From: Patescibacteria group bacterium
GTDB lineage: Bacteria; Patescibacteria; UBA1384; XYA2-FULL-43-10; 1-14-0-10-43-13
DNA: 45,659 bases
Reading direction: 5' to 3'
Assembly (NCBI GenBank): GCA_023484645.1
Contig: JAMCZZ010000037.1
Location: forward strand, 1 to 45,659
How positions within the stretch are numbered: position 1 is the stretch's first letter; the number at the start of each line of letters is the position of its first letter. The notes beneath the pieces were generated by a model. The model ran no database searches. It was not told the origin of the DNA and saw only the letters and a program-made list of their open reading frames with translations. This document shows, in pieces, positions 1 through 45,659 of the stretch. The translations under genes and the position numbers were made by a program.

Positions 1-1
1 T

Positions 2-64
2 GTCGAGACCGAACTGCTATCTATGTTACGTAAAAAGGTAGATAATGTATATGCAATATATTAA
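2..64 (+). CDS. Possible 3' end of an upstream gene (cut by window edge)
   Basis: The frame starting at base 2 is open to a TAA at 62-64 and ends in a charged helix-like tail (ELLSMLRKKVDNVYAIY). It stops 12 bases before the cupredoxin start and on the same strand, so it could be the last gene upstream in the same operon. Only about 20 residues are visible, too few to assign a family. It could equally be non-coding spacer. Confidence 0.3.
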   Translation, partial: VETELLSMLRKKVDNVYAIY

Positions 65-76
65 AAGGGAAATAAC

Positions 77-439
77 ATGAAAATTTTTATCGTGGTAGTT
101 GTGATCGCTATTTTAGCTGTTGGGGGATATTACATCTATAAGAGCAGTTATAGTAAGCCCAATCAATCAACGAACAGTAGCAGCAGTTCGGTCTCGACAA
201 ATAGTATTAACATTAGCAACTTTTCATTTGATCCAGCAAGTATCACAGTTAAGGCTGGCTCTAGCATTACTTTTACCAACAATGATGGGACCAATCACAC
301 TGTAACGGCCGACAATGGCAAATTTGATCAAAGTGTTTCATCTGGTAAAACGACCGCTGTTACGATTACCGAACCAGGAACATATAATTATCATTGCAGC
401 ATCCATTCTTCGATGAAGGGCACAATTATTGTTCAATAA
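77..439 (+). CDS. Membrane-anchored cupredoxin (plastocyanin/azurin-like)
   Basis: 120 aa. Residues 1-21 form an uncleaved-looking hydrophobic anchor, followed by a Ser/Thr/Asn-rich linker (about 24-45) and a cupredoxin domain (about 45-120). The type I copper ligands are visible: a His in the TNHTVT segment, then Cys, His and Met in YHCSIHSSMKG near the C-terminus, the usual H...C-x2/4-H-x4-M pattern. This predicts an extracytoplasmic blue-copper electron carrier or copper-binding protein; the redox partner is unknown. An AAAAGGGAAA ribosome site precedes the ATG. It is followed after 15 bases by a small two-helix membrane protein with a strong ribosome site, suggesting a joint unit. Family assignment is firm, physiological role is inferred. 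Confidence 0.88.
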   Translation: MKIFIVVVVIAILAVGGYYIYKSSYSKPNQSTNSSSSSVSTNSINISNFSFDPASITVKAGSSITFTNNDGTNHTVTADNGKFDQSVSSGKTTAVTITEPGTYNYHCSIHSSMKGTIIVQ

Positions 440-454
440 ATGTAGGAGGCCAAA

Positions 455-667
455 ATGATTTTACCTGATCCACTAATTTTTAATAAACCGGTCCACATCT
501 GGCTGGGTATGCTGACTTTTCTTTTTGTCATCACCCAGATTTTGATTGGTACGAAAATTCTGAAAGTTCCATTTTGGATCCACACAAAGGTGATTTGGAA
601 AATTATTTTAGTTTTGGCCCTCATACACAGTTTTTATGGTTTTGAAATTTATTTTTTAAGTAAATGA
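455..667 (+). CDS. Small two-TM membrane protein with intramembrane histidines
   Basis: 70 aa with an excellent TAGGAGG ribosome site 6 bases before the ATG. Two predicted transmembrane helices (about 13-33 and 46-67) are joined by a short basic loop. Histidines at 14, 43 and 58 lie in or at the edges of the helices, and the layout vaguely recalls minimal heme-binding helical hairpins. It follows the cupredoxin gene by 15 bases, so an electron-transfer or copper-related role is conceivable but is inference only. I do not recognise a named family. Confidence 0.75.
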   Translation: MILPDPLIFNKPVHIWLGMLTFLFVITQILIGTKILKVPFWIHTKVIWKIILVLALIHSFYGFEIYFLSK

Positions 668-741
668 AACAAGATTTAATCAAAAATTGGCAGGCTCTCC
701 CTGAAACAAAAATATTATCGCATTAAATCAATAAAATAAAT

Positions 742-1062
742 TTAAGCGTTAGCTTGTGAAATTTTTAGTTTCTTTTTCTCGATAAGCCAAGAGATTTGGA
801 TTGCTGTAAACCATAAGACGAAAACTCCTACTGTCATTGGCACTCCGTTTTTTAAAATCTCCGGCCAAATCTTGCTCCAGCCAGCAGTAAAGAATGGAAA
901 GTAAGGAACAATCTCTTTGTTAGCAATATGATCGATAATTAACATCACGACCCCACCCCACTGCATCGCCAAAAGCCAATCCATATGATAGTGCTTCGGA
1001 ATCTTCTTATTCGCTGCAGTAGTAACAATCGCCGTAGCAGCCGGCGCTAAAAAACAAGCCAT
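742..1062 (-). CDS. Conserved-looking small membrane protein, unknown function
   Basis: 106 aa, minus strand, convergent with the cupredoxin pair. It opens with a small-residue hydrophobic segment (MACFLAPAATAIVTT), then a His-containing stretch (KKIPKHYHMDW), a helix around 30-47 and another around 74-94, ending in a basic/polar tail (EKKKLKISQANA). The upstream strand reads AAAGGAGGG just before the ATG, a strong ribosome site. The two histidines next to a helix could bind metal or heme, but no catalytic signature is seen and I cannot name the family. Position beside the cupredoxin genes hints at a shared redox or metal theme. Confidence 0.7.
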   Translation of the reverse strand: MACFLAPAATAIVTTAANKKIPKHYHMDWLLAMQWGGVVMLIIDHIANKEIVPYFPFFTAGWSKIWPEILKNGVPMTVGVFVLWFTAIQISWLIEKKKLKISQANA

Positions 1063-1147
1063 AACCCTCCTTTAACAAAAATAAACTTCTTAAAGTATAT
1101 TTACTGGTGAGTACAAATGTCAACCAAAACAGAGTCACTTTAATAAG

Positions 1148-1336
1148 TTAGTCATTAAAATGGTCTGCATCAAATATTTCTTTATGCAGTCTAATTATTT
1201 CCAGAGCGATATGCTCTAAATCATATTCATCATGTGAAATTTTATGGGCTTTGATAATATCGTGAACTGCTTTTGCAAACTCCCGACAAAGACCATTATT
1301 CCAAATGATTGATTGCTCAATTGATTCTTTCTCCAT
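1148..1336 (-). CDS. Small soluble acidic protein, unknown; probable target of the adjacent regulator
   Basis: 62 aa, helical and charged, no membrane segment, ending in HKEIFDADHFND. It is read divergently from the response regulator at 1505. A GAGG ribosome site lies about 8 bases before the ATG. The promoter is well formed: TATAAT on the minus strand at 1380-1375, preceded 8 bases upstream by a 21-base box (1389-1409) that recurs with the same spacing downstream of the response regulator. This suggests that the protein belongs to the regulon of that two-component system. Function unknown. Confidence 0.68.
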   Translation of the reverse strand: MEKESIEQSIIWNNGLCREFAKAVHDIIKAHKISHDEYDLEHIALEIIRLHKEIFDADHFND

Positions 1337-1374
1337 TACTATGCCTCGTAATAATTATTTTTTGAAAGAAGAGC

Positions 1375-1409
1375 ATTATATCTAAACAAGATTAAGAAAA
1401 GTTAAATTT
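1375..1409 (-). promoter_or_regulatory. Regulator box 1 plus -10 of the 62-aa gene
   Basis: On the minus strand the core TTTAACTTTTCTTAAT (part of a 21-base box, 1409-1389) is followed after 8 bases by TATAAT (1380-1375). Two TTAA half-sites lie 10 bases apart, as expected for tandem binding of an OmpR/PhoB-type regulator, and they replace a recognisable -35. The same 21 bases occur on the plus strand at 2178-2198, again 8 bases from a -10. Confidence 0.65.
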
Positions 1410-1458
1410 TTTATGAACGAAAAATGAAGTCCCAAAAACATTTTTTTTATTAGAAGTG

Positions 1459-1467
1459 TGATATAAT
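1459..1467 (+). promoter_or_regulatory. Extended -10 promoter of the response regulator
   Basis: TG-A-TATAAT at 1459-1467 is a textbook extended -10 element, and no good -35 is seen 17 bases upstream. It predicts a transcript start near 1474 and a leader of about 30 bases with no clear Shine-Dalgarno before the ATG at 1505. Box 1 ends about 50 bases upstream, so it could also influence this promoter. Confidence 0.55.
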
Positions 1468-1504
1468 GACCATAAATATTTGACTATTAATGGAATTATG
1501 AAAA

Positions 1505-2179
1505 ATGAAAATTTTGGTAGTCGATGACGACAAAAATATCGCAAAGTTTTTAAAAACCTCATTGGAGAATGAATGCTTTGAGGTTGACATAAAAAATGAT
1601 GGCGAATCAGGTTCTTTTGCAGCCAGAACTAATGGTTACGATCTTATAATTTTGGACTACTCCCTGCCTGGGAAAAACGGCCAAACTATATGTGAAGAAA
1701 TAAGAAAAGACCAAATAAACACTCCGGTAATTATTTTGTCTGTTCAAGGAGAACCGCATACTAAGGCCGATTTGTTGAACTCTGGAGCCGATGACTATCT
1801 TTCAAAACCTTTTTCGCTGGAAGAGCTTCTAGCTAGAATGAGGGCGCTTCTTCGTAGATCCAACGATTTAAAACAAGACATTTTATCTATAGATAACTTA
1901 TCAGTTGACACTAAAAAGAATCTTGTCAAACGAGGCAATAAAGAAATATATCTGACTTTAAAAGAATTTATGCTTCTTGAATATCTCCTCAGAAATCAGG
2001 GGGCAGTACTTTCAAGAGGGCTCATATTAGAACATGTTTGGGATATGAACGCCGATTTATTCTCAAATACAATCGAAGCTCATGTCTCCAATGTTCGGCG
2101 TAAAATTGATCTGCCCGGAATGAAACGGTTAATACAAACTGTTCCAGGTAGAGGGTATAAAATTGATATCGCTAAATAA
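1505..2179 (+). CDS. OmpR/PhoB-family response regulator
   Basis: 224 aa, full length. The receiver domain (1-118) has the acidic pair in VVDDD (7-9), phospho-acceptor Asp51 (LILDY), Ser79 in the switch position and Lys101 in SKPF. The winged-helix DNA-binding domain (about 125-222) shows the usual LTLKEFMLLEYLLRNQG, EAHVSNVRRKID and PGRGYKI signatures. It should bind DNA as a tandem dimer after phosphorylation. The cognate kinase is very likely the histidine kinase encoded about 400 bases downstream. Identical 21-base boxes flank the gene in opposite orientation, each facing outward onto a promoter, which is what one expects for its binding sites. Confidence 0.95.
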   Translation: MKILVVDDDKNIAKFLKTSLENECFEVDIKNDGESGSFAARTNGYDLIILDYSLPGKNGQTICEEIRKDQINTPVIILSVQGEPHTKADLLNSGADDYLSKPFSLEELLARMRALLRRSNDLKQDILSIDNLSVDTKKNLVKRGNKEIYLTLKEFMLLEYLLRNQGAVLSRGLILEHVWDMNADLFSNTIEAHVSNVRRKIDLPGMKRLIQTVPGRGYKIDIAK

Positions 2180-2212
2180 ATTTAACTTTTCTTAATCTAT
2201 TCTTAAGATAAT
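2178..2212 (+). promoter_or_regulatory. Regulator box 2 and -10 upstream of small ORF/kinase/terpene-cyclase genes
   Basis: The 21-base box at 2178-2198 overlaps the stop codon of the response regulator gene and is followed after 8 bases by GATAAT (2207-2212). TTAA half-sites begin at 2182, 2192 and 2203, close to one helical turn apart. It is an exact inverted copy of box 1. The predicted transcript would run through the 39-codon ORF at 2323, the kinase and the terpene-cyclase-like gene. Confidence 0.65.
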
Positions 2213-2322
2213 GAAGGCTAAAATTTAAGATAAGGTTAGGGTTGGCTATCCATATATCGTTCTATTGGTAATTCTGTCAATAATTATTATTTTGGGTCGA
2301 AAAAATAATATAAGGAGGAGTT

Positions 2323-2442
2323 ATGGTAGAAATAATGGCGCAGATGCTTACCAACAAGGAAGCGAGATCAAAAAAAGCCGCAGAAGAAGTGGCTGTAAAG
2401 CATGCAAGTGATCCGCTTGTTTTTTGGTCTAGCTTGTCATAG
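2323..2442 (+). CDS. 39-aa small ORF between regulator and kinase
   Basis: An ORF of 39 codons starts at an ATG preceded by a near-perfect AAGGAGGAG ribosome site 2-3 bases upstream. The product begins MVEIMAQMLTNKEARSK, continues with a charged helix rich in Ala/Lys/Glu, and ends PLVFWSSLS. It has no signal peptide or membrane helix. The very strong ribosome site and placement in the leader of the kinase transcript, after regulator box 2, favour translation. It could be a leader peptide or a small regulator of the kinase. No family recognised. Confidence 0.5.
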   Translation: MVEIMAQMLTNKEARSKKAAEEVAVKHASDPLVFWSSLS

Positions 2443-2454
2443 TCACAGAATTTT

Positions 2455-2481
2455 AAAACTTTAAACTAGTATTAAAGTTTT
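2455..2481 (+). terminator. AT-only hairpin after the small ORF (weak terminator or attenuator)
   Basis: AAAACTTTAA (2455-2464) pairs perfectly with TTAAAGTTTT (2472-2481) across a 7-base loop. It lies 12 bases after the small ORF stop and ends in T residues. The stem is AT-rich, so termination would be partial at best. It may tune read-through into the kinase gene. Confidence 0.35.
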
Positions 2482-2496
2482 ATTAAGATGTATTAT

Positions 2497-2543
2497 TTAG
2501 AGGCATTGCTGCATAGCACATACGAGTTGAGCGATGCCTCTAA
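2497..2543 (+). promoter_or_regulatory. 14-bp hairpin in the leader of the histidine kinase
   Basis: TTAGAGGCATTGCT (2497-2510) pairs with AGCGATGCCTCTAA (2530-2543) with a single G.T wobble and a 19-base loop. It is not followed by a T run, so it is not a standard terminator. It sits 30 bases before the kinase ATG. It could be an RNA control element or an operator. No known riboswitch class is recognised. Confidence 0.4.
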
Positions 2544-2573
2544 TAATTAAGTCAACTCAATTGATGGAGTAAA

Positions 2574-3956
2574 ATGTATAAAACATTTAAACGCCGATTT
2601 TCTTTTATTTTGCATAGACCTAAAAATAGGGTTGATTATGTTATGCACATAATCTTGAGCGGGTTTTTAGTAGTTGCAATTTTATCGTTCATCAATATTC
2701 TAATAGATAAATATTCTTCTCCACAAAATTATGACGGCGGTCCTCCATTATTGCATTTTGCGATAATTATTTTACTCTTTGTTGGCTTAAGAATGCTTCA
2801 CTCTAAATATTCCAAAATAGTAGGACATTGTTTTCTCTTACTGCTTCTGTCTTGCACAGCCTATATAATCATCGTTTCAGGCATCGAAAACCCATTCGCC
2901 TTATTGCTGATGTTTTTTTATATCGTATTGTCTTCAATGATATTTAAGGGCAAATATTATCTTGTTGCAGCATTCATTCTTTTTGCTGCGATTTTATTAT
3001 TAGCCATAGGCCAAGACAAATTGATTTTTCATCCTAATTTAGCGTGGAAAGTAGAAAGTTTTCCTCTTCAAGATACCGTCTCTTTGCTGATCATTTTAAT
3101 TATAATCGTTCTTATTTCATGGTTATTCAATCGTGAAATTAATAACTACATTCTTCGCCTCGAAGAATCGAAAAAGTTACTCAAAAAAGAACGGGATATG
3201 TTAGAAGAAAAAGTTAAAGAAAGAACAGCAGAATTGCGAACCGAACAAATAGATAGATTAGCGGAGCTTTCTAAATTAGCTGAATTTGGGCGGTTAGCTC
3301 AAGGATTGTTTCATGATTTAGTGAATCCGTTGACTGCTTTATCTCTAAATCTTAACCAAGCCAAAAAAGAAAAGGACACAACTAAGATAAAAAACTATCT
3401 TCAAGAAACAACATTTGCAGCCGAGAATATGCGAAAACTAATTGACTCAACTTTAAATTATTCTAAAGACATGATAGCCAAAGATTCATTTTCAATTACC
3501 GATGAACTTAAAAATATTGGATTAGTCTGTGGTTACAAAGCAAGACAAGCGGGAGTAAATTTAGTATTCCAAGATAAGAACGACATTAAACTGATTGGCA
3601 ATAAAACTAGATTTTCACAGTTAATTTCCAATCTGGTGTTAAATGCCGTTGAGGCTTATGAGCAACAAAAAGATAAGATAGCTGGCGATGTAAGTAAAAA
3701 AATTGTTATTAAGTTCTACAGCGAAAAAAATAATGTAGTGATCAAAATTACGGACAACGCCTTTGGGATACCGGAAAAAGTTAGGAAAAATATTTTTGAA
3801 CCATTTTATAGCACTAAAAAACATTTGGGTAACTCAGGCATTGGCCTATCTATGTGTAAAGACATAGTTGAATCTGATTTCGCAGGCAAGATTCAGGTAA
3901 AAAGCCAATCCGGAGAAGGTACTGAATTTATTATTACTATACCCCAAACACTTTAA
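2574..3956 (+). CDS. Membrane sensor histidine kinase
   Basis: 460 aa. The N-terminal half (about 22-185) has roughly six hydrophobic segments with short loops and no large periplasmic domain, suggesting membrane-embedded sensing. A coiled coil (about 190-232) leads to the dimerisation/phosphoacceptor box with His247 in LFHDLVNPLTAL. The ATPase domain has N357 in NLVLNAVEA, the G1 motif DNAFGIP, the F box FEPFYSTK and the G2 motif GNSGIGLS. A GGAG ribosome site lies 5 bases before the ATG. The gene is the natural partner of the response regulator at 1505 and is followed after 12 bases by the terpene-cyclase-like gene. Confidence 0.93.
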   Translation: MYKTFKRRFSFILHRPKNRVDYVMHIILSGFLVVAILSFINILIDKYSSPQNYDGGPPLLHFAIIILLFVGLRMLHSKYSKIVGHCFLLLLLSCTAYIIIVSGIENPFALLLMFFYIVLSSMIFKGKYYLVAAFILFAAILLLAIGQDKLIFHPNLAWKVESFPLQDTVSLLIILIIIVLISWLFNREINNYILRLEESKKLLKKERDMLEEKVKERTAELRTEQIDRLAELSKLAEFGRLAQGLFHDLVNPLTALSLNLNQAKKEKDTTKIKNYLQETTFAAENMRKLIDSTLNYSKDMIAKDSFSITDELKNIGLVCGYKARQAGVNLVFQDKNDIKLIGNKTRFSQLISNLVLNAVEAYEQQKDKIAGDVSKKIVIKFYSEKNNVVIKITDNAFGIPEKVRKNIFEPFYSTKKHLGNSGIGLSMCKDIVESDFAGKIQVKSQSGEGTEFIITIPQTL

Positions 3957-3968
3957 AGATGAAGTACG

Positions 3969-5891
3969 ATGTTTAATGAAAAGAATATTAACGATGCAAT
4001 ACTAAAAGGCATTCGATTCATCGCTTGGCAGCAAAACGACAATGGATCCTTTTACAGTCAATCTTCGAAGAGTTTTAAACTTACTCATCCTAAAAAATTT
4101 ATCACGACCTTTTACACTTCATTAATTCTATATTGCATTTCTCAAGTTGATAATCCAAAATCCCTACTTCCTAAGGATAAGGCTTGTAATTTTTTATTGT
4201 CAGAAAAAAGTAAACTTGGAACTTATAACTATTGGGCTAAGTGTTTTATTAAATATAAAACTGAATCTTGCCCTGACGACTTGGATGATACTTCCTGCGC
4301 TTTTTCTGCTTTGCTTTCTGTAAACCGAAACCTGATAAATGAAGAGGAACTAGCAAGCATTACCAAGGTATTGATAAATTCAGAGTCCAAAGAAGGCGGA
4401 CCTTATTTTACTTGGATTGTACCAAAAGACGCTGATCCAAAATGGAAAGACGTGGACTTGGCTGTTAATTCCAATATCGGATTATTTCTCTCTATACTTG
4501 GAATAAGACTTCCGAGTATAGATGATTTAATTGAAAAAGCGATTGTCAATAATAACTTTGCCTCAACCTATTATCCTGATTATTCAACTCTATATTTTAT
4601 CTCCAGGTTTTATAGAGGTAAATTAAAAAAGAAGCTTGCTCAGATTCTTAAAAAAGAAAATTCTAAACCTTTTGAAAATTCTCTGGAATGCGCCCTTCTT
4701 GGGATCTCTTTGCTAAATATTGGCGAAAAACATAGTATGGTCGAAAATAATATCGACTATTTATTGAAGAATCAAAAGAAAAATGGATCTTTTGGAACAT
4801 ATACATTTATTCTCGAACAAACATATGAAAAAAATAAAAGATTTTCTGGGTCGGAGGCTTTTACTGCAGCTTTAGCTGTGGAGTTAATAACAAAATATGA
4901 AAGTTTACAGCCCAGTAAAAAAAGTATGACAAAATATGATAACCTATCAATTTTAAAACAAAAGGTTGTTAGCCATGCTGGCGGCGACTCCCAATATAGA
5001 TTTGATGATGATTTAACAAAACAATTCGATAGTTTTTTAAATAAAGTCGTACAGTCTGATCAAGACGGACAAATCATTATTCACCCGTATTTATTCATGG
5101 ACTCCCTTAAAAAGAAATTTTTTATTAAAAAAAACGAAAGTTTTTTGCTTGATACTGCTGTTGCCGGAATATTTGGTTGGCTGTCTTACACAATTTTTGA
5201 CAATATTATTGATGAAAAAAAAGATTTAGATAAACTTTCTTTAGCCATAATCTGCAATCGGGAATTAGAAAAATTATTCTGCAAGAACAACCCGGACTTT
5301 CGTTCTATCTTTCAAAAATTCATGGACAAGGTGGATTACGCTAATTTCTATGAATTTAGATACGCTCGGTTTAATCAGAAAACAGGCTTTCCTAAAAAAA
5401 ATATTTATCCAAATGTTGAGTTTGTCGCCGATAAATCCATAGCTCATTGTCTTGGGCCCCTATCAATTATGACCAAGCTTGGTTTTTCTCCCGAAAGTAA
5501 AGAGTTTCAAAATTTACTTTCTTTTTATCAAAATTATCTGACCGCAAGGCAATTAAATGATGATGCGCACGATTGGGAAGAGGATTTGATACGAGGACAA
5601 ATCAATTATGCAGGAGAAGCTCTGCTTAGGGATTTTGAAAACAAAAATGGTAAAAAGGCCGATCTTCCAAAGGATCTGGTCAAGCTGAGAAAGCTTTTTT
5701 GGGGAAAGACCATCCTAGAAATTTGTGCGATAATTCAAAATAAAATTACAGAAGCGAAAAAAGACCTTTTCTCGCTTGCTGAAATATTAGATCAAAATTA
5801 TCTTAAAAATAAACTGGATGAGTTAGAAGGATCTGCAAAGAAGGCCATCAGAGAAAGAGGGAAAACAAAGCGGTTTTTAGACGCTTTGTAA
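3969..5891 (+). CDS. Terpene-cyclase-like protein: class II DxDD domain plus class I-like helical domain
   Basis: 640 aa. The N-terminal part (about 1-320) resembles the squalene-hopene/diterpene cyclase alpha-barrel fold: QW-like repeats at 21-28 (QQNDNGSF) and 269-276 (QKKNGSFG), and DLDDTS at 104-109, which matches the DxDD(T/S) acid motif of class II terpene cyclases. The C-terminal part (about 385-640) has DNIID at 411-415 after a helical run and NDDAHDWEED at 530-539, resembling the aspartate-rich metal sites of class I isoprenoid synthases. A prenyl diphosphate cyclisation role is therefore predicted; substrate and product are unknown. It begins 12 bases after the kinase stop, so it is probably co-transcribed with the kinase. 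Domain calls come from motifs only. Confidence 0.7.
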   Translation: MFNEKNINDAILKGIRFIAWQQNDNGSFYSQSSKSFKLTHPKKFITTFYTSLILYCISQVDNPKSLLPKDKACNFLLSEKSKLGTYNYWAKCFIKYKTESCPDDLDDTSCAFSALLSVNRNLINEEELASITKVLINSESKEGGPYFTWIVPKDADPKWKDVDLAVNSNIGLFLSILGIRLPSIDDLIEKAIVNNNFASTYYPDYSTLYFISRFYRGKLKKKLAQILKKENSKPFENSLECALLGISLLNIGEKHSMVENNIDYLLKNQKKNGSFGTYTFILEQTYEKNKRFSGSEAFTAALAVELITKYESLQPSKKSMTKYDNLSILKQKVVSHAGGDSQYRFDDDLTKQFDSFLNKVVQSDQDGQIIIHPYLFMDSLKKKFFIKKNESFLLDTAVAGIFGWLSYTIFDNIIDEKKDLDKLSLAIICNRELEKLFCKNNPDFRSIFQKFMDKVDYANFYEFRYARFNQKTGFPKKNIYPNVEFVADKSIAHCLGPLSIMTKLGFSPESKEFQNLLSFYQNYLTARQLNDDAHDWEEDLIRGQINYAGEALLRDFENKNGKKADLPKDLVKLRKLFWGKTILEICAIIQNKITEAKKDLFSLAEILDQNYLKNKLDELEGSAKKAIRERGKTKRFLDAL

Positions 5892-5936
5892 ATTTATATA
5901 ATTAATTTTTTCTAAGTTAAATCTAAACTTCACCTT

Positions 5937-6491
5937 ATGGAAAATCAAAAAATTAAGATATTGGGAGTCGCCGGCAGCTTGAGAAAAGGTTCATATAATA
6001 AAATGCTTTTAAAGGAAGCATTAAGACTAGCACCGAAAGATGTCGAAATAAATATTTTTGATATTAAAGACATTCCATTATTCAATCAAGACTTAGAGCT
6101 TAATTTACCAAAATCTGTAATCAATCTGAAAAATAAAATTAAAGAATCGGATGCAATTTTGCTTGTTACGCCTGAGTACAATTACTCAATCCCTGGAGTA
6201 TTAAAAAATGTAATAGATTGGGGATCCCGCCCTTATGGAAACAATTCTTGGGATAAAAAACCAGTTGCCATTATGGGCGCTTCCATAGGAGGTTTCGGTA
6301 CAATTAGGGCTCAGACACACTTAAGGCAAACCTTTATCTTTACTAATATGTTTCCAATCAATAACGAACTTTTTGTTTCCCGTGCAAATGGAAAATTTGA
6401 TCAGAACGGCAACCTGACCGACAATGAAATAAGAGAAAAAATTATAGTTTTGCTGCAGAATTTAGTAGATTGGACAAAAAAATTAAAATAA
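5937..6491 (+). CDS. NADPH-dependent FMN reductase (flavodoxin-like, ChrR/YieF type)
   Basis: 184 aa, full length. The flavin phosphate loop is GSLRKGSYN (13-21), and the family signature PEYNYSIPGVLKNVIDW follows around 78-94; GASIGGFGTIRAQ (about 117-129) is also typical. It should bind FMN and transfer electrons from NAD(P)H to quinones, metals or other flavins. The gene lies 45 bases after the terpene-cyclase-like gene and has its own TATAAT (5897-5902) but no clear ribosome site. It ends 13 bases from the convergent bactofilin-like gene. A role with the upstream terpenoid gene is possible but unproven. Confidence 0.9.
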   Translation: MENQKIKILGVAGSLRKGSYNKMLLKEALRLAPKDVEINIFDIKDIPLFNQDLELNLPKSVINLKNKIKESDAILLVTPEYNYSIPGVLKNVIDWGSRPYGNNSWDKKPVAIMGASIGGFGTIRAQTHLRQTFIFTNMFPINNELFVSRANGKFDQNGNLTDNEIREKIIVLLQNLVDWTKKLK

Positions 6492-6504
6492 CCTCAACGG
6501 CTAA

Positions 6505-7647
6505 TCACTTTTGCGGCTTAGTAATAAATTCCCAAATTGAAAGTCCCAAAAGCCCGAATGAGAGTGAGAACAACAGCATTATAACTATCCAACCAATTAT
6601 TGGTATAAAACCAAGTACCGAAAGAGCAACTACTCCGATGAGGACAGATCGCCAATCAATGACAAGTTCTTTATCTTTTTTTAGGAATTTAAGAAGATAG
6701 CTTCCCAATATCAACGGAGAAACTAGAGACGCTACTAAGAGAAGTAATGCAAAAAGGAGAATGACAATGAACGCCAGTTTCACTCCGATCATAGTTGCAA
6801 ACAAAAATATTGTGGCGATTGGAACCACGACTAGACCGAACAAGCCCCAACCAATTTTAGGCCAATAATTCTTAGGTATACTTTCCACTGCCAGTCTTGC
6901 GTATTTCGGGAAAATAGATATGAGGACCATAATGGTAATGAACGATATTAAAATACTGTATAAAACTTGAGTAATTTTTAGTGTTTCCCATTTGTACTTA
7001 GATTCATTTATTTTATTAAACTCAACGCCCCCAGAAACGCTTGCTCTACTTGATATATCCGCTTCATTCGGAGAAGAATAAGACAGTTTACCATTTATTT
7101 TCGCCTCATTGCCCAAAGTTAAATGGTTTACATTTTTAATAACGACGTCGCCATCCAATTCGCCATTAAGAGTAATATTGTTACCTGAAATATATGATTT
7201 GCCGAGAACTTTACCATTAGTATTTACTACGCTTCCAGCCCCGATAAAATCACCGGTTATTTCAGCATTCTTATTGATATTAATTAAATTGCCGCCAACA
7301 ACTAGATCTTCTCCAATTTTTCCATTTACATAAATATTACCCGCAGCCAATCGAGCATTCTTGCCTATATTTCCTTTAATATTTAAAGTACCGCCAACCG
7401 CTGCGAGATCATTTTCTACATCACTGTTTAAATTAATAGTTCCTCCAGCTGCAACAAGATCGCTCAATATCTTTCCGTCTAGATTAATTAAACCACCCGC
7501 AGCATATAGGTTTTTAGCCGTTTCATTTTTTCCTAAAATTACCTCTGCGTTAGTATTTGTTTCTGTTGGAATTTTAAACTCGGCTGCCAATACAATTGTC
7601 GGAATTAAAACAAAAAATGCAATTAAAAAAGCAAATATTTTTTTCAT
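6505..7647 (-). CDS. Exported bactofilin-like (polymer-forming) protein with C-terminal membrane domain
   Basis: 380 aa. A signal peptide (1-21, ending VLAAE) is followed by a run of short beta-helix-like repeats (about 35-215) of the type GKI..DLVAAGGTINLN, as in bactofilins and polymer-forming cytoskeletal proteins. The C-terminal 160 residues hold five or six transmembrane helices. The product is probably an extracytoplasmic beta-helix tethered to the membrane, used as a scaffold or adhesive layer. An AAAGGAGAC ribosome site precedes the ATG. It is transcribed toward the FMN reductase. CPR and other bacteria encode similar exported repeat proteins whose exact role is not known. Confidence 0.8.
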   Translation of the reverse strand: MKKIFAFLIAFFVLIPTIVLAAEFKIPTETNTNAEVILGKNETAKNLYAAGGLINLDGKILSDLVAAGGTINLNSDVENDLAAVGGTLNIKGNIGKNARLAAGNIYVNGKIGEDLVVGGNLININKNAEITGDFIGAGSVVNTNGKVLGKSYISGNNITLNGELDGDVVIKNVNHLTLGNEAKINGKLSYSSPNEADISSRASVSGGVEFNKINESKYKWETLKITQVLYSILISFITIMVLISIFPKYARLAVESIPKNYWPKIGWGLFGLVVVPIATIFLFATMIGVKLAFIVILLFALLLLVASLVSPLILGSYLLKFLKKDKELVIDWRSVLIGVVALSVLGFIPIIGWIVIMLLFSLSFGLLGLSIWEFITKPQK

Positions 7648-7771
7648 AAGTCTCCTTTTGATTATTTATCTATATTCTAACAATCTCTAACGATAGAAAC
7701 AATAAGAAAACTAACAATTCCATATTAAGCAAACTTTATAACTATTTTAATTTCTCTTTCGTATGGTTTTT

Positions 7772-7820
7772 TGTTAGATAAATAGGGTAAATCTTTCGAT
7801 TTTACCCTATTTATCTAACA
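7772..7820. repeat. Perfect 20-bp inverted repeat
   Basis: TGTTAGATAAATAGGGTAAA (7772-7791) is exactly mirrored at 7801-7820 around a 9-base spacer. Neither flank gives a strong T run on the minus strand, where both neighbouring genes are read, so a plain terminator does not fully explain it. A second nested palindrome (TAGCTG...CAGCTA, 7821-7848) follows directly. Confidence 0.7.
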
Positions 7821-7855
7821 TAGCTGTTTTTGCAAAAAATATCAGCTAAAGCCCC

Positions 7856-7880
7856 TCTCCCCTCATATGTCGAGGGGAGA
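7856..7880 (-). terminator. Hairpin after the STAS gene
   Basis: TCTCCCCTC (7856-7864) pairs with GAGGGGAGA (7872-7880), 9 bp with a 7-base loop, about 20 bases beyond the stop codon on the minus strand. The sequence after the stem reads GGGGCTTTAGC and then a T run about 12 bases later. It probably terminates the STAS transcript. Confidence 0.55.
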
Positions 7881-7899
7881 CGGTTTGAGAAGCCCCAAG

Positions 7900-8292
7900 C
7901 TACTCCAAGTTCTCAATACCCTGCTGGATATCTTCGAACACAGGAAGAGTTTCAACTATTCCGGATAATTTCAATGCTCTAAATGGCTTGCTCCTTCTGC
8001 TGCATACGATTGCAGCAGAACTTCTCGCTGCTCTAATGACTCTGATACACGCCAGAATAGACTTTATTCCCTCTGAATCCATGAAAGAAACATTGTTTAG
8101 ATCGAACAGAAACTTGGCTTCTTTGTAATAATGTTTCTCAAAGCTCTGTTTGATCGCTTCGGATGTGCTGAGATCCATGAAACCCTCACCAAACTTCATG
8201 ACCTTGATGTCACCCAACACATCAAGTACCGTGATCTCAGCCGGTTTGGATTCTGAATTGAAATCCGTTTCTCTCCGTTCTTCACTAGACAC
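7900..8292 (-). CDS. STAS-domain protein (anti-sigma factor antagonist-like)
   Basis: 130 aa, GTG start at 8292 chosen because GGAGG sits about 8 bases upstream. Residues about 20-125 match the STAS fold, with FLFDLNNVSFMDSEGIKSIL around 61-80; Ser73 after Asp72 is at the position phosphorylated in SpoIIAA-type antagonists. Such proteins bind anti-sigma kinases or act as sensory adaptors. No partner kinase or sigma factor is present in the window. Codon use is more GC-rich than that of its neighbours, and it stands alone between a private promoter (8354-8382) and a hairpin terminator. Confidence 0.8.
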   Translation of the reverse strand: MSSEERRETDFNSESKPAEITVLDVLGDIKVMKFGEGFMDLSTSEAIKQSFEKHYYKEAKFLFDLNNVSFMDSEGIKSILACIRVIRAARSSAAIVCSRRSKPFRALKLSGIVETLPVFEDIQQGIENLE

Positions 8293-8353
8293 TTTCTTCC
8301 TCCGTGCGTGTAGAATGTTTTATGCCCGAAGGCACTGTTGTATAATGACGCAA

Positions 8354-8382
8354 ATAATATTATCTTTCATTCCTAAATACAA
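8354..8382 (-). promoter_or_regulatory. Promoter of the STAS gene
   Basis: On the minus strand TTGTAT (8382-8377), a 17-base spacer and TATTAT (8359-8354) form a sigma70-like promoter. The predicted leader is about 55 bases and carries the GGAGG before the GTG start. The 30-bp palindrome at 8404-8433 lies just upstream and could be an operator. Confidence 0.55.
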
Positions 8383-8403
8383 TAAAAAGAAACAAAAGAA
8401 AAA

Positions 8404-8433
8404 GTATTTTTTGTAATTCATTACAAAAAATAC
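8404..8433. repeat. 30-bp near-continuous palindrome
   Basis: GTATTTTTTGTAAT (8404-8417) is perfectly mirrored at 8420-8433 across 2 bases. It lies in the 255-base gap between the STAS gene and the next minus-strand genes, about 22 bases upstream of the STAS -35. The short spacer suits an operator better than an RNA hairpin. Confidence 0.6.
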
Positions 8434-8509
8434 CAGTCAAGGTTGAATCCATAGAGAATGCTTGGGTTGATTAAAATATTAGTTACATCTAAAAATCAAT
8501 CACTTAATT

Positions 8510-8542
8510 AAAAAATACCTCTTGTTATTAGAGGTATTTTTT
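8510..8542. terminator. Bidirectional rho-independent terminator
   Basis: AAAAAATACCTCT (8510-8522) pairs with AGAGGTATTTTTT (8530-8542) around a 7-base loop, with A and T runs on both sides. On the minus strand it follows the stop of the 40-aa membrane peptide by 5 bases and closes the long operon that arrives from the right. Confidence 0.85.
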
Positions 8543-8547
8543 TATCC

Positions 8548-8670
8548 CTATCTTATTTCTTTTTCCTGCCGAACAGGCTCTTTAGCGGTATGTTTTTGCC
8601 ATTTAACCACCCCAAACATTGCAAATCCAATTGCCAATAGTGCTAAAGCAGTTAAAATGATCTTTTTCAT
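8548..8670 (-). CDS. 40-aa single-TM peptide coupled to the PpiC gene
   Basis: A 40-codon ORF begins MKKIILTALALLAIGFAMFG, a Lys-led hydrophobic helix, and ends with a polar basic/acidic tail (KHTAKEPVRQEKEIR). The ATG is one base after the TAG of the PpiC foldase gene (TAG-T-ATG), a layout typical of translational coupling, and a perfect terminator follows the stop. These features make it likely to be a real gene although it is very short. It is probably a membrane-anchored or exported peptide. Function unknown. Confidence 0.6.
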   Translation of the reverse strand: MKKIILTALALLAIGFAMFGVVKWQKHTAKEPVRQEKEIR

Positions 8671-8671
8671 A

Positions 8672-9700
8672 CTATTTAATAAACTTTAAGATCAAACTTT
8701 TCTTTTCTAAATTACTCAACCAATCACCAAAAGATTTTTGAATTTTTCCGGTTTTCTTCTCGACTTTAATAATATGCCACCCAAACTCGCTTCTCACCGG
8801 TTCGGAAATTTCACCGACTTTTGTTGCAAATGCTGCATCTGAAAACTCTGGAACCATCTCGCCTGCTGCGAATGGTTCAAGCGATCCACCTTGGTCTGCG
8901 CTGCCAGTGTCTTCAGAGTATTTTTTTGCGGCTTCTGCAAAATTCAAGCCGCCTTTTATTTCGTTCAGATAACCGGTAATTTTTGTTTTGGCTTCTGCAA
9001 CTTTGTCATCTGGAGCATTTTTGTCAATTCGAACTAAGATATGGCTTACTGTTGCCCTGGCTATTAAATCCTGGTCTAATTTATCTCTAATCATTTGGGA
9101 TTTTACCAGAACTTTGAATTGTTTTAAGTCTAATCCGTATAAATCAGATAGAACTTTGTCTACTTTCTCTTGCCCGCCGTTCTGATCAACTATGCCCTGT
9201 ACAGCAGTATCAACATTCTTTTTACTTACCCTCGATTTATTTATAAGCGCCTGAAAACCTATCAATTTATTCTCAATTAACTGGTCAGTGATTTGCTTGT
9301 CAATTTCCGCAAAATCTACTGTGTTTTGTTCAGTCGCTTTATAGAAATGATGTATGTAGTCTTTCTCATGAAGATAATCTCCATAAGTGATAAAATCTTG
9401 GTTTGCCACAGCGATAGGAAACGGAATAACTTTTGTAACTATTCTTGTCGCTTTATCTTCTGATTTAAATCCGTAAATTAAGACTCCAAACACAATTTGA
9501 AGCAAAGCGACTAATATGACCAAAACTAACCCAATTCTTTTCATTAGTTTTGAGGCAAAGAAATTATTTAATTTTTCATTCCCAAAAAAACTTATTGTTT
9601 TTGCTTTTATTACTTCAAAAATAAATTTAATCTTGCTAAAAAACGCACTGACTGAATTTTTAATCTTTTCATTTTTTAAAATACTCGAAAATTTTTCCAT
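8672..9700 (-). CDS. Membrane-anchored PpiC/parvulin-type peptidyl-prolyl isomerase (PrsA/SurA-like)
   Basis: 342 aa from the ATG at 9700, chosen because GGAG lies 5 bases upstream; the frame is open to a TTG 12 codons earlier. A single transmembrane helix (about 50-78) follows a basic cytosolic segment. The SurA-like N-terminal region leads to a parvulin domain (about 215-320) with SHILVRID, FAEAAKKYSEDTGSADQGG and EFGWHIIKVE. It should assist folding of secreted proteins outside the membrane. It lies downstream of a six-helix membrane protein and the LCP gene, and upstream of the coupled 40-aa peptide. Confidence 0.9.
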   Translation of the reverse strand: MEKFSSILKNEKIKNSVSAFFSKIKFIFEVIKAKTISFFGNEKLNNFFASKLMKRIGLVLVILVALLQIVFGVLIYGFKSEDKATRIVTKVIPFPIAVANQDFITYGDYLHEKDYIHHFYKATEQNTVDFAEIDKQITDQLIENKLIGFQALINKSRVSKKNVDTAVQGIVDQNGGQEKVDKVLSDLYGLDLKQFKVLVKSQMIRDKLDQDLIARATVSHILVRIDKNAPDDKVAEAKTKITGYLNEIKGGLNFAEAAKKYSEDTGSADQGGSLEPFAAGEMVPEFSDAAFATKVGEISEPVRSEFGWHIIKVEKKTGKIQKSFGDWLSNLEKKSLILKFIK

Positions 9701-9746
9701 TTTTTCTCCATATAATAACTTTAGTATACTAGACAATCATATAAAA

Positions 9747-10313
9747 TCAAATCGCTCCCCCCCATGGCGAAGATATGAACACCATTGTGATCACCAAAAT
9801 TGCAATCATGACATAAGTAGATAGTTTTCCAGTGTGCTTGGCTAAGATAGTATATGAAAAACCGACGAATAAATAGCTAATGATAGATATTATCAGACTC
9901 TTACTAAGAGGATTAATCAAATAGTAACTTAAGCTGAGAAATATTTCCAAGTTGATAATACAGAACAAAACCAAGTAAATTAGTCTCTTATTGCCCAAAA
10001 TTCCAATCTTCTGCTCAACATAAAGATAAACGTACCCAAAGACCAGAAGGAGCCCTAGCATTATCAACCAAATTGGCAAATTATACTGAAACAAAAATCC
10101 GTAAAACGCATAAGCAGTGGTGAAAGAAAGATAAATTAATAAAAATATTGGCGCTGTTTCTATTAACGTTAAAATTAATGCGATTATGCCAAACCCAATA
10201 ATAAACATTCTTGTAAAAGAATTTTGATTGAGTTGCCAAAAATAAACAAGTCCCCACATAATTATGAGGCAGAGTAAAAATTTTCTGCTTATTTTGTTAT
10301 ATAAAATAGCCAC
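9747..10313 (-). CDS. Polytopic membrane protein, unknown
   Basis: 188 aa, GTG start two bases after the LCP stop codon, so translation is probably coupled. The sequence is almost entirely hydrophobic, with six or seven predicted helices and very short loops (for example NKISRKF, EQKIGILGNKR and KHTGKLS). No transporter or enzyme motif is visible. It sits between the LCP cell-wall enzyme and the PpiC foldase, so an envelope role is likely. Family not recognised. Confidence 0.72.
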   Translation of the reverse strand: MAILYNKISRKFLLCLIIMWGLVYFWQLNQNSFTRMFIIGFGIIALILTLIETAPIFLLIYLSFTTAYAFYGFLFQYNLPIWLIMLGLLLVFGYVYLYVEQKIGILGNKRLIYLVLFCIINLEIFLSLSYYLINPLSKSLIISIISYLFVGFSYTILAKHTGKLSTYVMIAILVITMVFISSPWGGAI

Positions 10314-10315
10314 TT

Positions 10316-11737
10316 TTAGCGTTTAGAAATCTCTGACTTATCTGAGCTAACGCTAAAATCATCTCCGATAACAATAGTTATGTCAACACTGCTGTTCACG
10401 CTATTGGTTTTCTTGATGACTTCGGCCTCATATTTATTTTTCAGAAAATCAAGAGCCGTCTTGTTGGAACCATTGCTATAATCATAAATCACAGTGTTTT
10501 TAATTTTGTCATTCGAATTTTTAACAGCTATAATTTCAAATTGAGTGTCTTTCAGCTCAGAAGCCACTTTGGAAGCAAGACCTGGAGTTTTTGAAGCGTT
10601 TAAAATTTCAACCCTTAAGGACGCTTGATTCTCTGTTGTGTTAGAAAAAATATTTTTAACCATATTTTGTATCTCGCTGAAGTTTCCTGTTTTAGGTCTT
10701 AAATAATAAGTTCCAGTACTAGAATCATCCATTAAGTAACCGCCGGCACCACTGGACAGTACTTTCGAAATAATATTCCCCTGATCAAGATTTTTTACTA
10801 AATCAGCTAAAAGTTTTATTTCTGACGGCTGAAAATTAGTCCTCAGATGATCTCCAATAATAGTTATCAAATCAAGCACTTTTTTAGGATTAGCCAACAC
10901 TCCCGCTTGCAATGTTTGGGCTTTAACGGCAGCAATTACTTGCTGTTGCCGTCTCGATCTATCAAAGTCAGAAGTGGTTTCTCGAGAACGAGAGTACTTT
11001 AGAGCAGTTTCACCGTTCATATGCTGCTCTCCCGCCTTAATAGTGAAAGTCTCATATCCCTGCATAGTCTTATCAGGATAAAGCGGATCATATATGGCCC
11101 TATCAACATAAACGTCAATACCCCCTATTTTATCGACTATTTGTTTGAATCCTTCAAAATCCATCATCACATAGTATTGAATAGGAATCCCGAGCACATT
11201 TGAAATAGTGTCTTTTGCCAATTGTGAGCCTGACGCTAAAGCATCATCGTTACAGTCAGCTTGTTTTTTCTTCTTGCAACTCTTATCTAAATAATCTTTA
11301 TATCCATATGCAAAGGCTGAATTGAGTTTGTCTTGTCCATGATCTTTAATCGGAACCAAAAGATCTCTTGGCACTGAAATTATCGCCATTTTCTTTTCTT
11401 TAATATTAATACTCGCCACCATCATAGAATCTGTTAGAAGTCCGCCTGGATGATTATCACCGCCTCTGCCCATCAATAGGATGTTTACTCTTCCATCCGC
11501 TTCACCGTCAAGATTTTCACCTTTAATAGCTCGGGCCAAAGACGACCCCTGACTAAACTGATTATCAAAAATTTTGGAACCAGTTTTATATACGTATGCA
11601 AAAAGCGACGCGATTAAAATTAAAAAAGTACCAAGCACTAAAAAAAACACCTTCCAACCTTTTCGTTTATGGAAAGGTTTTTTATTATTAGTTCTCTCTT
11701 TTTTAGCCGCATGGTTAACAGATTTAATGAAACTCAT
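10316..11737 (-). CDS. LytR-CpsA-Psr (LCP) family cell-wall glycopolymer ligase
   Basis: 473 aa from the ATG at 11737. An upstream in-frame TTG at 11761 lies 7 bases after a TAAAAT -10 (11774-11769), so a leaderless TTG start is the alternative. A basic N-terminus and one transmembrane helix (about 25-50) precede the LCP domain: NILLMGRGGDNHPGG, LTDSMMV, SVPRDLLV, the GGIDVYVD and LKYSRSRE segments and RSRRQQQVI, all typical. A C-terminal LytR_C domain (about 365-470) follows. LCP proteins transfer lipid-linked glycopolymers to peptidoglycan or proteins outside the membrane. The glycosyltransferase cluster further right may supply substrate. Confidence 0.92.
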   Translation of the reverse strand: MSFIKSVNHAAKKERTNNKKPFHKRKGWKVFFLVLGTFLILIASLFAYVYKTGSKIFDNQFSQGSSLARAIKGENLDGEADGRVNILLMGRGGDNHPGGLLTDSMMVASINIKEKKMAIISVPRDLLVPIKDHGQDKLNSAFAYGYKDYLDKSCKKKKQADCNDDALASGSQLAKDTISNVLGIPIQYYVMMDFEGFKQIVDKIGGIDVYVDRAIYDPLYPDKTMQGYETFTIKAGEQHMNGETALKYSRSRETTSDFDRSRRQQQVIAAVKAQTLQAGVLANPKKVLDLITIIGDHLRTNFQPSEIKLLADLVKNLDQGNIISKVLSSGAGGYLMDDSSTGTYYLRPKTGNFSEIQNMVKNIFSNTTENQASLRVEILNASKTPGLASKVASELKDTQFEIIAVKNSNDKIKNTVIYDYSNGSNKTALDFLKNKYEAEVIKKTNSVNSSVDITIVIGDDFSVSSDKSEISKR

Positions 11738-11785
11738 TTTTGTTTTGCTTTTAATTTTCAATAGACTAATTTTAGCAAAAGCATA

Positions 11786-12208
11786 CTAGGTTAAGCAAGA
11801 CTTATTCTTTGTAATATGAGGCGGCATTTTGTAAAAAGGAACAACCGAAGCCTTAAACCCATAGCCCTGTCTCTCTAATGCTGCTCTTAACTTATTTATA
11901 ATATTATCATTTTCAATATCGCCTTCATAGCCAACTATCGGAACATTAAGAGAATAGGCAATAAAGTTGGCGGTAGACAAACCAATCCTTAAACCTGTAT
12001 ATGACCCAGGCCCTCTGTGAACAAAAATGCCCAGTATTGACTTCTTATTTGCACCACCAGATTTCAATAATTTATCGACATCATCAAGTAGTTTCTCTGA
12101 TAAATTATGCCGTCTCTCATTTTCAACTTTTTTATTCAACACAAAATTATTGTCCAATAAATAAAGTCTTGTTTTAACAGCATCTGCTGCGTCAATTGCT
12201 AGAAACAT
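11786..12208 (-). CDS. tsaB: TsaB, tRNA t6A biosynthesis scaffold (short form)
   Basis: 140 aa with AAAGGAAAT before the ATG. The N-terminal MFLAIDAAD and the diagnostic HRGPGSYTGLRIGLSTANF segment (about 65-83) identify it as TsaB. The typical E. coli protein has about 230 residues, so most of the C-terminal subdomain is missing, as seen in many small-genome bacteria. It partners TsaD and TsaE in threonylcarbamoylation of A37 in ANN-decoding tRNAs. It is directly downstream of tsaE (1 base apart). TsaD and TsaC are not in the window. Confidence 0.9.
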   Translation of the reverse strand: MFLAIDAADAVKTRLYLLDNNFVLNKKVENERRHNLSEKLLDDVDKLLKSGGANKKSILGIFVHRGPGSYTGLRIGLSTANFIAYSLNVPIVGYEGDIENDNIINKLRAALERQGYGFKASVVPFYKMPPHITKNKSCLT

Positions 12209-12658
12209 TTATTTCCTTTCCATAAATTTTTGATCCACTGATATCTTTCTTTCCCTATCGTTTATATATTCAAACGTCAGTCTGATTGTTCTTAAGGGTA
12301 AAATTTCCCTTATTTTGCTTGGCCATTCCAATAAAATGATTGAATCTTTATCTTCTAATAATTCATTTATACCAATCGAGTGAGCATCCTCAAGAGAGCT
12401 CATTCTATAACAATCTATATGGATTAAGTCTTTTATACCAACAATCGAATGCGGAATATTGTAACGTTTCAATAAAACAAATGTTGGGCTGGTAATTTCA
12501 TTTGTGATCCCTAAAGCTTTGGCGAATCCTTTAATGAAAGTGGTTTTACCGCTCCCTAAATCGCCCTCCAAAGCAAAAACATCTCCCGGTTTTATCTTTT
12601 TCGCTAAATCGGAGGCAATTTTATAAGTTTCTTCTTCGCTTTTAGAAATATATTCCAT
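12209..12658 (-). CDS. tsaE: TsaE, ATPase of the tRNA t6A machinery
   Basis: 149 aa, full length. Walker A EGDLGSGKTT lies at 31-40, SPTFVLLKRY around 57-66 and HIDCYRM around 79-85, followed by LEWPSKI, all conserved in TsaE. It drives turnover of the TsaB-TsaD complex. It abuts tsaB, and its start lies 55 bases inside the 3' end of the lamin-tail gene on the same strand in another frame, with no clear ribosome site, implying reinitiation or coupling. Confidence 0.93.
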   Translation of the reverse strand: MEYISKSEEETYKIASDLAKKIKPGDVFALEGDLGSGKTTFIKGFAKALGITNEITSPTFVLLKRYNIPHSIVGIKDLIHIDCYRMSSLEDAHSIGINELLEDKDSIILLEWPSKIREILPLRTIRLTFEYINDRERKISVDQKFMERK

Positions 12659-14208
12659 AATAGTAATAAAAACAAACTGATCAGTGGGTATATAAATTGA
12701 TCCTTACCTGCTCTAGGCAATTCACCCTTTGCGGCAATTATTTTAACATCATCTTGATCAATTGGCAAGATCCTGTATTCGTCTTTATATTGCGAAACAA
12801 TTCCAGTCACTTCAACTTGATCGCCTTTTTTCATTTTTGGTTTATCAATTTTTGTAGATTTATTTATTACAACTTTGATTTTTGCCTGTCCGTCGCTAAT
12901 ATGAAATGTATTTCCCGATGTTTCAGTAACAATTCCAGCCGTTTTAATATACATACCTTCACTTTTTTCACCAATATCAGCAATCGAAGTTTCTGCTGGT
13001 TTAATTGGCTCGGTATGATTTAGTATGACGATTTTATCAGCGCCGCTTATTTTTATTCTTCTCTCGTTATTCGTCTGTGAAAGTTCGCCCGTTACAGAAA
13101 TTGAATCTCCCAAGGTAAGGGTGGGAAAAGTTTTGCCATAGCAGTAAATTTGCATGCCGCCAGTTCCATCTTGAATATAAAAATATTGCGATGACAGCAC
13201 TCCGGGCAAAGCTGTCACAATGCCTGTAACCATAACATCTTCTCCATTTTCTTTTTCTCGCGCATCAGCGATATTAATAATGCCGACCACAACAGCATCT
13301 TCTTTTGTTATCACTAATTGATTTTTTTCTCCCGGTGTTGATTTTTCCATCCACTGCCATTTGTTATCAAACAGAGAATAACTTTGCCCCCTAACCGCTT
13401 TATCATAAGAAATCATACTTTTTATTTCTTCGTTTGGATCAATTAAGCGTGCTGAGTCTCCATCGTCATTCAGGATTATGCCTGTTTCAATATTTTTAAA
13501 AAATAAATAACTCATTGGCGAAATAATAGTATCTTCCGAAATAACATGGGGGGAGCTTCCGCCTTCCACATCATCAAGTTCCCATCCGGCTAGATCGACA
13601 GGTTGATTCCCTTTGTTGTAAATTTCAATAAATTCGTTTTCACTGCCGTTACTTGGTCCAGGTAAAATTTCAGTTATGCTCAAATCATTTGAATAGATTG
13701 GCTTTGTGTATTTTTCACCCGAGGAAGGAAGAACGATAATGAAATCAGCGTTATCATTATCTGTGTCGATTCCTTCTAATCTTGTGATCGATTTCCCTTT
13801 AGGCGGAATCTTGGCATTTTCTAAAAGTTTACCGTAAGTTACCTGATCGATAATATCAGCGCCATTTTTCAATAAAACCGAATCGCCGTCATTATTCAAT
13901 CCAAAAGAAAAATCTTTTCCTTTTTCAATTACTAAGTAACTATTTGGCAATATTGAAATAAATTGTTTAATCGATTCTGGTTTTGCTGTTTCATCCTCAA
14001 TAGCATAGTTCGTTAAATCGACCAAAGACTCAGTAGGATTATAGAGTTCAATCCATTCTATCCCCCCTGTATTTGAATTGGGATAGATTTCATTTATTAG
14101 TAGATGATCGACTGATGCAAAAGCAGACTTAGTAAAAATAAACAATGTGATAAATAGAACAATTAAGCTGAATAAAACTTTAAGATAAAATTTAATTCCT
14201 TTTGTCAT
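12604..14208 (-). CDS. Exported lamin-tail-domain protein with OB-fold region and C-terminal anchor
   Basis: 534 aa. A signal peptide (about 1-32, ending KSAFAS) is followed by two lamin-tail (LTD) domains: one with LLINEIYPNSNTGGIEWIELYN and one with ITEILPGPSNGSENEFIEIYN. Residues about 305-475 contain nucleic-acid-binding OB-like beta segments (VTGIVTALPG and VTGIVSQYKDEYRI). A C-terminal helix (about 505-525) and basic tail look like a membrane anchor. LTD proteins in bacteria are often secreted and sometimes linked to extracellular nucleases, so DNA capture next to a ComEC-bearing genome is a possibility. A match to the two-component regulator box lies upstream (14260-14275). Confidence 0.82.
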   Translation of the reverse strand: MTKGIKFYLKVLFSLIVLFITLFIFTKSAFASVDHLLINEIYPNSNTGGIEWIELYNPTESLVDLTNYAIEDETAKPESIKQFISILPNSYLVIEKGKDFSFGLNNDGDSVLLKNGADIIDQVTYGKLLENAKIPPKGKSITRLEGIDTDNDNADFIIVLPSSGEKYTKPIYSNDLSITEILPGPSNGSENEFIEIYNKGNQPVDLAGWELDDVEGGSSPHVISEDTIISPMSYLFFKNIETGIILNDDGDSARLIDPNEEIKSMISYDKAVRGQSYSLFDNKWQWMEKSTPGEKNQLVITKEDAVVVGIINIADAREKENGEDVMVTGIVTALPGVLSSQYFYIQDGTGGMQIYCYGKTFPTLTLGDSISVTGELSQTNNERRIKISGADKIVILNHTEPIKPAETSIADIGEKSEGMYIKTAGIVTETSGNTFHISDGQAKIKVVINKSTKIDKPKMKKGDQVEVTGIVSQYKDEYRILPIDQDDVKIIAAKGELPRAGKDQFIYPLISLFLLLLWNIFLKAKKKLIKLPPI

Positions 14209-14242
14209 GAACGTTCAATTCTTAATATTCTCTACAATAAGT

Positions 14243-14275
14243 AGAGTACCCCGCAGAACATTAAGAAAAGTTAAA
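14243..14275 (-). promoter_or_regulatory. Regulator box 3 upstream of the lamin-tail gene
   Basis: On the minus strand TTTAACTTTTCTTAAT (14275-14260) matches 16 bases of the boxes at 1389-1409 and 2178-2198. A TAnnnT-type -10 (TACTCT, 14248-14243) follows at nearly the same offset. A CTCTAC/GTAGAG hairpin (14230-14246) overlaps the expected start region. It suggests that the lamin-tail gene is a third target of the response regulator. Confidence 0.5.
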
Positions 14276-14287
14276 GTCAAATTGCGT

Positions 14288-15340
14288 TTAATCTTCGATA
14301 ATCAGCATTGCGTCGCCGTATGAGAAAAAGCGATATTTTTTAGAAATCGCTTCCTTGTAGGCCAGACTTATTTTTTCCCTGCCAGCAAAGGCAGAAATAA
14401 GCATTAATAGAGTGGATTTCGGCAAATGAAAATTTGTTATAAGCCCATCTACGCATTTGAATTTATAGCCCGGGTAGATAAAAATGTTAGTCCAACCAGA
14501 GAGCAAGTTGTCAGTTGTCAGTAAATCAGTTGTCAATTTCTTATTCTTAGAGAATATTGTTTCCAAAACCCGAGTGGTGGTAGTTCCTACAGCGATAATT
14601 CTGCGACCGTTTTTTTTAGCTTCGATTATCTTTTCGATTTCTTCCTTTTTGACACTATAGTATTCGGAATGAATTTTGTGATCTTTTATCTCTTCCGTCT
14701 TAACTGGAGTAAAAGTGCCTAAACCTACATGCAAAGTAACCTCTGCTATTACAACCCCCTTTTCCCTTACCTTTTTTAGAAGATTTTCGGTAAAATGCAA
14801 GCCAGCCGTTGGTGCTGCAACGCTGCCTCTGTCCTTAGCATAAATCGTCTGATAACTTTTCTTATCCTTATTATCAGCCTTTTTCTTAATATAGGGAGGA
14901 AGCGGAGTTTGGCCGATTTTCTCGATCTTTTTAAAAAAATCTTCACCTTTAATATTAAACTCGATAATATATCTCTCATCATGTTTTTCTTTAACAAAAC
15001 CCTTAAGACTTGAGTTGTCAAATTCTACCTCAGTATTCGGCTTTAAATTTTTTCCGATTACTTCCCAAGTCGAATCTTCTGTTGCTTTATGCAATAGAAG
15101 TTCCACTTTTCCACCAGTATCAACTCTTTTACCAAAAATTCTCGCCGGGAAAACTTTTGAATTATTTACGACTAATACGTCTCCGGCTTTTAAGTAATCT
15201 AAAACTTCATAAAAACTATGATGCTCGATTTTGCCGCTTCTTTTATTTAGTACAAGGAGTCGCGAATAATCCCTGGGTTCTATTGGGGACTGAGCAATTA
15301 ATTCCACCGGTAGTTTATAATCGAATTCCGATAGTCTCAT
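14288..15340 (-). CDS. queA: QueA, S-adenosylmethionine:tRNA ribosyltransferase-isomerase
   Basis: 350 aa from the ATG at 15340, which is one base after the stop of the PH-domain gene; a TTG four codons earlier is less likely. Family signatures are clear: LSEFDYKLPVELIAQSP, DYSRLLVLN, GDVLVVNNSKVFPARI, GSVAAPTAGLHFT and NFHLPKSTLLMLISAFAG. The enzyme adds the epoxycyclopentanediol unit to preQ1 in tRNA, giving epoxyqueuosine, the substrate of QueH encoded 1 kb upstream. A small TTGTCAGT-type duplication within the gene (about 14507-14537) adds a Thr/Leu/Asp-rich loop. Confidence 0.96.
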   Translation of the reverse strand: MRLSEFDYKLPVELIAQSPIEPRDYSRLLVLNKRSGKIEHHSFYEVLDYLKAGDVLVVNNSKVFPARIFGKRVDTGGKVELLLHKATEDSTWEVIGKNLKPNTEVEFDNSSLKGFVKEKHDERYIIEFNIKGEDFFKKIEKIGQTPLPPYIKKKADNKDKKSYQTIYAKDRGSVAAPTAGLHFTENLLKKVREKGVVIAEVTLHVGLGTFTPVKTEEIKDHKIHSEYYSVKKEEIEKIIEAKKNGRRIIAVGTTTTRVLETIFSKNKKLTTDLLTTDNLLSGWTNIFIYPGYKFKCVDGLITNFHLPKSTLLMLISAFAGREKISLAYKEAISKKYRFFSYGDAMLIIED

Positions 15341-15341
15341 T

Positions 15342-16112
15342 TTATTGTTCAATGTTTATCTGCTTGCCTTCTTCTAAAAGGCCTTCATCAGTTACACTCT
15401 CGGGAATATTAGTATCAATGTTCTTTGTATCATCAGAATTTTCATACCTTTTCATAACTTCTTCTGGTTGTGGCTCGTCTGCTTCTGTTTCATCGTCTGT
15501 AAGATATCTGGCTTCAACTGGAAATCCTTTTGATTCCAAGAGTTTATCCTCATCTTGTTCGTTCTTAAGGGTTTTTTTCTTATCATTAGGTCTTCTTCTC
15601 ACACTCATCTCATGTAAATCAATAATCTTTTTAGAGATTGCATAAGGATGGGGCACACTGTCAAATATAAAGTTTTCTATTTCTCCGGCAGTTTGAATAA
15701 TAACTTGGCCATAATGCAATGTTGTTGGAAAGAAACCATCAACTTTTGCTTTTACATCCTGAACTTCACGTAAATAAAGTTCTGAAATTTCTCTATGAAA
15801 AAAGCCGTTTTGTTTGATATCGACCAACCTTCGATCTGTAACAATGTAAATATCAAGATAATAATCCACGAATCCATATAGAAGAACTGCTAAAACAGAA
15901 AGGGAATATGCACTTTCGCCCAAAATTATGATGTTGCCGACAAACGATGAAATATCTGGATTATAAAACCAGTAGGCCAAAACACCTGCTGACGGAACCA
16001 ACATAAGAAAACTAAAAAACCAGAAAATAGCATAGGTAAACCAATGCCTTCTAACTAGAAGAAACACTTTTTCTGATTCTTCTTGAGCTGGAAATAGTTT
16101 CTTATAAGCCAT
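15342..16112 (-). CDS. Bacterial PH-domain (YdbS/YdbT-like) membrane protein
   Basis: 256 aa. Two transmembrane helices (about 28-50 and 62-84) precede a bacterial PH domain (about 85-165) with YLDIYIVTDRRLVDIKQNG and FHREISELYLREVQDVKAK, typical of this family. The C-terminal 80 residues are acidic and low-complexity (DDETEADEPQPEE) and are likely disordered. Bacterial PH-domain proteins of this type are membrane associated; their role is largely unknown. Lies between a two-helix membrane protein and queA, all on one strand with gaps of 1-12 bases. Confidence 0.83.
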   Translation of the reverse strand: MAYKKLFPAQEESEKVFLLVRRHWFTYAIFWFFSFLMLVPSAGVLAYWFYNPDISSFVGNIIILGESAYSLSVLAVLLYGFVDYYLDIYIVTDRRLVDIKQNGFFHREISELYLREVQDVKAKVDGFFPTTLHYGQVIIQTAGEIENFIFDSVPHPYAISKKIIDLHEMSVRRRPNDKKKTLKNEQDEDKLLESKGFPVEARYLTDDETEADEPQPEEVMKRYENSDDTKNIDTNIPESVTDEGLLEEGKQINIEQ

Positions 16113-16124
16113 TTTTTTAAAAAA

Positions 16125-16328
16125 TTAAAAGCCTACCGGCCAATCCCGGAGAGCTACTAGAATTAATGAAATCAAAATAATTACCAGAGACAAAAAAGAA
16201 TAAATCAACATAGCAGGTTTGGTGAGATCACCAACATAACCAAACCGGTATAAATGATAAATGCCGGCGGCACTATATGCAATGAACCCAATCAAAAAAA
16301 TAAAGTAAAAAACCAGTATATAAAGCAT
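16125..16328 (-). CDS. Small two-TM membrane protein, unknown
   Basis: 67 aa with two hydrophobic helices (about 2-26 and 38-61) joined by a loop HLYRFGYVGDLTKP and a short tail RDWPVGF. It is 12 bases upstream of the PH-domain gene on the same strand, so the two are probably co-expressed. I recall similar short proteins beside PH-domain genes in CPR genomes but cannot name a family. No catalytic residues are apparent. Confidence 0.68.
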   Translation of the reverse strand: MLYILVFYFIFLIGFIAYSAAGIYHLYRFGYVGDLTKPAMLIYSFLSLVIILISLILVALRDWPVGF

Positions 16329-16382
16329 GAATAATTAATCTAAAGTTAGAAATTAAGAATTATAAATTTTATAATAACACAG

Positions 16383-16967
16383 TTATTCCAACCTGCCTTC
16401 TTCTAAAGAATCATTGCACCCGCAATATTTTGGAATCATTATCCCATGGGTTCTGGCAAAATTTCTTCCAGTCCAATATCCTTTCCTAAAGTCCTTATAG
16501 TACAAATTCAACTTTTTAGCAATAGCTGCCTCTAGCGACATGTTCCATATTTCATCATGATCTTTATAGGGCGAGCATAACATAGTGGTGGTAAAATATT
16601 TAAAATGGAGCTGTCTGGTTTTATTTACTACTTCCCTCACCAAAAGAGAAAGGCATAACTGACATCTTTTTCTTCTATATCTTTTTTTGTCCGAAATGAA
16701 TTTAATAGAATTTTTATCCTGATAAGGAAGAAGCGGCGCAAAAAAATCTTGAATATTATATTCTGGAACGATTAATTTAATGTTTTTTTCTTCACACAAA
16801 GTCATAACATCAGAAAGGCGTCTTTCATATTCGGCTTTTCCGTGAATTTCAGGGTTGTAGAAAAAAGCGGTAATTTGAAAATTTTCTTTTTCTAATTCAG
16901 AAAAAACATAACTAGCACAGGCAGCACAACAAACATGGATAAGTATTTTTCGTTTAGATACAGACAT
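16383..16967 (-). CDS. queH: QueH, epoxyqueuosine reductase
   Basis: 194 aa. The sequence carries all motifs of the QueH (former DUF208) family: HVCCAACASY with Cys13, 14 and 17, FYNPEIHGKAEYERR, RCQLCLSL with Cys102 and Cys105, and YCGCNDSLE with Cys182 and Cys184. The cysteines bind an iron-sulfur cluster and an additional metal. It performs the last step of queuosine synthesis, reducing epoxyqueuosine in tRNA, and complements the nearby QueA. No preQ1 biosynthesis genes or Tgt are seen here. Confidence 0.93.
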   Translation of the reverse strand: MSVSKRKILIHVCCAACASYVFSELEKENFQITAFFYNPEIHGKAEYERRLSDVMTLCEEKNIKLIVPEYNIQDFFAPLLPYQDKNSIKFISDKKRYRRKRCQLCLSLLVREVVNKTRQLHFKYFTTTMLCSPYKDHDEIWNMSLEAAIAKKLNLYYKDFRKGYWTGRNFARTHGIMIPKYCGCNDSLEEGRLE

Positions 16968-17118
16968 TCTTATTTATTAAGCAATAAATTCTAAATCATA
17001 AATCCTAAATAAATCATAATTCTCAAAATTCAAATGTTTAAACTTTTATGGATTATTATTTGAGATTTATTTGGAACTTGTGATTTTGTATTTGTAATTT
17101 GCTCTACGGATTAGAAAT
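16968..17118. other. AT-rich spacer with degenerate direct repeats
   Basis: This 151-base gap between queH and ruvB has no credible ORF. It consists of diverged copies of short words such as AAATCATAAATCCTAAATAAA and of a mirrored TTTGAGATTTATTTGG run. A similar CAAATCCCAAATCCC style of spacer follows dnaK (35907-35990). No terminator or RNA gene is recognised. Confidence 0.5.
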
Positions 17119-18165
17119 CTAATTGTCAAACAAGCCATTCTGTTCTTTGTCAGCTTGTTTTATTCCCAAGTGTTCATACGCTCTCTCGGTTGCCACCCGG
17201 CCTTTCGGTGTTCTATTGATAAATCCGAGTTGTAAGAGGTAAGGTTCGATTACATCTTCAATTGTATCTCTATCTTCAGATGTGGCAGCTGAAATAGTTT
17301 CGAGTCCAACCGGACCGCCATTAAACTTTTCTATTATAGTTAGAAGGTATTCTCGATCATTTCGGTCTAACCCAATTTCATCAATGTCTATTCTTGTCAA
17401 AGCTTCATCCGCAACTTCTTTATTTATAGACCCATTATGCTTAACTTCGGCATAGTCTCGAACTCTTTTTAAAATTCGGTTTGCAATCCTTGGAGTTCGC
17501 CTTGACCTTTTAGCAATCTCTGTTACACCAAATTTATCAATTTTAACATTAAGAATTTGTGAAGATCTTTTAATAATATTCGATAACTCTTCTTCGGAGT
17601 AAAATTCTAATCGATGAATGGCTCCAAAACGATCTCGGAGTGGAGAAGAAAGCGCCCCTATTTTAGTAGTAGCACCGATTAGGGAGAATTTCGGCAAGTC
17701 GATTCTCATCGTCTTGGCAGAAGGCCCTTTTCCTAAAATCAAATCGATAGCAAAATCTTCCATCGCTGGATACAGAACCTCTTCTACATTTCGATTAAGC
17801 CGATGAATCTCATCAATAAAAAGAACATCACCTTCTGACAGGTTTGTTAAGATAGAAGCTAAGTCTCCCGCTCTCTCAATAGCCGGACCCGAGGTAACTC
17901 TAATATTAACTCCCATTTCATTCGCAATAATATTTGAAAGCGTAGTCTTACCTAACCCTGGGGGACCGTATAGCATTAGGTGTTCAATTGGCTCGCCCCG
18001 CTTTTTGGCAGCCTGAATATAGATTATCAAATTATCTTTAATTTTTGCTTGACCGATATATTCCTCGAACCTCTTCGGTCTAAGAGAAAACTCAAATTCC
18101 TCTTCTTCTTCGATAGAATCTGCGGTTATATCAGTCTCTAAGTTTTCTAGTTCTAATTCATCCAT
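17119..18165 (-). CDS. ruvB: RuvB, Holliday junction branch migration helicase
   Basis: 348 aa. Walker [13 protein letters not shown] and Walker [10 protein letters not shown] are present, along with [12 protein letters not shown] near the N-terminus, the sensor [18 protein letters not shown] and the C-terminal winged helix [26 protein letters not shown]. RuvB hexamers pump DNA through RuvA-bound Holliday junctions. A minus-strand TATAAT around 18206-18201 predicts a leader of about 35 bases. RuvA is encoded 79 bases upstream on the same strand, RuvC 9 kb away. Confidence 0.97.
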
Positions 18166-18244
18166 ATGAGAAAATAAGCTTTCCCTTTAAAAGCAATTGT
18201 ATTATAGAGCAAAAAGAAGAGATCAGCAAATCACTGAGCTGAAG

Positions 18245-18814
18245 TTATTTTGAGATATTTTTTATTAACCACTTTATTTTCGCTTCAGCTGTTGAACACT
18301 CAACTGGCATTTTAGGAAAAAGTTTCATAATTTCAGTGTTTTTATACCCGAGCGATTGCAATGCGTCCAGAACTTCGTTGCTGCTATCATTTAGATTCCC
18401 AAATATGCCTTCGCTGTCTATGCCGGTTATTTTTGATTTCAAATCGAGGATTATTCTAGCGGCTACTTTTTTACCAATTCCCGAAATTGACTGGAAAAAA
18501 GTCAGGTCTTCGTTCAGAATAGCTCTAACTATTTTATTAACTTCTGCTGACGACATAATAAGCATGCCGACCTTAGGACCGACTCCGTTTACAGAAATTA
18601 ACTGCTCAAAAAGACTCAATTCTTCATATGAATCAAAACCGTAAAGATCACTTGAGTCTTCTCTTAAGTGTTGGTGGATAAAATAATTAGCCTGTTTCCC
18701 ATCTTGAAGTTCTTTCTTATTTGCAATATTGATCTTATATCCAACACCACTAACATCAAGAATTACCAACCCATCTTTATGAAATAAAATTTTACCAGAC
18801 AAATGCGCAATCAT
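18245..18814 (-). CDS. ruvA: RuvA, Holliday junction-binding subunit
   Basis: 189 aa. Domain I (MIAHLSGKILFHKDGLVILDVSG), the two helix-hairpin-helix motifs (ISVNGVGPKVGM and ISGIGKKVAARIILDLK) and the small domain III that contacts RuvB (about 145-189, LDALQSLGYKNTEI) are all present. RuvA tetramers recognise four-way junctions. The ATG overlaps the stop region of the upstream phosphohexomutase gene, suggesting translational coupling. Confidence 0.95.
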   Translation of the reverse strand: MIAHLSGKILFHKDGLVILDVSGVGYKINIANKKELQDGKQANYFIHQHLREDSSDLYGFDSYEELSLFEQLISVNGVGPKVGMLIMSSAEVNKIVRAILNEDLTFFQSISGIGKKVAARIILDLKSKITGIDSEGIFGNLNDSSNEVLDALQSLGYKNTEIMKLFPKMPVECSTAEAKIKWLIKNISK

Positions 18815-20178
18815 TATTTATTGCTCTCGATGAAATTTAGGATTTCGTTTTTCTTCTCTTCTAATAATTTCGCTGATTTTGCTTCTAAATTTAATCTCAA
18901 TAATGGCTCTGTATTCGAACAACGAAGATTAAATCGCCAATCAGAATATTCGCAAGAGACTCCGTCAATTTTGCTGATTTCACTGTCGCTGTATTCATTC
19001 TCGGCTTTTGCCATTATTTCCTTGCCTTTTTCAGTTGTAAAATTAATTTCCCCTGTTATAAAATATTTATTCAAAGTTTCAGCCAATAACGTCGTTAGTG
19101 GCTTACCTTCTTTAGACATTATTTCTAGAATTTGGAGCAATGGAATAATACCTGAATCGGCGTACCAAAAATCACGATAATAAGTATGTCCACTAGATTC
19201 GCCCGAAAAAACTGCATCCTCTTTTCTCATCCTTGCCTTTATGAAAGCATGACCAACCCTCTCTAAAATTGGGGTGCCACCAGAATTTTTGGTCGTGTCA
19301 ATCAGCGCCCAAGTATATCTCGGATCATACACAACCTTAGATGCAGGATGTTTCTCTAGCATATATTTTATTAAGAGCGTATTCGTAAAGTATGAATCCA
19401 GAAATCTACCATCTTCTAAAAAGAAAAAGACTCTATCGGCATCTGCATCCCAAGCAACGCCTAAATCTGGCTTTTCTTTCTTAATTAACGCTATCGTCTC
19501 TTCCCTATTCTCTGGAACAAATGGGTCAGGCCTACCTTTTGGAAAATTACCATCGGGTTCAGCATTTAATGGAATTAATGTAAGGGGTAATTTGCTAATC
19601 TCCATAATTCGATTAAGCACTTTTCCTTCAAAACCAAAGTTTGGATTATAGACAAGTTTTAACGGATTAATTTTTTTTGCATCAATCCAAGTCAATACGT
19701 AATTGCAAAAATCATCAAGCACATTTTTCTTAGTAATTGTGCCTTTTTTATCAAAAACAATCTTTTCACCTGAAGCAACGAAATCTCTGATTTCAAATAA
19801 TCCAGTTTCGCTAGAAATTGGTTCTGCCTTTTCTCGCACCATTTTTGCTCCATGCCATTCAGCCGGATTATGAGAAGCTGTGACCTGAATCCCGCCGCCG
19901 TAACCGTAGTAACCAGTAGCGAAATAAATCATTTCTGTTGAAATCAAACCTATATCAACAACGTCAATGCCAGCATCAACTAACCCCTGAATCATTGCGT
20001 CTTTTAATTCCTCTGAATGCAGACGCACATCACATCCAATAACGACCGGTTTTGCCGGTTTTATGACTGAGGCATAACCTTGCCCCATTGCATAAGCAAT
20101 ATCATTATCAATTTGATTTGGATAAATTCCTCTAATGTCATAAGCTTTAAAAATTGCCGGATCAAAATTATTTCTCAT
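18814..20178 (-). CDS. Phosphomannomutase/phosphoglucomutase (ManB type)
   Basis: 454 aa. The catalytic phosphoserine loop is TASHNPAEWHG with Ser102; the metal loop DADADRVFFF and the sugar-binding loop SGESSGHTYYRD follow in order, and the C-terminal phosphate-binding domain has RCSNTEPLLRLN. It interconverts hexose 1- and 6-phosphates to supply GDP-mannose or related nucleotide sugars. An AAAGGAAAA ribosome site precedes the ATG, which overlaps the stop of the upstream glycosyltransferase. It is the last gene of the sugar cluster before ruvA. Confidence 0.93.
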   Translation of the reverse strand: MRNNFDPAIFKAYDIRGIYPNQIDNDIAYAMGQGYASVIKPAKPVVIGCDVRLHSEELKDAMIQGLVDAGIDVVDIGLISTEMIYFATGYYGYGGGIQVTASHNPAEWHGAKMVREKAEPISSETGLFEIRDFVASGEKIVFDKKGTITKKNVLDDFCNYVLTWIDAKKINPLKLVYNPNFGFEGKVLNRIMEISKLPLTLIPLNAEPDGNFPKGRPDPFVPENREETIALIKKEKPDLGVAWDADADRVFFFLEDGRFLDSYFTNTLLIKYMLEKHPASKVVYDPRYTWALIDTTKNSGGTPILERVGHAFIKARMRKEDAVFSGESSGHTYYRDFWYADSGIIPLLQILEIMSKEGKPLTTLLAETLNKYFITGEINFTTEKGKEIMAKAENEYSDSEISKIDGVSCEYSDWRFNLRCSNTEPLLRLNLEAKSAKLLEEKKNEILNFIESNK

Positions 20179-21368
20179 TATTTTCCTTTCAAATTTTTTT
20201 GTTTTTTTAAAATACTAATAAAATTATCAATTACTTTTGAAAATTCGATTGATTGGCCTAATTCGTAAGATTTTTTTTGATAATCAAATATTTTGGACCG
20301 ATTTGCAGTTAAAGAATTAACTACTTTTGTGATGGAAGAAAAATCTTTAAAATCTACAAGTTCGCCAACCCCATGCTTTTCGATAAGATCGCGGGCAAAG
20401 AAATAAGGAGTTGAGACAATGCAGCATCCCGCCGTCAAAGCATAACTTAAAGTTCCAGAACTGGCCTGTTCTTTCTTGTAATACGGAGTTATATAAATGT
20501 CAGTATTTGACAAATACCGGAAAATTTCCTCGACCTCAAGATATCGGTTATCAAAAATTACGTTATTGTCCAATTTTAATTTTTTTGTCAGTTGTTTTAA
20601 ATATAAAAGATATTTCTCTGATTTGTTAGGCCTCATTTGTCCAGCTATTATGTATTTGATTGAAAGATTTGGTTTTTTAGAAATAATGCCCGGCAAAGCT
20701 TTGATTACATATTCCAATCCCTTTTTGGGAGAAATCAGCCCAAAAGAAGTTAAAATAAAATCATCTTTATTCAGCCCAAGCGATTCCTTTTCTTTTCGAT
20801 AACGCAAAAGGTCTTTCTCGGACAAAGCCGGCGCACCATGAGGCAAAATGAATATCTTATCATTTTCAAGGGAAAACTTTTTGCATAAATATTCTTTAGC
20901 CGAATCGGTCAGCACAACGACTGCACTTACATAAGGAAAAATTTCTTTTAATAATTTGGTTCTGCTTTTAAACCGATCGGGAACAATTTTAAACGGCCTT
21001 TCCGAAGAAATCGGGACCGAATGAAGCGTTAAAACTACAGGTTTTTTTAAATTTTTTAAAAATTCTAATATTTTGCGGCCATTAAAACCACCGTAAATCC
21101 AAAATTCGTGTTGAACGGAGACAACAGCTGCGTCAGATTCGTTTATGAATTTAGCAGCAGCAACATAACTTCTATCGTCTTCTTGTTCAATCGTTTTTTT
21201 AACAATTTTGGGATACTTAAGATCTTTGCCGTTATTAATAGCGACGACTTCGCATTCAATATCAGTGTGATTCTTTCTTATTGAATCAATAATGGACTCG
21301 GTATAAGTCGCAATCCCGCACTCCCTCGGTGGAAATGTTGAGACAAAGATTATTTTATTTCTGTTCAT
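20178..21368 (-). CDS. GT4-family glycosyltransferase (first of two paralogues)
   Basis: 396 aa, GT-B fold. The N-terminal half opens with FVSTFPPRECGIATYTESI and includes VSVQHEFWIYGGFNG; the nucleotide-sugar half has FGLISPKKGLEYVIKALP and the EQASSGTLSYALTAGCCIVSTPYFFARDL donor region, typical of GT4. It is cytosolic or membrane-peripheral. It is clearly related to the glycosyltransferase at 22543 (shared ECG/ACGVATY, QHEF, KKG and EQ.SSGTL motifs), implying duplication. It overlaps the PHP gene by 14 bases and the phosphohexomutase by one. Confidence 0.9.
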   Translation of the reverse strand: MNRNKIIFVSTFPPRECGIATYTESIIDSIRKNHTDIECEVVAINNGKDLKYPKIVKKTIEQEDDRSYVAAAKFINESDAAVVSVQHEFWIYGGFNGRKILEFLKNLKKPVVLTLHSVPISSERPFKIVPDRFKSRTKLLKEIFPYVSAVVVLTDSAKEYLCKKFSLENDKIFILPHGAPALSEKDLLRYRKEKESLGLNKDDFILTSFGLISPKKGLEYVIKALPGIISKKPNLSIKYIIAGQMRPNKSEKYLLYLKQLTKKLKLDNNVIFDNRYLEVEEIFRYLSNTDIYITPYYKKEQASSGTLSYALTAGCCIVSTPYFFARDLIEKHGVGELVDFKDFSSITKVVNSLTANRSKIFDYQKKSYELGQSIEFSKVIDNFISILKKQKNLKGK

Positions 21369-22539
21369 TATTTTTCCTTGATTCTATCCAACCTGAAAAT
21401 TTTTCTTCATCCCAAAGATTAATAATCTTATTTCGATCAATAAAATTCTGTATTTGATAGATTCTTCTGGCATATTTCATTAACATTGGTATTGAAAGCT
21501 GTTTCTTATCTATTTTTCTTGTTTCAACTTCATCTCGGTCATTTTTAATATCTACATATAATGGTTCAGATGCTGTTAGGGCAGAAAATATTTCAGCCAG
21601 CTCTCCACTCTCTTCAATTTCCTGTAATTTAGCTCTGTTTTTTCGCAATTCTATTATTCTTTCTTTTTCCGGCAATGCCGTTTCTCCTGGTTTCAACCCT
21701 TTGAGTGCTTCCCCTTCATTAAAAGTAGCTCCTGCTATTTTTGCCTTCAGGTTCGCTGATTCCTCCAAAATTGATTGCTGTTCTGGCGTTAGATCTGCTT
21801 TGGAGAGATAGTCCGTCAAACGGTGAAAATCAGGTGCCAGTGAGACAAGATTGTTGTTTCTACTTAGCGCTTCGAAAAATTCTCTTGGCAAATCAGAAGG
21901 TGCTGAGTCACCGATTCCTACTTCAATTGCAACATTTTTAGCAGCCGCATGCCGACATAACTTATCCCAATCAACTTTGCCCCATTCTTCTTTTGGCAAT
22001 TCTCTAAGCGGATGACCAAGCATATTAATACTCGGATTATTATCCATCGCAGTTATCCAACGATTTACTGTAGACTCGGCAGTCATTTGATCTGGTCGAT
22101 CAGTATTTTTATAGTGAATTGAGGCCACAACAATGTCTGACTGGTTCAAAATATCATCTGGAGCGTCAATGCTCCCATCCGGAAAGACATTAACTTCAAC
22201 CCCTTTAAAAACCTTGGGGGCAGTATTTTCTTCATTGATTTTATCGATGTCTTGAAATTCTGTTCTGATTTTTTCATACCAATATTCTTCTTTTGGCCAG
22301 CCGACATGTTCTGCGAAACCGATATATTTTAAGCCGGTTTTTTTATTTATCGCCTCTCTAATGTCAGCAATTTGATCTTTGCCGCAAGAACTCCCTGCCC
22401 ATGAATGAAAATGAATAAAGCCTTTAAAATCTTTAATGCTCCATCGTTCGTTTTTTTCGGCTTCTTCCTCTAAACTTTTCTCTTCTAATTCAGGAGAAGA
22501 TGAAAAAGCAGGATTAAAAGGACCTAATTGCTCATTCAT
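21355..22539 (-). CDS. PHP-domain phosphoesterase with long C-terminal extension
   Basis: 394 aa. The PHP metal motifs are visible: FIHFHSWAGSSCG (first His pair), YIGFAEHVGWP (about 73-83), the Glu in GVEVNVFPDG, SIHYKNT, LGHPLRE and DFHRLTD near residue 235. Residues about 245-394 form a charged helical extension not typical of histidinol phosphatase. PHP enzymes hydrolyse phosphate esters with a trinuclear metal site. Squeezed between two paralogous glycosyltransferases with 14 bases of overlap and a 3-base gap, it probably acts on a sugar or lipid phosphate in the same pathway. Confidence 0.82.
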   Translation of the reverse strand: MNEQLGPFNPAFSSSPELEEKSLEEEAEKNERWSIKDFKGFIHFHSWAGSSCGKDQIADIREAINKKTGLKYIGFAEHVGWPKEEYWYEKIRTEFQDIDKINEENTAPKVFKGVEVNVFPDGSIDAPDDILNQSDIVVASIHYKNTDRPDQMTAESTVNRWITAMDNNPSINMLGHPLRELPKEEWGKVDWDKLCRHAAAKNVAIEVGIGDSAPSDLPREFFEALSRNNNLVSLAPDFHRLTDYLSKADLTPEQQSILEESANLKAKIAGATFNEGEALKGLKPGETALPEKERIIELRKNRAKLQEIEESGELAEIFSALTASEPLYVDIKNDRDEVETRKIDKKQLSIPMLMKYARRIYQIQNFIDRNKIINLWDEEKFSGWIESRKNNEQK

Positions 22540-22542
22540 AAA

Positions 22543-23712
22543 TTAATTCTCCAATAAACTTGAAAAAAGATTGAGGTATTTTTTAGCTGTTCTTGACCAG
22601 GTTTGCTGCCTGGCATATTTGTAGGATTCGTTTTCCATTCTATGTCTAACCTTAGGGTGTTTTATTAGATAAACGATTTTGTTTGCCAATTCCTTGCTAT
22701 TACGAGGAGGAACGAGTATCCCTCTCTTATCAGCCAAAGCTTCTTTAGCATAATCAAAGGGGGTCGAAATGCATGCTCTGCCAGCTGCCATTGCATAGAT
22801 TAAAGTTCCGCTTGAAACTTGTTCCTTAACTGTGAATGGAGCTACAAAAACGTTTGTCGCCATAAGATAATTTAAGAGTTCTGAGTAATCTATAAATTTA
22901 TTGACAAATATAACATTATTTCCCAGTTTTAAATCTTTAACTTTATCCTTTAGGAGTTTGTAGTATTCGGGTGATCGCTGCGGATGCGCTCTTCCGGCGA
23001 TCAAAAGTTTGATATTCGGATATTTCTTTCTAGATTCGGCGACAGCTTCAATTAAATACTCATAACCTTTCTTTGGCCTAATCAAACCAAAAGATGAAAC
23101 GAGTAGCTCCTCTTTATTTAAGCCGATCATTTCCTTAAAGAAACCAGTGGAGTATTTTGGCACATTCGGAGCGCCGTGTTTTATGACCTCGATTTTTCTC
23201 GGTGCAACTTTATATTGATTAACTAACATTCTCTTTGCAATTTCGGCGAGCACAACTATTCTCAAAGATTTGTCGCAGATTTCCTGTACAACTTTTTTGT
23301 GACTTGGCGGAGGATTTTTGTAAACCATATGCATGGTAGTGATCGCAGGCTTTTCCAGAGCATTGAGAAAAATTAGAAAGTTTTTTCCGTCATCCTGTCC
23401 CAAAGTATCAGGATTAACTTTAGATCCATAAAGGCCGAATTCATGTTGAATATCAACAATTTGTGCGTCGCTTTGGTTGATAATCTGGGCAGCCTTTTTA
23501 TAACCTTCAATATCTTTATCCCAAAAGTGATATTTAACCGAAGACCCGTATCTGTAACCCTCTTTCGTATCGTCTATAGCGACCACAAAATCCTTAAAAT
23601 CCGGATTGGCTGTGGCCATTGTTTTTCTAAGAGCAGCTGCATAAGTCGCAACACCGCAAGCTTTTGGTAGATATGAGGTAAAATGGGCAATACTAGCTAG
23701 TTTTTTTTTCAC
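22543..23712 (-). CDS. GT4-family glycosyltransferase (second paralogue)
   Basis: 389 aa from the GTG at 23712, chosen because AAAGGAG lies 5 bases upstream; the frame is open to a GTG 14 codons earlier. The sequence starts near KKKLASIAHFTSYLPKACG, and contains VDIQHEFGLYG, SSFGLIRPKKGYEYLIEAV and the donor-site EQVSSGTLIYAMAAGRACISTPFDYAKEAL. It is homologous to the protein at 20178. Two related transferases flanking a PHP phosphatase suggest stepwise sugar addition and dephosphorylation. Acceptor and sugar unknown. Confidence 0.9.
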   Translation of the reverse strand: MKKKLASIAHFTSYLPKACGVATYAAALRKTMATANPDFKDFVVAIDDTKEGYRYGSSVKYHFWDKDIEGYKKAAQIINQSDAQIVDIQHEFGLYGSKVNPDTLGQDDGKNFLIFLNALEKPAITTMHMVYKNPPPSHKKVVQEICDKSLRIVVLAEIAKRMLVNQYKVAPRKIEVIKHGAPNVPKYSTGFFKEMIGLNKEELLVSSFGLIRPKKGYEYLIEAVAESRKKYPNIKLLIAGRAHPQRSPEYYKLLKDKVKDLKLGNNVIFVNKFIDYSELLNYLMATNVFVAPFTVKEQVSSGTLIYAMAAGRACISTPFDYAKEALADKRGILVPPRNSKELANKIVYLIKHPKVRHRMENESYKYARQQTWSRTAKKYLNLFSSLLEN

Positions 23713-23816
23713 CCTTACTCCTTTAGGATTACTTTTTGTAATTATTTGTACCACAACCGTTACTGACTTATCAATTACTAATTATTATAACATTAATACG
23801 ATTAAATGTTCATTTA

Positions 23817-24644
23817 TTAATTGCTGCGATTGTTATTAATTCTAGATAGGAAATATTTAAACACTTTATTAACGATTCTATCCTTCTTCAAATTTAAGCT
23901 AAATGCATGATTAAATTCAATAAAGTAGTAGCTTCTGCCTTTCTTGATGAAATCGGCGCAAATAATATCTCCGCTTATCTTTTTAGCAAATTCCTCTGCA
24001 AGACTTCTTAGGGTCCGGCTAGGATAAATAAATTTGGCTTTACCCCCAAGCGCAGTATTGCTTCTAAATTCGGTTTCGTCCTTGTTTTCTCTAAATAATC
24101 CCCCGACTGCCTTACCCCCTACTACATAGACCCTATAATCGTTAGCGTGCTCTAATTTTATAAATTCTTGTATAAGATAACTGCGATCATTAGTAATAAT
24201 ATCTTTTAGTTCATTTTTATCGTTTACTAAGAAAACGCCCTTGCCTCCATAACCATAGATTTCTTTAACCACCATAGGAAAACCCAGTTTATTATAATCC
24301 TCCGGTTTGTATGTTCTTGGGGTTCTTACACCGCACTTTTCCGCTTCTTCGGCCATTAAAAACTTGTCATACTCTGTCTTTAATAGATGAGGAGAATTAA
24401 TATAGGGCGCTTTATACTTTTTTATCAAAAGTTCAAATAGTCCAACGAGGCGGTCAAATTCTTTTTTATCATAACCCGGGTTGATTCTAGGGTAGATAAT
24501 GCTGGGCTTGAGATCTGATGTAATATCACTTGTATTAGCAATTACCTTGACCTTAAAGTTGAATTTTTCGCTCTTTTCGGTTAGTATCCTAATGCTAGGA
24601 TCGTTGATTTTATCGTCGCTTGTTACTATTGCAACCGTATACAT
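23817..24644 (-). CDS. RimK-like ATP-grasp ligase
   Basis: 275 aa from the ATG at 24644, chosen because a perfect AGGAGG lies 6 bases upstream; the longer frame to 24683 lacks one. The order of elements fits the ATP-grasp fold: pre-ATP-grasp region 1-90, then KTEYDKFLMAEEAEKCGVRTPRTY, the glycine-rich loop KEIYGYGGKGVFLV, YLIQEFI, DYRVYVVGGKAVGGLFR and the metal-binding FIEFNHAFSLNL near the end. Such enzymes ligate carboxylates to amines via acyl phosphate. It is divergent from a second ATP-grasp gene (66 bases apart). Confidence 0.85.
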   Translation of the reverse strand: MYTVAIVTSDDKINDPSIRILTEKSEKFNFKVKVIANTSDITSDLKPSIIYPRINPGYDKKEFDRLVGLFELLIKKYKAPYINSPHLLKTEYDKFLMAEEAEKCGVRTPRTYKPEDYNKLGFPMVVKEIYGYGGKGVFLVNDKNELKDIITNDRSYLIQEFIKLEHANDYRVYVVGGKAVGGLFRENKDETEFRSNTALGGKAKFIYPSRTLRSLAEEFAKKISGDIICADFIKKGRSYYFIEFNHAFSLNLKKDRIVNKVFKYFLSRINNNRSN

Positions 24645-24710
24645 TTTGTTCCTCCTAAAATAATAACCCTTTAGATATATCACGTCATTGAAGCAAAAGG
24701 AAGCCTTATC

Positions 24711-26240
24711 ATGATGGAATTTTCAAAGTTACAGAGAAAGCTGAGATTGAATAAAAAACTCTGTAATTTTAATTATAGAGGAGAAAGAACCTTTATAGTG
24801 CTCCCTGGTATTAACCATGCTAATTATGACATGGGGCTAGTTCCTGGATTGGAATTTTATGAAGAACGAATGCTGTTTTTTCTTTTTCTTCTACGATATA
24901 AGCGTACCAAAATAGTTTATATTACTTCAAAAAACTTCAATGAAAAATTATTTGACTATTATTTGGATTTGATTTCCGCTAATAGAAGAGATTTCAATAA
25001 CAAAAAAAAACGCTTTGTTCATATCGAGATTGATAATGACAATAATGTTGCTCTTGTTCAAAAAATCCTAAATGATGAAAAAGCAATTAAACAAATTAGA
25101 AATACTATTGCACCGAAAGTGACTGTGTTGCGCTGTTATAACGCTACGAAGCTAGAAAGGGAATTGGCATTGAAATTGAACATCCCTATTTTTAGCTCGC
25201 TGGAAAAACATGATTTTGTTGGAACTAAAAGCGGTGGAAGAAAAGTATTTAAACTCTCTAAAACCAACGTCATCCCTGGATTTGAAGGGCTTGGGTCAAC
25301 AGAAGAACTTTATGACGCCATAATTAAGCTGATAAAAAATTATCCTGAAAGTGAAAAGTTGGTTATAAAATTAGACTCAACAGCATCAGGGTCTGGAAAT
25401 GCTTTATTTAAAGTCAAAGAATTTATTGCCACAAATTCTATTAATTTAGAAAAAATAAAAAACCAGGAACTAAAAGAAAAAATAAAAAATGGCTTTAAAG
25501 ATTTTTTAATCAGACAAGAGGTTGGACCCAGTTTTGAAGAATATCTGAACCTTTTTAATAAAATGGGGGGAATTGTTGAACTATTTATCGACCAAAAAAT
25601 AAAATATTCACCTAGTGTTCAAGCATTTATTAACGCCGGAGGGAAAGCCAGCATAATATCTACTCACGAACAAATTCTGGGAGGGAAAGGGAAACAAGAA
25701 TATCTCGGGTGTTCTTTCCCAAGCTTAGCTTCTCATCGTAAACAAATTATTAAAGAAGCCAGAAAGATCACAGATTGGATGGTCAAAAAGAGAATGATGG
25801 GCAATTTTGGTATTGATTTTGTGGTTGTTTATGATAGGAATGGCAAAATGAAAATCTACCCAATCGAGATTAATTTAAGAAAAGGCGGCACAACTCATCC
25901 TTTTAGAATCGCTTATTTCTTAACAGGTGCTAGATACAACCAAGCCAAAGGTTTACTCATGTGTGGCAAGGTTCCCATTTACTACAGTGCTATGGACCTT
26001 GTTAGATCTCCAAATTATTACGAAATTAAGGCTGATAAATTAGTTGAATTAATTCATGATAGTAAAATCAGCTTTAACAAGAACACAAAAAAAGGTGTTT
26101 TGGTTTATATGCCAGGCGTGGTTGAAAATCATGGCTTTTTCGGTGCCATTTGTATTGGCCACAGCGACCGTGAAGTAAAGCGCATTTACAACCAAATGAT
26201 AAAATTAATCAATTCAAATATAAATCTCTTAAAAAAATAG
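24711..26240 (+). CDS. PGM1-like peptide ligase (pre-ATP-grasp plus ATP-grasp)
   Basis: 509 aa. The N-terminal FIVLPGINHANYDMGLVPGLEFYEERMLF and KIVYITS segments resemble the pre-ATP-grasp domain of peptide ligases related to pheganomycin synthetase PGM1. The ATP-grasp half shows LEKHDFVGTKSGGRKVFK, VIKLDSTASGSGN, the EINLRKGGTTHPFR metal/phosphate region (about 390-403), and a conserved tail. An AAAGGAAG ribosome site precedes tandem ATGs. PGM1-type enzymes join peptides or amino acids to a carboxylate. Its substrate here is unknown. It is divergent from the RimK-like ligase and its stop abuts the galT stop with no gap. Confidence 0.78.
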   Translation: MMEFSKLQRKLRLNKKLCNFNYRGERTFIVLPGINHANYDMGLVPGLEFYEERMLFFLFLLRYKRTKIVYITSKNFNEKLFDYYLDLISANRRDFNNKKKRFVHIEIDNDNNVALVQKILNDEKAIKQIRNTIAPKVTVLRCYNATKLERELALKLNIPIFSSLEKHDFVGTKSGGRKVFKLSKTNVIPGFEGLGSTEELYDAIIKLIKNYPESEKLVIKLDSTASGSGNALFKVKEFIATNSINLEKIKNQELKEKIKNGFKDFLIRQEVGPSFEEYLNLFNKMGGIVELFIDQKIKYSPSVQAFINAGGKASIISTHEQILGGKGKQEYLGCSFPSLASHRKQIIKEARKITDWMVKKRMMGNFGIDFVVVYDRNGKMKIYPIEINLRKGGTTHPFRIAYFLTGARYNQAKGLLMCGKVPIYYSAMDLVRSPNYYEIKADKLVELIHDSKISFNKNTKKGVLVYMPGVVENHGFFGAICIGHSDREVKRIYNQMIKLINSNINLLKK

Positions 26241-27239
26241 TTATTTTCTACTCTTTTTGCCCTTTAAATAATCTGCGGCTTCTTCTGGAGCCATTACATT
26301 TATTATCACCTCACTGCCCAATTCAAAACCGCCAAAAGTAGAGACTCTTGGAACAATTTCCAGATGCCAGTGATACGATTCGGAATCTCCCTGAATTGTC
26401 GGCAATGTATGAATATAGAAATTAAGAGGCGGATTCTCAAGCGTCTTATCCAGTTTATAAAGACATTCCATTAATGCACCTGAAAATTCAGTCATGCTTG
26501 TCTCTGAAGTTTTTTCAAATTGACTCTCATGTTTTTTTGGTAATATCCATGTTTCGAAAGGAAAACGAGAAGCAAAAAATTCAACTGCTATGAAATGTGC
26601 ATTTTCATACAAAATACGGGTTTTTTCTTTAAGTTCATGTTGGATCATATCGCAATAGACACAAGCGCCGTTAATGCCATAATATCTTTCCGCTCCAATC
26701 ATTTCTTTACCGACCATATTTGAAATAATCCCGGAAGAGAAAATTTGGGCATGAGGATGGTCAATGGAGGCTCCTGATTCAGCCCCATGATTGTAAATTG
26801 GCATAATGGAAACCACTTGTTCGTGTTCGCTCATCCAAATATATCTTTGTCTTATCGTCTCCAACATTTCATTGGCTAAAGATTTCGGAAATTTTGGGAG
26901 AGAAAGAGAATGATCTTTAATAATAACAACCTCATGGTCGCCTATTGACGGCTTCGCTCGATAAAAGCCGGCCTCAGGATAAAAACTTCGAACACTTTTT
27001 TTACTTTCATCTTCCACAAAAGCCGGGTATCGGTTTTCCACCACATATATATTGTCGGTTTCACTTTTTCTTACTTTTTCATTCTGCTTATACCCCTCCG
27101 ATCCAACGCAAAAAGGACAATTTGTTTTGTCAGCAACTTTTACGCTCTTTGGAATAACGAAGTCCTGAGGTCTTTTTGCCCTCTCTGGAGCAATAACTAC
27201 CCAATCGCCGGTAATAATATTTTGTCTTAATTGAGGCAC
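26241..27239 (-). CDS. galT: Galactose-1-phosphate uridylyltransferase
   Basis: 332 aa, GTG start with GGAGGG 5 bases upstream. The N-terminal MPQLRQNIITGDWVVIAPER, zinc-type CPFC (41-44) and the catalytic HPHAQ (161-165; His163 is the nucleotidyl carrier by family analogy), and the closing WHLEIVPR motif are all typical. It interconverts UDP-glucose and galactose 1-phosphate, or acts on related sugar phosphates; in minimal genomes it may serve as a general nucleotidyltransferase for surface sugars. Neighbouring sugar genes support this. Confidence 0.93.
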   Translation of the reverse strand: MPQLRQNIITGDWVVIAPERAKRPQDFVIPKSVKVADKTNCPFCVGSEGYKQNEKVRKSETDNIYVVENRYPAFVEDESKKSVRSFYPEAGFYRAKPSIGDHEVVIIKDHSLSLPKFPKSLANEMLETIRQRYIWMSEHEQVVSIMPIYNHGAESGASIDHPHAQIFSSGIISNMVGKEMIGAERYYGINGACVYCDMIQHELKEKTRILYENAHFIAVEFFASRFPFETWILPKKHESQFEKTSETSMTEFSGALMECLYKLDKTLENPPLNFYIHTLPTIQGDSESYHWHLEIVPRVSTFGGFELGSEVIINVMAPEEAADYLKGKKSRK

Positions 27240-27273
27240 GGTTCCCTCCGGTCAATTATAAATTTTAAATTAA

Positions 27274-27765
27274 TTATTTCTCAATCCACTTTGCAGTCTG
27301 TGCATGGCAGATTGCTACGCCAATTGCATCTGCGGCATCATCTGGTTTCGGACATTCCTTCAAAGAACAAGTTATGCGGACCATTTCCTGCATTTGTTTT
27401 TTATCGGCCCGCCCATAACCGGTTAATGCCTGTTTCACTTGAAGAGGAGTATATTCGTAAACCGGCACACCGTTAGACATCGCAGAGATAATAGCGGCTC
27501 CTCTTGCTTGAGCCACACTCATTACTGTTTTTTGATTTTTAAAGAAAAACAACTCTTCGATCGCAATGCAATCGGGTTTATTTTTTTTAATTATATCACA
27601 CAAAGAATCGTAAATTATCAAAAGCCTATCCGGTAAAGGAGAATTTGCCTTAGTTCTAATGCATCCATATTTTAATGGCTTAATTTTACCTGAATTCTTT
27701 TCGATCAATCCCCAGCCAAGAATACCGGTGCCAGGATCAATGCCGAGAATTTTTATATTTTTCAT
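27274..27765 (-). CDS. ruvC: RuvC, Holliday junction resolvase
   Basis: 163 aa. The four acidic catalytic residues are in place: Asp10 in LGIDPGTG, Glu70 in AIEELFFFKN, and Asp143 and Asp146 in DDAADAIG. It cleaves Holliday junctions delivered by RuvAB. Located between galT and the YebC-like gene, the classical yebC-ruvC order. The 76-base spacer upstream contains an 11-bp inverted repeat (27780-27790 with 27833-27843). Confidence 0.96.
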   Translation of the reverse strand: MKNIKILGIDPGTGILGWGLIEKNSGKIKPLKYGCIRTKANSPLPDRLLIIYDSLCDIIKKNKPDCIAIEELFFFKNQKTVMSVAQARGAAIISAMSNGVPVYEYTPLQVKQALTGYGRADKKQMQEMVRITCSLKECPKPDDAADAIGVAICHAQTAKWIEK

Positions 27766-27779
27766 AAAAAAAACTTCAC

Positions 27780-27843
27780 AAATGGATAGCTAATTTACTA
27801 ATTATTCGTATATTAGCCATTGGTTCAAATTCGCTATCCATTT
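27780..27843 (-). repeat. Long-loop inverted repeat between yebC-like and ruvC genes
   Basis: AAATGGATAGC (27780-27790) is mirrored at 27833-27843 with a 42-base AT-rich interior. The distal arm includes the stop codon of the yebC-like gene. It could be a leader structure for ruvC or an intergenic processing site. Confidence 0.45.
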
Positions 27844-28570
27844 ATATATTTAAATTTGTAAAAACGTTATTCACATCATCCAAATCATCGATCTTATCAA
27901 CTAAATTTAAAATGGTTTGTTTTCTATCATCCGGCAGGTCAACGAGCGTTTCTGCAATTTGAGTAAATTCTGCAGAATCAATTGCAATGCCGGTATCTTC
28001 TAAAGCTTTTTTAACTGGATGTAACGATTGAAAAGTTGTTTCAATCACATATAAGTTTTCTTCTTTTTCAAAATTTTCCGCTCCAGATTCAATGATTGCC
28101 AATTCAAGCTCCTCACCTTTTATTGAGCTTTTACTTTCGTCAATAATTATCTGACCGATTTTTTTAAATAAATATGAAACGCTTCCAGCAGTGGCAAGCG
28201 TACCACCAGCTTTATTCAATAATGCTTTAATCTCTCCTAGAGTGCGATTTTTATTGTCGGTTAAGCATTCAATTAGCATTGCTATGCCAAAAGGAGCATA
28301 CGCTTCATAGATAACCTCTTCGATCTGAGACCCTCCGCCTTCACCTAGTCCGCGTTTTATAGCTCGGTCAATGTTGTCTTTGGGCATGCTAGCAGCCCTT
28401 GCAGTTTCAATTGCCATACGAAGAGAAGGATTCATTGCTGGATCACCGCTCTTGCCATCACGAGCCGCAATTGTAACCAATTTAGCAAGTTTAGTAAAAA
28501 TCTTGCCGCGCTTTGCGTCAATTAGCTCTTTTTTTCTATGTGTTGTCGCCCATTTACTATGTCCAGACAT
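27842..28570 (-). CDS. YebC/PmpR-family regulator or ribosome-associated factor
   Basis: 242 aa from the ATG at 28570, chosen because it restores the family start MSGHSKWATTHRKKELIDAKRG and has TTTAGGAGC upstream; the open frame extends 14 codons further without support. Further signatures are IFTKLAKLVTIAARDG, MPKDNIDRAIKRG and YEAYAPFGIAMLIECLTDN. Members act as DNA-binding regulators, and some (TACO1/YebC2) relieve ribosome stalling on proline-rich stretches. Divergent from the PaaX/Cas2-like gene, with an ACGATCGT palindrome between them. Confidence 0.93.
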   Translation of the reverse strand: MSGHSKWATTHRKKELIDAKRGKIFTKLAKLVTIAARDGKSGDPAMNPSLRMAIETARAASMPKDNIDRAIKRGLGEGGGSQIEEVIYEAYAPFGIAMLIECLTDNKNRTLGEIKALLNKAGGTLATAGSVSYLFKKIGQIIIDESKSSIKGEELELAIIESGAENFEKEENLYVIETTFQSLHPVKKALEDTGIAIDSAEFTQIAETLVDLPDDRKQTILNLVDKIDDLDDVNNVFTNLNI

Positions 28571-28657
28571 TTTAGCTCCTAAACGTTTAAATCGTTTATA
28601 GTTTAGCTTCAAACGACCTATTTTTCAAGCTTGCTAGTTAGAATTACTCTAAATATG

Positions 28658-28667
28658 GACGATCGTT
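28658..28667. promoter_or_regulatory. Candidate operator GACGATCGTT between yebC-like and PaaX-like genes
   Basis: The decamer contains the perfect palindrome ACGATCGT (28659-28666) and lies 32 bases before the PaaX-like start. Its exact inverted copy AACGATCGTC occurs downstream of the same gene at 29255-29264. Related half-sites (AAACGATTTAAACGT on the minus strand around 28595-28580) lie next to the yebC-like start. Confidence 0.55.
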
Positions 28668-28698
28668 TAAAATTAGATTAAACTAAAATTAATGAAAA

Positions 28699-29235
28699 AT
28701 GAAAGAAGAATCACGAAAGAAATTTAAGAATTTTACCCTTGAAGTAATTGATTTATTTTTGGGTATACCAGAATCAATTGTTTATTCTTTTGATAGAAAA
28801 GAGTTCTATCGAATATTACAAGGAATGCCTACTGAAAAAGTTCTTACTTGTTCTAATATTAGTCATATAATAAGCAATTTTAAAAAGAACGGTTACATTG
28901 AAACCATAAAAAATTCTAATGGCCAATCGATTCAGTTCACGAAAAAAGCAAAGTTGGCCATCATAGATCAACTGGCAAAAAAATCAGAGGATGATAGAGG
29001 TTATAGATTCGTTTCTTTCGATATTCCGGAGACTATGAGAAAAAACCGAAATCAGTTTCGACGAACAATCAAAAGAATGGGATTTAGACAGATTCAAAAA
29101 AGTTTATGGGTTTGCAATAAAAACGTCGGTAATTTAATAGAACTTGCAGCCATTGAATATAATGTCAATGACTATGTCGTATACATCGCTTCAGATAGCT
29201 CAAATATTGATGAATACATTAGAAAAGTCCTGTAA
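28699..29235 (+). CDS. PaaX-like regulator: winged helix plus Cas2-like domain
   Basis: 178 aa. Residues about 10-95 form a winged-helix-like domain (FYRILQGMPTEKVLTCSNISHIISNFKKNGYIE). Residues about 98-178 match the ferredoxin-like PaaX C-terminal/Cas2 domain: YRFVSFDIPETMRKNRNQFR, RMGFRQIQKSLWVCNK and DYVVYIASDS. The FDIPE..R..R..LR..G pattern is shared with Cas2, and automated pipelines often label such CPR proteins Cas2. There is no CRISPR array or cas1 here, so a transcriptional role is more likely. It is flanked by inverted copies of GACGATCGTT, probable autoregulatory operators. Confidence 0.8.
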   Translation: MKEESRKKFKNFTLEVIDLFLGIPESIVYSFDRKEFYRILQGMPTEKVLTCSNISHIISNFKKNGYIETIKNSNGQSIQFTKKAKLAIIDQLAKKSEDDRGYRFVSFDIPETMRKNRNQFRRTIKRMGFRQIQKSLWVCNKNVGNLIELAAIEYNVNDYVVYIASDSSNIDEYIRKVL

Positions 29236-29239
29236 TCCT

Positions 29240-29279
29240 TTTACTATGATATTGAACGATCGTCTATAATCATAGTAAA
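29240..29279 (+). terminator. Hairpin after the PaaX-like gene carrying the operator in its loop
   Basis: TTTACTATGAT (29240-29250) pairs perfectly with ATCATAGTAAA (29269-29279). The 18-base interior contains GAACGATCGTC (29254-29264), the inverted partner of the upstream operator. The structure may terminate transcription, bind the regulator, or both. No T run follows. Confidence 0.5.
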
Positions 29280-29305
29280 TAATTATTAATCGATTGATAA
29301 ATTTA

Positions 29306-30244
29306 CTATTCTTTTACAATTCCCTGCTCTGAGAGGTTGAACTCAACTGTCCCATCACGGTCTGTACGATAGTATTGTATATTCGCTTTTTGCAATAGAT
29401 CTAGAGTTCCTGCATGAGGATGGCCAAATTTATTATCTGCACCGACACTAATCACCGCGAATTTTGGCTTCACGATATCTAGTAACTTTTGATTTGTTCC
29501 ATTTACAGAACCATGGTGGGCAACTTTTAAAATTTCTGATTGAAAAATATTATTGTTCGAAGCCGAAGGCTGAGAATTATTGTTTGCAGACTTCTCAGCA
29601 GGCACTTCGCTCTGCTTCGAAGAATAATAGCTAAACATCTCCTCTTGCCCATCGGTTTCAAGATCACCGGGCAATAATACACAATGATCAAAATAGCAAA
29701 ATCGGCTAACGAGTGAAGTATTGTTTAAATTATTATCCTCGGCTGATTTTCCAACATCTCTCTTTCCTGGCCATAGAAATCTAAGCTTGCCATTATCGAA
29801 CGGGGTAATCTCTTCTGCCACATCCGGCACTTCAAGAGAAATATTCTTTCCGCCAGCCGGCGGATTAATCTTGTCTAAAAATTCCAAATAAGCGTTGGTT
29901 GTGTGAATCACGCCCGTGCTATAGATTTTTCCAACCTCATACCGATCAAGTATCTGATTTATACCAACTAAATGGTCCGCATGGGGGTGGGTCAAAATGA
30001 CCACTTCGATTTTTCTATCAGTCAACGGCATTGCTTTGCCAATCTCTGATAGAATTTTGTCATCTGGTCCGCCATCAATTAATATCTGAAAATTTCCTTT
30101 TTCGATCAGAGCTGCATCACCCTGCCCTACATCAAAAAAGTAGATATTGCATCCAGTACCCGATGGGCTCCTAACAACTGCCACCCAAATGAAAACGGCA
30201 AGAGTAATGAGAAGGCTAAAAAATATTTTTGTAATCTTTGTCAT
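29306..30244 (-). CDS. ComEC/Rec2-type extracytoplasmic metallo-beta-lactamase domain protein
   Basis: 312 aa. A single N-terminal transmembrane helix (about 5-23) is followed by a metallo-hydrolase domain: FFDVGQGDAALIE, LTHPHADHLVGI, LLPGDLE, VAHHGSVNGTN and the terminal GHPHAGTLDLL. This corresponds to the C-terminal nuclease-like half of ComEC, here encoded separately. It overlaps the stop of the comEC channel gene by 4 bases (ATGA), so the two halves are co-translated. A polar Ser/Asn/Glu insertion (about 205-230) appears to derive from a GAGCGAAGTG-type repeat. Predicted role: processing of incoming DNA. Confidence 0.9.
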   Translation of the reverse strand: MTKITKIFFSLLITLAVFIWVAVVRSPSGTGCNIYFFDVGQGDAALIEKGNFQILIDGGPDDKILSEIGKAMPLTDRKIEVVILTHPHADHLVGINQILDRYEVGKIYSTGVIHTTNAYLEFLDKINPPAGGKNISLEVPDVAEEITPFDNGKLRFLWPGKRDVGKSAEDNNLNNTSLVSRFCYFDHCVLLPGDLETDGQEEMFSYYSSKQSEVPAEKSANNNSQPSASNNNIFQSEILKVAHHGSVNGTNQKLLDIVKPKFAVISVGADNKFGHPHAGTLDLLQKANIQYYRTDRDGTVEFNLSEQGIVKE

Positions 30245-31755
30245 AAGATCTTAACCTTAAGCTTTTTAGCTAACCAAGTAAAATAACAAGCGATCAGCAA
30301 ATACAGCATCAAGCCAATTGCCCAAAGTCCGCTTTTTATTTCAAAAGAAGCAAACGGGATTTTTGATAATGTCATTACTATTTTGATTATAAACTCCAAA
30401 CATGGCCAAAGAAAAAAAGATAGCGCTTTACCCAACGGATAAAATATAATTCCGCCCAATCCTGCCAGAAACGCCAAGCCCATAGACAAAGGCACAATCC
30501 AGAGGACCAAAACATTTGCAACTGGAGAAATGAGAGAAAATCGGCCGAAAGCAGTCAAAATCAGCGGAGCAACCATAATTTGAGCGCTCAAAGTCTCAGT
30601 CAAAGGGTTTTTTATGAAATTAGGTATTTTTTTGTATTTATCTTTCTCAAATAATTTTTGAATGATTGGAGAAAGATAGATTATACCAGCAAAAGCAAGG
30701 AATGAAAGCTGAAAACCGATGTCGGACCGAAACAAAAAAGGATTTAATATTAGCATAATAACCGCCGCCAGAAGGATTAAATTTGTAAAATCAGCCTGCC
30801 TTCCGATCGTTTTTCCAAAAATCACCATTAAAGAAAATATGGCAGCCCGTACAACACTCGAAGCAGCTCCGGTTAAAATCACAAAACCAATTGCTATTAA
30901 TGCGCCAACTGCAAAAACCTGCTTCCTGTTTAAATATCCAAGGAGAAGTTCGCCAAGAACCACTAAAATTATTGTGATGTTGTAGCCGGAGAGCGCGATG
31001 ATGTGGGTTAAGCCGGTCACGCTTAGGGCTTCATTAAAGTAATCGGGAATATTTCTTTTTATGCCCAAAATTAAGCCGGCGGCCAATGAGGCATGCGGTT
31101 CGGGCAGAATTTGGTTTAGTGATTTTTCAAAAGCAGTAGAGACTGAATACAAAGATTTTATCGTTTTTTCTTTTACGGATAATTCAGTGGGGGTTTGTTC
31201 AATATTTTTTGGTTGGTTTACAACACCAAAAATTAAAGATTTCTTCAAATATCTGCCATAGTCAAACCCACTAATGATTCCAGGCTTTTCTACTTTGCCT
31301 TTAAGCTTAATAATATCGCCATATTCATAAGCCGGATAATGAGGCAGAGAGATCTGAATGTTTGCCGGCCTTTTGAGATTTAGATCAGAATCGTTTAGAG
31401 TTTGGATCACAACTTTTTGCGATTTAAAATCGATCTCTGGCTTTTTGATAATTTTACCCGTTATCATAACTTCTTTGTCGTAAGTTAATTCGGGTTTATT
31501 TCTAGAATCAAAAAGAGAATAATGGCCGATTCCAAGAAACAATGCGAAAAAGGCAAAGCAAAAGATTGCCAATATGAAATTTTTGTAAAGAAGATTAAAT
31601 AATCCAGCTAAGATCAAGGAAATCATTGCAGTCAATAAAATCGTCCACGATCTATCAAAGTCAATATTAACAAAAGATGCAATTGTAATACTAAACAAGA
31701 AAAAAAGAGCCAGAAGAGTAAATATTCTAAATGCTGGAATTTTCTCACTTACCAT
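30241..31755 (-). CDS. comEC: ComEC/Rec2 DNA-uptake channel (membrane half)
   Basis: 504 aa from the ATG at 31755; the frame runs 14 codons further to 31797. The shorter start is preferred because TATTAT (31767-31762) ends 6 bases before it, fitting a leaderless transcript. The protein has N-terminal helices and an OB-like DUF4131 region (about 80-180), then the Competence domain with about eight helices, including HIIALSGYNITIILVVL, GAASSVVRAAIF and DIGFQLSFLAFAGI. It forms the inner-membrane channel for single-stranded DNA in natural transformation. The hydrolase half is the next gene. Confidence 0.92.
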   Translation of the reverse strand: MVSEKIPAFRIFTLLALFFLFSITIASFVNIDFDRSWTILLTAMISLILAGLFNLLYKNFILAIFCFAFFALFLGIGHYSLFDSRNKPELTYDKEVMITGKIIKKPEIDFKSQKVVIQTLNDSDLNLKRPANIQISLPHYPAYEYGDIIKLKGKVEKPGIISGFDYGRYLKKSLIFGVVNQPKNIEQTPTELSVKEKTIKSLYSVSTAFEKSLNQILPEPHASLAAGLILGIKRNIPDYFNEALSVTGLTHIIALSGYNITIILVVLGELLLGYLNRKQVFAVGALIAIGFVILTGAASSVVRAAIFSLMVIFGKTIGRQADFTNLILLAAVIMLILNPFLFRSDIGFQLSFLAFAGIIYLSPIIQKLFEKDKYKKIPNFIKNPLTETLSAQIMVAPLILTAFGRFSLISPVANVLVLWIVPLSMGLAFLAGLGGIIFYPLGKALSFFLWPCLEFIIKIVMTLSKIPFASFEIKSGLWAIGLMLYLLIACYFTWLAKKLKVKIL

Positions 31756-31761
31756 ACCTAA

Positions 31762-31789
31762 ATAATACGCTAATTTATTATTCGAGCAA
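31762..31789 (-). promoter_or_regulatory. Predicted comEC promoter giving a leaderless mRNA
   Basis: Minus-strand TTGCTC (31789-31784), 16-base spacer, TATTAT (31767-31762), then the ATG 6 bases later (31755). This puts the start codon at or next to the transcript 5' end and explains the absence of a ribosome-binding site. Confidence 0.45.
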
Positions 31790-31842
31790 TCAAGCATTGC
31801 GAATTTCGATAAGGTATAAAGATATTTAATAAATGTTATGTT

Positions 31843-31862
31843 TTTATCGCATATGCGATAAA
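31843..31862. promoter_or_regulatory. Perfect 20-bp palindrome between comEC and grpE
   Basis: TTTATCGCATATGCGATAAA is fully self-complementary. A related TTATCG half-site occurs at 31812-31807 (minus strand) as part of TTATCGAAATTCGC. The pair sits between the divergent comEC and grpE promoters, so it may be the operator of an unidentified repressor. It does not match CIRCE. Confidence 0.55.
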
Positions 31863-31919
31863 TTTATTACATTTTGGATTTTTTAGAGAGAGCGGGGAAT
31901 GATTATAATATTAAGTCAC

Positions 31920-31947
31920 TTGTTTTTGGGGGATTTTTTGATAAAAT
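31920..31947 (+). promoter_or_regulatory. Promoter of grpE
   Basis: TTGTTT (31920-31925), a 16-base spacer and TAAAAT (31942-31947) form a sigma70-like promoter. The predicted start near 31954 excludes the longer grpE frame at 31899 and supports the ATG at 31974. Confidence 0.55.
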
Positions 31948-31973
31948 CTAAACGAGTTAATCAGGAAAACATT

Positions 31974-32477
31974 ATGACAAAAAAAGAAAAACACCAAGAC
32001 AATTCTAAAATGGAAGAGATCGAAAACAAGATCGCCGAACTTACATCCGGCTGGCAAAGAACCCAAGCCGATTTTATAAATTACAAAAAACAAGTTAATG
32101 AGGAAAGAGCGAAGTTCTGCAGAACAGCAAATTCTGATTTAGTCTATGAGCTTCTGCCTGTTTTGGATAATTTCCAATTGGCTGCCAGACATATTCCAGA
32201 AAATTTGGAAAATGACAATTGGGCGCAGGGAATCAAACAAATTGAAAAACAATTTGAAGATATTTTAACCTCCGTCGGGCTGAAGAGAATAGAATCAGTT
32301 GGGCAACACTTTAATCCGGAATTCCACGAAGCGGTTGAAGAAGTGGAATCCGACAAGCCTGAAGGAGAAATTGTTGAAGAAGTCCTAGCTGGATATAAAT
32401 TTGATAATGATGTTTTAAGACCTGCTAAAGTGAGGGTCTCCAAGGGAGACACTCATGGTGAGCGAAGCGAAGCGTAG
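31974..32477 (+). CDS. grpE: GrpE, nucleotide exchange factor for DnaK
   Basis: 167 aa from the ATG at 31974, chosen for its CAGGAAAAC ribosome site and because the longer frame begins upstream of the promoter. A charged N-terminal coiled coil (about 10-70) leads to DFINYKKQVNEER, VYELLPVLDNFQLA and the beta-domain FNPEFHEAVEEVES...VLAGYKFDNDVLRPAKVRVSK. GrpE dimers release ADP from DnaK. The last residues (THGERSEA) come from a GAGCGAAGCGAAGCG repeat and are probably not part of the conserved protein. Confidence 0.95.
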   Translation: MTKKEKHQDNSKMEEIENKIAELTSGWQRTQADFINYKKQVNEERAKFCRTANSDLVYELLPVLDNFQLAARHIPENLENDNWAQGIKQIEKQFEDILTSVGLKRIESVGQHFNPEFHEAVEEVESDKPEGEIVEEVLAGYKFDNDVLRPAKVRVSKGDTHGERSEA

Positions 32478-32504
32478 TCGAATCCATCTTAAATAGGGAA
32501 ATAA

Positions 32505-33089
32505 ATGATTATTGGCGTTGATATTGATGACGTGCTTGGCGAAACCAACATCGCTTTTGATGATTTCCATAATAAAAAATACGGTACTAATTTTAAGAAA
32601 GAAGATCATTTCACCTTTAACTTAGATGAAGTCTGGGATCTCCCTAGAGAAGAAATGGTAAAACGTCTCCGAGCCTTCTTTTCTGAGGGACATTACATAA
32701 ATATTTCACCTGTACTAGGATCTGAAAAGGCTTTGAGAGAACTCTCAAAAAAGCATGAAATAAAAATTATTACTGCCCGAATGGAAGACTTTAAAAATCA
32801 AACATTGGAATGGCTTAATAAACATTATGGCGAAATTACACTTGAAGTTCATCATGCCAATCACTATTATGGTTTAAACAATGAAACAAAATCAGATATT
32901 TGTGTAAGGCTTGGGGTTGAAATGTTAATTGACGACTGCTTGGAATTCTCTCTGGAATGCGCCGAAAAAGAGATCAAAGTTCTTCTTCTTGATAACCCAT
33001 GGAATCAAATGGACAACCTCCCAAAGAATGTTACACGGGTAAGCGATTGGAATAATATTATAACTCATATAAAAGCTCTAAATAATTAG
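32505..33089 (+). CDS. HAD-superfamily 5'-nucleotidase (NT5C/deoxyribonucleotidase-like)
   Basis: 194 aa with AGGGAAAT before the ATG. The HAD catalytic aspartates are Asp6 and Asp8 in GVDIDDVLGE; motif II is in IKIITARMED, and the C-terminal motif is MLIDDCLEFSLECAE. The small helical cap and length match the 5'(3')-deoxyribonucleotidase/NT5C group, which removes phosphate from nucleoside monophosphates. It follows grpE by 27 bases and ends 2 bases before a strong hairpin, so it probably shares the grpE transcript. Confidence 0.85.
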   Translation: MIIGVDIDDVLGETNIAFDDFHNKKYGTNFKKEDHFTFNLDEVWDLPREEMVKRLRAFFSEGHYINISPVLGSEKALRELSKKHEIKIITARMEDFKNQTLEWLNKHYGEITLEVHHANHYYGLNNETKSDICVRLGVEMLIDDCLEFSLECAEKEIKVLLLDNPWNQMDNLPKNVTRVSDWNNIITHIKALNN

Positions 33090-33090
33090 A

Positions 33091-33120
33091 AGATCCTTGC
33101 CAATATTTTGGCAAGGATCT
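33091..33120. terminator. 13-bp hairpin between convergent genes
   Basis: AGATCCTTGCCAA (33091-33103) pairs perfectly with TTGGCAAGGATCT (33108-33120) around a 4-base loop. It lies immediately after the nucleotidase stop (33089) and before the stop of the convergent gene at 33131, so it can serve both. The T run is poor. Confidence 0.7.
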
Positions 33121-33130
33121 CTGTTCTCCC

Positions 33131-33691
33131 TCATCTGTCTTTCTCTATTTTCTGCCTCGTTCCCTCGAGGTTCTTTTTGATGCGATACAGTTGAAGCATC
33201 TGAGCAATACGATTACTGCGCAGAAGCTGGGTTTTCCAGTTGTCCCGCCGCTTAAAGGCGACGACTTCGAAAGATGCTCCTTCTGAATAATGCTTGGCAA
33301 GCCACCGAGTCTTTCTCTCTCGAGCCTTGTCGCAGATTATCACAAGATGAAGCTTAAAGCCGGGAAACCGATCATCATTCCACTCGAAACAACGCTGTAC
33401 GATTGAAATCGTTGACTTCTCGTAGATTTTTGTGATGGTCAGCAGACATCCACCAGGCAGCCTTCCAGCCAGTCGCCTATTCATGGCCTCAGCAATCGAA
33501 TCAGCCTCAACGACGCCCTTAGTATCCTTCATCCCACCGCAAACCAGAAGATCAAGTGATTCCGGTTTCTGCTCAATAATGAACTTAGCCACCGCATCAA
33601 GATACTCTGTGATGCCAGCGAACTCCCGCGCAGTCCTCACTTCCGGATCATCACTTCCATAGCAATGCATACAAACGATCACTATGCTCAC
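33131..33691 (-). CDS. DUF218/YdcF-like protein, possibly transferred singleton
   Basis: 186 aa. The pattern LLVCGGMKDTKGVVEADSIAEAM, then YEKSTISIVQRCFEW and IICDKARERKTRWLAKHY, resembles the DUF218 (SanA/YdcF) fold with its GG, EA, E-x-S-T and late Arg/His positions. The longest frame starts at GTG 33691, but AAAGGGG then has no spacing; the GTG at 33682 is better placed. Codon use is visibly more GC-rich than that of the neighbours. It stands alone with its own TTGACA promoter and a shared hairpin terminator. No transmembrane segment. Function unknown. Confidence 0.6.
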   Translation of the reverse strand: MSIVIVCMHCYGSDDPEVRTAREFAGITEYLDAVAKFIIEQKPESLDLLVCGGMKDTKGVVEADSIAEAMNRRLAGRLPGGCLLTITKIYEKSTISIVQRCFEWNDDRFPGFKLHLVIICDKARERKTRWLAKHYSEGASFEVVAFKRRDNWKTQLLRSNRIAQMLQLYRIKKNLEGTRQKIEKDR

Positions 33692-33706
33692 CCCTTTCCG
33701 TGCTTG

Positions 33707-33735
33707 TTTTTATCACAAATAATAACTTCTGTCAA
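33707..33735 (-). promoter_or_regulatory. Promoter of the DUF218-like gene
   Basis: Minus-strand TTGACA (33735-33730), 17-base spacer, TAAAAA (33712-33707). The -35 is a perfect consensus. The predicted leader is short (about 10-20 bases) and holds AAAGGGG. Confidence 0.5.
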
Positions 33736-33871
33736 TGACAAGGCTGACACGTAGCACTCCTTAATAAGTATTCTTATTTTTTATAAAATATTTTATATAA
33801 TTCAGGACTATGTTTTGTCATAATTGGGAAAGCTGAACGATTGGAATATTTAGCGACTGCTTTTTAGACTG

Positions 33872-33900
33872 TTGACAAAATGTAAAGCATACTTTACATT
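33872..33900 (+). promoter_or_regulatory. dnaK promoter with an inverted-repeat operator between -35 and -10
   Basis: TTGACA (33872-33877), 17-base spacer and TACATT (33895-33900). AATGTAAAG (33879-33887) and CTTTACATT (33892-33900) form a perfect 9-bp inverted repeat with CATA between, overlapping the spacer and -10. This is a classic repressor position. It is not CIRCE (TTAGCACTC-N9-GAGTGCTAA) and no hrcA gene is in the window. Confidence 0.65.
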
Positions 33901-33922
33901 ATAAGTAATATAAAAAATATCC

Positions 33923-33957
33923 TTCGAATGAAATGAGAAGTTCTCACTTCGCTCGAA
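33923..33957 (+). repeat. Imperfect 17-bp hairpin in the dnaK leader
   Basis: TTCGAATGAAATGAGAA (33923-33939) and TTCTCACTTCGCTCGAA (33941-33957) pair with three mismatches that become wobbles on the other strand. It lies within the predicted dnaK 5' UTR, 24 bases before the AAGGAG ribosome site. Its right half (GAGCGAAGTGAGAA on the minus strand) belongs to a word family also seen in grpE and the ComEC hydrolase gene. Confidence 0.5.
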
Positions 33958-33992
33958 CAATAAAAAATCACAATTAATTACAAGGAGCAAAT

Positions 33993-35906
33993 ATGGGTAA
34001 AATTATCGGAATTGACCTTGGTACGACCAACTCTGCTTTGGCTGTTATGGAAGGCGGAGAAGCTAAGATTATTTCAACTGCTGAAGGCGGAAGAACTTGT
34101 CCTTCAATGGTTGCACAAACTAAAAAAGGTGATCGACTAGTCGGCCAATTGGCAAAAAGACAAGCTGTTACTAATTCTGAAAATACAATTTTTTCAGTAA
34201 AAAGATTTATCGGCCGCAAATTCGACGATCCTGAAGTACAGGCAGATTTGAAAAAAATGCCTTACAAAAGCGTGAAAGCAAAAGACGGATCAGTCCGAAT
34301 TGTTATGGATGGCAAAGAATACAGCGCTCAAGAAATTTCAGCTTTCATCCTACAAAAATTAAAAACAGACGCTGAAACATATCTTGGCGACAAGGTGACA
34401 GAAGCCGTCATTACAGTTCCTGCCTATTTTAATGATTCGCAAAGACAGGCAACAAAAGATGCCGGCGAAATTGCCGGGCTAACCGTCAAAAGAATTATCA
34501 ACGAGCCAACTGCTGCTGCGCTTGCTTATGGACTAGAAAAGAATAAGAGTGAAAAAATCGCAGTTTACGACTTCGGTGGTGGAACATTTGACATTACTAT
34601 TTTGGAATTAGGCGACGGCGTTTTTGAAGTATTGTCTACTAATGGCGACACTCACCTTGGTGGTGATGACGTTGACCAAGTGATCATGGATTACATTATT
34701 GACGAGTTTAAAAAGGATCAAGGAATTGATCTTCACTCAGACAAAGCTGCTATCCAGCGTGTAAAAGAAGCTGCCGAAAAAGCAAAGATTGAACTTTCAA
34801 CTACAACTCAATCAGAAATCAATCTACCTTTTGTTACAGCCGACGCTTCTGGACCAAAACATTTACAAATGACTCTATCAAGAGCTCAATTAGAAAAATT
34901 GACCGGTCCATTTATTGAAAGATCAAAAAAGCCTTGTGAAATCGTTTTGAAAGACGCAAAGCTTTCCGCTTCTGATATTAATGAAATAATTCTTGTCGGC
35001 GGAATGACTAGAATGCCGGCAATTCGAGAATTTGTTAAAAAATTCTTCGGCAAAGAGCCAAATTATTCTGTCAACCCTGACGAAGCTGTTGCAATCGGCG
35101 CAGCAATTCAAGGCGGCGTTCTTGGCGGCGAAGTAAAAGATCTCTTGCTTTTAGATGTAACTCCCCTATCTTTAGGTATTGAGACGCTCGGCGGAGTTTC
35201 AACAAAGTTGATTGAGAAGAACACAACTATCCCGACTTCAAAATCTCAAGTTTTCTCAACTGCAGCCGACAATCAAACTCAAGTTGATATTCATGTTCTT
35301 CAAGGAGAACGCGAAATGGCTGCCGACAATAAGACATTAGGCAGATTTATTCTCGATGGAATTCCACCGGCACCGCGAGGCATCCCACAAGTTGAAGTTA
35401 CCTTCGATATTGATGCCAACGGCATAACCCACGTAAAGGCCCAGGATAAAGCAACCGGCAAAGAACAGAAAATTACAATCACAAGCTCGTCTGGACTTTC
35501 CAAAGAAGAGATCGAGAAGATGAAGCAAGATGCCGAAGCTCATGCTGATGAAGATAAGAAAAAGCGTGAATTGATCGAAGCAAAAAACATGGCAGACAGC
35601 TTGATCTACACCGCTGAAAAAACTTTGAGCGATGCTGGCGACAAAGCTGATTCAAACTTAAAGAGCGATGTTGAAGCTAAAATAAAAGCGCTTAAAGAAG
35701 TTAAGGATACTGACAAACTTGAGGAAATTAAGACTCAAACTGAATCCCTAAGCAAAACCCTTCAAGAACTAGGCGCTAAAATGTACCAGCAAGCACCCGG
35801 GCAGGATACAGCGGGACAGAATACAGATAACAGTGAAGCAGAAAGCAAAGAACAGGATACTAAAGAGGGTTCTGAAGAGAAAAAAGATGAGACTGACAAT
35901 TCCTAA
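33993..35906 (+). CDS. dnaK: DnaK, Hsp70 chaperone
   Basis: 637 aa, full length, with AAGGAG 5 bases before the ATG. The nucleotide-binding domain has [41 protein letters not shown] and [12 protein letters not shown]; the linker [19 protein letters not shown] and substrate domain follow. The C-terminal tail is acidic and Gln/Glu-rich. It refolds proteins with DnaJ and GrpE, both encoded nearby. The upstream inverted repeat implies repressor control. A CCCAATGAC/GTCATTGGG hairpin (35948-35989) separates it from dnaJ. Confidence 0.98.
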
Positions 35907-35947
35907 TTTCTAATATCTAATTTCTAATCAAATCCCAAATCCCAATT

Positions 35948-35989
35948 CCCAATGACCAAATTAAAGGGTGAAATAAATACGTCATTGGG
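35948..35989 (+). terminator. Hairpin between dnaK and dnaJ
   Basis: CCCAATGAC (35948-35956) pairs with GTCATTGGG (35981-35989), followed by TTTTGG. The 24-base loop and short T run make it a weak terminator or an RNA processing site that could lower dnaJ expression relative to dnaK. Confidence 0.4.
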
Positions 35990-36001
35990 TTTTGGTTATT
36001 G

Positions 36002-36037
36002 ATTAGATCAATTAGGTCAATTAGAATAATTAGGTCA
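36002..36037 (+). repeat. Four tandem copies of a 9-mer (ATTAGGTCA-like)
   Basis: ATTAGATCA, ATTAGGTCA, ATTAGAATA and ATTAGGTCA run head to tail from 36002 to 36037, just before the dnaJ ATG. Because 9 is a multiple of 3, the array creates an in-frame [12 protein letters not shown] extension that is almost certainly not part of DnaJ. Confidence 0.7.
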
Positions 36038-36052
36038 ATTAACTTTATTTAC

Positions 36053-36712
36053 ATGGCCAAAGATTTTTACGAAACACTTGGCGTCTCTAAAAGCGCTTCC
36101 ACAGACGAAATAAAAAAAGCTTACAGAAAGCTTGCTTTAAAGTACCATCCAGATACAAATGGCAATATACATAATCCGGAAGCTGATAAGAAATTTAAAG
36201 AAATAAGTGAAGCTTATCAGGTTCTTTCTGATCCGCAAAAGCGCACTCAGTACGACCAATTCGGTCATGCTGGTTACACGGGAAGACAGCAAACCGGCGG
36301 TGGAGCTGGAGGTTTTGGAGGGTTTGGCGGTTTTGATTTTTCTGATTTCTCTCAGAGCGGCTTTGGAGGATTCGGCGGGTTGGGAGATATTTTTGAAGAA
36401 TTTTTTGGCGCTCAATTTTCTCAAGTTCAAGCTGAATTATCCATTACTCCTGCTCAAGCCGTACTCGGAGACAAAATTAGAGTCAATGTCGGTGCAGAAA
36501 CTCTTGAATTTGAATTACCCGCAGGAACACAAGATGGCAGTTCATTTCGTTTTCCCGGAAAAGGAAAATCTTATCATGGGGGCAAAAAAGGCGACCTCAT
36601 ATTGACAATACGCGTTGAACTACCGAAACGATTATCTCGAGAACAAAAAGAACTCTGGGAAAAGTTAAAGAATCTCGACAAGGGCGGCAAAAAGAGCTGG
36701 TTCGGGCTCTAA
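36053..36712 (+). CDS. dnaJ: DnaJ-family co-chaperone without zinc finger (shortened)
   Basis: 219 aa from the ATG at 36053, where [16 protein letters not shown] begins. The J domain (1-70) has the HPD motif at 32-34, followed by a long Gly/Phe region (about 75-120) and a single C-terminal beta-domain (about 125-205, [14 protein letters not shown] and [17 protein letters not shown]). There is no CxxCxGxG zinc-finger module and only one of the usual two substrate-binding domains, so it is shorter than both DnaJ (about 375 aa) and CbpA (about 306 aa). It stimulates DnaK ATPase. The dnaK gene is directly upstream. Confidence 0.88.
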
Positions 36713-36731
36713 ACCAATCGATTTATCCCCG

Positions 36732-36761
36732 TTGACACTAGTCCTCGCTTTGAGAGATAAT
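36732..36761 (+). promoter_or_regulatory. Promoter upstream of the membrane-protein pair
   Basis: TTGACA (36732-36737), 18-base spacer and GATAAT (36756-36761) lie 20 bases after the dnaJ stop. They predict a start near 36769 and a structured leader of about 75 bases. Confidence 0.6.
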
Positions 36762-36782
36762 AGAGATATCATAAATATATTC

Positions 36783-36830
36783 GCCCCACTTCGCCTTTTA
36801 GGCTACGAGGGGCAAACCCATAAAGGGTTT
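36783..36830 (+). promoter_or_regulatory. Structured leader with two hairpins before the ribosome site
   Basis: GCCCC (36783-36787) pairs with GGGGC (36809-36813), enclosing a smaller GCCT/AGGC hairpin (36793-36803). AAACCC (36814-36819) pairs with GGGTTT (36825-36830), whose 3' side touches the GGAGGGG ribosome site at 36831. This layout could control translation of the next gene. It does not match a riboswitch I know. Confidence 0.45.
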
Positions 36831-36843
36831 GGAGGGGAATTGG

Positions 36844-37347
36844 ATGCAACAGCTCCCTAGTGTTGATATCTTCATAGGGCTTCTGTTTATAGTAGGAATT
36901 GGTTATGGCTTTATCTTAAGACGGGATAAAACCATTACTACTTTGTGCTCCGCTTACATCGGATTAGTTATTGCCTCCAGCTTTTCAGAAACTGTTTTTA
37001 AATTCTTCAACGGGAATTCAACCATCGGCAACCAAATCTGGATCCGTTCAAACGCCTCCGTATCCACAATCTCAATTATTCTATTTTTGCTATGTATTGC
37101 TTTGATTTCCGGCGCTATTCAGTCATCTAGCACACGATCGGGCGATATTGGCGCATTTGAAGTTTTGATTTATAGCAGCCTAACTGTTGCTCTAGTTATT
37201 TCCTCTGTACTCAATTTCCTGCCACCTGAAGTAAGGACTAACTATATTGGGGTATCACGCTTGGCAAAAATGATGTTTGATTTCAGGCCTTTGATAATTA
37301 TCGGCGCCCCGTTGACACTGGTGATTTTGAATTTCAGGAGAAAGTAA
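36844..37347 (+). CDS. Four-TM membrane protein, unknown
   Basis: 167 aa from the ATG at 36844, chosen because GGAGGGG lies 6-7 bases upstream; a TTG five codons earlier overlaps that site. Hydrophobic helices occur near residues 7-24, 33-50, 73-95, 105-130 and 145-160, with a loop RRDKTI after the first. It overlaps the next gene by one base (TAATG), so the two are translationally coupled. CvpA-like small membrane proteins have a comparable layout, but I see no decisive motif. Confidence 0.68.
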   Translation: MQQLPSVDIFIGLLFIVGIGYGFILRRDKTITTLCSAYIGLVIASSFSETVFKFFNGNSTIGNQIWIRSNASVSTISIILFLLCIALISGAIQSSSTRSGDIGAFEVLIYSSLTVALVISSVLNFLPPEVRTNYIGVSRLAKMMFDFRPLIIIGAPLTLVILNFRRK

Positions 37348-38915
37348 TGGACAATGATCAACAAGAGGAATTCACGATCAATAAAATAAATGGCAAAAAG
37401 ATCGAAGAAGCTACAGAAAATGAAGGATTTTCAACTCTAACGTCTCTCCGATCGAGCAAACCTCTCTCTGTGCCATATCGGTCCGATACATCACCACTAA
37501 CTCCCAATCTAACAAAAGCAAGATATTTCCTAATACTGCTTTTGGTAACAACATGTATCAATTTATTGTACTACAGTTATTTTTATCGGCCTATTTTAAG
37601 GTCTCTTGAGTTTTTTGAGCTCGGAGACTCTATGATTTTCTTTAATATACAGCAAGCCTTTATAATTCGCTTTTTTCCAATAATTCTTGCTTTTTTATCT
37701 ATCGTTTTTTTTATTTCTTATGCCAGATCACTCACAAAAATTATTTCTAAGACAATAATTTTTCTGGTTTTTATTGGATCGTTCAGTCTGTCATACTGTA
37801 GTCTATATATTGGAAACTATCTGTTTTTGTTAGATGAAGTAAGGCATTACAAGAACAATTTGAAATTAGATAAATCCCAAGAAACAATTGATACAGATTC
37901 TAGCGATGTCTTTTTGATTTGGTCAAGAGACTATGGTTACACTTCTAACCTAATGAAATTTAACACAGGAAATGGCAAAACAACCGAGGTTACACAATTC
38001 CGTGATCAAGAAGTTAAAGTAAGTGAAAACAATCGGGTAATCGTAGGAAATGATCATAACAATCCCAGGTTATTGATCTATGATTTAGCTAATCAATCAA
38101 AATTGGAATTAATATCAAACAATCTACGAAATAGCCCTTACTATGATAGCTCTTATAATGATGGGACTTTTTCTAATGATCAAGAATATTATTTTGATAA
38201 AAGATTTGAAATTGGGGAAAATTTGTTATTTTTCCATCAAGCAGGTCTCAAAATAAAAATTAATATTCCAGACAAAAAGATCACTACGGATTTAATCCCT
38301 TACAAAAATGTCTCTTTGGGAAAAAGAAATGTGCACCAAAATATTTCCGAAGAAAAACATTACAAAATAAGTGATAATTATTATTTTAGTCGCAAATATA
38401 CTATTAAAGACAATGGAGATCAGTATTTCGCAATGAGCCAATGCCCCAAAGAATATTCTTTTTCTGGAACTGAACCTGATTCATTTGAAGCAGATAATGA
38501 TCCATGCGTTAAATCTGCAATTAATAATGTGATTGCATTAAAAAAATCAGGTGAATCAAATTTCAATATAATATTTGATTTGGCAACTGGTTTACCCGAA
38601 AAAGCAACAATGGATGGTATTTCAAGAAGTATTGATGAGCGAGTCATTACTGATTTCAGGCAAATTCCATTTGCAGATGGTTTGTTCGTTACACTTGTCA
38701 ACAAGATAAAATCCACGCCAGAAGAAATAAAAGAAAAAAAAGATGAAGAATCTAATGGTGTATACTATTCTGGCGAAACGTTGTATTATCAGTATACTCA
38801 TACTGTTTTATATGTTAGCGAAAATGATGTAAAGAAAGTTAATGATTTTGTTACTGTTATTAATGAGAAAGATGGTAATGAATATTACGGAGAAAATTTC
38901 TTCCCTTACAAATAA
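37347..38915 (+). CDS. Three-TM protein with large extracytoplasmic domain, unknown
   Basis: 522 aa. A cytosolic N-terminal segment (1-58) is acidic then Ser/Pro-rich. Three helices follow (about 58-80, 105-127 and 133-156). Residues about 175-520 form a soluble domain with repeated beta-like units (DVFLIWSRDYGYTSNLMKF, RLLIYDLANQSKLELIS) that recall TolB-like beta-propeller blades. Two Cys lie in MSQCPKEYS and NDPCVKS. Coupled to the upstream gene by a 1-base overlap. Function unknown; a sensor or surface-binding role is only a guess. Confidence 0.65.
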   Translation: MDNDQQEEFTINKINGKKIEEATENEGFSTLTSLRSSKPLSVPYRSDTSPLTPNLTKARYFLILLLVTTCINLLYYSYFYRPILRSLEFFELGDSMIFFNIQQAFIIRFFPIILAFLSIVFFISYARSLTKIISKTIIFLVFIGSFSLSYCSLYIGNYLFLLDEVRHYKNNLKLDKSQETIDTDSSDVFLIWSRDYGYTSNLMKFNTGNGKTTEVTQFRDQEVKVSENNRVIVGNDHNNPRLLIYDLANQSKLELISNNLRNSPYYDSSYNDGTFSNDQEYYFDKRFEIGENLLFFHQAGLKIKINIPDKKITTDLIPYKNVSLGKRNVHQNISEEKHYKISDNYYFSRKYTIKDNGDQYFAMSQCPKEYSFSGTEPDSFEADNDPCVKSAINNVIALKKSGESNFNIIFDLATGLPEKATMDGISRSIDERVITDFRQIPFADGLFVTLVNKIKSTPEEIKEKKDEESNGVYYSGETLYYQYTHTVLYVSENDVKKVNDFVTVINEKDGNEYYGENFFPYK

Positions 38916-38925
38916 CAAAATAACT

Positions 38926-39294
38926 ATGTTTATTTTTCGTTGGTTTTTAACTGCATTAATTCTTCTTCTCGTTTCCTATGTCGTCCCAGGTGTTACATTT
39001 TCAGGCACATGGTCTCTTTTAATCACCGCCATAGTTCTTGGACTAGTCAATGCTTTGGTCCGCCCAATTCTTTTGATTTTAACATTACCAATTAACTTAC
39101 TAACACTTGGATTATTTACTTTCATTATAAATGCACTCATGTTCTGGCTGGTGAGCTCAATTGTTAAAGGTTTCGAGATTAAAGATTTTGCCTCAGCTTT
39201 TTGGGGTGCACTGGTTTATTGGATCTTGGTAATGTTCATTGATTTCCTCGGAACAAAAAACAAAGTTACAAAAGCCAAAATCTCTAAGCGTTAA
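38926..39294 (+). CDS. Phage holin family 4-type (PF04020-like) membrane protein
   Basis: 122 aa from the ATG at 38926, 10 bases after the preceding stop; the frame runs 28 codons further into that gene. Four helices with the family hallmarks RWFLTALILLLVSYVVPGV, ALVRPILLILTLPINLLTLGLF and INALMFWLVSSIVKGF. Despite the holin name these are common chromosomal membrane proteins of unknown function, and no phage genes surround it. A basic tail (KNKVTKAKISKR) ends the protein. Confidence 0.85.
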   Translation: MFIFRWFLTALILLLVSYVVPGVTFSGTWSLLITAIVLGLVNALVRPILLILTLPINLLTLGLFTFIINALMFWLVSSIVKGFEIKDFASAFWGALVYWILVMFIDFLGTKNKVTKAKISKR

Positions 39295-39362
39295 AAGCCA
39301 CAAATACTATTACCTGAGTATAAAAAGACTAGTTAATAACTAATCTTTTTTGATATACTTGA

Positions 39363-39391
39363 TTGAAACGTTTTTAAATTATTGCTATATT
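39363..39391 (+). promoter_or_regulatory. Promoter of the zinc-ribbon singleton
   Basis: TTGAAA (39363-39368), 17-base spacer and TATATT (39386-39391). The predicted start near 39398 lies downstream of the ATG at 39350 and upstream of AAAGGGGG, which supports a TTG start at 39419. Confidence 0.6.
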
Positions 39392-39418
39392 GAATCTAGT
39401 CAAAGGGGGATAGTAAAA

Positions 39419-39709
39419 TTGAATATTAAATCATGGGGAGAGCAAGCAATCCCCCAAGTACATCAGAGATCGTATTTCTACAATTGCCCAACTGAGAATT
39501 GTATAAACAGCACAAGAACTCGGTTTGACGAAAGCCTTAATGTGAAACTCATAGGTTTCACCGCAAATCCTCCTGAGAAATACTTACGCGACAAAAGAAG
39601 CCCTTATATCGCGTTATTTCTCTGTGCGGAATGCAACAGGAAATATTGGTACCATGTAAACGATTACTGGGTACAAGAGATGAAAGATAAGGGTCTCTGG
39701 CCGACTTGA
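39419..39709 (+). CDS. Small zinc-ribbon-like protein
   Basis: 96 aa from TTG 39419, preceded by AAAGGGGG at a 9-base spacing; the longer frame from 39350 starts before the promoter. The product has paired cysteines: YNCPTENC (C-x4-C) and LCAECNRKYW (C-x2-C), which would form a zinc ribbon, and an aromatic-rich end (YWYHVNDYWVQ). It stands alone with private promoter and terminator. Nucleic-acid or protein binding is possible. No family recognised. Confidence 0.62.
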   Translation: MNIKSWGEQAIPQVHQRSYFYNCPTENCINSTRTRFDESLNVKLIGFTANPPEKYLRDKRSPYIALFLCAECNRKYWYHVNDYWVQEMKDKGLWPT

Positions 39710-39739
39710 CCAGCCGTGAATTATTGCGTGCTGGTTTTT
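39709..39739 (+). terminator. Terminator of the zinc-ribbon singleton
   Basis: ACCAGC (39709-39714) pairs with GCTGGT (39730-39735) and is followed by TTTT. The stem begins at the last base of the stop codon. Short stem with a 15-base loop. Confidence 0.5.
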
Positions 39740-39806
39740 GCTTAGATCCTTCACTTTATTCAGGATGACTATTCAAGCTCAGGTTTTTTTATACTCAAAT
39801 CCCAAG

Positions 39807-39835
39807 TTGACTTTTTTGCCCAAAAAAGCTATTAT
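39807..39835 (+). promoter_or_regulatory. Promoter of the tRNA-Lys gene
   Basis: TTGACT (39807-39812), 17-base spacer and TATTAT (39830-39835), 31 bases before the tRNA 5' end. This leaves a leader of about 25 bases for RNase P to remove. Confidence 0.65.
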
Positions 39836-39866
39836 ATTTGAGTAATTTTATTTTGAATTATTTCAT

Positions 39867-39941
39867 GGGCTGTTAGCTCAATGGTAGAGCAGTGGCCTTT
39901 TAAGCCATTGGTTCTGGGTTCGAGTCCCAGGCGGCCCACCA
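39867..39941 (+). tRNA. tRNA-Lys (UUU anticodon)
   Basis: 75 nt with CCA encoded. Acceptor GGGCTGT pairs with GCGGCCC (two G.T wobbles), D arm GCTC/GAGC, anticodon stem GTGGC/GCCAT with loop CTTTTAA giving anticodon TTT, T arm CTGGG-TTCGAGT-CCCAG, discriminator A then CCA. It is followed at once by a strong hairpin terminator. Its last 12 bases plus the A run recur at 40101. Confidence 0.95.
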
Positions 39942-39976
39942 AAAAATAGACAGTGATTCGTTACTGGCTATTTTTT
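39941..39976 (+). terminator. Rho-independent terminator of tRNA-Lys with UUCG tetraloop
   Basis: The left arm AAAAAATAGACAGTGA (39941-39956) and right arm TTACTGGCTATTTTTT (39961-39976) pair with one A.G mismatch and a TTCG loop, ending in six T. The left arm begins at the terminal A of the tRNA. Confidence 0.9.
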
Positions 39977-40100
39977 GTTTGAGACGACTGGGACTGGGAA
40001 GGGGTCGGGAAACGGGAGTTTCCCGTGTAGGAAAATAATAGAAACCGTGGGTTTCTATAGCGAGCCCGCTATAGCATAGCGGAGTGCGAGTAGTCCTAAT
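39977..40100. other. GC-rich hairpin-dense segment between two tRNA 3' ends (candidate ncRNA or inserted element)
   Basis: This 124-base stretch has no ORF and is much richer in G and C than its surroundings. It holds a perfect 8-bp hairpin CGGGAAAC/GTTTCCCG with GGGA loop (40006-40025), a 9-bp hairpin ATAGAAACC/GGTTTCTAT with a 3-base loop (40038-40058), and TATAGCG/CGCTATA (40056-40073). GACGACT near 39983 can pair with AGTAGTC near 40090 with one mismatch, closing the whole. It is bounded by the tRNA-Lys terminator and a copy of the tRNA 3' end. It could be a small RNA, a decayed tRNA-like gene or a mini-element at an att site. Confidence 0.5.
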
Positions 40101-40117
40101 GGCGGCCCACCAAAAAA
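40101..40117 (+). repeat. Direct repeat of the tRNA-Lys 3' end
   Basis: GGCGGCCCACCAAAAAA at 40101-40117 is identical to 39930-39946, which spans the acceptor 3' strand, CCA and the first terminator bases. The preceding bases (GCGAGTAGTCC) also loosely resemble the tRNA T-arm. The copies are 171 bases apart. Confidence 0.85.
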
Positions 40118-40144
40118 AGATCAGTTATTAACTGGTCCTTTTTT
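40112..40144 (+). terminator. Second, diverged terminator after the repeated tRNA 3' end
   Basis: AAAAAAAGATCAGT (40112-40125) pairs with ACTGGTCCTTTTTT (40131-40144) with a T.G wobble and one mismatch around a 5-base loop. It shares the CAGT/ACTG core and A/T flanks with the tRNA-Lys terminator, so the duplication included the terminator. Confidence 0.8.
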
Positions 40145-40235
40145 GTGTTAGATATTACGATTACTAGCAAATAAATTATGTGATAATTTTTTCGTGATCA
40201 CGATATTTTTACCACACAATAATAGTTACCCCAAT

Positions 40236-41087
40236 CTATTTTTCCAACTTCTCTGCCAAGAATCCGGTTGCAATAATTAATCCGGCACCGATTATTTGAA
40301 CTGAACTTAACGATTCTTTAAATAGTGGAATTGCTGCGAAAGAAACCATAACAGGAGTCAATGTGTAGACGACGGTAATGAATGATGCGGTTGCGTTTTT
40401 ATAGGCATTAAAGCGATAGATTGTCCCCACAGTTGAAATTATAGCTATAAAAATAAAAACCAATGGCAGTTGAGGAATAGAGACCGCATGATTCAATAGG
40501 GTGATGACTAGTATTGGCAAGAAGCCAAATAGAATAACAAAAGATGCAGCAAATTTAGAATCTACAAATTTTACTGCCTTCTTACCTAAAATTGTGTTTC
40601 CGAAAGAAATGAGCGCCGCTTGAATCAAGGTTAGAATATCGCCGAGTGTAAAATGCGGCATTTTGCCTTCTGTTGTAAGCAAAAAAACGCCAACTACAAC
40701 TAAAAATATTAAAACTATTTTTTTCCATGTTAACTTCTCAGAGAAGAAGAAATATGCAAAAACAGCCGTAAATAACACCACACTTCGTATCAGAAAAGAG
40801 TAATTGATGGCAGGGCTGTACTTAATTGCAAAAACTTCAATTATTGGCAGAAGTATGCCACTAATTATTCCCATTCCCAAGAGAACAAAATAATCGTCTT
40901 TCTTAATAGTCCTTAGAAGAGAAGACCTCTTAACAAAAGTTATTATCCAATATGGCAAAACAAGCAAAGCAAGCCAAAAAACAATATTATAACTATTTTC
41001 TCCATTACGAAGAAGAAATTTTATTCCGACTATGCAAGCTGCCCAACTAACTGCAGCGATCAATGTATATTTAAAACCTTTGCTCAT
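40236..41087 (-). CDS. EamA/DMT-family transporter
   Basis: 283 aa with about ten transmembrane helices in two EamA repeats (about 3-135 and 148-280). Typical positions are FKYTLIAAVSWAACIVGIKF at the start, AFFFFSEKLTWKKIVLIFLVVVGVFLL-type ends of the first repeat and ESLSSVQIIGAGLIIATGFL in the second. Members export or exchange small metabolites across the inner membrane; substrate cannot be told. Last gene of the lepA-methyltransferase-EamA minus-strand run (14-base gap). Confidence 0.88.
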   Translation of the reverse strand: MSKGFKYTLIAAVSWAACIVGIKFLLRNGENSYNIVFWLALLVLPYWIITFVKRSSLLRTIKKDDYFVLLGMGIISGILLPIIEVFAIKYSPAINYSFLIRSVVLFTAVFAYFFFSEKLTWKKIVLIFLVVVGVFLLTTEGKMPHFTLGDILTLIQAALISFGNTILGKKAVKFVDSKFAASFVILFGFLPILVITLLNHAVSIPQLPLVFIFIAIISTVGTIYRFNAYKNATASFITVVYTLTPVMVSFAAIPLFKESLSSVQIIGAGLIIATGFLAEKLEK

Positions 41088-41101
41088 TTATAAAAGTTAT
41101 A

Positions 41102-41914
41102 TTATTTAGTCGCAACAATGATCATGTCTTCTGAACTTGCGGTGTACTCTTCACCGGACCAGTCAGAATAAGTACAACATTCCTTAAAACCAATTTTATA
41201 ACAGAGGTCAATAAATTCTTCTTTTGTATACACTCTGACTGAATAGTCTTTCTTCTCCTCTTCACCAGATTGATTTTTTATAATCCAAGTGCCATTAATT
41301 CTTTTTGTCTTGGGGTCATATTTATCAATAATTCTTAACACATTACCATTCCTTAAAGTTCTTTCTTCGTCCTGTTTATACTGGCCAGATGTAATGGTTG
41401 GAACATTTACATCCGTGTGCATTAGGAATTTTCCACCTGGCGCTAGAGCATTATAAAAATTTTTTAAAACTTCTTTATTCTCCTCATCGGTTTCAAAAAA
41501 ACCAAAGGAGTAAAACATATTAATCACTGCATCAAACTCAGAATTATACTTTAATTTCAACATATTCTCTTTGACAAAGTTAACTTTGAGACCTTGCCTC
41601 TCGGCCTCTTCTTCTGCTTTTCCCAGATGGATAGAATTGATGTCTGATCCAGTTACTATTATTCCTCTTCTCGCTAACTCAATACTATGTCTTCCATAAC
41701 CACAAGGGCAATCAAGAACTTTTGAGTTATTTTTCAATGAAAGTAATTTGATAATTCCATCAACTTCCTCCTTTGTTCTCTCTTCGAGGCCCTGCTTTTT
41801 ATTGATTAAATACCCTTCATCAGAATTATCGCCTTCAATATAAAAATCGCCAAAGAATCCATAGTCTTCAGACCACCATTGGTCATTATGATTTTTGTTA
41901 TTCTCTTGATTCAT
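41102..41914 (-). CDS. SAM-dependent methyltransferase (class I)
   Basis: 270 aa. Motif I is VLDCPCGYGRHSIELARRG (about 65-83), followed by GSDINSIHL, the acidic loop NFVKENMLKL, and the FDAVINMFYSFGFF and LAPGGKFLMHTD strands. The fold and sequence suit small-molecule or cofactor methylation (UbiE/COQ5-like) rather than rRNA modification, but the substrate is unknown. The start overlaps the last base of the lepA stop codon, so it is co-translated with lepA. Confidence 0.88.
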   Translation of the reverse strand: MNQENNKNHNDQWWSEDYGFFGDFYIEGDNSDEGYLINKKQGLEERTKEEVDGIIKLLSLKNNSKVLDCPCGYGRHSIELARRGIIVTGSDINSIHLGKAEEEAERQGLKVNFVKENMLKLKYNSEFDAVINMFYSFGFFETDEENKEVLKNFYNALAPGGKFLMHTDVNVPTITSGQYKQDEERTLRNGNVLRIIDKYDPKTKRINGTWIIKNQSGEEEKKDYSVRVYTKEEFIDLCYKIGFKECCTYSDWSGEEYTASSEDMIIVATK

Positions 41915-43731
41915 TACTCATTTCTTAAAACTTTAATAAATACATCACTAGGGACTTCGACGCGGCCGATTTGTTTCATCTTCTTTTTGCCCTTCTTCTG
42001 TTTGTCTAGAAGTTTGTTTTTTCTGGTCACATCACCGCCATAAAGCTTGGCGATAACGTCCTTTCTAAAGGGCGACAGTCTCTCTGCAGCGATTATTTTT
42101 GCACCAACCGCTGCTTGTATCTTTATTTCAAAATTTTGCCTTGAAATTAAAGTTTTAAGCTTTTCTACAATTCTTTTTGATTCACTCTGCGCTTTTGATT
42201 TATGGATGATAAAACTCAAGGCATCAACTTTTTCTTCAGCAATTAAAATATCAACCTTTTCTAAATCAGAAGGTCTATAGTCTTTCATTTCATAGTTCAT
42301 GGAAGCGTATCCTCGTGAGATACTCTTTAATTGGTCATATAAATCGATAATCACTTCAGCCAAAGGGATTTCATAATTTATAATCACCCTATTTTCATCA
42401 ATGTATTCTGTCGTCTGATAGATTGCCCTTTTAGCCTGAACAACTTCCATTATTGCGCCTATGTATTCTTTTGGAGTAAACACTTCAAGCGTTACCCATG
42501 GCTCTCTTATTTCCAAATATTCTCCAGAAGTGGGCAAATCTCCTGGCTTAGCGATAACTTCTTCCGTTCTGTCATTTTTTGTTATTTGATATTGAACAGT
42601 CGGACTAGAAATAACTAAAGATAGATTATGTTCTCGCTCTAACCTCTCTCTCACAATATCTAAGTGTAAAAGTCCTAAAAAGCCACAACGAAAACCAAAA
42701 CCGAGTGCCTCAGAACGTTCAGGTTCATAGGATAGGGAAGCGTCATTTAATTTTAGCTTCTCGATTGCTTCTTTTAGTTCAGGATAATCGCTTCCATCCA
42801 CACAATAAATTGAAGCAAAGACCGAAGGCAAAACTGTTTTGTAGCCAGGCAGGGGAGAGAGAGCAGGATTTTTTTCAAGTGTAATTGTATCACCAACACG
42901 GGCTTCAGCAACTTCTCTAAAACCAGTGATTATATAGCCAATTTCGCCGGCAGATAGGGGAGAGTGAGCTTTTAGTTTTGGAGTAAAGTATCCAACCTCA
43001 AGCACTTCCCCGCTGCTTTTGGTTTCCATTAAGAAAAATTTATTATTATTTTCAATTTTTCCCTCAGTCACACGAACGTAGGCGACTACTCCGCGATAGG
43101 GGTCATATATAGAATCAAAAATTAAAGCTTTAGTTGGAGCATTTTCCTCCCCTTTCGGGAAGGGAACCTTTTCTATAACTCGGTCAAGAATCTCAGACAC
43201 TCCTTCACCAGTTTTCCCAGAAGCGAATATTATGTCTTCTTTTTTGCAGCCAAGTATTTTAATTATTTCTTCCGCAACTTCATCCGGCTTTGCTGCCGGC
43301 AGATCAATTTTGTTAACTACTGGAATAATTTCTAAGTCATGATCAATCGCAGAATAGAGATTTGAAAGAGTTTGTGCTTCAATGCCCTGAGACGCATCGA
43401 CTAAAAGAACAGCACTCTCAACAGCCGCGAGAGAACGAGAAACTTCATAGGCAAAATCAACGTGACCAGGGGTGTCGATCAAGTTTAAGATATATTCTTG
43501 GCCGCCTTTTTCCCAAAGCATTCGAACCGGAGCTAATTTGATAGTAATCCCACGCTCTCGCTCAAGATCCATCTGATCTAAAAGCTGTTCCTGCATTTCT
43601 CGTTTTGCAACAGTATGGGTAATTTCGAGCATGCGATCAGCGATCGTGGATTTACCGTGATCGATATGGGCAATTATGCAAAAATTACGGATTTTCTTTG
43701 GATCGATTTTTTGATTATTTTCAGGTGTCAT
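41914..43731 (-). CDS. lepA: LepA (EF4), translational GTPase
   Basis: 605 aa from the ATG at 43731. G1 AHIDHGKSTIADRMLE, G3 DTPGHVDF and G4 NKIDLPAA are present, along with the LepA-specific C-terminal domain (IHKSKAQSESKRIVEKLK and KRKDVIAKLYGGDVTRKNKLL-type region). LepA acts on ribosomes in initiation or in back-translocation under stress. No ribosome-binding site is seen; instead TATAAT (43745-43740) ends 8 bases before the ATG, predicting a leaderless mRNA. Divergent from capA. Confidence 0.97.
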   Translation of the reverse strand: MTPENNQKIDPKKIRNFCIIAHIDHGKSTIADRMLEITHTVAKREMQEQLLDQMDLERERGITIKLAPVRMLWEKGGQEYILNLIDTPGHVDFAYEVSRSLAAVESAVLLVDASQGIEAQTLSNLYSAIDHDLEIIPVVNKIDLPAAKPDEVAEEIIKILGCKKEDIIFASGKTGEGVSEILDRVIEKVPFPKGEENAPTKALIFDSIYDPYRGVVAYVRVTEGKIENNNKFFLMETKSSGEVLEVGYFTPKLKAHSPLSAGEIGYIITGFREVAEARVGDTITLEKNPALSPLPGYKTVLPSVFASIYCVDGSDYPELKEAIEKLKLNDASLSYEPERSEALGFGFRCGFLGLLHLDIVRERLEREHNLSLVISSPTVQYQITKNDRTEEVIAKPGDLPTSGEYLEIREPWVTLEVFTPKEYIGAIMEVVQAKRAIYQTTEYIDENRVIINYEIPLAEVIIDLYDQLKSISRGYASMNYEMKDYRPSDLEKVDILIAEEKVDALSFIIHKSKAQSESKRIVEKLKTLISRQNFEIKIQAAVGAKIIAAERLSPFRKDVIAKLYGGDVTRKNKLLDKQKKGKKKMKQIGRVEVPSDVFIKVLRNE

Positions 43732-43739
43732 AAGCAAAA

Positions 43740-43748
43740 ATTATAGCA
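43740..43748 (-). promoter_or_regulatory. Extended -10 of lepA (leaderless)
   Basis: Minus-strand TGCTATAAT (43748-43740) is an extended -10. The ATG of lepA starts 8 bases after its last base, so transcription would begin at or within a base or two of the start codon. Confidence 0.55.
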
Positions 43749-43788
43749 GAACCAAGCTCAAAAAGCCACAAAAACATACTTTTTGGAG

Positions 43789-43794
43789 TATAAT
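43789..43794 (+). promoter_or_regulatory. -10 of capA (leaderless)
   Basis: TATAAT at 43789-43794 is followed after 7 bases by the capA ATG (43802). No ribosome-binding site is possible in that space. The -35 region is weak. Confidence 0.55.
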
Positions 43795-43801
43795 TTAACT
43801 A

Positions 43802-44836
43802 ATGAAAAAAAGTCTTATCATCTTCATAATACTTTTTATAATCGCTTCGGTTATTTTTCTATGCCTCGTTACAAGAGTCAAGGCCCCTATAAACAATGAG
43901 TCTTCGGCAGTTTCAGTAGAACAAAACGCTCAAAATCCTTCCGTAGAAAAATCTACATCTTTTGTCATTGCAGGCGATATGATGTTTGACCGTTTTGTTA
44001 ATCACCAGTTTAAAGATATTGGTTTTGACCACATTTTTGACAATCTGGATAAATCAATTTTCAAGGAAAAAGATATAGTTTTTGCAAATCTAGAAGGACC
44101 AGTAAGCGACAAGCCAATTCCCGATGATTATGAGCCCAGAACATTGGTTTTTGATATGCCAACTGCCACAATACCTACATTAAAAAATTTAGGCATTAAC
44201 GGTGTATCCTTGGCCAACAATCATACTCTAAACGCAGGTACTGAAGGATTTAATATAACGCAAAATTTATTAAAAAATACTAATATCAAATATGCGGGCT
44301 ACCAAAATGCCTTTGATGAAGGAAGTATTTTGCGGTATGAGACTGAGATTCCGATCAGTTTTATTACAGTTAACTACTTGGCTTACAACGATAACCAAAG
44401 CATTAGTGAAGCCATAAGAATAGAAAAAGAAAACGGACGATTTGTTATTGTTTTTCCTCATTGGGGAGAAGAATATTCTTCAACGCACTCAGCAAGGCAA
44501 GAGTCAGCCGCTACAAAATGGATTGATGCCGGCGCAGACTTAATCATTGGAAGTCATCCCCATGTCATTCAAGATGTTGGCTTGTATAAGAATAAGTTAA
44601 TAATTTATTCTTTAGGTAATTTTGTTTTTGACCAAGGCTTTTCAGAAGAAACGCAAGAAGGATTAATGATTAGCGGCAAAATTACTGACAAAACTGTCGA
44701 AGTCACTTTTTTGCCCTTCAAATCCAAACAATTACAACCAGAATTTATGCAGCAAGCCGAAAAAGATGCCGTTCTCTTAACTATATTATCTGGCACAGAC
44801 AATATAGGGGGAACAGTTACATTGGACAGAAATTAA
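43802..44836 (+). CDS. CapA-family metallophosphatase-like protein (poly-gamma-glutamate capsule type)
   Basis: 344 aa. An N-terminal helix (about 4-25) anchors or exports the protein; the CapA domain (about 55-300) shows VIAGDMMFDR, FANLEGPVSD, GVSLANNHTLNAG, FPHWGEEYSST and IGSHPHVIQDV, all metal-site motifs of this calcineurin-like group. CapA proteins are linked to poly-gamma-glutamate anchoring or transport, but many members act in other envelope processes; capBC are not seen here. The gene ends before a strong terminator at 44855. Confidence 0.92.
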   Translation: MKKSLIIFIILFIIASVIFLCLVTRVKAPINNESSAVSVEQNAQNPSVEKSTSFVIAGDMMFDRFVNHQFKDIGFDHIFDNLDKSIFKEKDIVFANLEGPVSDKPIPDDYEPRTLVFDMPTATIPTLKNLGINGVSLANNHTLNAGTEGFNITQNLLKNTNIKYAGYQNAFDEGSILRYETEIPISFITVNYLAYNDNQSISEAIRIEKENGRFVIVFPHWGEEYSSTHSARQESAATKWIDAGADLIIGSHPHVIQDVGLYKNKLIIYSLGNFVFDQGFSEETQEGLMISGKITDKTVEVTFLPFKSKQLQPEFMQQAEKDAVLLTILSGTDNIGGTVTLDRN

Positions 44837-44854
44837 TTTAATCTATTTAACTAC

Positions 44855-44882
44855 AAAAAAAGTCTTTCTAAAGACTTTTTTT
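44855..44882. terminator. Rho-independent terminator of capA
   Basis: AAAAAAAGTCTT (44855-44866) pairs with AAGACTTTTTTT (44871-44882) around TCTA. It has A and T runs on both sides and lies 18 bases beyond the capA stop. Confidence 0.88.
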
Positions 44883-44914
44883 GTTAGGATAAGATTATTT
44901 TACTTCTAATCTTA

Positions 44915-44943
44915 TTGACATTTTATGAATATAGTGTTATAGT
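44915..44943 (+). promoter_or_regulatory. Strong promoter of the 96-aa singleton
   Basis: TTGACA (44915-44920), 17-base spacer and TATAGT (44938-44943). The leader of about 30 bases holds GGAGG at 44966-44970. Confidence 0.7.
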
Positions 44944-44978
44944 CAATCTAGTAGTACCATTTCATGGAGGAAAAAGGG

Positions 44979-45269
44979 ATGAAAAGGGTAGTTGCAGTAT
45001 TTTTCGAAGGCACAGGAAATGGAGTGCGTGTCAGACGTTCGTTTATCGTCGCTTCAGAGACGATAAACAAGCTCCTAGACAGAGCGACAGCAAACAGATG
45101 TTCGCTAACCACCTCAGGATTAATGGCAGATCCAAATGATCCTGGATGTTACCCTGTGAGAGACGGGAAACCTATCGAAGGCACAGCGAACATCGAGGAT
45201 GCTATCAGCCTTGGCCCCGTCACGATAAAGTACAAATCAACCGTATGCCTACTTACGGCTATGGAATAG
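44979..45269 (+). CDS. 96-aa singleton protein, unknown
   Basis: 96 aa from the ATG at 44979; GGAGG lies 8 bases upstream, while the earlier in-frame ATG (44964) overlaps that site. The sequence (MKRVVAVFFEGTGNGVRVRR...ATANRCSLTTSGLMADPND...GPVTIKYKSTVC) is soluble, basic at the N-terminus, with two Cys. Codon use is GC-richer than that of its neighbours. It has a consensus promoter and a GC-rich hairpin after the stop. I do not recognise the family. Confidence 0.62.
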   Translation: MKRVVAVFFEGTGNGVRVRRSFIVASETINKLLDRATANRCSLTTSGLMADPNDPGCYPVRDGKPIEGTANIEDAISLGPVTIKYKSTVCLLTAME

Positions 45270-45323
45270 GGCGACACAGCCCTATCTTTCGTTCCGAGCC
45301 CCGTGCACTTGCGCACGGGGCTC
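45266..45323 (+). terminator. Two hairpins after the 96-aa gene
   Basis: ATAGGGC/GCCCTAT (45266-45272 with 45279-45285) encloses the stop codon region, and GAGCCCCGTGC (45296-45306) pairs perfectly with GCACGGGGCTC (45313-45323). The second is an 11-bp GC-rich stem followed by ATCTTATTT, a plausible terminator also for the convergent gene. Confidence 0.65.
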
Positions 45324-45340
45324 ATCTTATTTAAATGCCT

Positions 45341-45659
45341 TTATGACTTTCTCATACTTTTCAAAAGTTTTATTTGCTCTGGCCAATCTACTTCATCTTG
45401 AGGAGTTTCTAAAATGCCAAACATATCTTTTAGCTTTGGATGATTCATTATGGCTTCGAAAATTTCTTTACCAATCTCTCCATGCCCAATGTCGGCATGC
45501 CGATCTCTTTTGGAATCAATTGATGTTTTTGAATCATTGAAATGAAAGCCAACCAACCGATCAATCCCGATCTCTTTTTCAAATTTATCAATAAAATTAT
45601 CTAAATCTTTTTTAGTTCTTAAATCATATCCCGAGGCGAAGGCATGAGCAGTATCAGAA
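45341..45659 (-). CDS. nfo: Endonuclease IV (Nfo), C-terminal part, cut by window edge
   Basis: The visible 105 codons (5' part beyond the window) read DTAHAFASGYD, VGFHFNDSK, RHADIGHGEIG and ILETPQDE, all conserved zinc-site segments of apurinic/apyrimidinic endonuclease IV. The frame stays open to the window end at 45659. The enzyme nicks DNA 5' of abasic sites in base excision repair. Confidence 0.9.
   Translation of the reverse strand, partial: SDTAHAFASGYDLRTKKDLDNFIDKFEKEIGIDRLVGFHFNDSKTSIDSKRDRHADIGHGEIGKEIFEAIMNHPKLKDMFGILETPQDEVDWPEQIKLLKSMRKS

Follow-up and report, generated by a model that had tools for sequence, protein, structure and literature searches.

The question raised by this locus is what a terpene-cyclase-like enzyme might be doing directly behind a sensor kinase in a CPR genome. 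In the first-pass annotation of the window (that is, the whole stretch of DNA analysed, 45,659 nucleotides in length) the 640-residue enzyme was taken for a bifunctional class II/class I synthase, a reading that is partly supported by what follows but that missed a 39-residue open reading frame (ORF) at positions 2323-2442. Taking this frame into account, we would put at roughly 70% the probability that four genes here form a ComQXPA-like quorum-sensing circuit of CPR bacteria, in which a peptide bears a terpene tag on tryptophan. The gene order, the peptide family, both enzyme folds, the catalytic motifs and the linkage of peptide to enzyme were all established by computation. An initial idea, that the enzyme was a small-molecule autoinducer synthase, was dropped once the peptide ORF had come to light.

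The four genes are adjacent on the forward strand. The first (1505..2179) encodes an OmpR-family response regulator of 224 residues (Pfam Response_reg 2.6e-26, Trans_reg_C 2.2e-23). In the gap between this and the kinase sits the peptide ORF (2323..2442; MVEIMAQMLTNKEARSKKAAEEVAVKHASDPLVFWSSLS), preceded by a Shine-Dalgarno-like AAGGAGG that can be read directly at 2312..2318; it has a leader resembling 'xLTxKxAR', and a tryptophan near the C-terminus, fifth from the end. The sensor histidine kinase (460 residues; 2574..3956) comes next, and the enzyme (3969..5891) starts 12 bases after it, exactly the spacing first reported. An FMN reductase ORF (5937-6491; Pfam FMN_red) does follow the enzyme, as had been noted, but it has no place among the 45 gene clusters listed as most widespread over the loci.

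The N-terminal domain of the enzyme (residues 1-314; 3969..4910) has the alpha-alpha barrel fold of a class II cyclase and a general acid of the DxDD/DxDTT kind. With the drimenol synthase AsDMS it shares both the single beta-domain class II fold and a PDDLDxT motif in which the acid is aligned, D106 of the DLDD motif (residues 104-107; 4278..4289; DLDDT at 104-108) falling on AsDMS D333, whereas the partner domain is HAD in AsDMS and a prenyl-synthase fold here. The class II assignment made earlier is borne out by this, while the QW-like repeats reported with it show up in Pfam only below threshold (SQHop_cyclase_C 0.049, TED_complement 5.6e-4).

The C-terminal or alpha domain (residues 322-640; 4932..5888) adopts a trans-prenyl-synthase fold and carries both aspartate-rich motifs, namely DNIID (residues 411-415; 5199..5213), where Asn takes the place of the second 'DDxxD' Asp in the window enzyme and in 21/77 aligned rows, and QLNDDAHDWEED (residues 528-539; 5550..5585), which takes in NDDAHDWEED at 530-539. 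Ten motif residues of the two domains (D104, D106, T108, D411, D415, Q528, D531, H534, D535 and D539) are each invariant in 77/77 rows, and the motifs are therefore far from chance. The pattern QxxDDxxDxxxD, invariant apart from D532 (76/77), resembles the second Asp-rich motif found in trans-prenyl synthases; among 72 family enzymes the alpha-domain motif is found in 70, the remaining two being cut by a contig end. An alignment of the alpha domain alone matches the PDB at E 2.8e-4, and this domain is a trans-prenyl-synthase relative. Canonical trans-prenyl diphosphate synthases have a GGKxxR at the IPP site and an RRG after the first motif; judged by eye, both are absent from the family consensus and present in most neighbouring prenyl synthases, and a comparison with 13 of these neighbours gave only a weak local match (hhalign probability 4.7). 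The Gln that precedes the second motif does not discriminate, because ordinary neighbouring prenyl synthases share it.

Class I terpene synthases are characterised by an NSE/DTE metal motif. Since residue 538 is Glu in just 26/77 rows, the second motif is not an NSE motif, so that of the class I-like metal sites proposed earlier the isoprenoid-synthase domain and the invariant D411 and D415 stand, and the second site is instead an Asp-rich motif. This bears directly on the proposal that the enzyme releases a free terpenoid, either sensed by the kinase or acting on membranes, the peptide being either a regulatory leader or a small protein with no connection to it. Such a proposal would fit the class II fold and motif, and one homologue (P0100) lies just over two Pfam terpene synthase C-domain cut-offs (26.6 against 26.3 and 24.2 against 23.7 bits); against it, besides the absent NSE motif, are the conservation of the peptide Trp and the association of the peptide with the enzyme. 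Of the 72 enzymes, 60 have the class II Asp pair and 12 lack it, yet the peptide is still seen in 11 of these 12 loci (10 by HMM and L098 by eye; the twelfth, L068, has no upstream sequence). We consider a free terpenoid distinctly improbable. A C-terminal domain that lacks NSE, is related to trans-prenyl synthases and whose gene is linked to a Trp-ending peptide points to a peptide-Trp prenyltransferase and cyclase.

The peptide itself belongs to a family that can be followed across the loci. Of 61 loci whose sequence extends upstream of the kinase, a leader HMM recovered the peptide in 60 (at E<0.1 in 59; the window peptide, itself a seed, at E 5.4e-6), and this HMM sets the peptides apart from 34,883 small segments. 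Trp lies within the last 8 residues in 60/60 HMM-recovered peptides, and within the last 12 in 61/61, as against 17.6% of 14,557 background segments. Because the 51 seed peptides were chosen by a score rewarding a C-terminal Trp (one of them, L054, carries an extra Trp among its first 22 residues), the fairer counts are those for the 10 peptides outside the building set, all of which have Trp in the last 12 residues, and for four loci never used (L099-L102), where a peptide with Trp is also present. The non-seed set includes L016, which was entered manually at E 0.7, as well as L085, a further locus; L103 is the same place as L085, and L104-L106 repeat L065, L014 and L029. The peptides of L051, L098 and L141, missed by the HMM, were read by eye, and the peptide count omits L009, which has one ORF between kinase and enzyme. 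All upstream counts omit six loci where the enzyme starts no more than 433 bases from the contig start and no kinase is seen (L021, L027, L052, L055, L059 and L062), and two (L007 and L068) whose contigs begin within the kinase or close to it. Trp is most commonly third from the end (17/61), third or fourth in 26/61, and the last residue in only one.

A small ORF just upstream of a kinase gene, with one conserved Trp codon, might also be a translated attenuator-like leader that governs the kinase-enzyme pair and whose protein product does not matter. Attenuation sits poorly with there usually being a single Trp codon (57/61 peptides, counted over the last 25 residues), with the presence of the peptide in L103 (genome G384), where enzyme and peptide occur with no kinase gene following, and with a leader protein sequence that family alignment makes recognisable across the phylum. 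Codon changes, too, are highest at the third position (1398 against 887 and 655, over 64 pairs), although conservation of the peptide is only moderate, since non-synonymous codon differences (1087) exceed synonymous ones (637). An attenuator thus seems very unlikely.

The quorum-sensing reading gains from the constancy of the gene set. The usual CPR order is regulator, peptide, kinase, enzyme, with a kinase in 63/64 loci having upstream sequence, and members of the regulator single-linkage cluster somewhere in 59/70 loci, mostly as the first gene. In some loci, for instance L028, L039 and L057, the regulator is downstream or not seen beside the set, and L103, where enzyme and peptide have no kinase next to them, counts against the circuit. 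The two-component link and the CPR-like character of the genome, both suggested at first pass, hold good. The window kinase has HisKA/HATPase_c matches (Pfam), which follow six TM-like segments found by hydropathy (residues 26-185). Its AF2 model (mean pLDDT 88.3, pTM 0.59) matches HK853 and others in the PDB through the kinase part, the 50 matches listed being to the kinase core only. Among kinase relatives without the enzyme, a peptide of the same kind was found in 0/5, and the regulator-kinase gap does not exceed 51 bp in the four where the regulator adjoins; a Fisher test of peptide against enzyme mixes these sets of loci and is indicative only, no conclusion resting on it. Two small features keep the controls from being perfectly clean: in L137 a leader-HMM match (E 0.029) with no Trp, on the opposite strand and some 1.5 kb away from the kinase, and in L142 a chance-looking 14-residue ORF ending TSWG just ahead of the kinase.

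Peptide-core similarity tracks kinase-sensor similarity once kinase-core and enzyme similarity are removed (partial r 0.147, p 0.0035), and does not track the kinase core or the enzyme, a correlation that is weak and indirect as regards kinase sensing. It nevertheless tells somewhat against the view that the peptide is a terpene-modified RiPP, antimicrobial or host-directed, with the two-component system regulating production or immunity and perhaps responding secondarily. Many CPR bacteria live on hosts, as a host-directed product would suit, and ABC transporters (18/70 loci) or MFS proteins (8) could export it; these transporters are inconstant, however, the ABC genes being within 2.5 kb of the enzyme in 9/70 loci as compared with 63/64 for the kinase. 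The absence of any constant exporter or protease partner also weighs against the signalling circuit itself. In favour of the RiPP view, fusion enzymes such as ChrPC do modify ribosomal peptides (PMC13290415). All told, we regard a RiPP of this kind as unlikely.

The circuit envisaged here can be set beside ComQXPA of Bacillus, with which it shares a prenyl-synthase-like Trp prenyltransferase (putatively, in CPR), a short precursor with a C-terminal Trp, and multi-TM kinase and response regulator genes together on one strand. ComQ prenylates a Trp of ComX and has the first Asp-rich motif but only a pseudo-motif for the second (PMC5331326), ComP has 8-10 TM helices, and a 2014 census placed ComQXPA-like loci in Firmicutes only (PMC4008528). 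The CPR set differs in its gene order and OmpR-type regulator, in having six hydrophobic segments in the window kinase, in its complete second Asp-rich motif, and in the fusion to a class II cyclase. Homology of the precursor family to ComX was not apparent, 30 of the 61 peptides giving no match to ComX families in Pfam or NCBIfam at E 0.1.

Closer in chemistry are ChrPC and NctPC, prenyltransferase-cyclase RiPP enzymes reportedly described by Hubrich et al. in 2024. According to PMC13290415, ChrPC attaches to Trp a prenyl chain that its C domain cyclises, its P domain is trans-IDS-like, the NctPC C domain resembles MstE, and recognition of Trp is linked to a Gln lying ahead of the second Asp-rich motif. 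The predicted CPR enzyme would similarly combine peptide Trp prenylation and chain cyclisation in one protein, and trans-IDS-like and class II folds occur with a Trp precursor in the CPR loci; it differs, ChrPC being compared by description only, in its CPR host, an N-terminal cyclase domain closest to AsDMS, and the linked kinase and regulator. The Trp prenyltransferase PalQ (PMC10853753) has Q197, D200 and D204 at the spacing of Q528, D531 and D535 here, but requires Trp to be last. A further likeness to PalQ is that the CPR family has ComQ-sized alpha-only enzymes (279 and 301 residues) whose accompanying peptides end in PGTPWRS and LPWY. ComQ and ChrPC provide published precedents for the chemistry; what appears to be new is a circuit of this kind throughout CPR, together with the family of its peptides and the pairing with a kinase.

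In the proposed scheme, the small gene would encode the 39-residue precursor, in which a conserved leader is followed by a Trp close to the C-terminus; the alpha domain would ionise a prenyl diphosphate and transfer the prenyl chain to that Trp; the class II domain would use D106 to protonate the chain at its far end and so cyclise it; and, after export, the trimmed, tagged peptide would be detected by the six-TM kinase, and this would in turn phosphorylate the OmpR-type regulator. We infer the prenyl-Trp product, the order of reactions, the chain length, export and cleavage, sensing and the target genes.

The gene set is distributed over Saccharibacteria, Parcubacteria, Microgenomates and further CPR lineages, and turns up in about 5% of the genomes sampled (18 strong matches among 379, one being a class II-only protein, plus a weaker alpha-only member, G378). 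The class II-only protein (L087/G388), with no kinase in the available stretch, was not counted as a full member, and other CPR prenyl-synthase fusions (L093, L094) proved unrelated; 14 pattern matches on viral contigs included no relative. The first-pass remark that CPR lack most isoprenoid synthesis holds for precursor markers in the 45 carrier genomes searched (of 69 loci), with IspH in 5/45 and HMG-CoA reductase in 3/45, but a prenyl diphosphate synthase occurs in 37/45 (8/45 having none detected, a point against the circuit); within the window no isoprenoid genes were recognised by BLAST with 13 prenyl synthases or by Pfam on 7 ORFs. With so few carriers showing precursor synthesis, the signal would use scavenged host isoprenoid, and would as a result report both kin density and host supply. 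It is tentatively suggested, at somewhat under even odds, that CPR share a dedicated form of cell-cell signalling that arose independently of ComQXPA, its pheromone being a ribosomal peptide with a polycyclic terpene on Trp, built in this way.

If the circuit is real, peptide quorum sensing would extend across CPR lineages, organisms with almost no known social biology, with a concrete predicted signal in the form of a C-terminal Trp bearing a terpenoid. A possible role would also emerge for the prenyl synthases of genomes in which no isoprenoid synthesis is visible, and more than 60 natural enzyme-peptide pairs would be on hand for prenylation and cyclisation chemistry. Finally, the gap between regulator and kinase is enriched in direct repeats at 11-bp spacing, 6-mers occurring in 13 of 49 gaps (4.8 expected), 7-mers in 10 (1.4 expected) and 8-mers in 5 (0.5 expected).

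The 640-aa enzyme of the window (3969-5891) is most likely to be a maturase of a terpene-tagged peptide signal, and not, as the first-pass annotation had proposed, a synthase of a free terpenoid. Its reported position directly behind a sensor kinase is real, 12 bases separating its start from the histidine kinase (2574-3956; six TM-like segments), which in turn lies downstream of an OmpR-type regulator (1505-2179). A 39-aa ORF (2323-2442, + strand) in the gap between regulator and kinase had been overlooked, and the finding is more interesting than was then stated. For the enzyme itself, Pfam gives only traces of squalene-cyclase-like repeats, and a single-sequence search against the PDB returned no match.

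Across 70 loci (69 from a scan, plus the window) the kinase precedes the enzyme in 63; where it is not directly before it, the enzyme of six loci lies no further than 433 bases from a contig start, and the seventh, L009, has one ORF between the two (238 aa, L009:1635-2351). The regulator-kinase gap, 133-413 bases long where measured (49 loci), contains a small ORF. The first 22 residues of each of 51 seed peptides served to build a leader profile. Applied to 34,883 small segments taken from the loci, it matches 59 loci of the set at E<0.1 and one more (L016) at 0.7, the first unrelated match coming at 0.92. Of the 61 loci whose upstream sequence is long enough, 60 thus have the peptide, and the remaining one (L051) has an ORF ending EFAPWND. 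All 61 peptides analysed (60 from the profile, plus that of locus L085) carry a Trp in their last 12 residues, as against 17.6% of 14,557 background segments, and in 48 of them Pro directly precedes the last Trp. This Trp is kept in 10/10 non-seed peptides, and Trp is found also in the peptides of four further loci. Codon position 3 varies most in the peptide genes (64 pairs), though at this divergence peptide pairs differ more often non-synonymously (1087) than synonymously (637). None of the families in Pfam or NCBIfam fits the 30 peptides scanned, which gave single weak matches only. One locus (L103:486-2037) has enzyme and peptide with neither kinase nor regulator adjoining.

The gaps (window 2180-2573, and those of the 49 loci) also show an excess of direct repeats with an 11-bp period, 7-mers so spaced occurring in 10/49 gaps against 1.4 expected; these are possibly sites for the OmpR-type regulator, which would mean autoinduction.

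The chemistry has precedent in ComQ, ChrPC and PalQ. ComQ, in which the first Asp-rich motif is present and the second only a pseudo-motif, transfers geranyl or farnesyl onto the Trp third or fourth from the end of ComX, a precursor of 53-58 aa (PMC5331326); ChrPC first prenylates an internal Trp with its trans-IDS-like domain and then cyclises the chain with its C domain (2026 review PMC13290415, citing Hubrich et al. 2024); a further related Trp prenyltransferase is PalQ (PMC10853753). In the CPR enzyme, the C-terminal trans-prenyl-synthase-like (alpha) domain would add a prenyl chain to the peptide, and the N-terminal class II cyclase (beta) domain would cyclise it. The CPR set would work like ComQXPA, yet falls outside that system when membership is tested; a 2014 census places ComQXPA-like loci in Firmicutes only (PMC4008528). 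Searches of a limited open-access literature turned up no case in CPR of such chemistry coupled to a kinase and regulator.

In the 53 loci common to all three alignments, the more alike two 13-residue peptide cores are, the more alike are the membrane parts of the kinases (partial r 0.147, permutation p 0.0035, kinase-core and enzyme similarity removed); neither the kinase core (p 0.22) nor the enzyme (p 0.34) shows such a correlation with the peptide core. As judged from these alignments, the peptide-sensor effect is small but specific.

The search over 5.8 billion proteins gave 324 relatives of the enzyme among 7,997 candidates scored; among the 120 relatives listed, 12 bear an organism name, ten being CPR/Patescibacteria groups and two only "bacterium". 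The scan (one genome per species) confirmed 69 loci from 91 pattern matches, a lower bound because exact short patterns are needed; CPR lineages are named for 62, and "bacterium" or "uncultured bacterium" for seven (L016, L027, L028, L031, L040, L043, L068). Among 379 evenly sampled genomes of the phylum, the enzyme profile gives 21 matches at E<=0.001, 18 of them strong (one, in genome G388, a class II-only protein); among the three weak ones is an alpha-only member (G378).

The sensor part of the kinase has 34 matches in the same 379 genomes, and its 21 strong ones fall 15 in genomes with an enzyme-profile match and six in genomes without. In five of these six, the 5-7 kb read contains no enzyme and no such peptide; in four the regulator abuts the kinase (51 and 46 bases apart in two, overlapping in the other two), and in the fifth no regulator lies beside it. 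Two small blemishes in these controls are a leader-profile match at E 0.029 in L137, on the opposite strand some 1.5 kb from the kinase and lacking Trp, and a 14-aa ORF ending TSWG, to all appearance a chance one, immediately ahead of the L142 kinase. The sixth, G414, has a divergent alpha-only enzyme (301 aa), and its gap a 27-aa ORF following AAAGGAG and ending LPWY; L098, another alpha-only set, has a 22-aa ORF ending PGTPWRS. Of the 72 enzyme ORFs that do not run off a contig at their start, 60 keep the class II Asp pair and 12 do not, whereas 70 have the alpha motif, the other two being truncated where the contig ends. Given this persistence, and the peptides accompanying alpha-only enzymes, alpha domain and peptide seem to form the core, with the class II domain as an optional addition; this is what attachment of the chain by alpha and its cyclisation by beta would predict. 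Other architectures were seen at three loci: a nucleoside-deoxyribosyltransferase-like domain fused to a polyprenyl-synthase-like domain (L093:1416-3434, 672 aa), a 669-aa protein resembling it by eye (L094:293-2302), and a 340-aa class II-cyclase-like protein that has an N-terminal hydrophobic stretch but lacks an alpha domain (L087:1507-2529, the same as L095).

As regards substrate, a prenyl synthase gene is present in 13/70 loci, adjoining the set in most of those, and in 37 of the 45 carrier genomes searched (from the 69 carrier loci); in the random sample it occurs in 11/18 strong carriers versus 93/361 others (Fisher p 0.002). IspH was found in 5/45 and HMG-CoA reductase in 3/45, in different genomes. 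Any absence, of prenyl synthases too, is soft, since many of the genomes are metagenome bins whose completeness is not stated. Carriers may obtain their prenyl precursors from hosts. The set has no constant exporter or protease: of the 70 loci, 18 have ABC transporters (in nine no more than 2.5 kb from the enzyme) and eight have MFS proteins.

The enzyme of the window is followed by an FMN reductase (5937-6491; FMN_red 7.1e-44, ArsH-like below its cut-off), which is not among the 45 most widespread gene clusters of the loci, and a cupredoxin-like protein with an N-terminal hydrophobic segment lies at 77-439 (Cupredoxin_1 9.1e-18). A YihY-like protein is a recurrent neighbour, immediately downstream of the enzyme, in the Nomurabacteria loci L030, L038, L041, L042, L045 and L048; these also have ABC transporters no more than 2.5 kb away.
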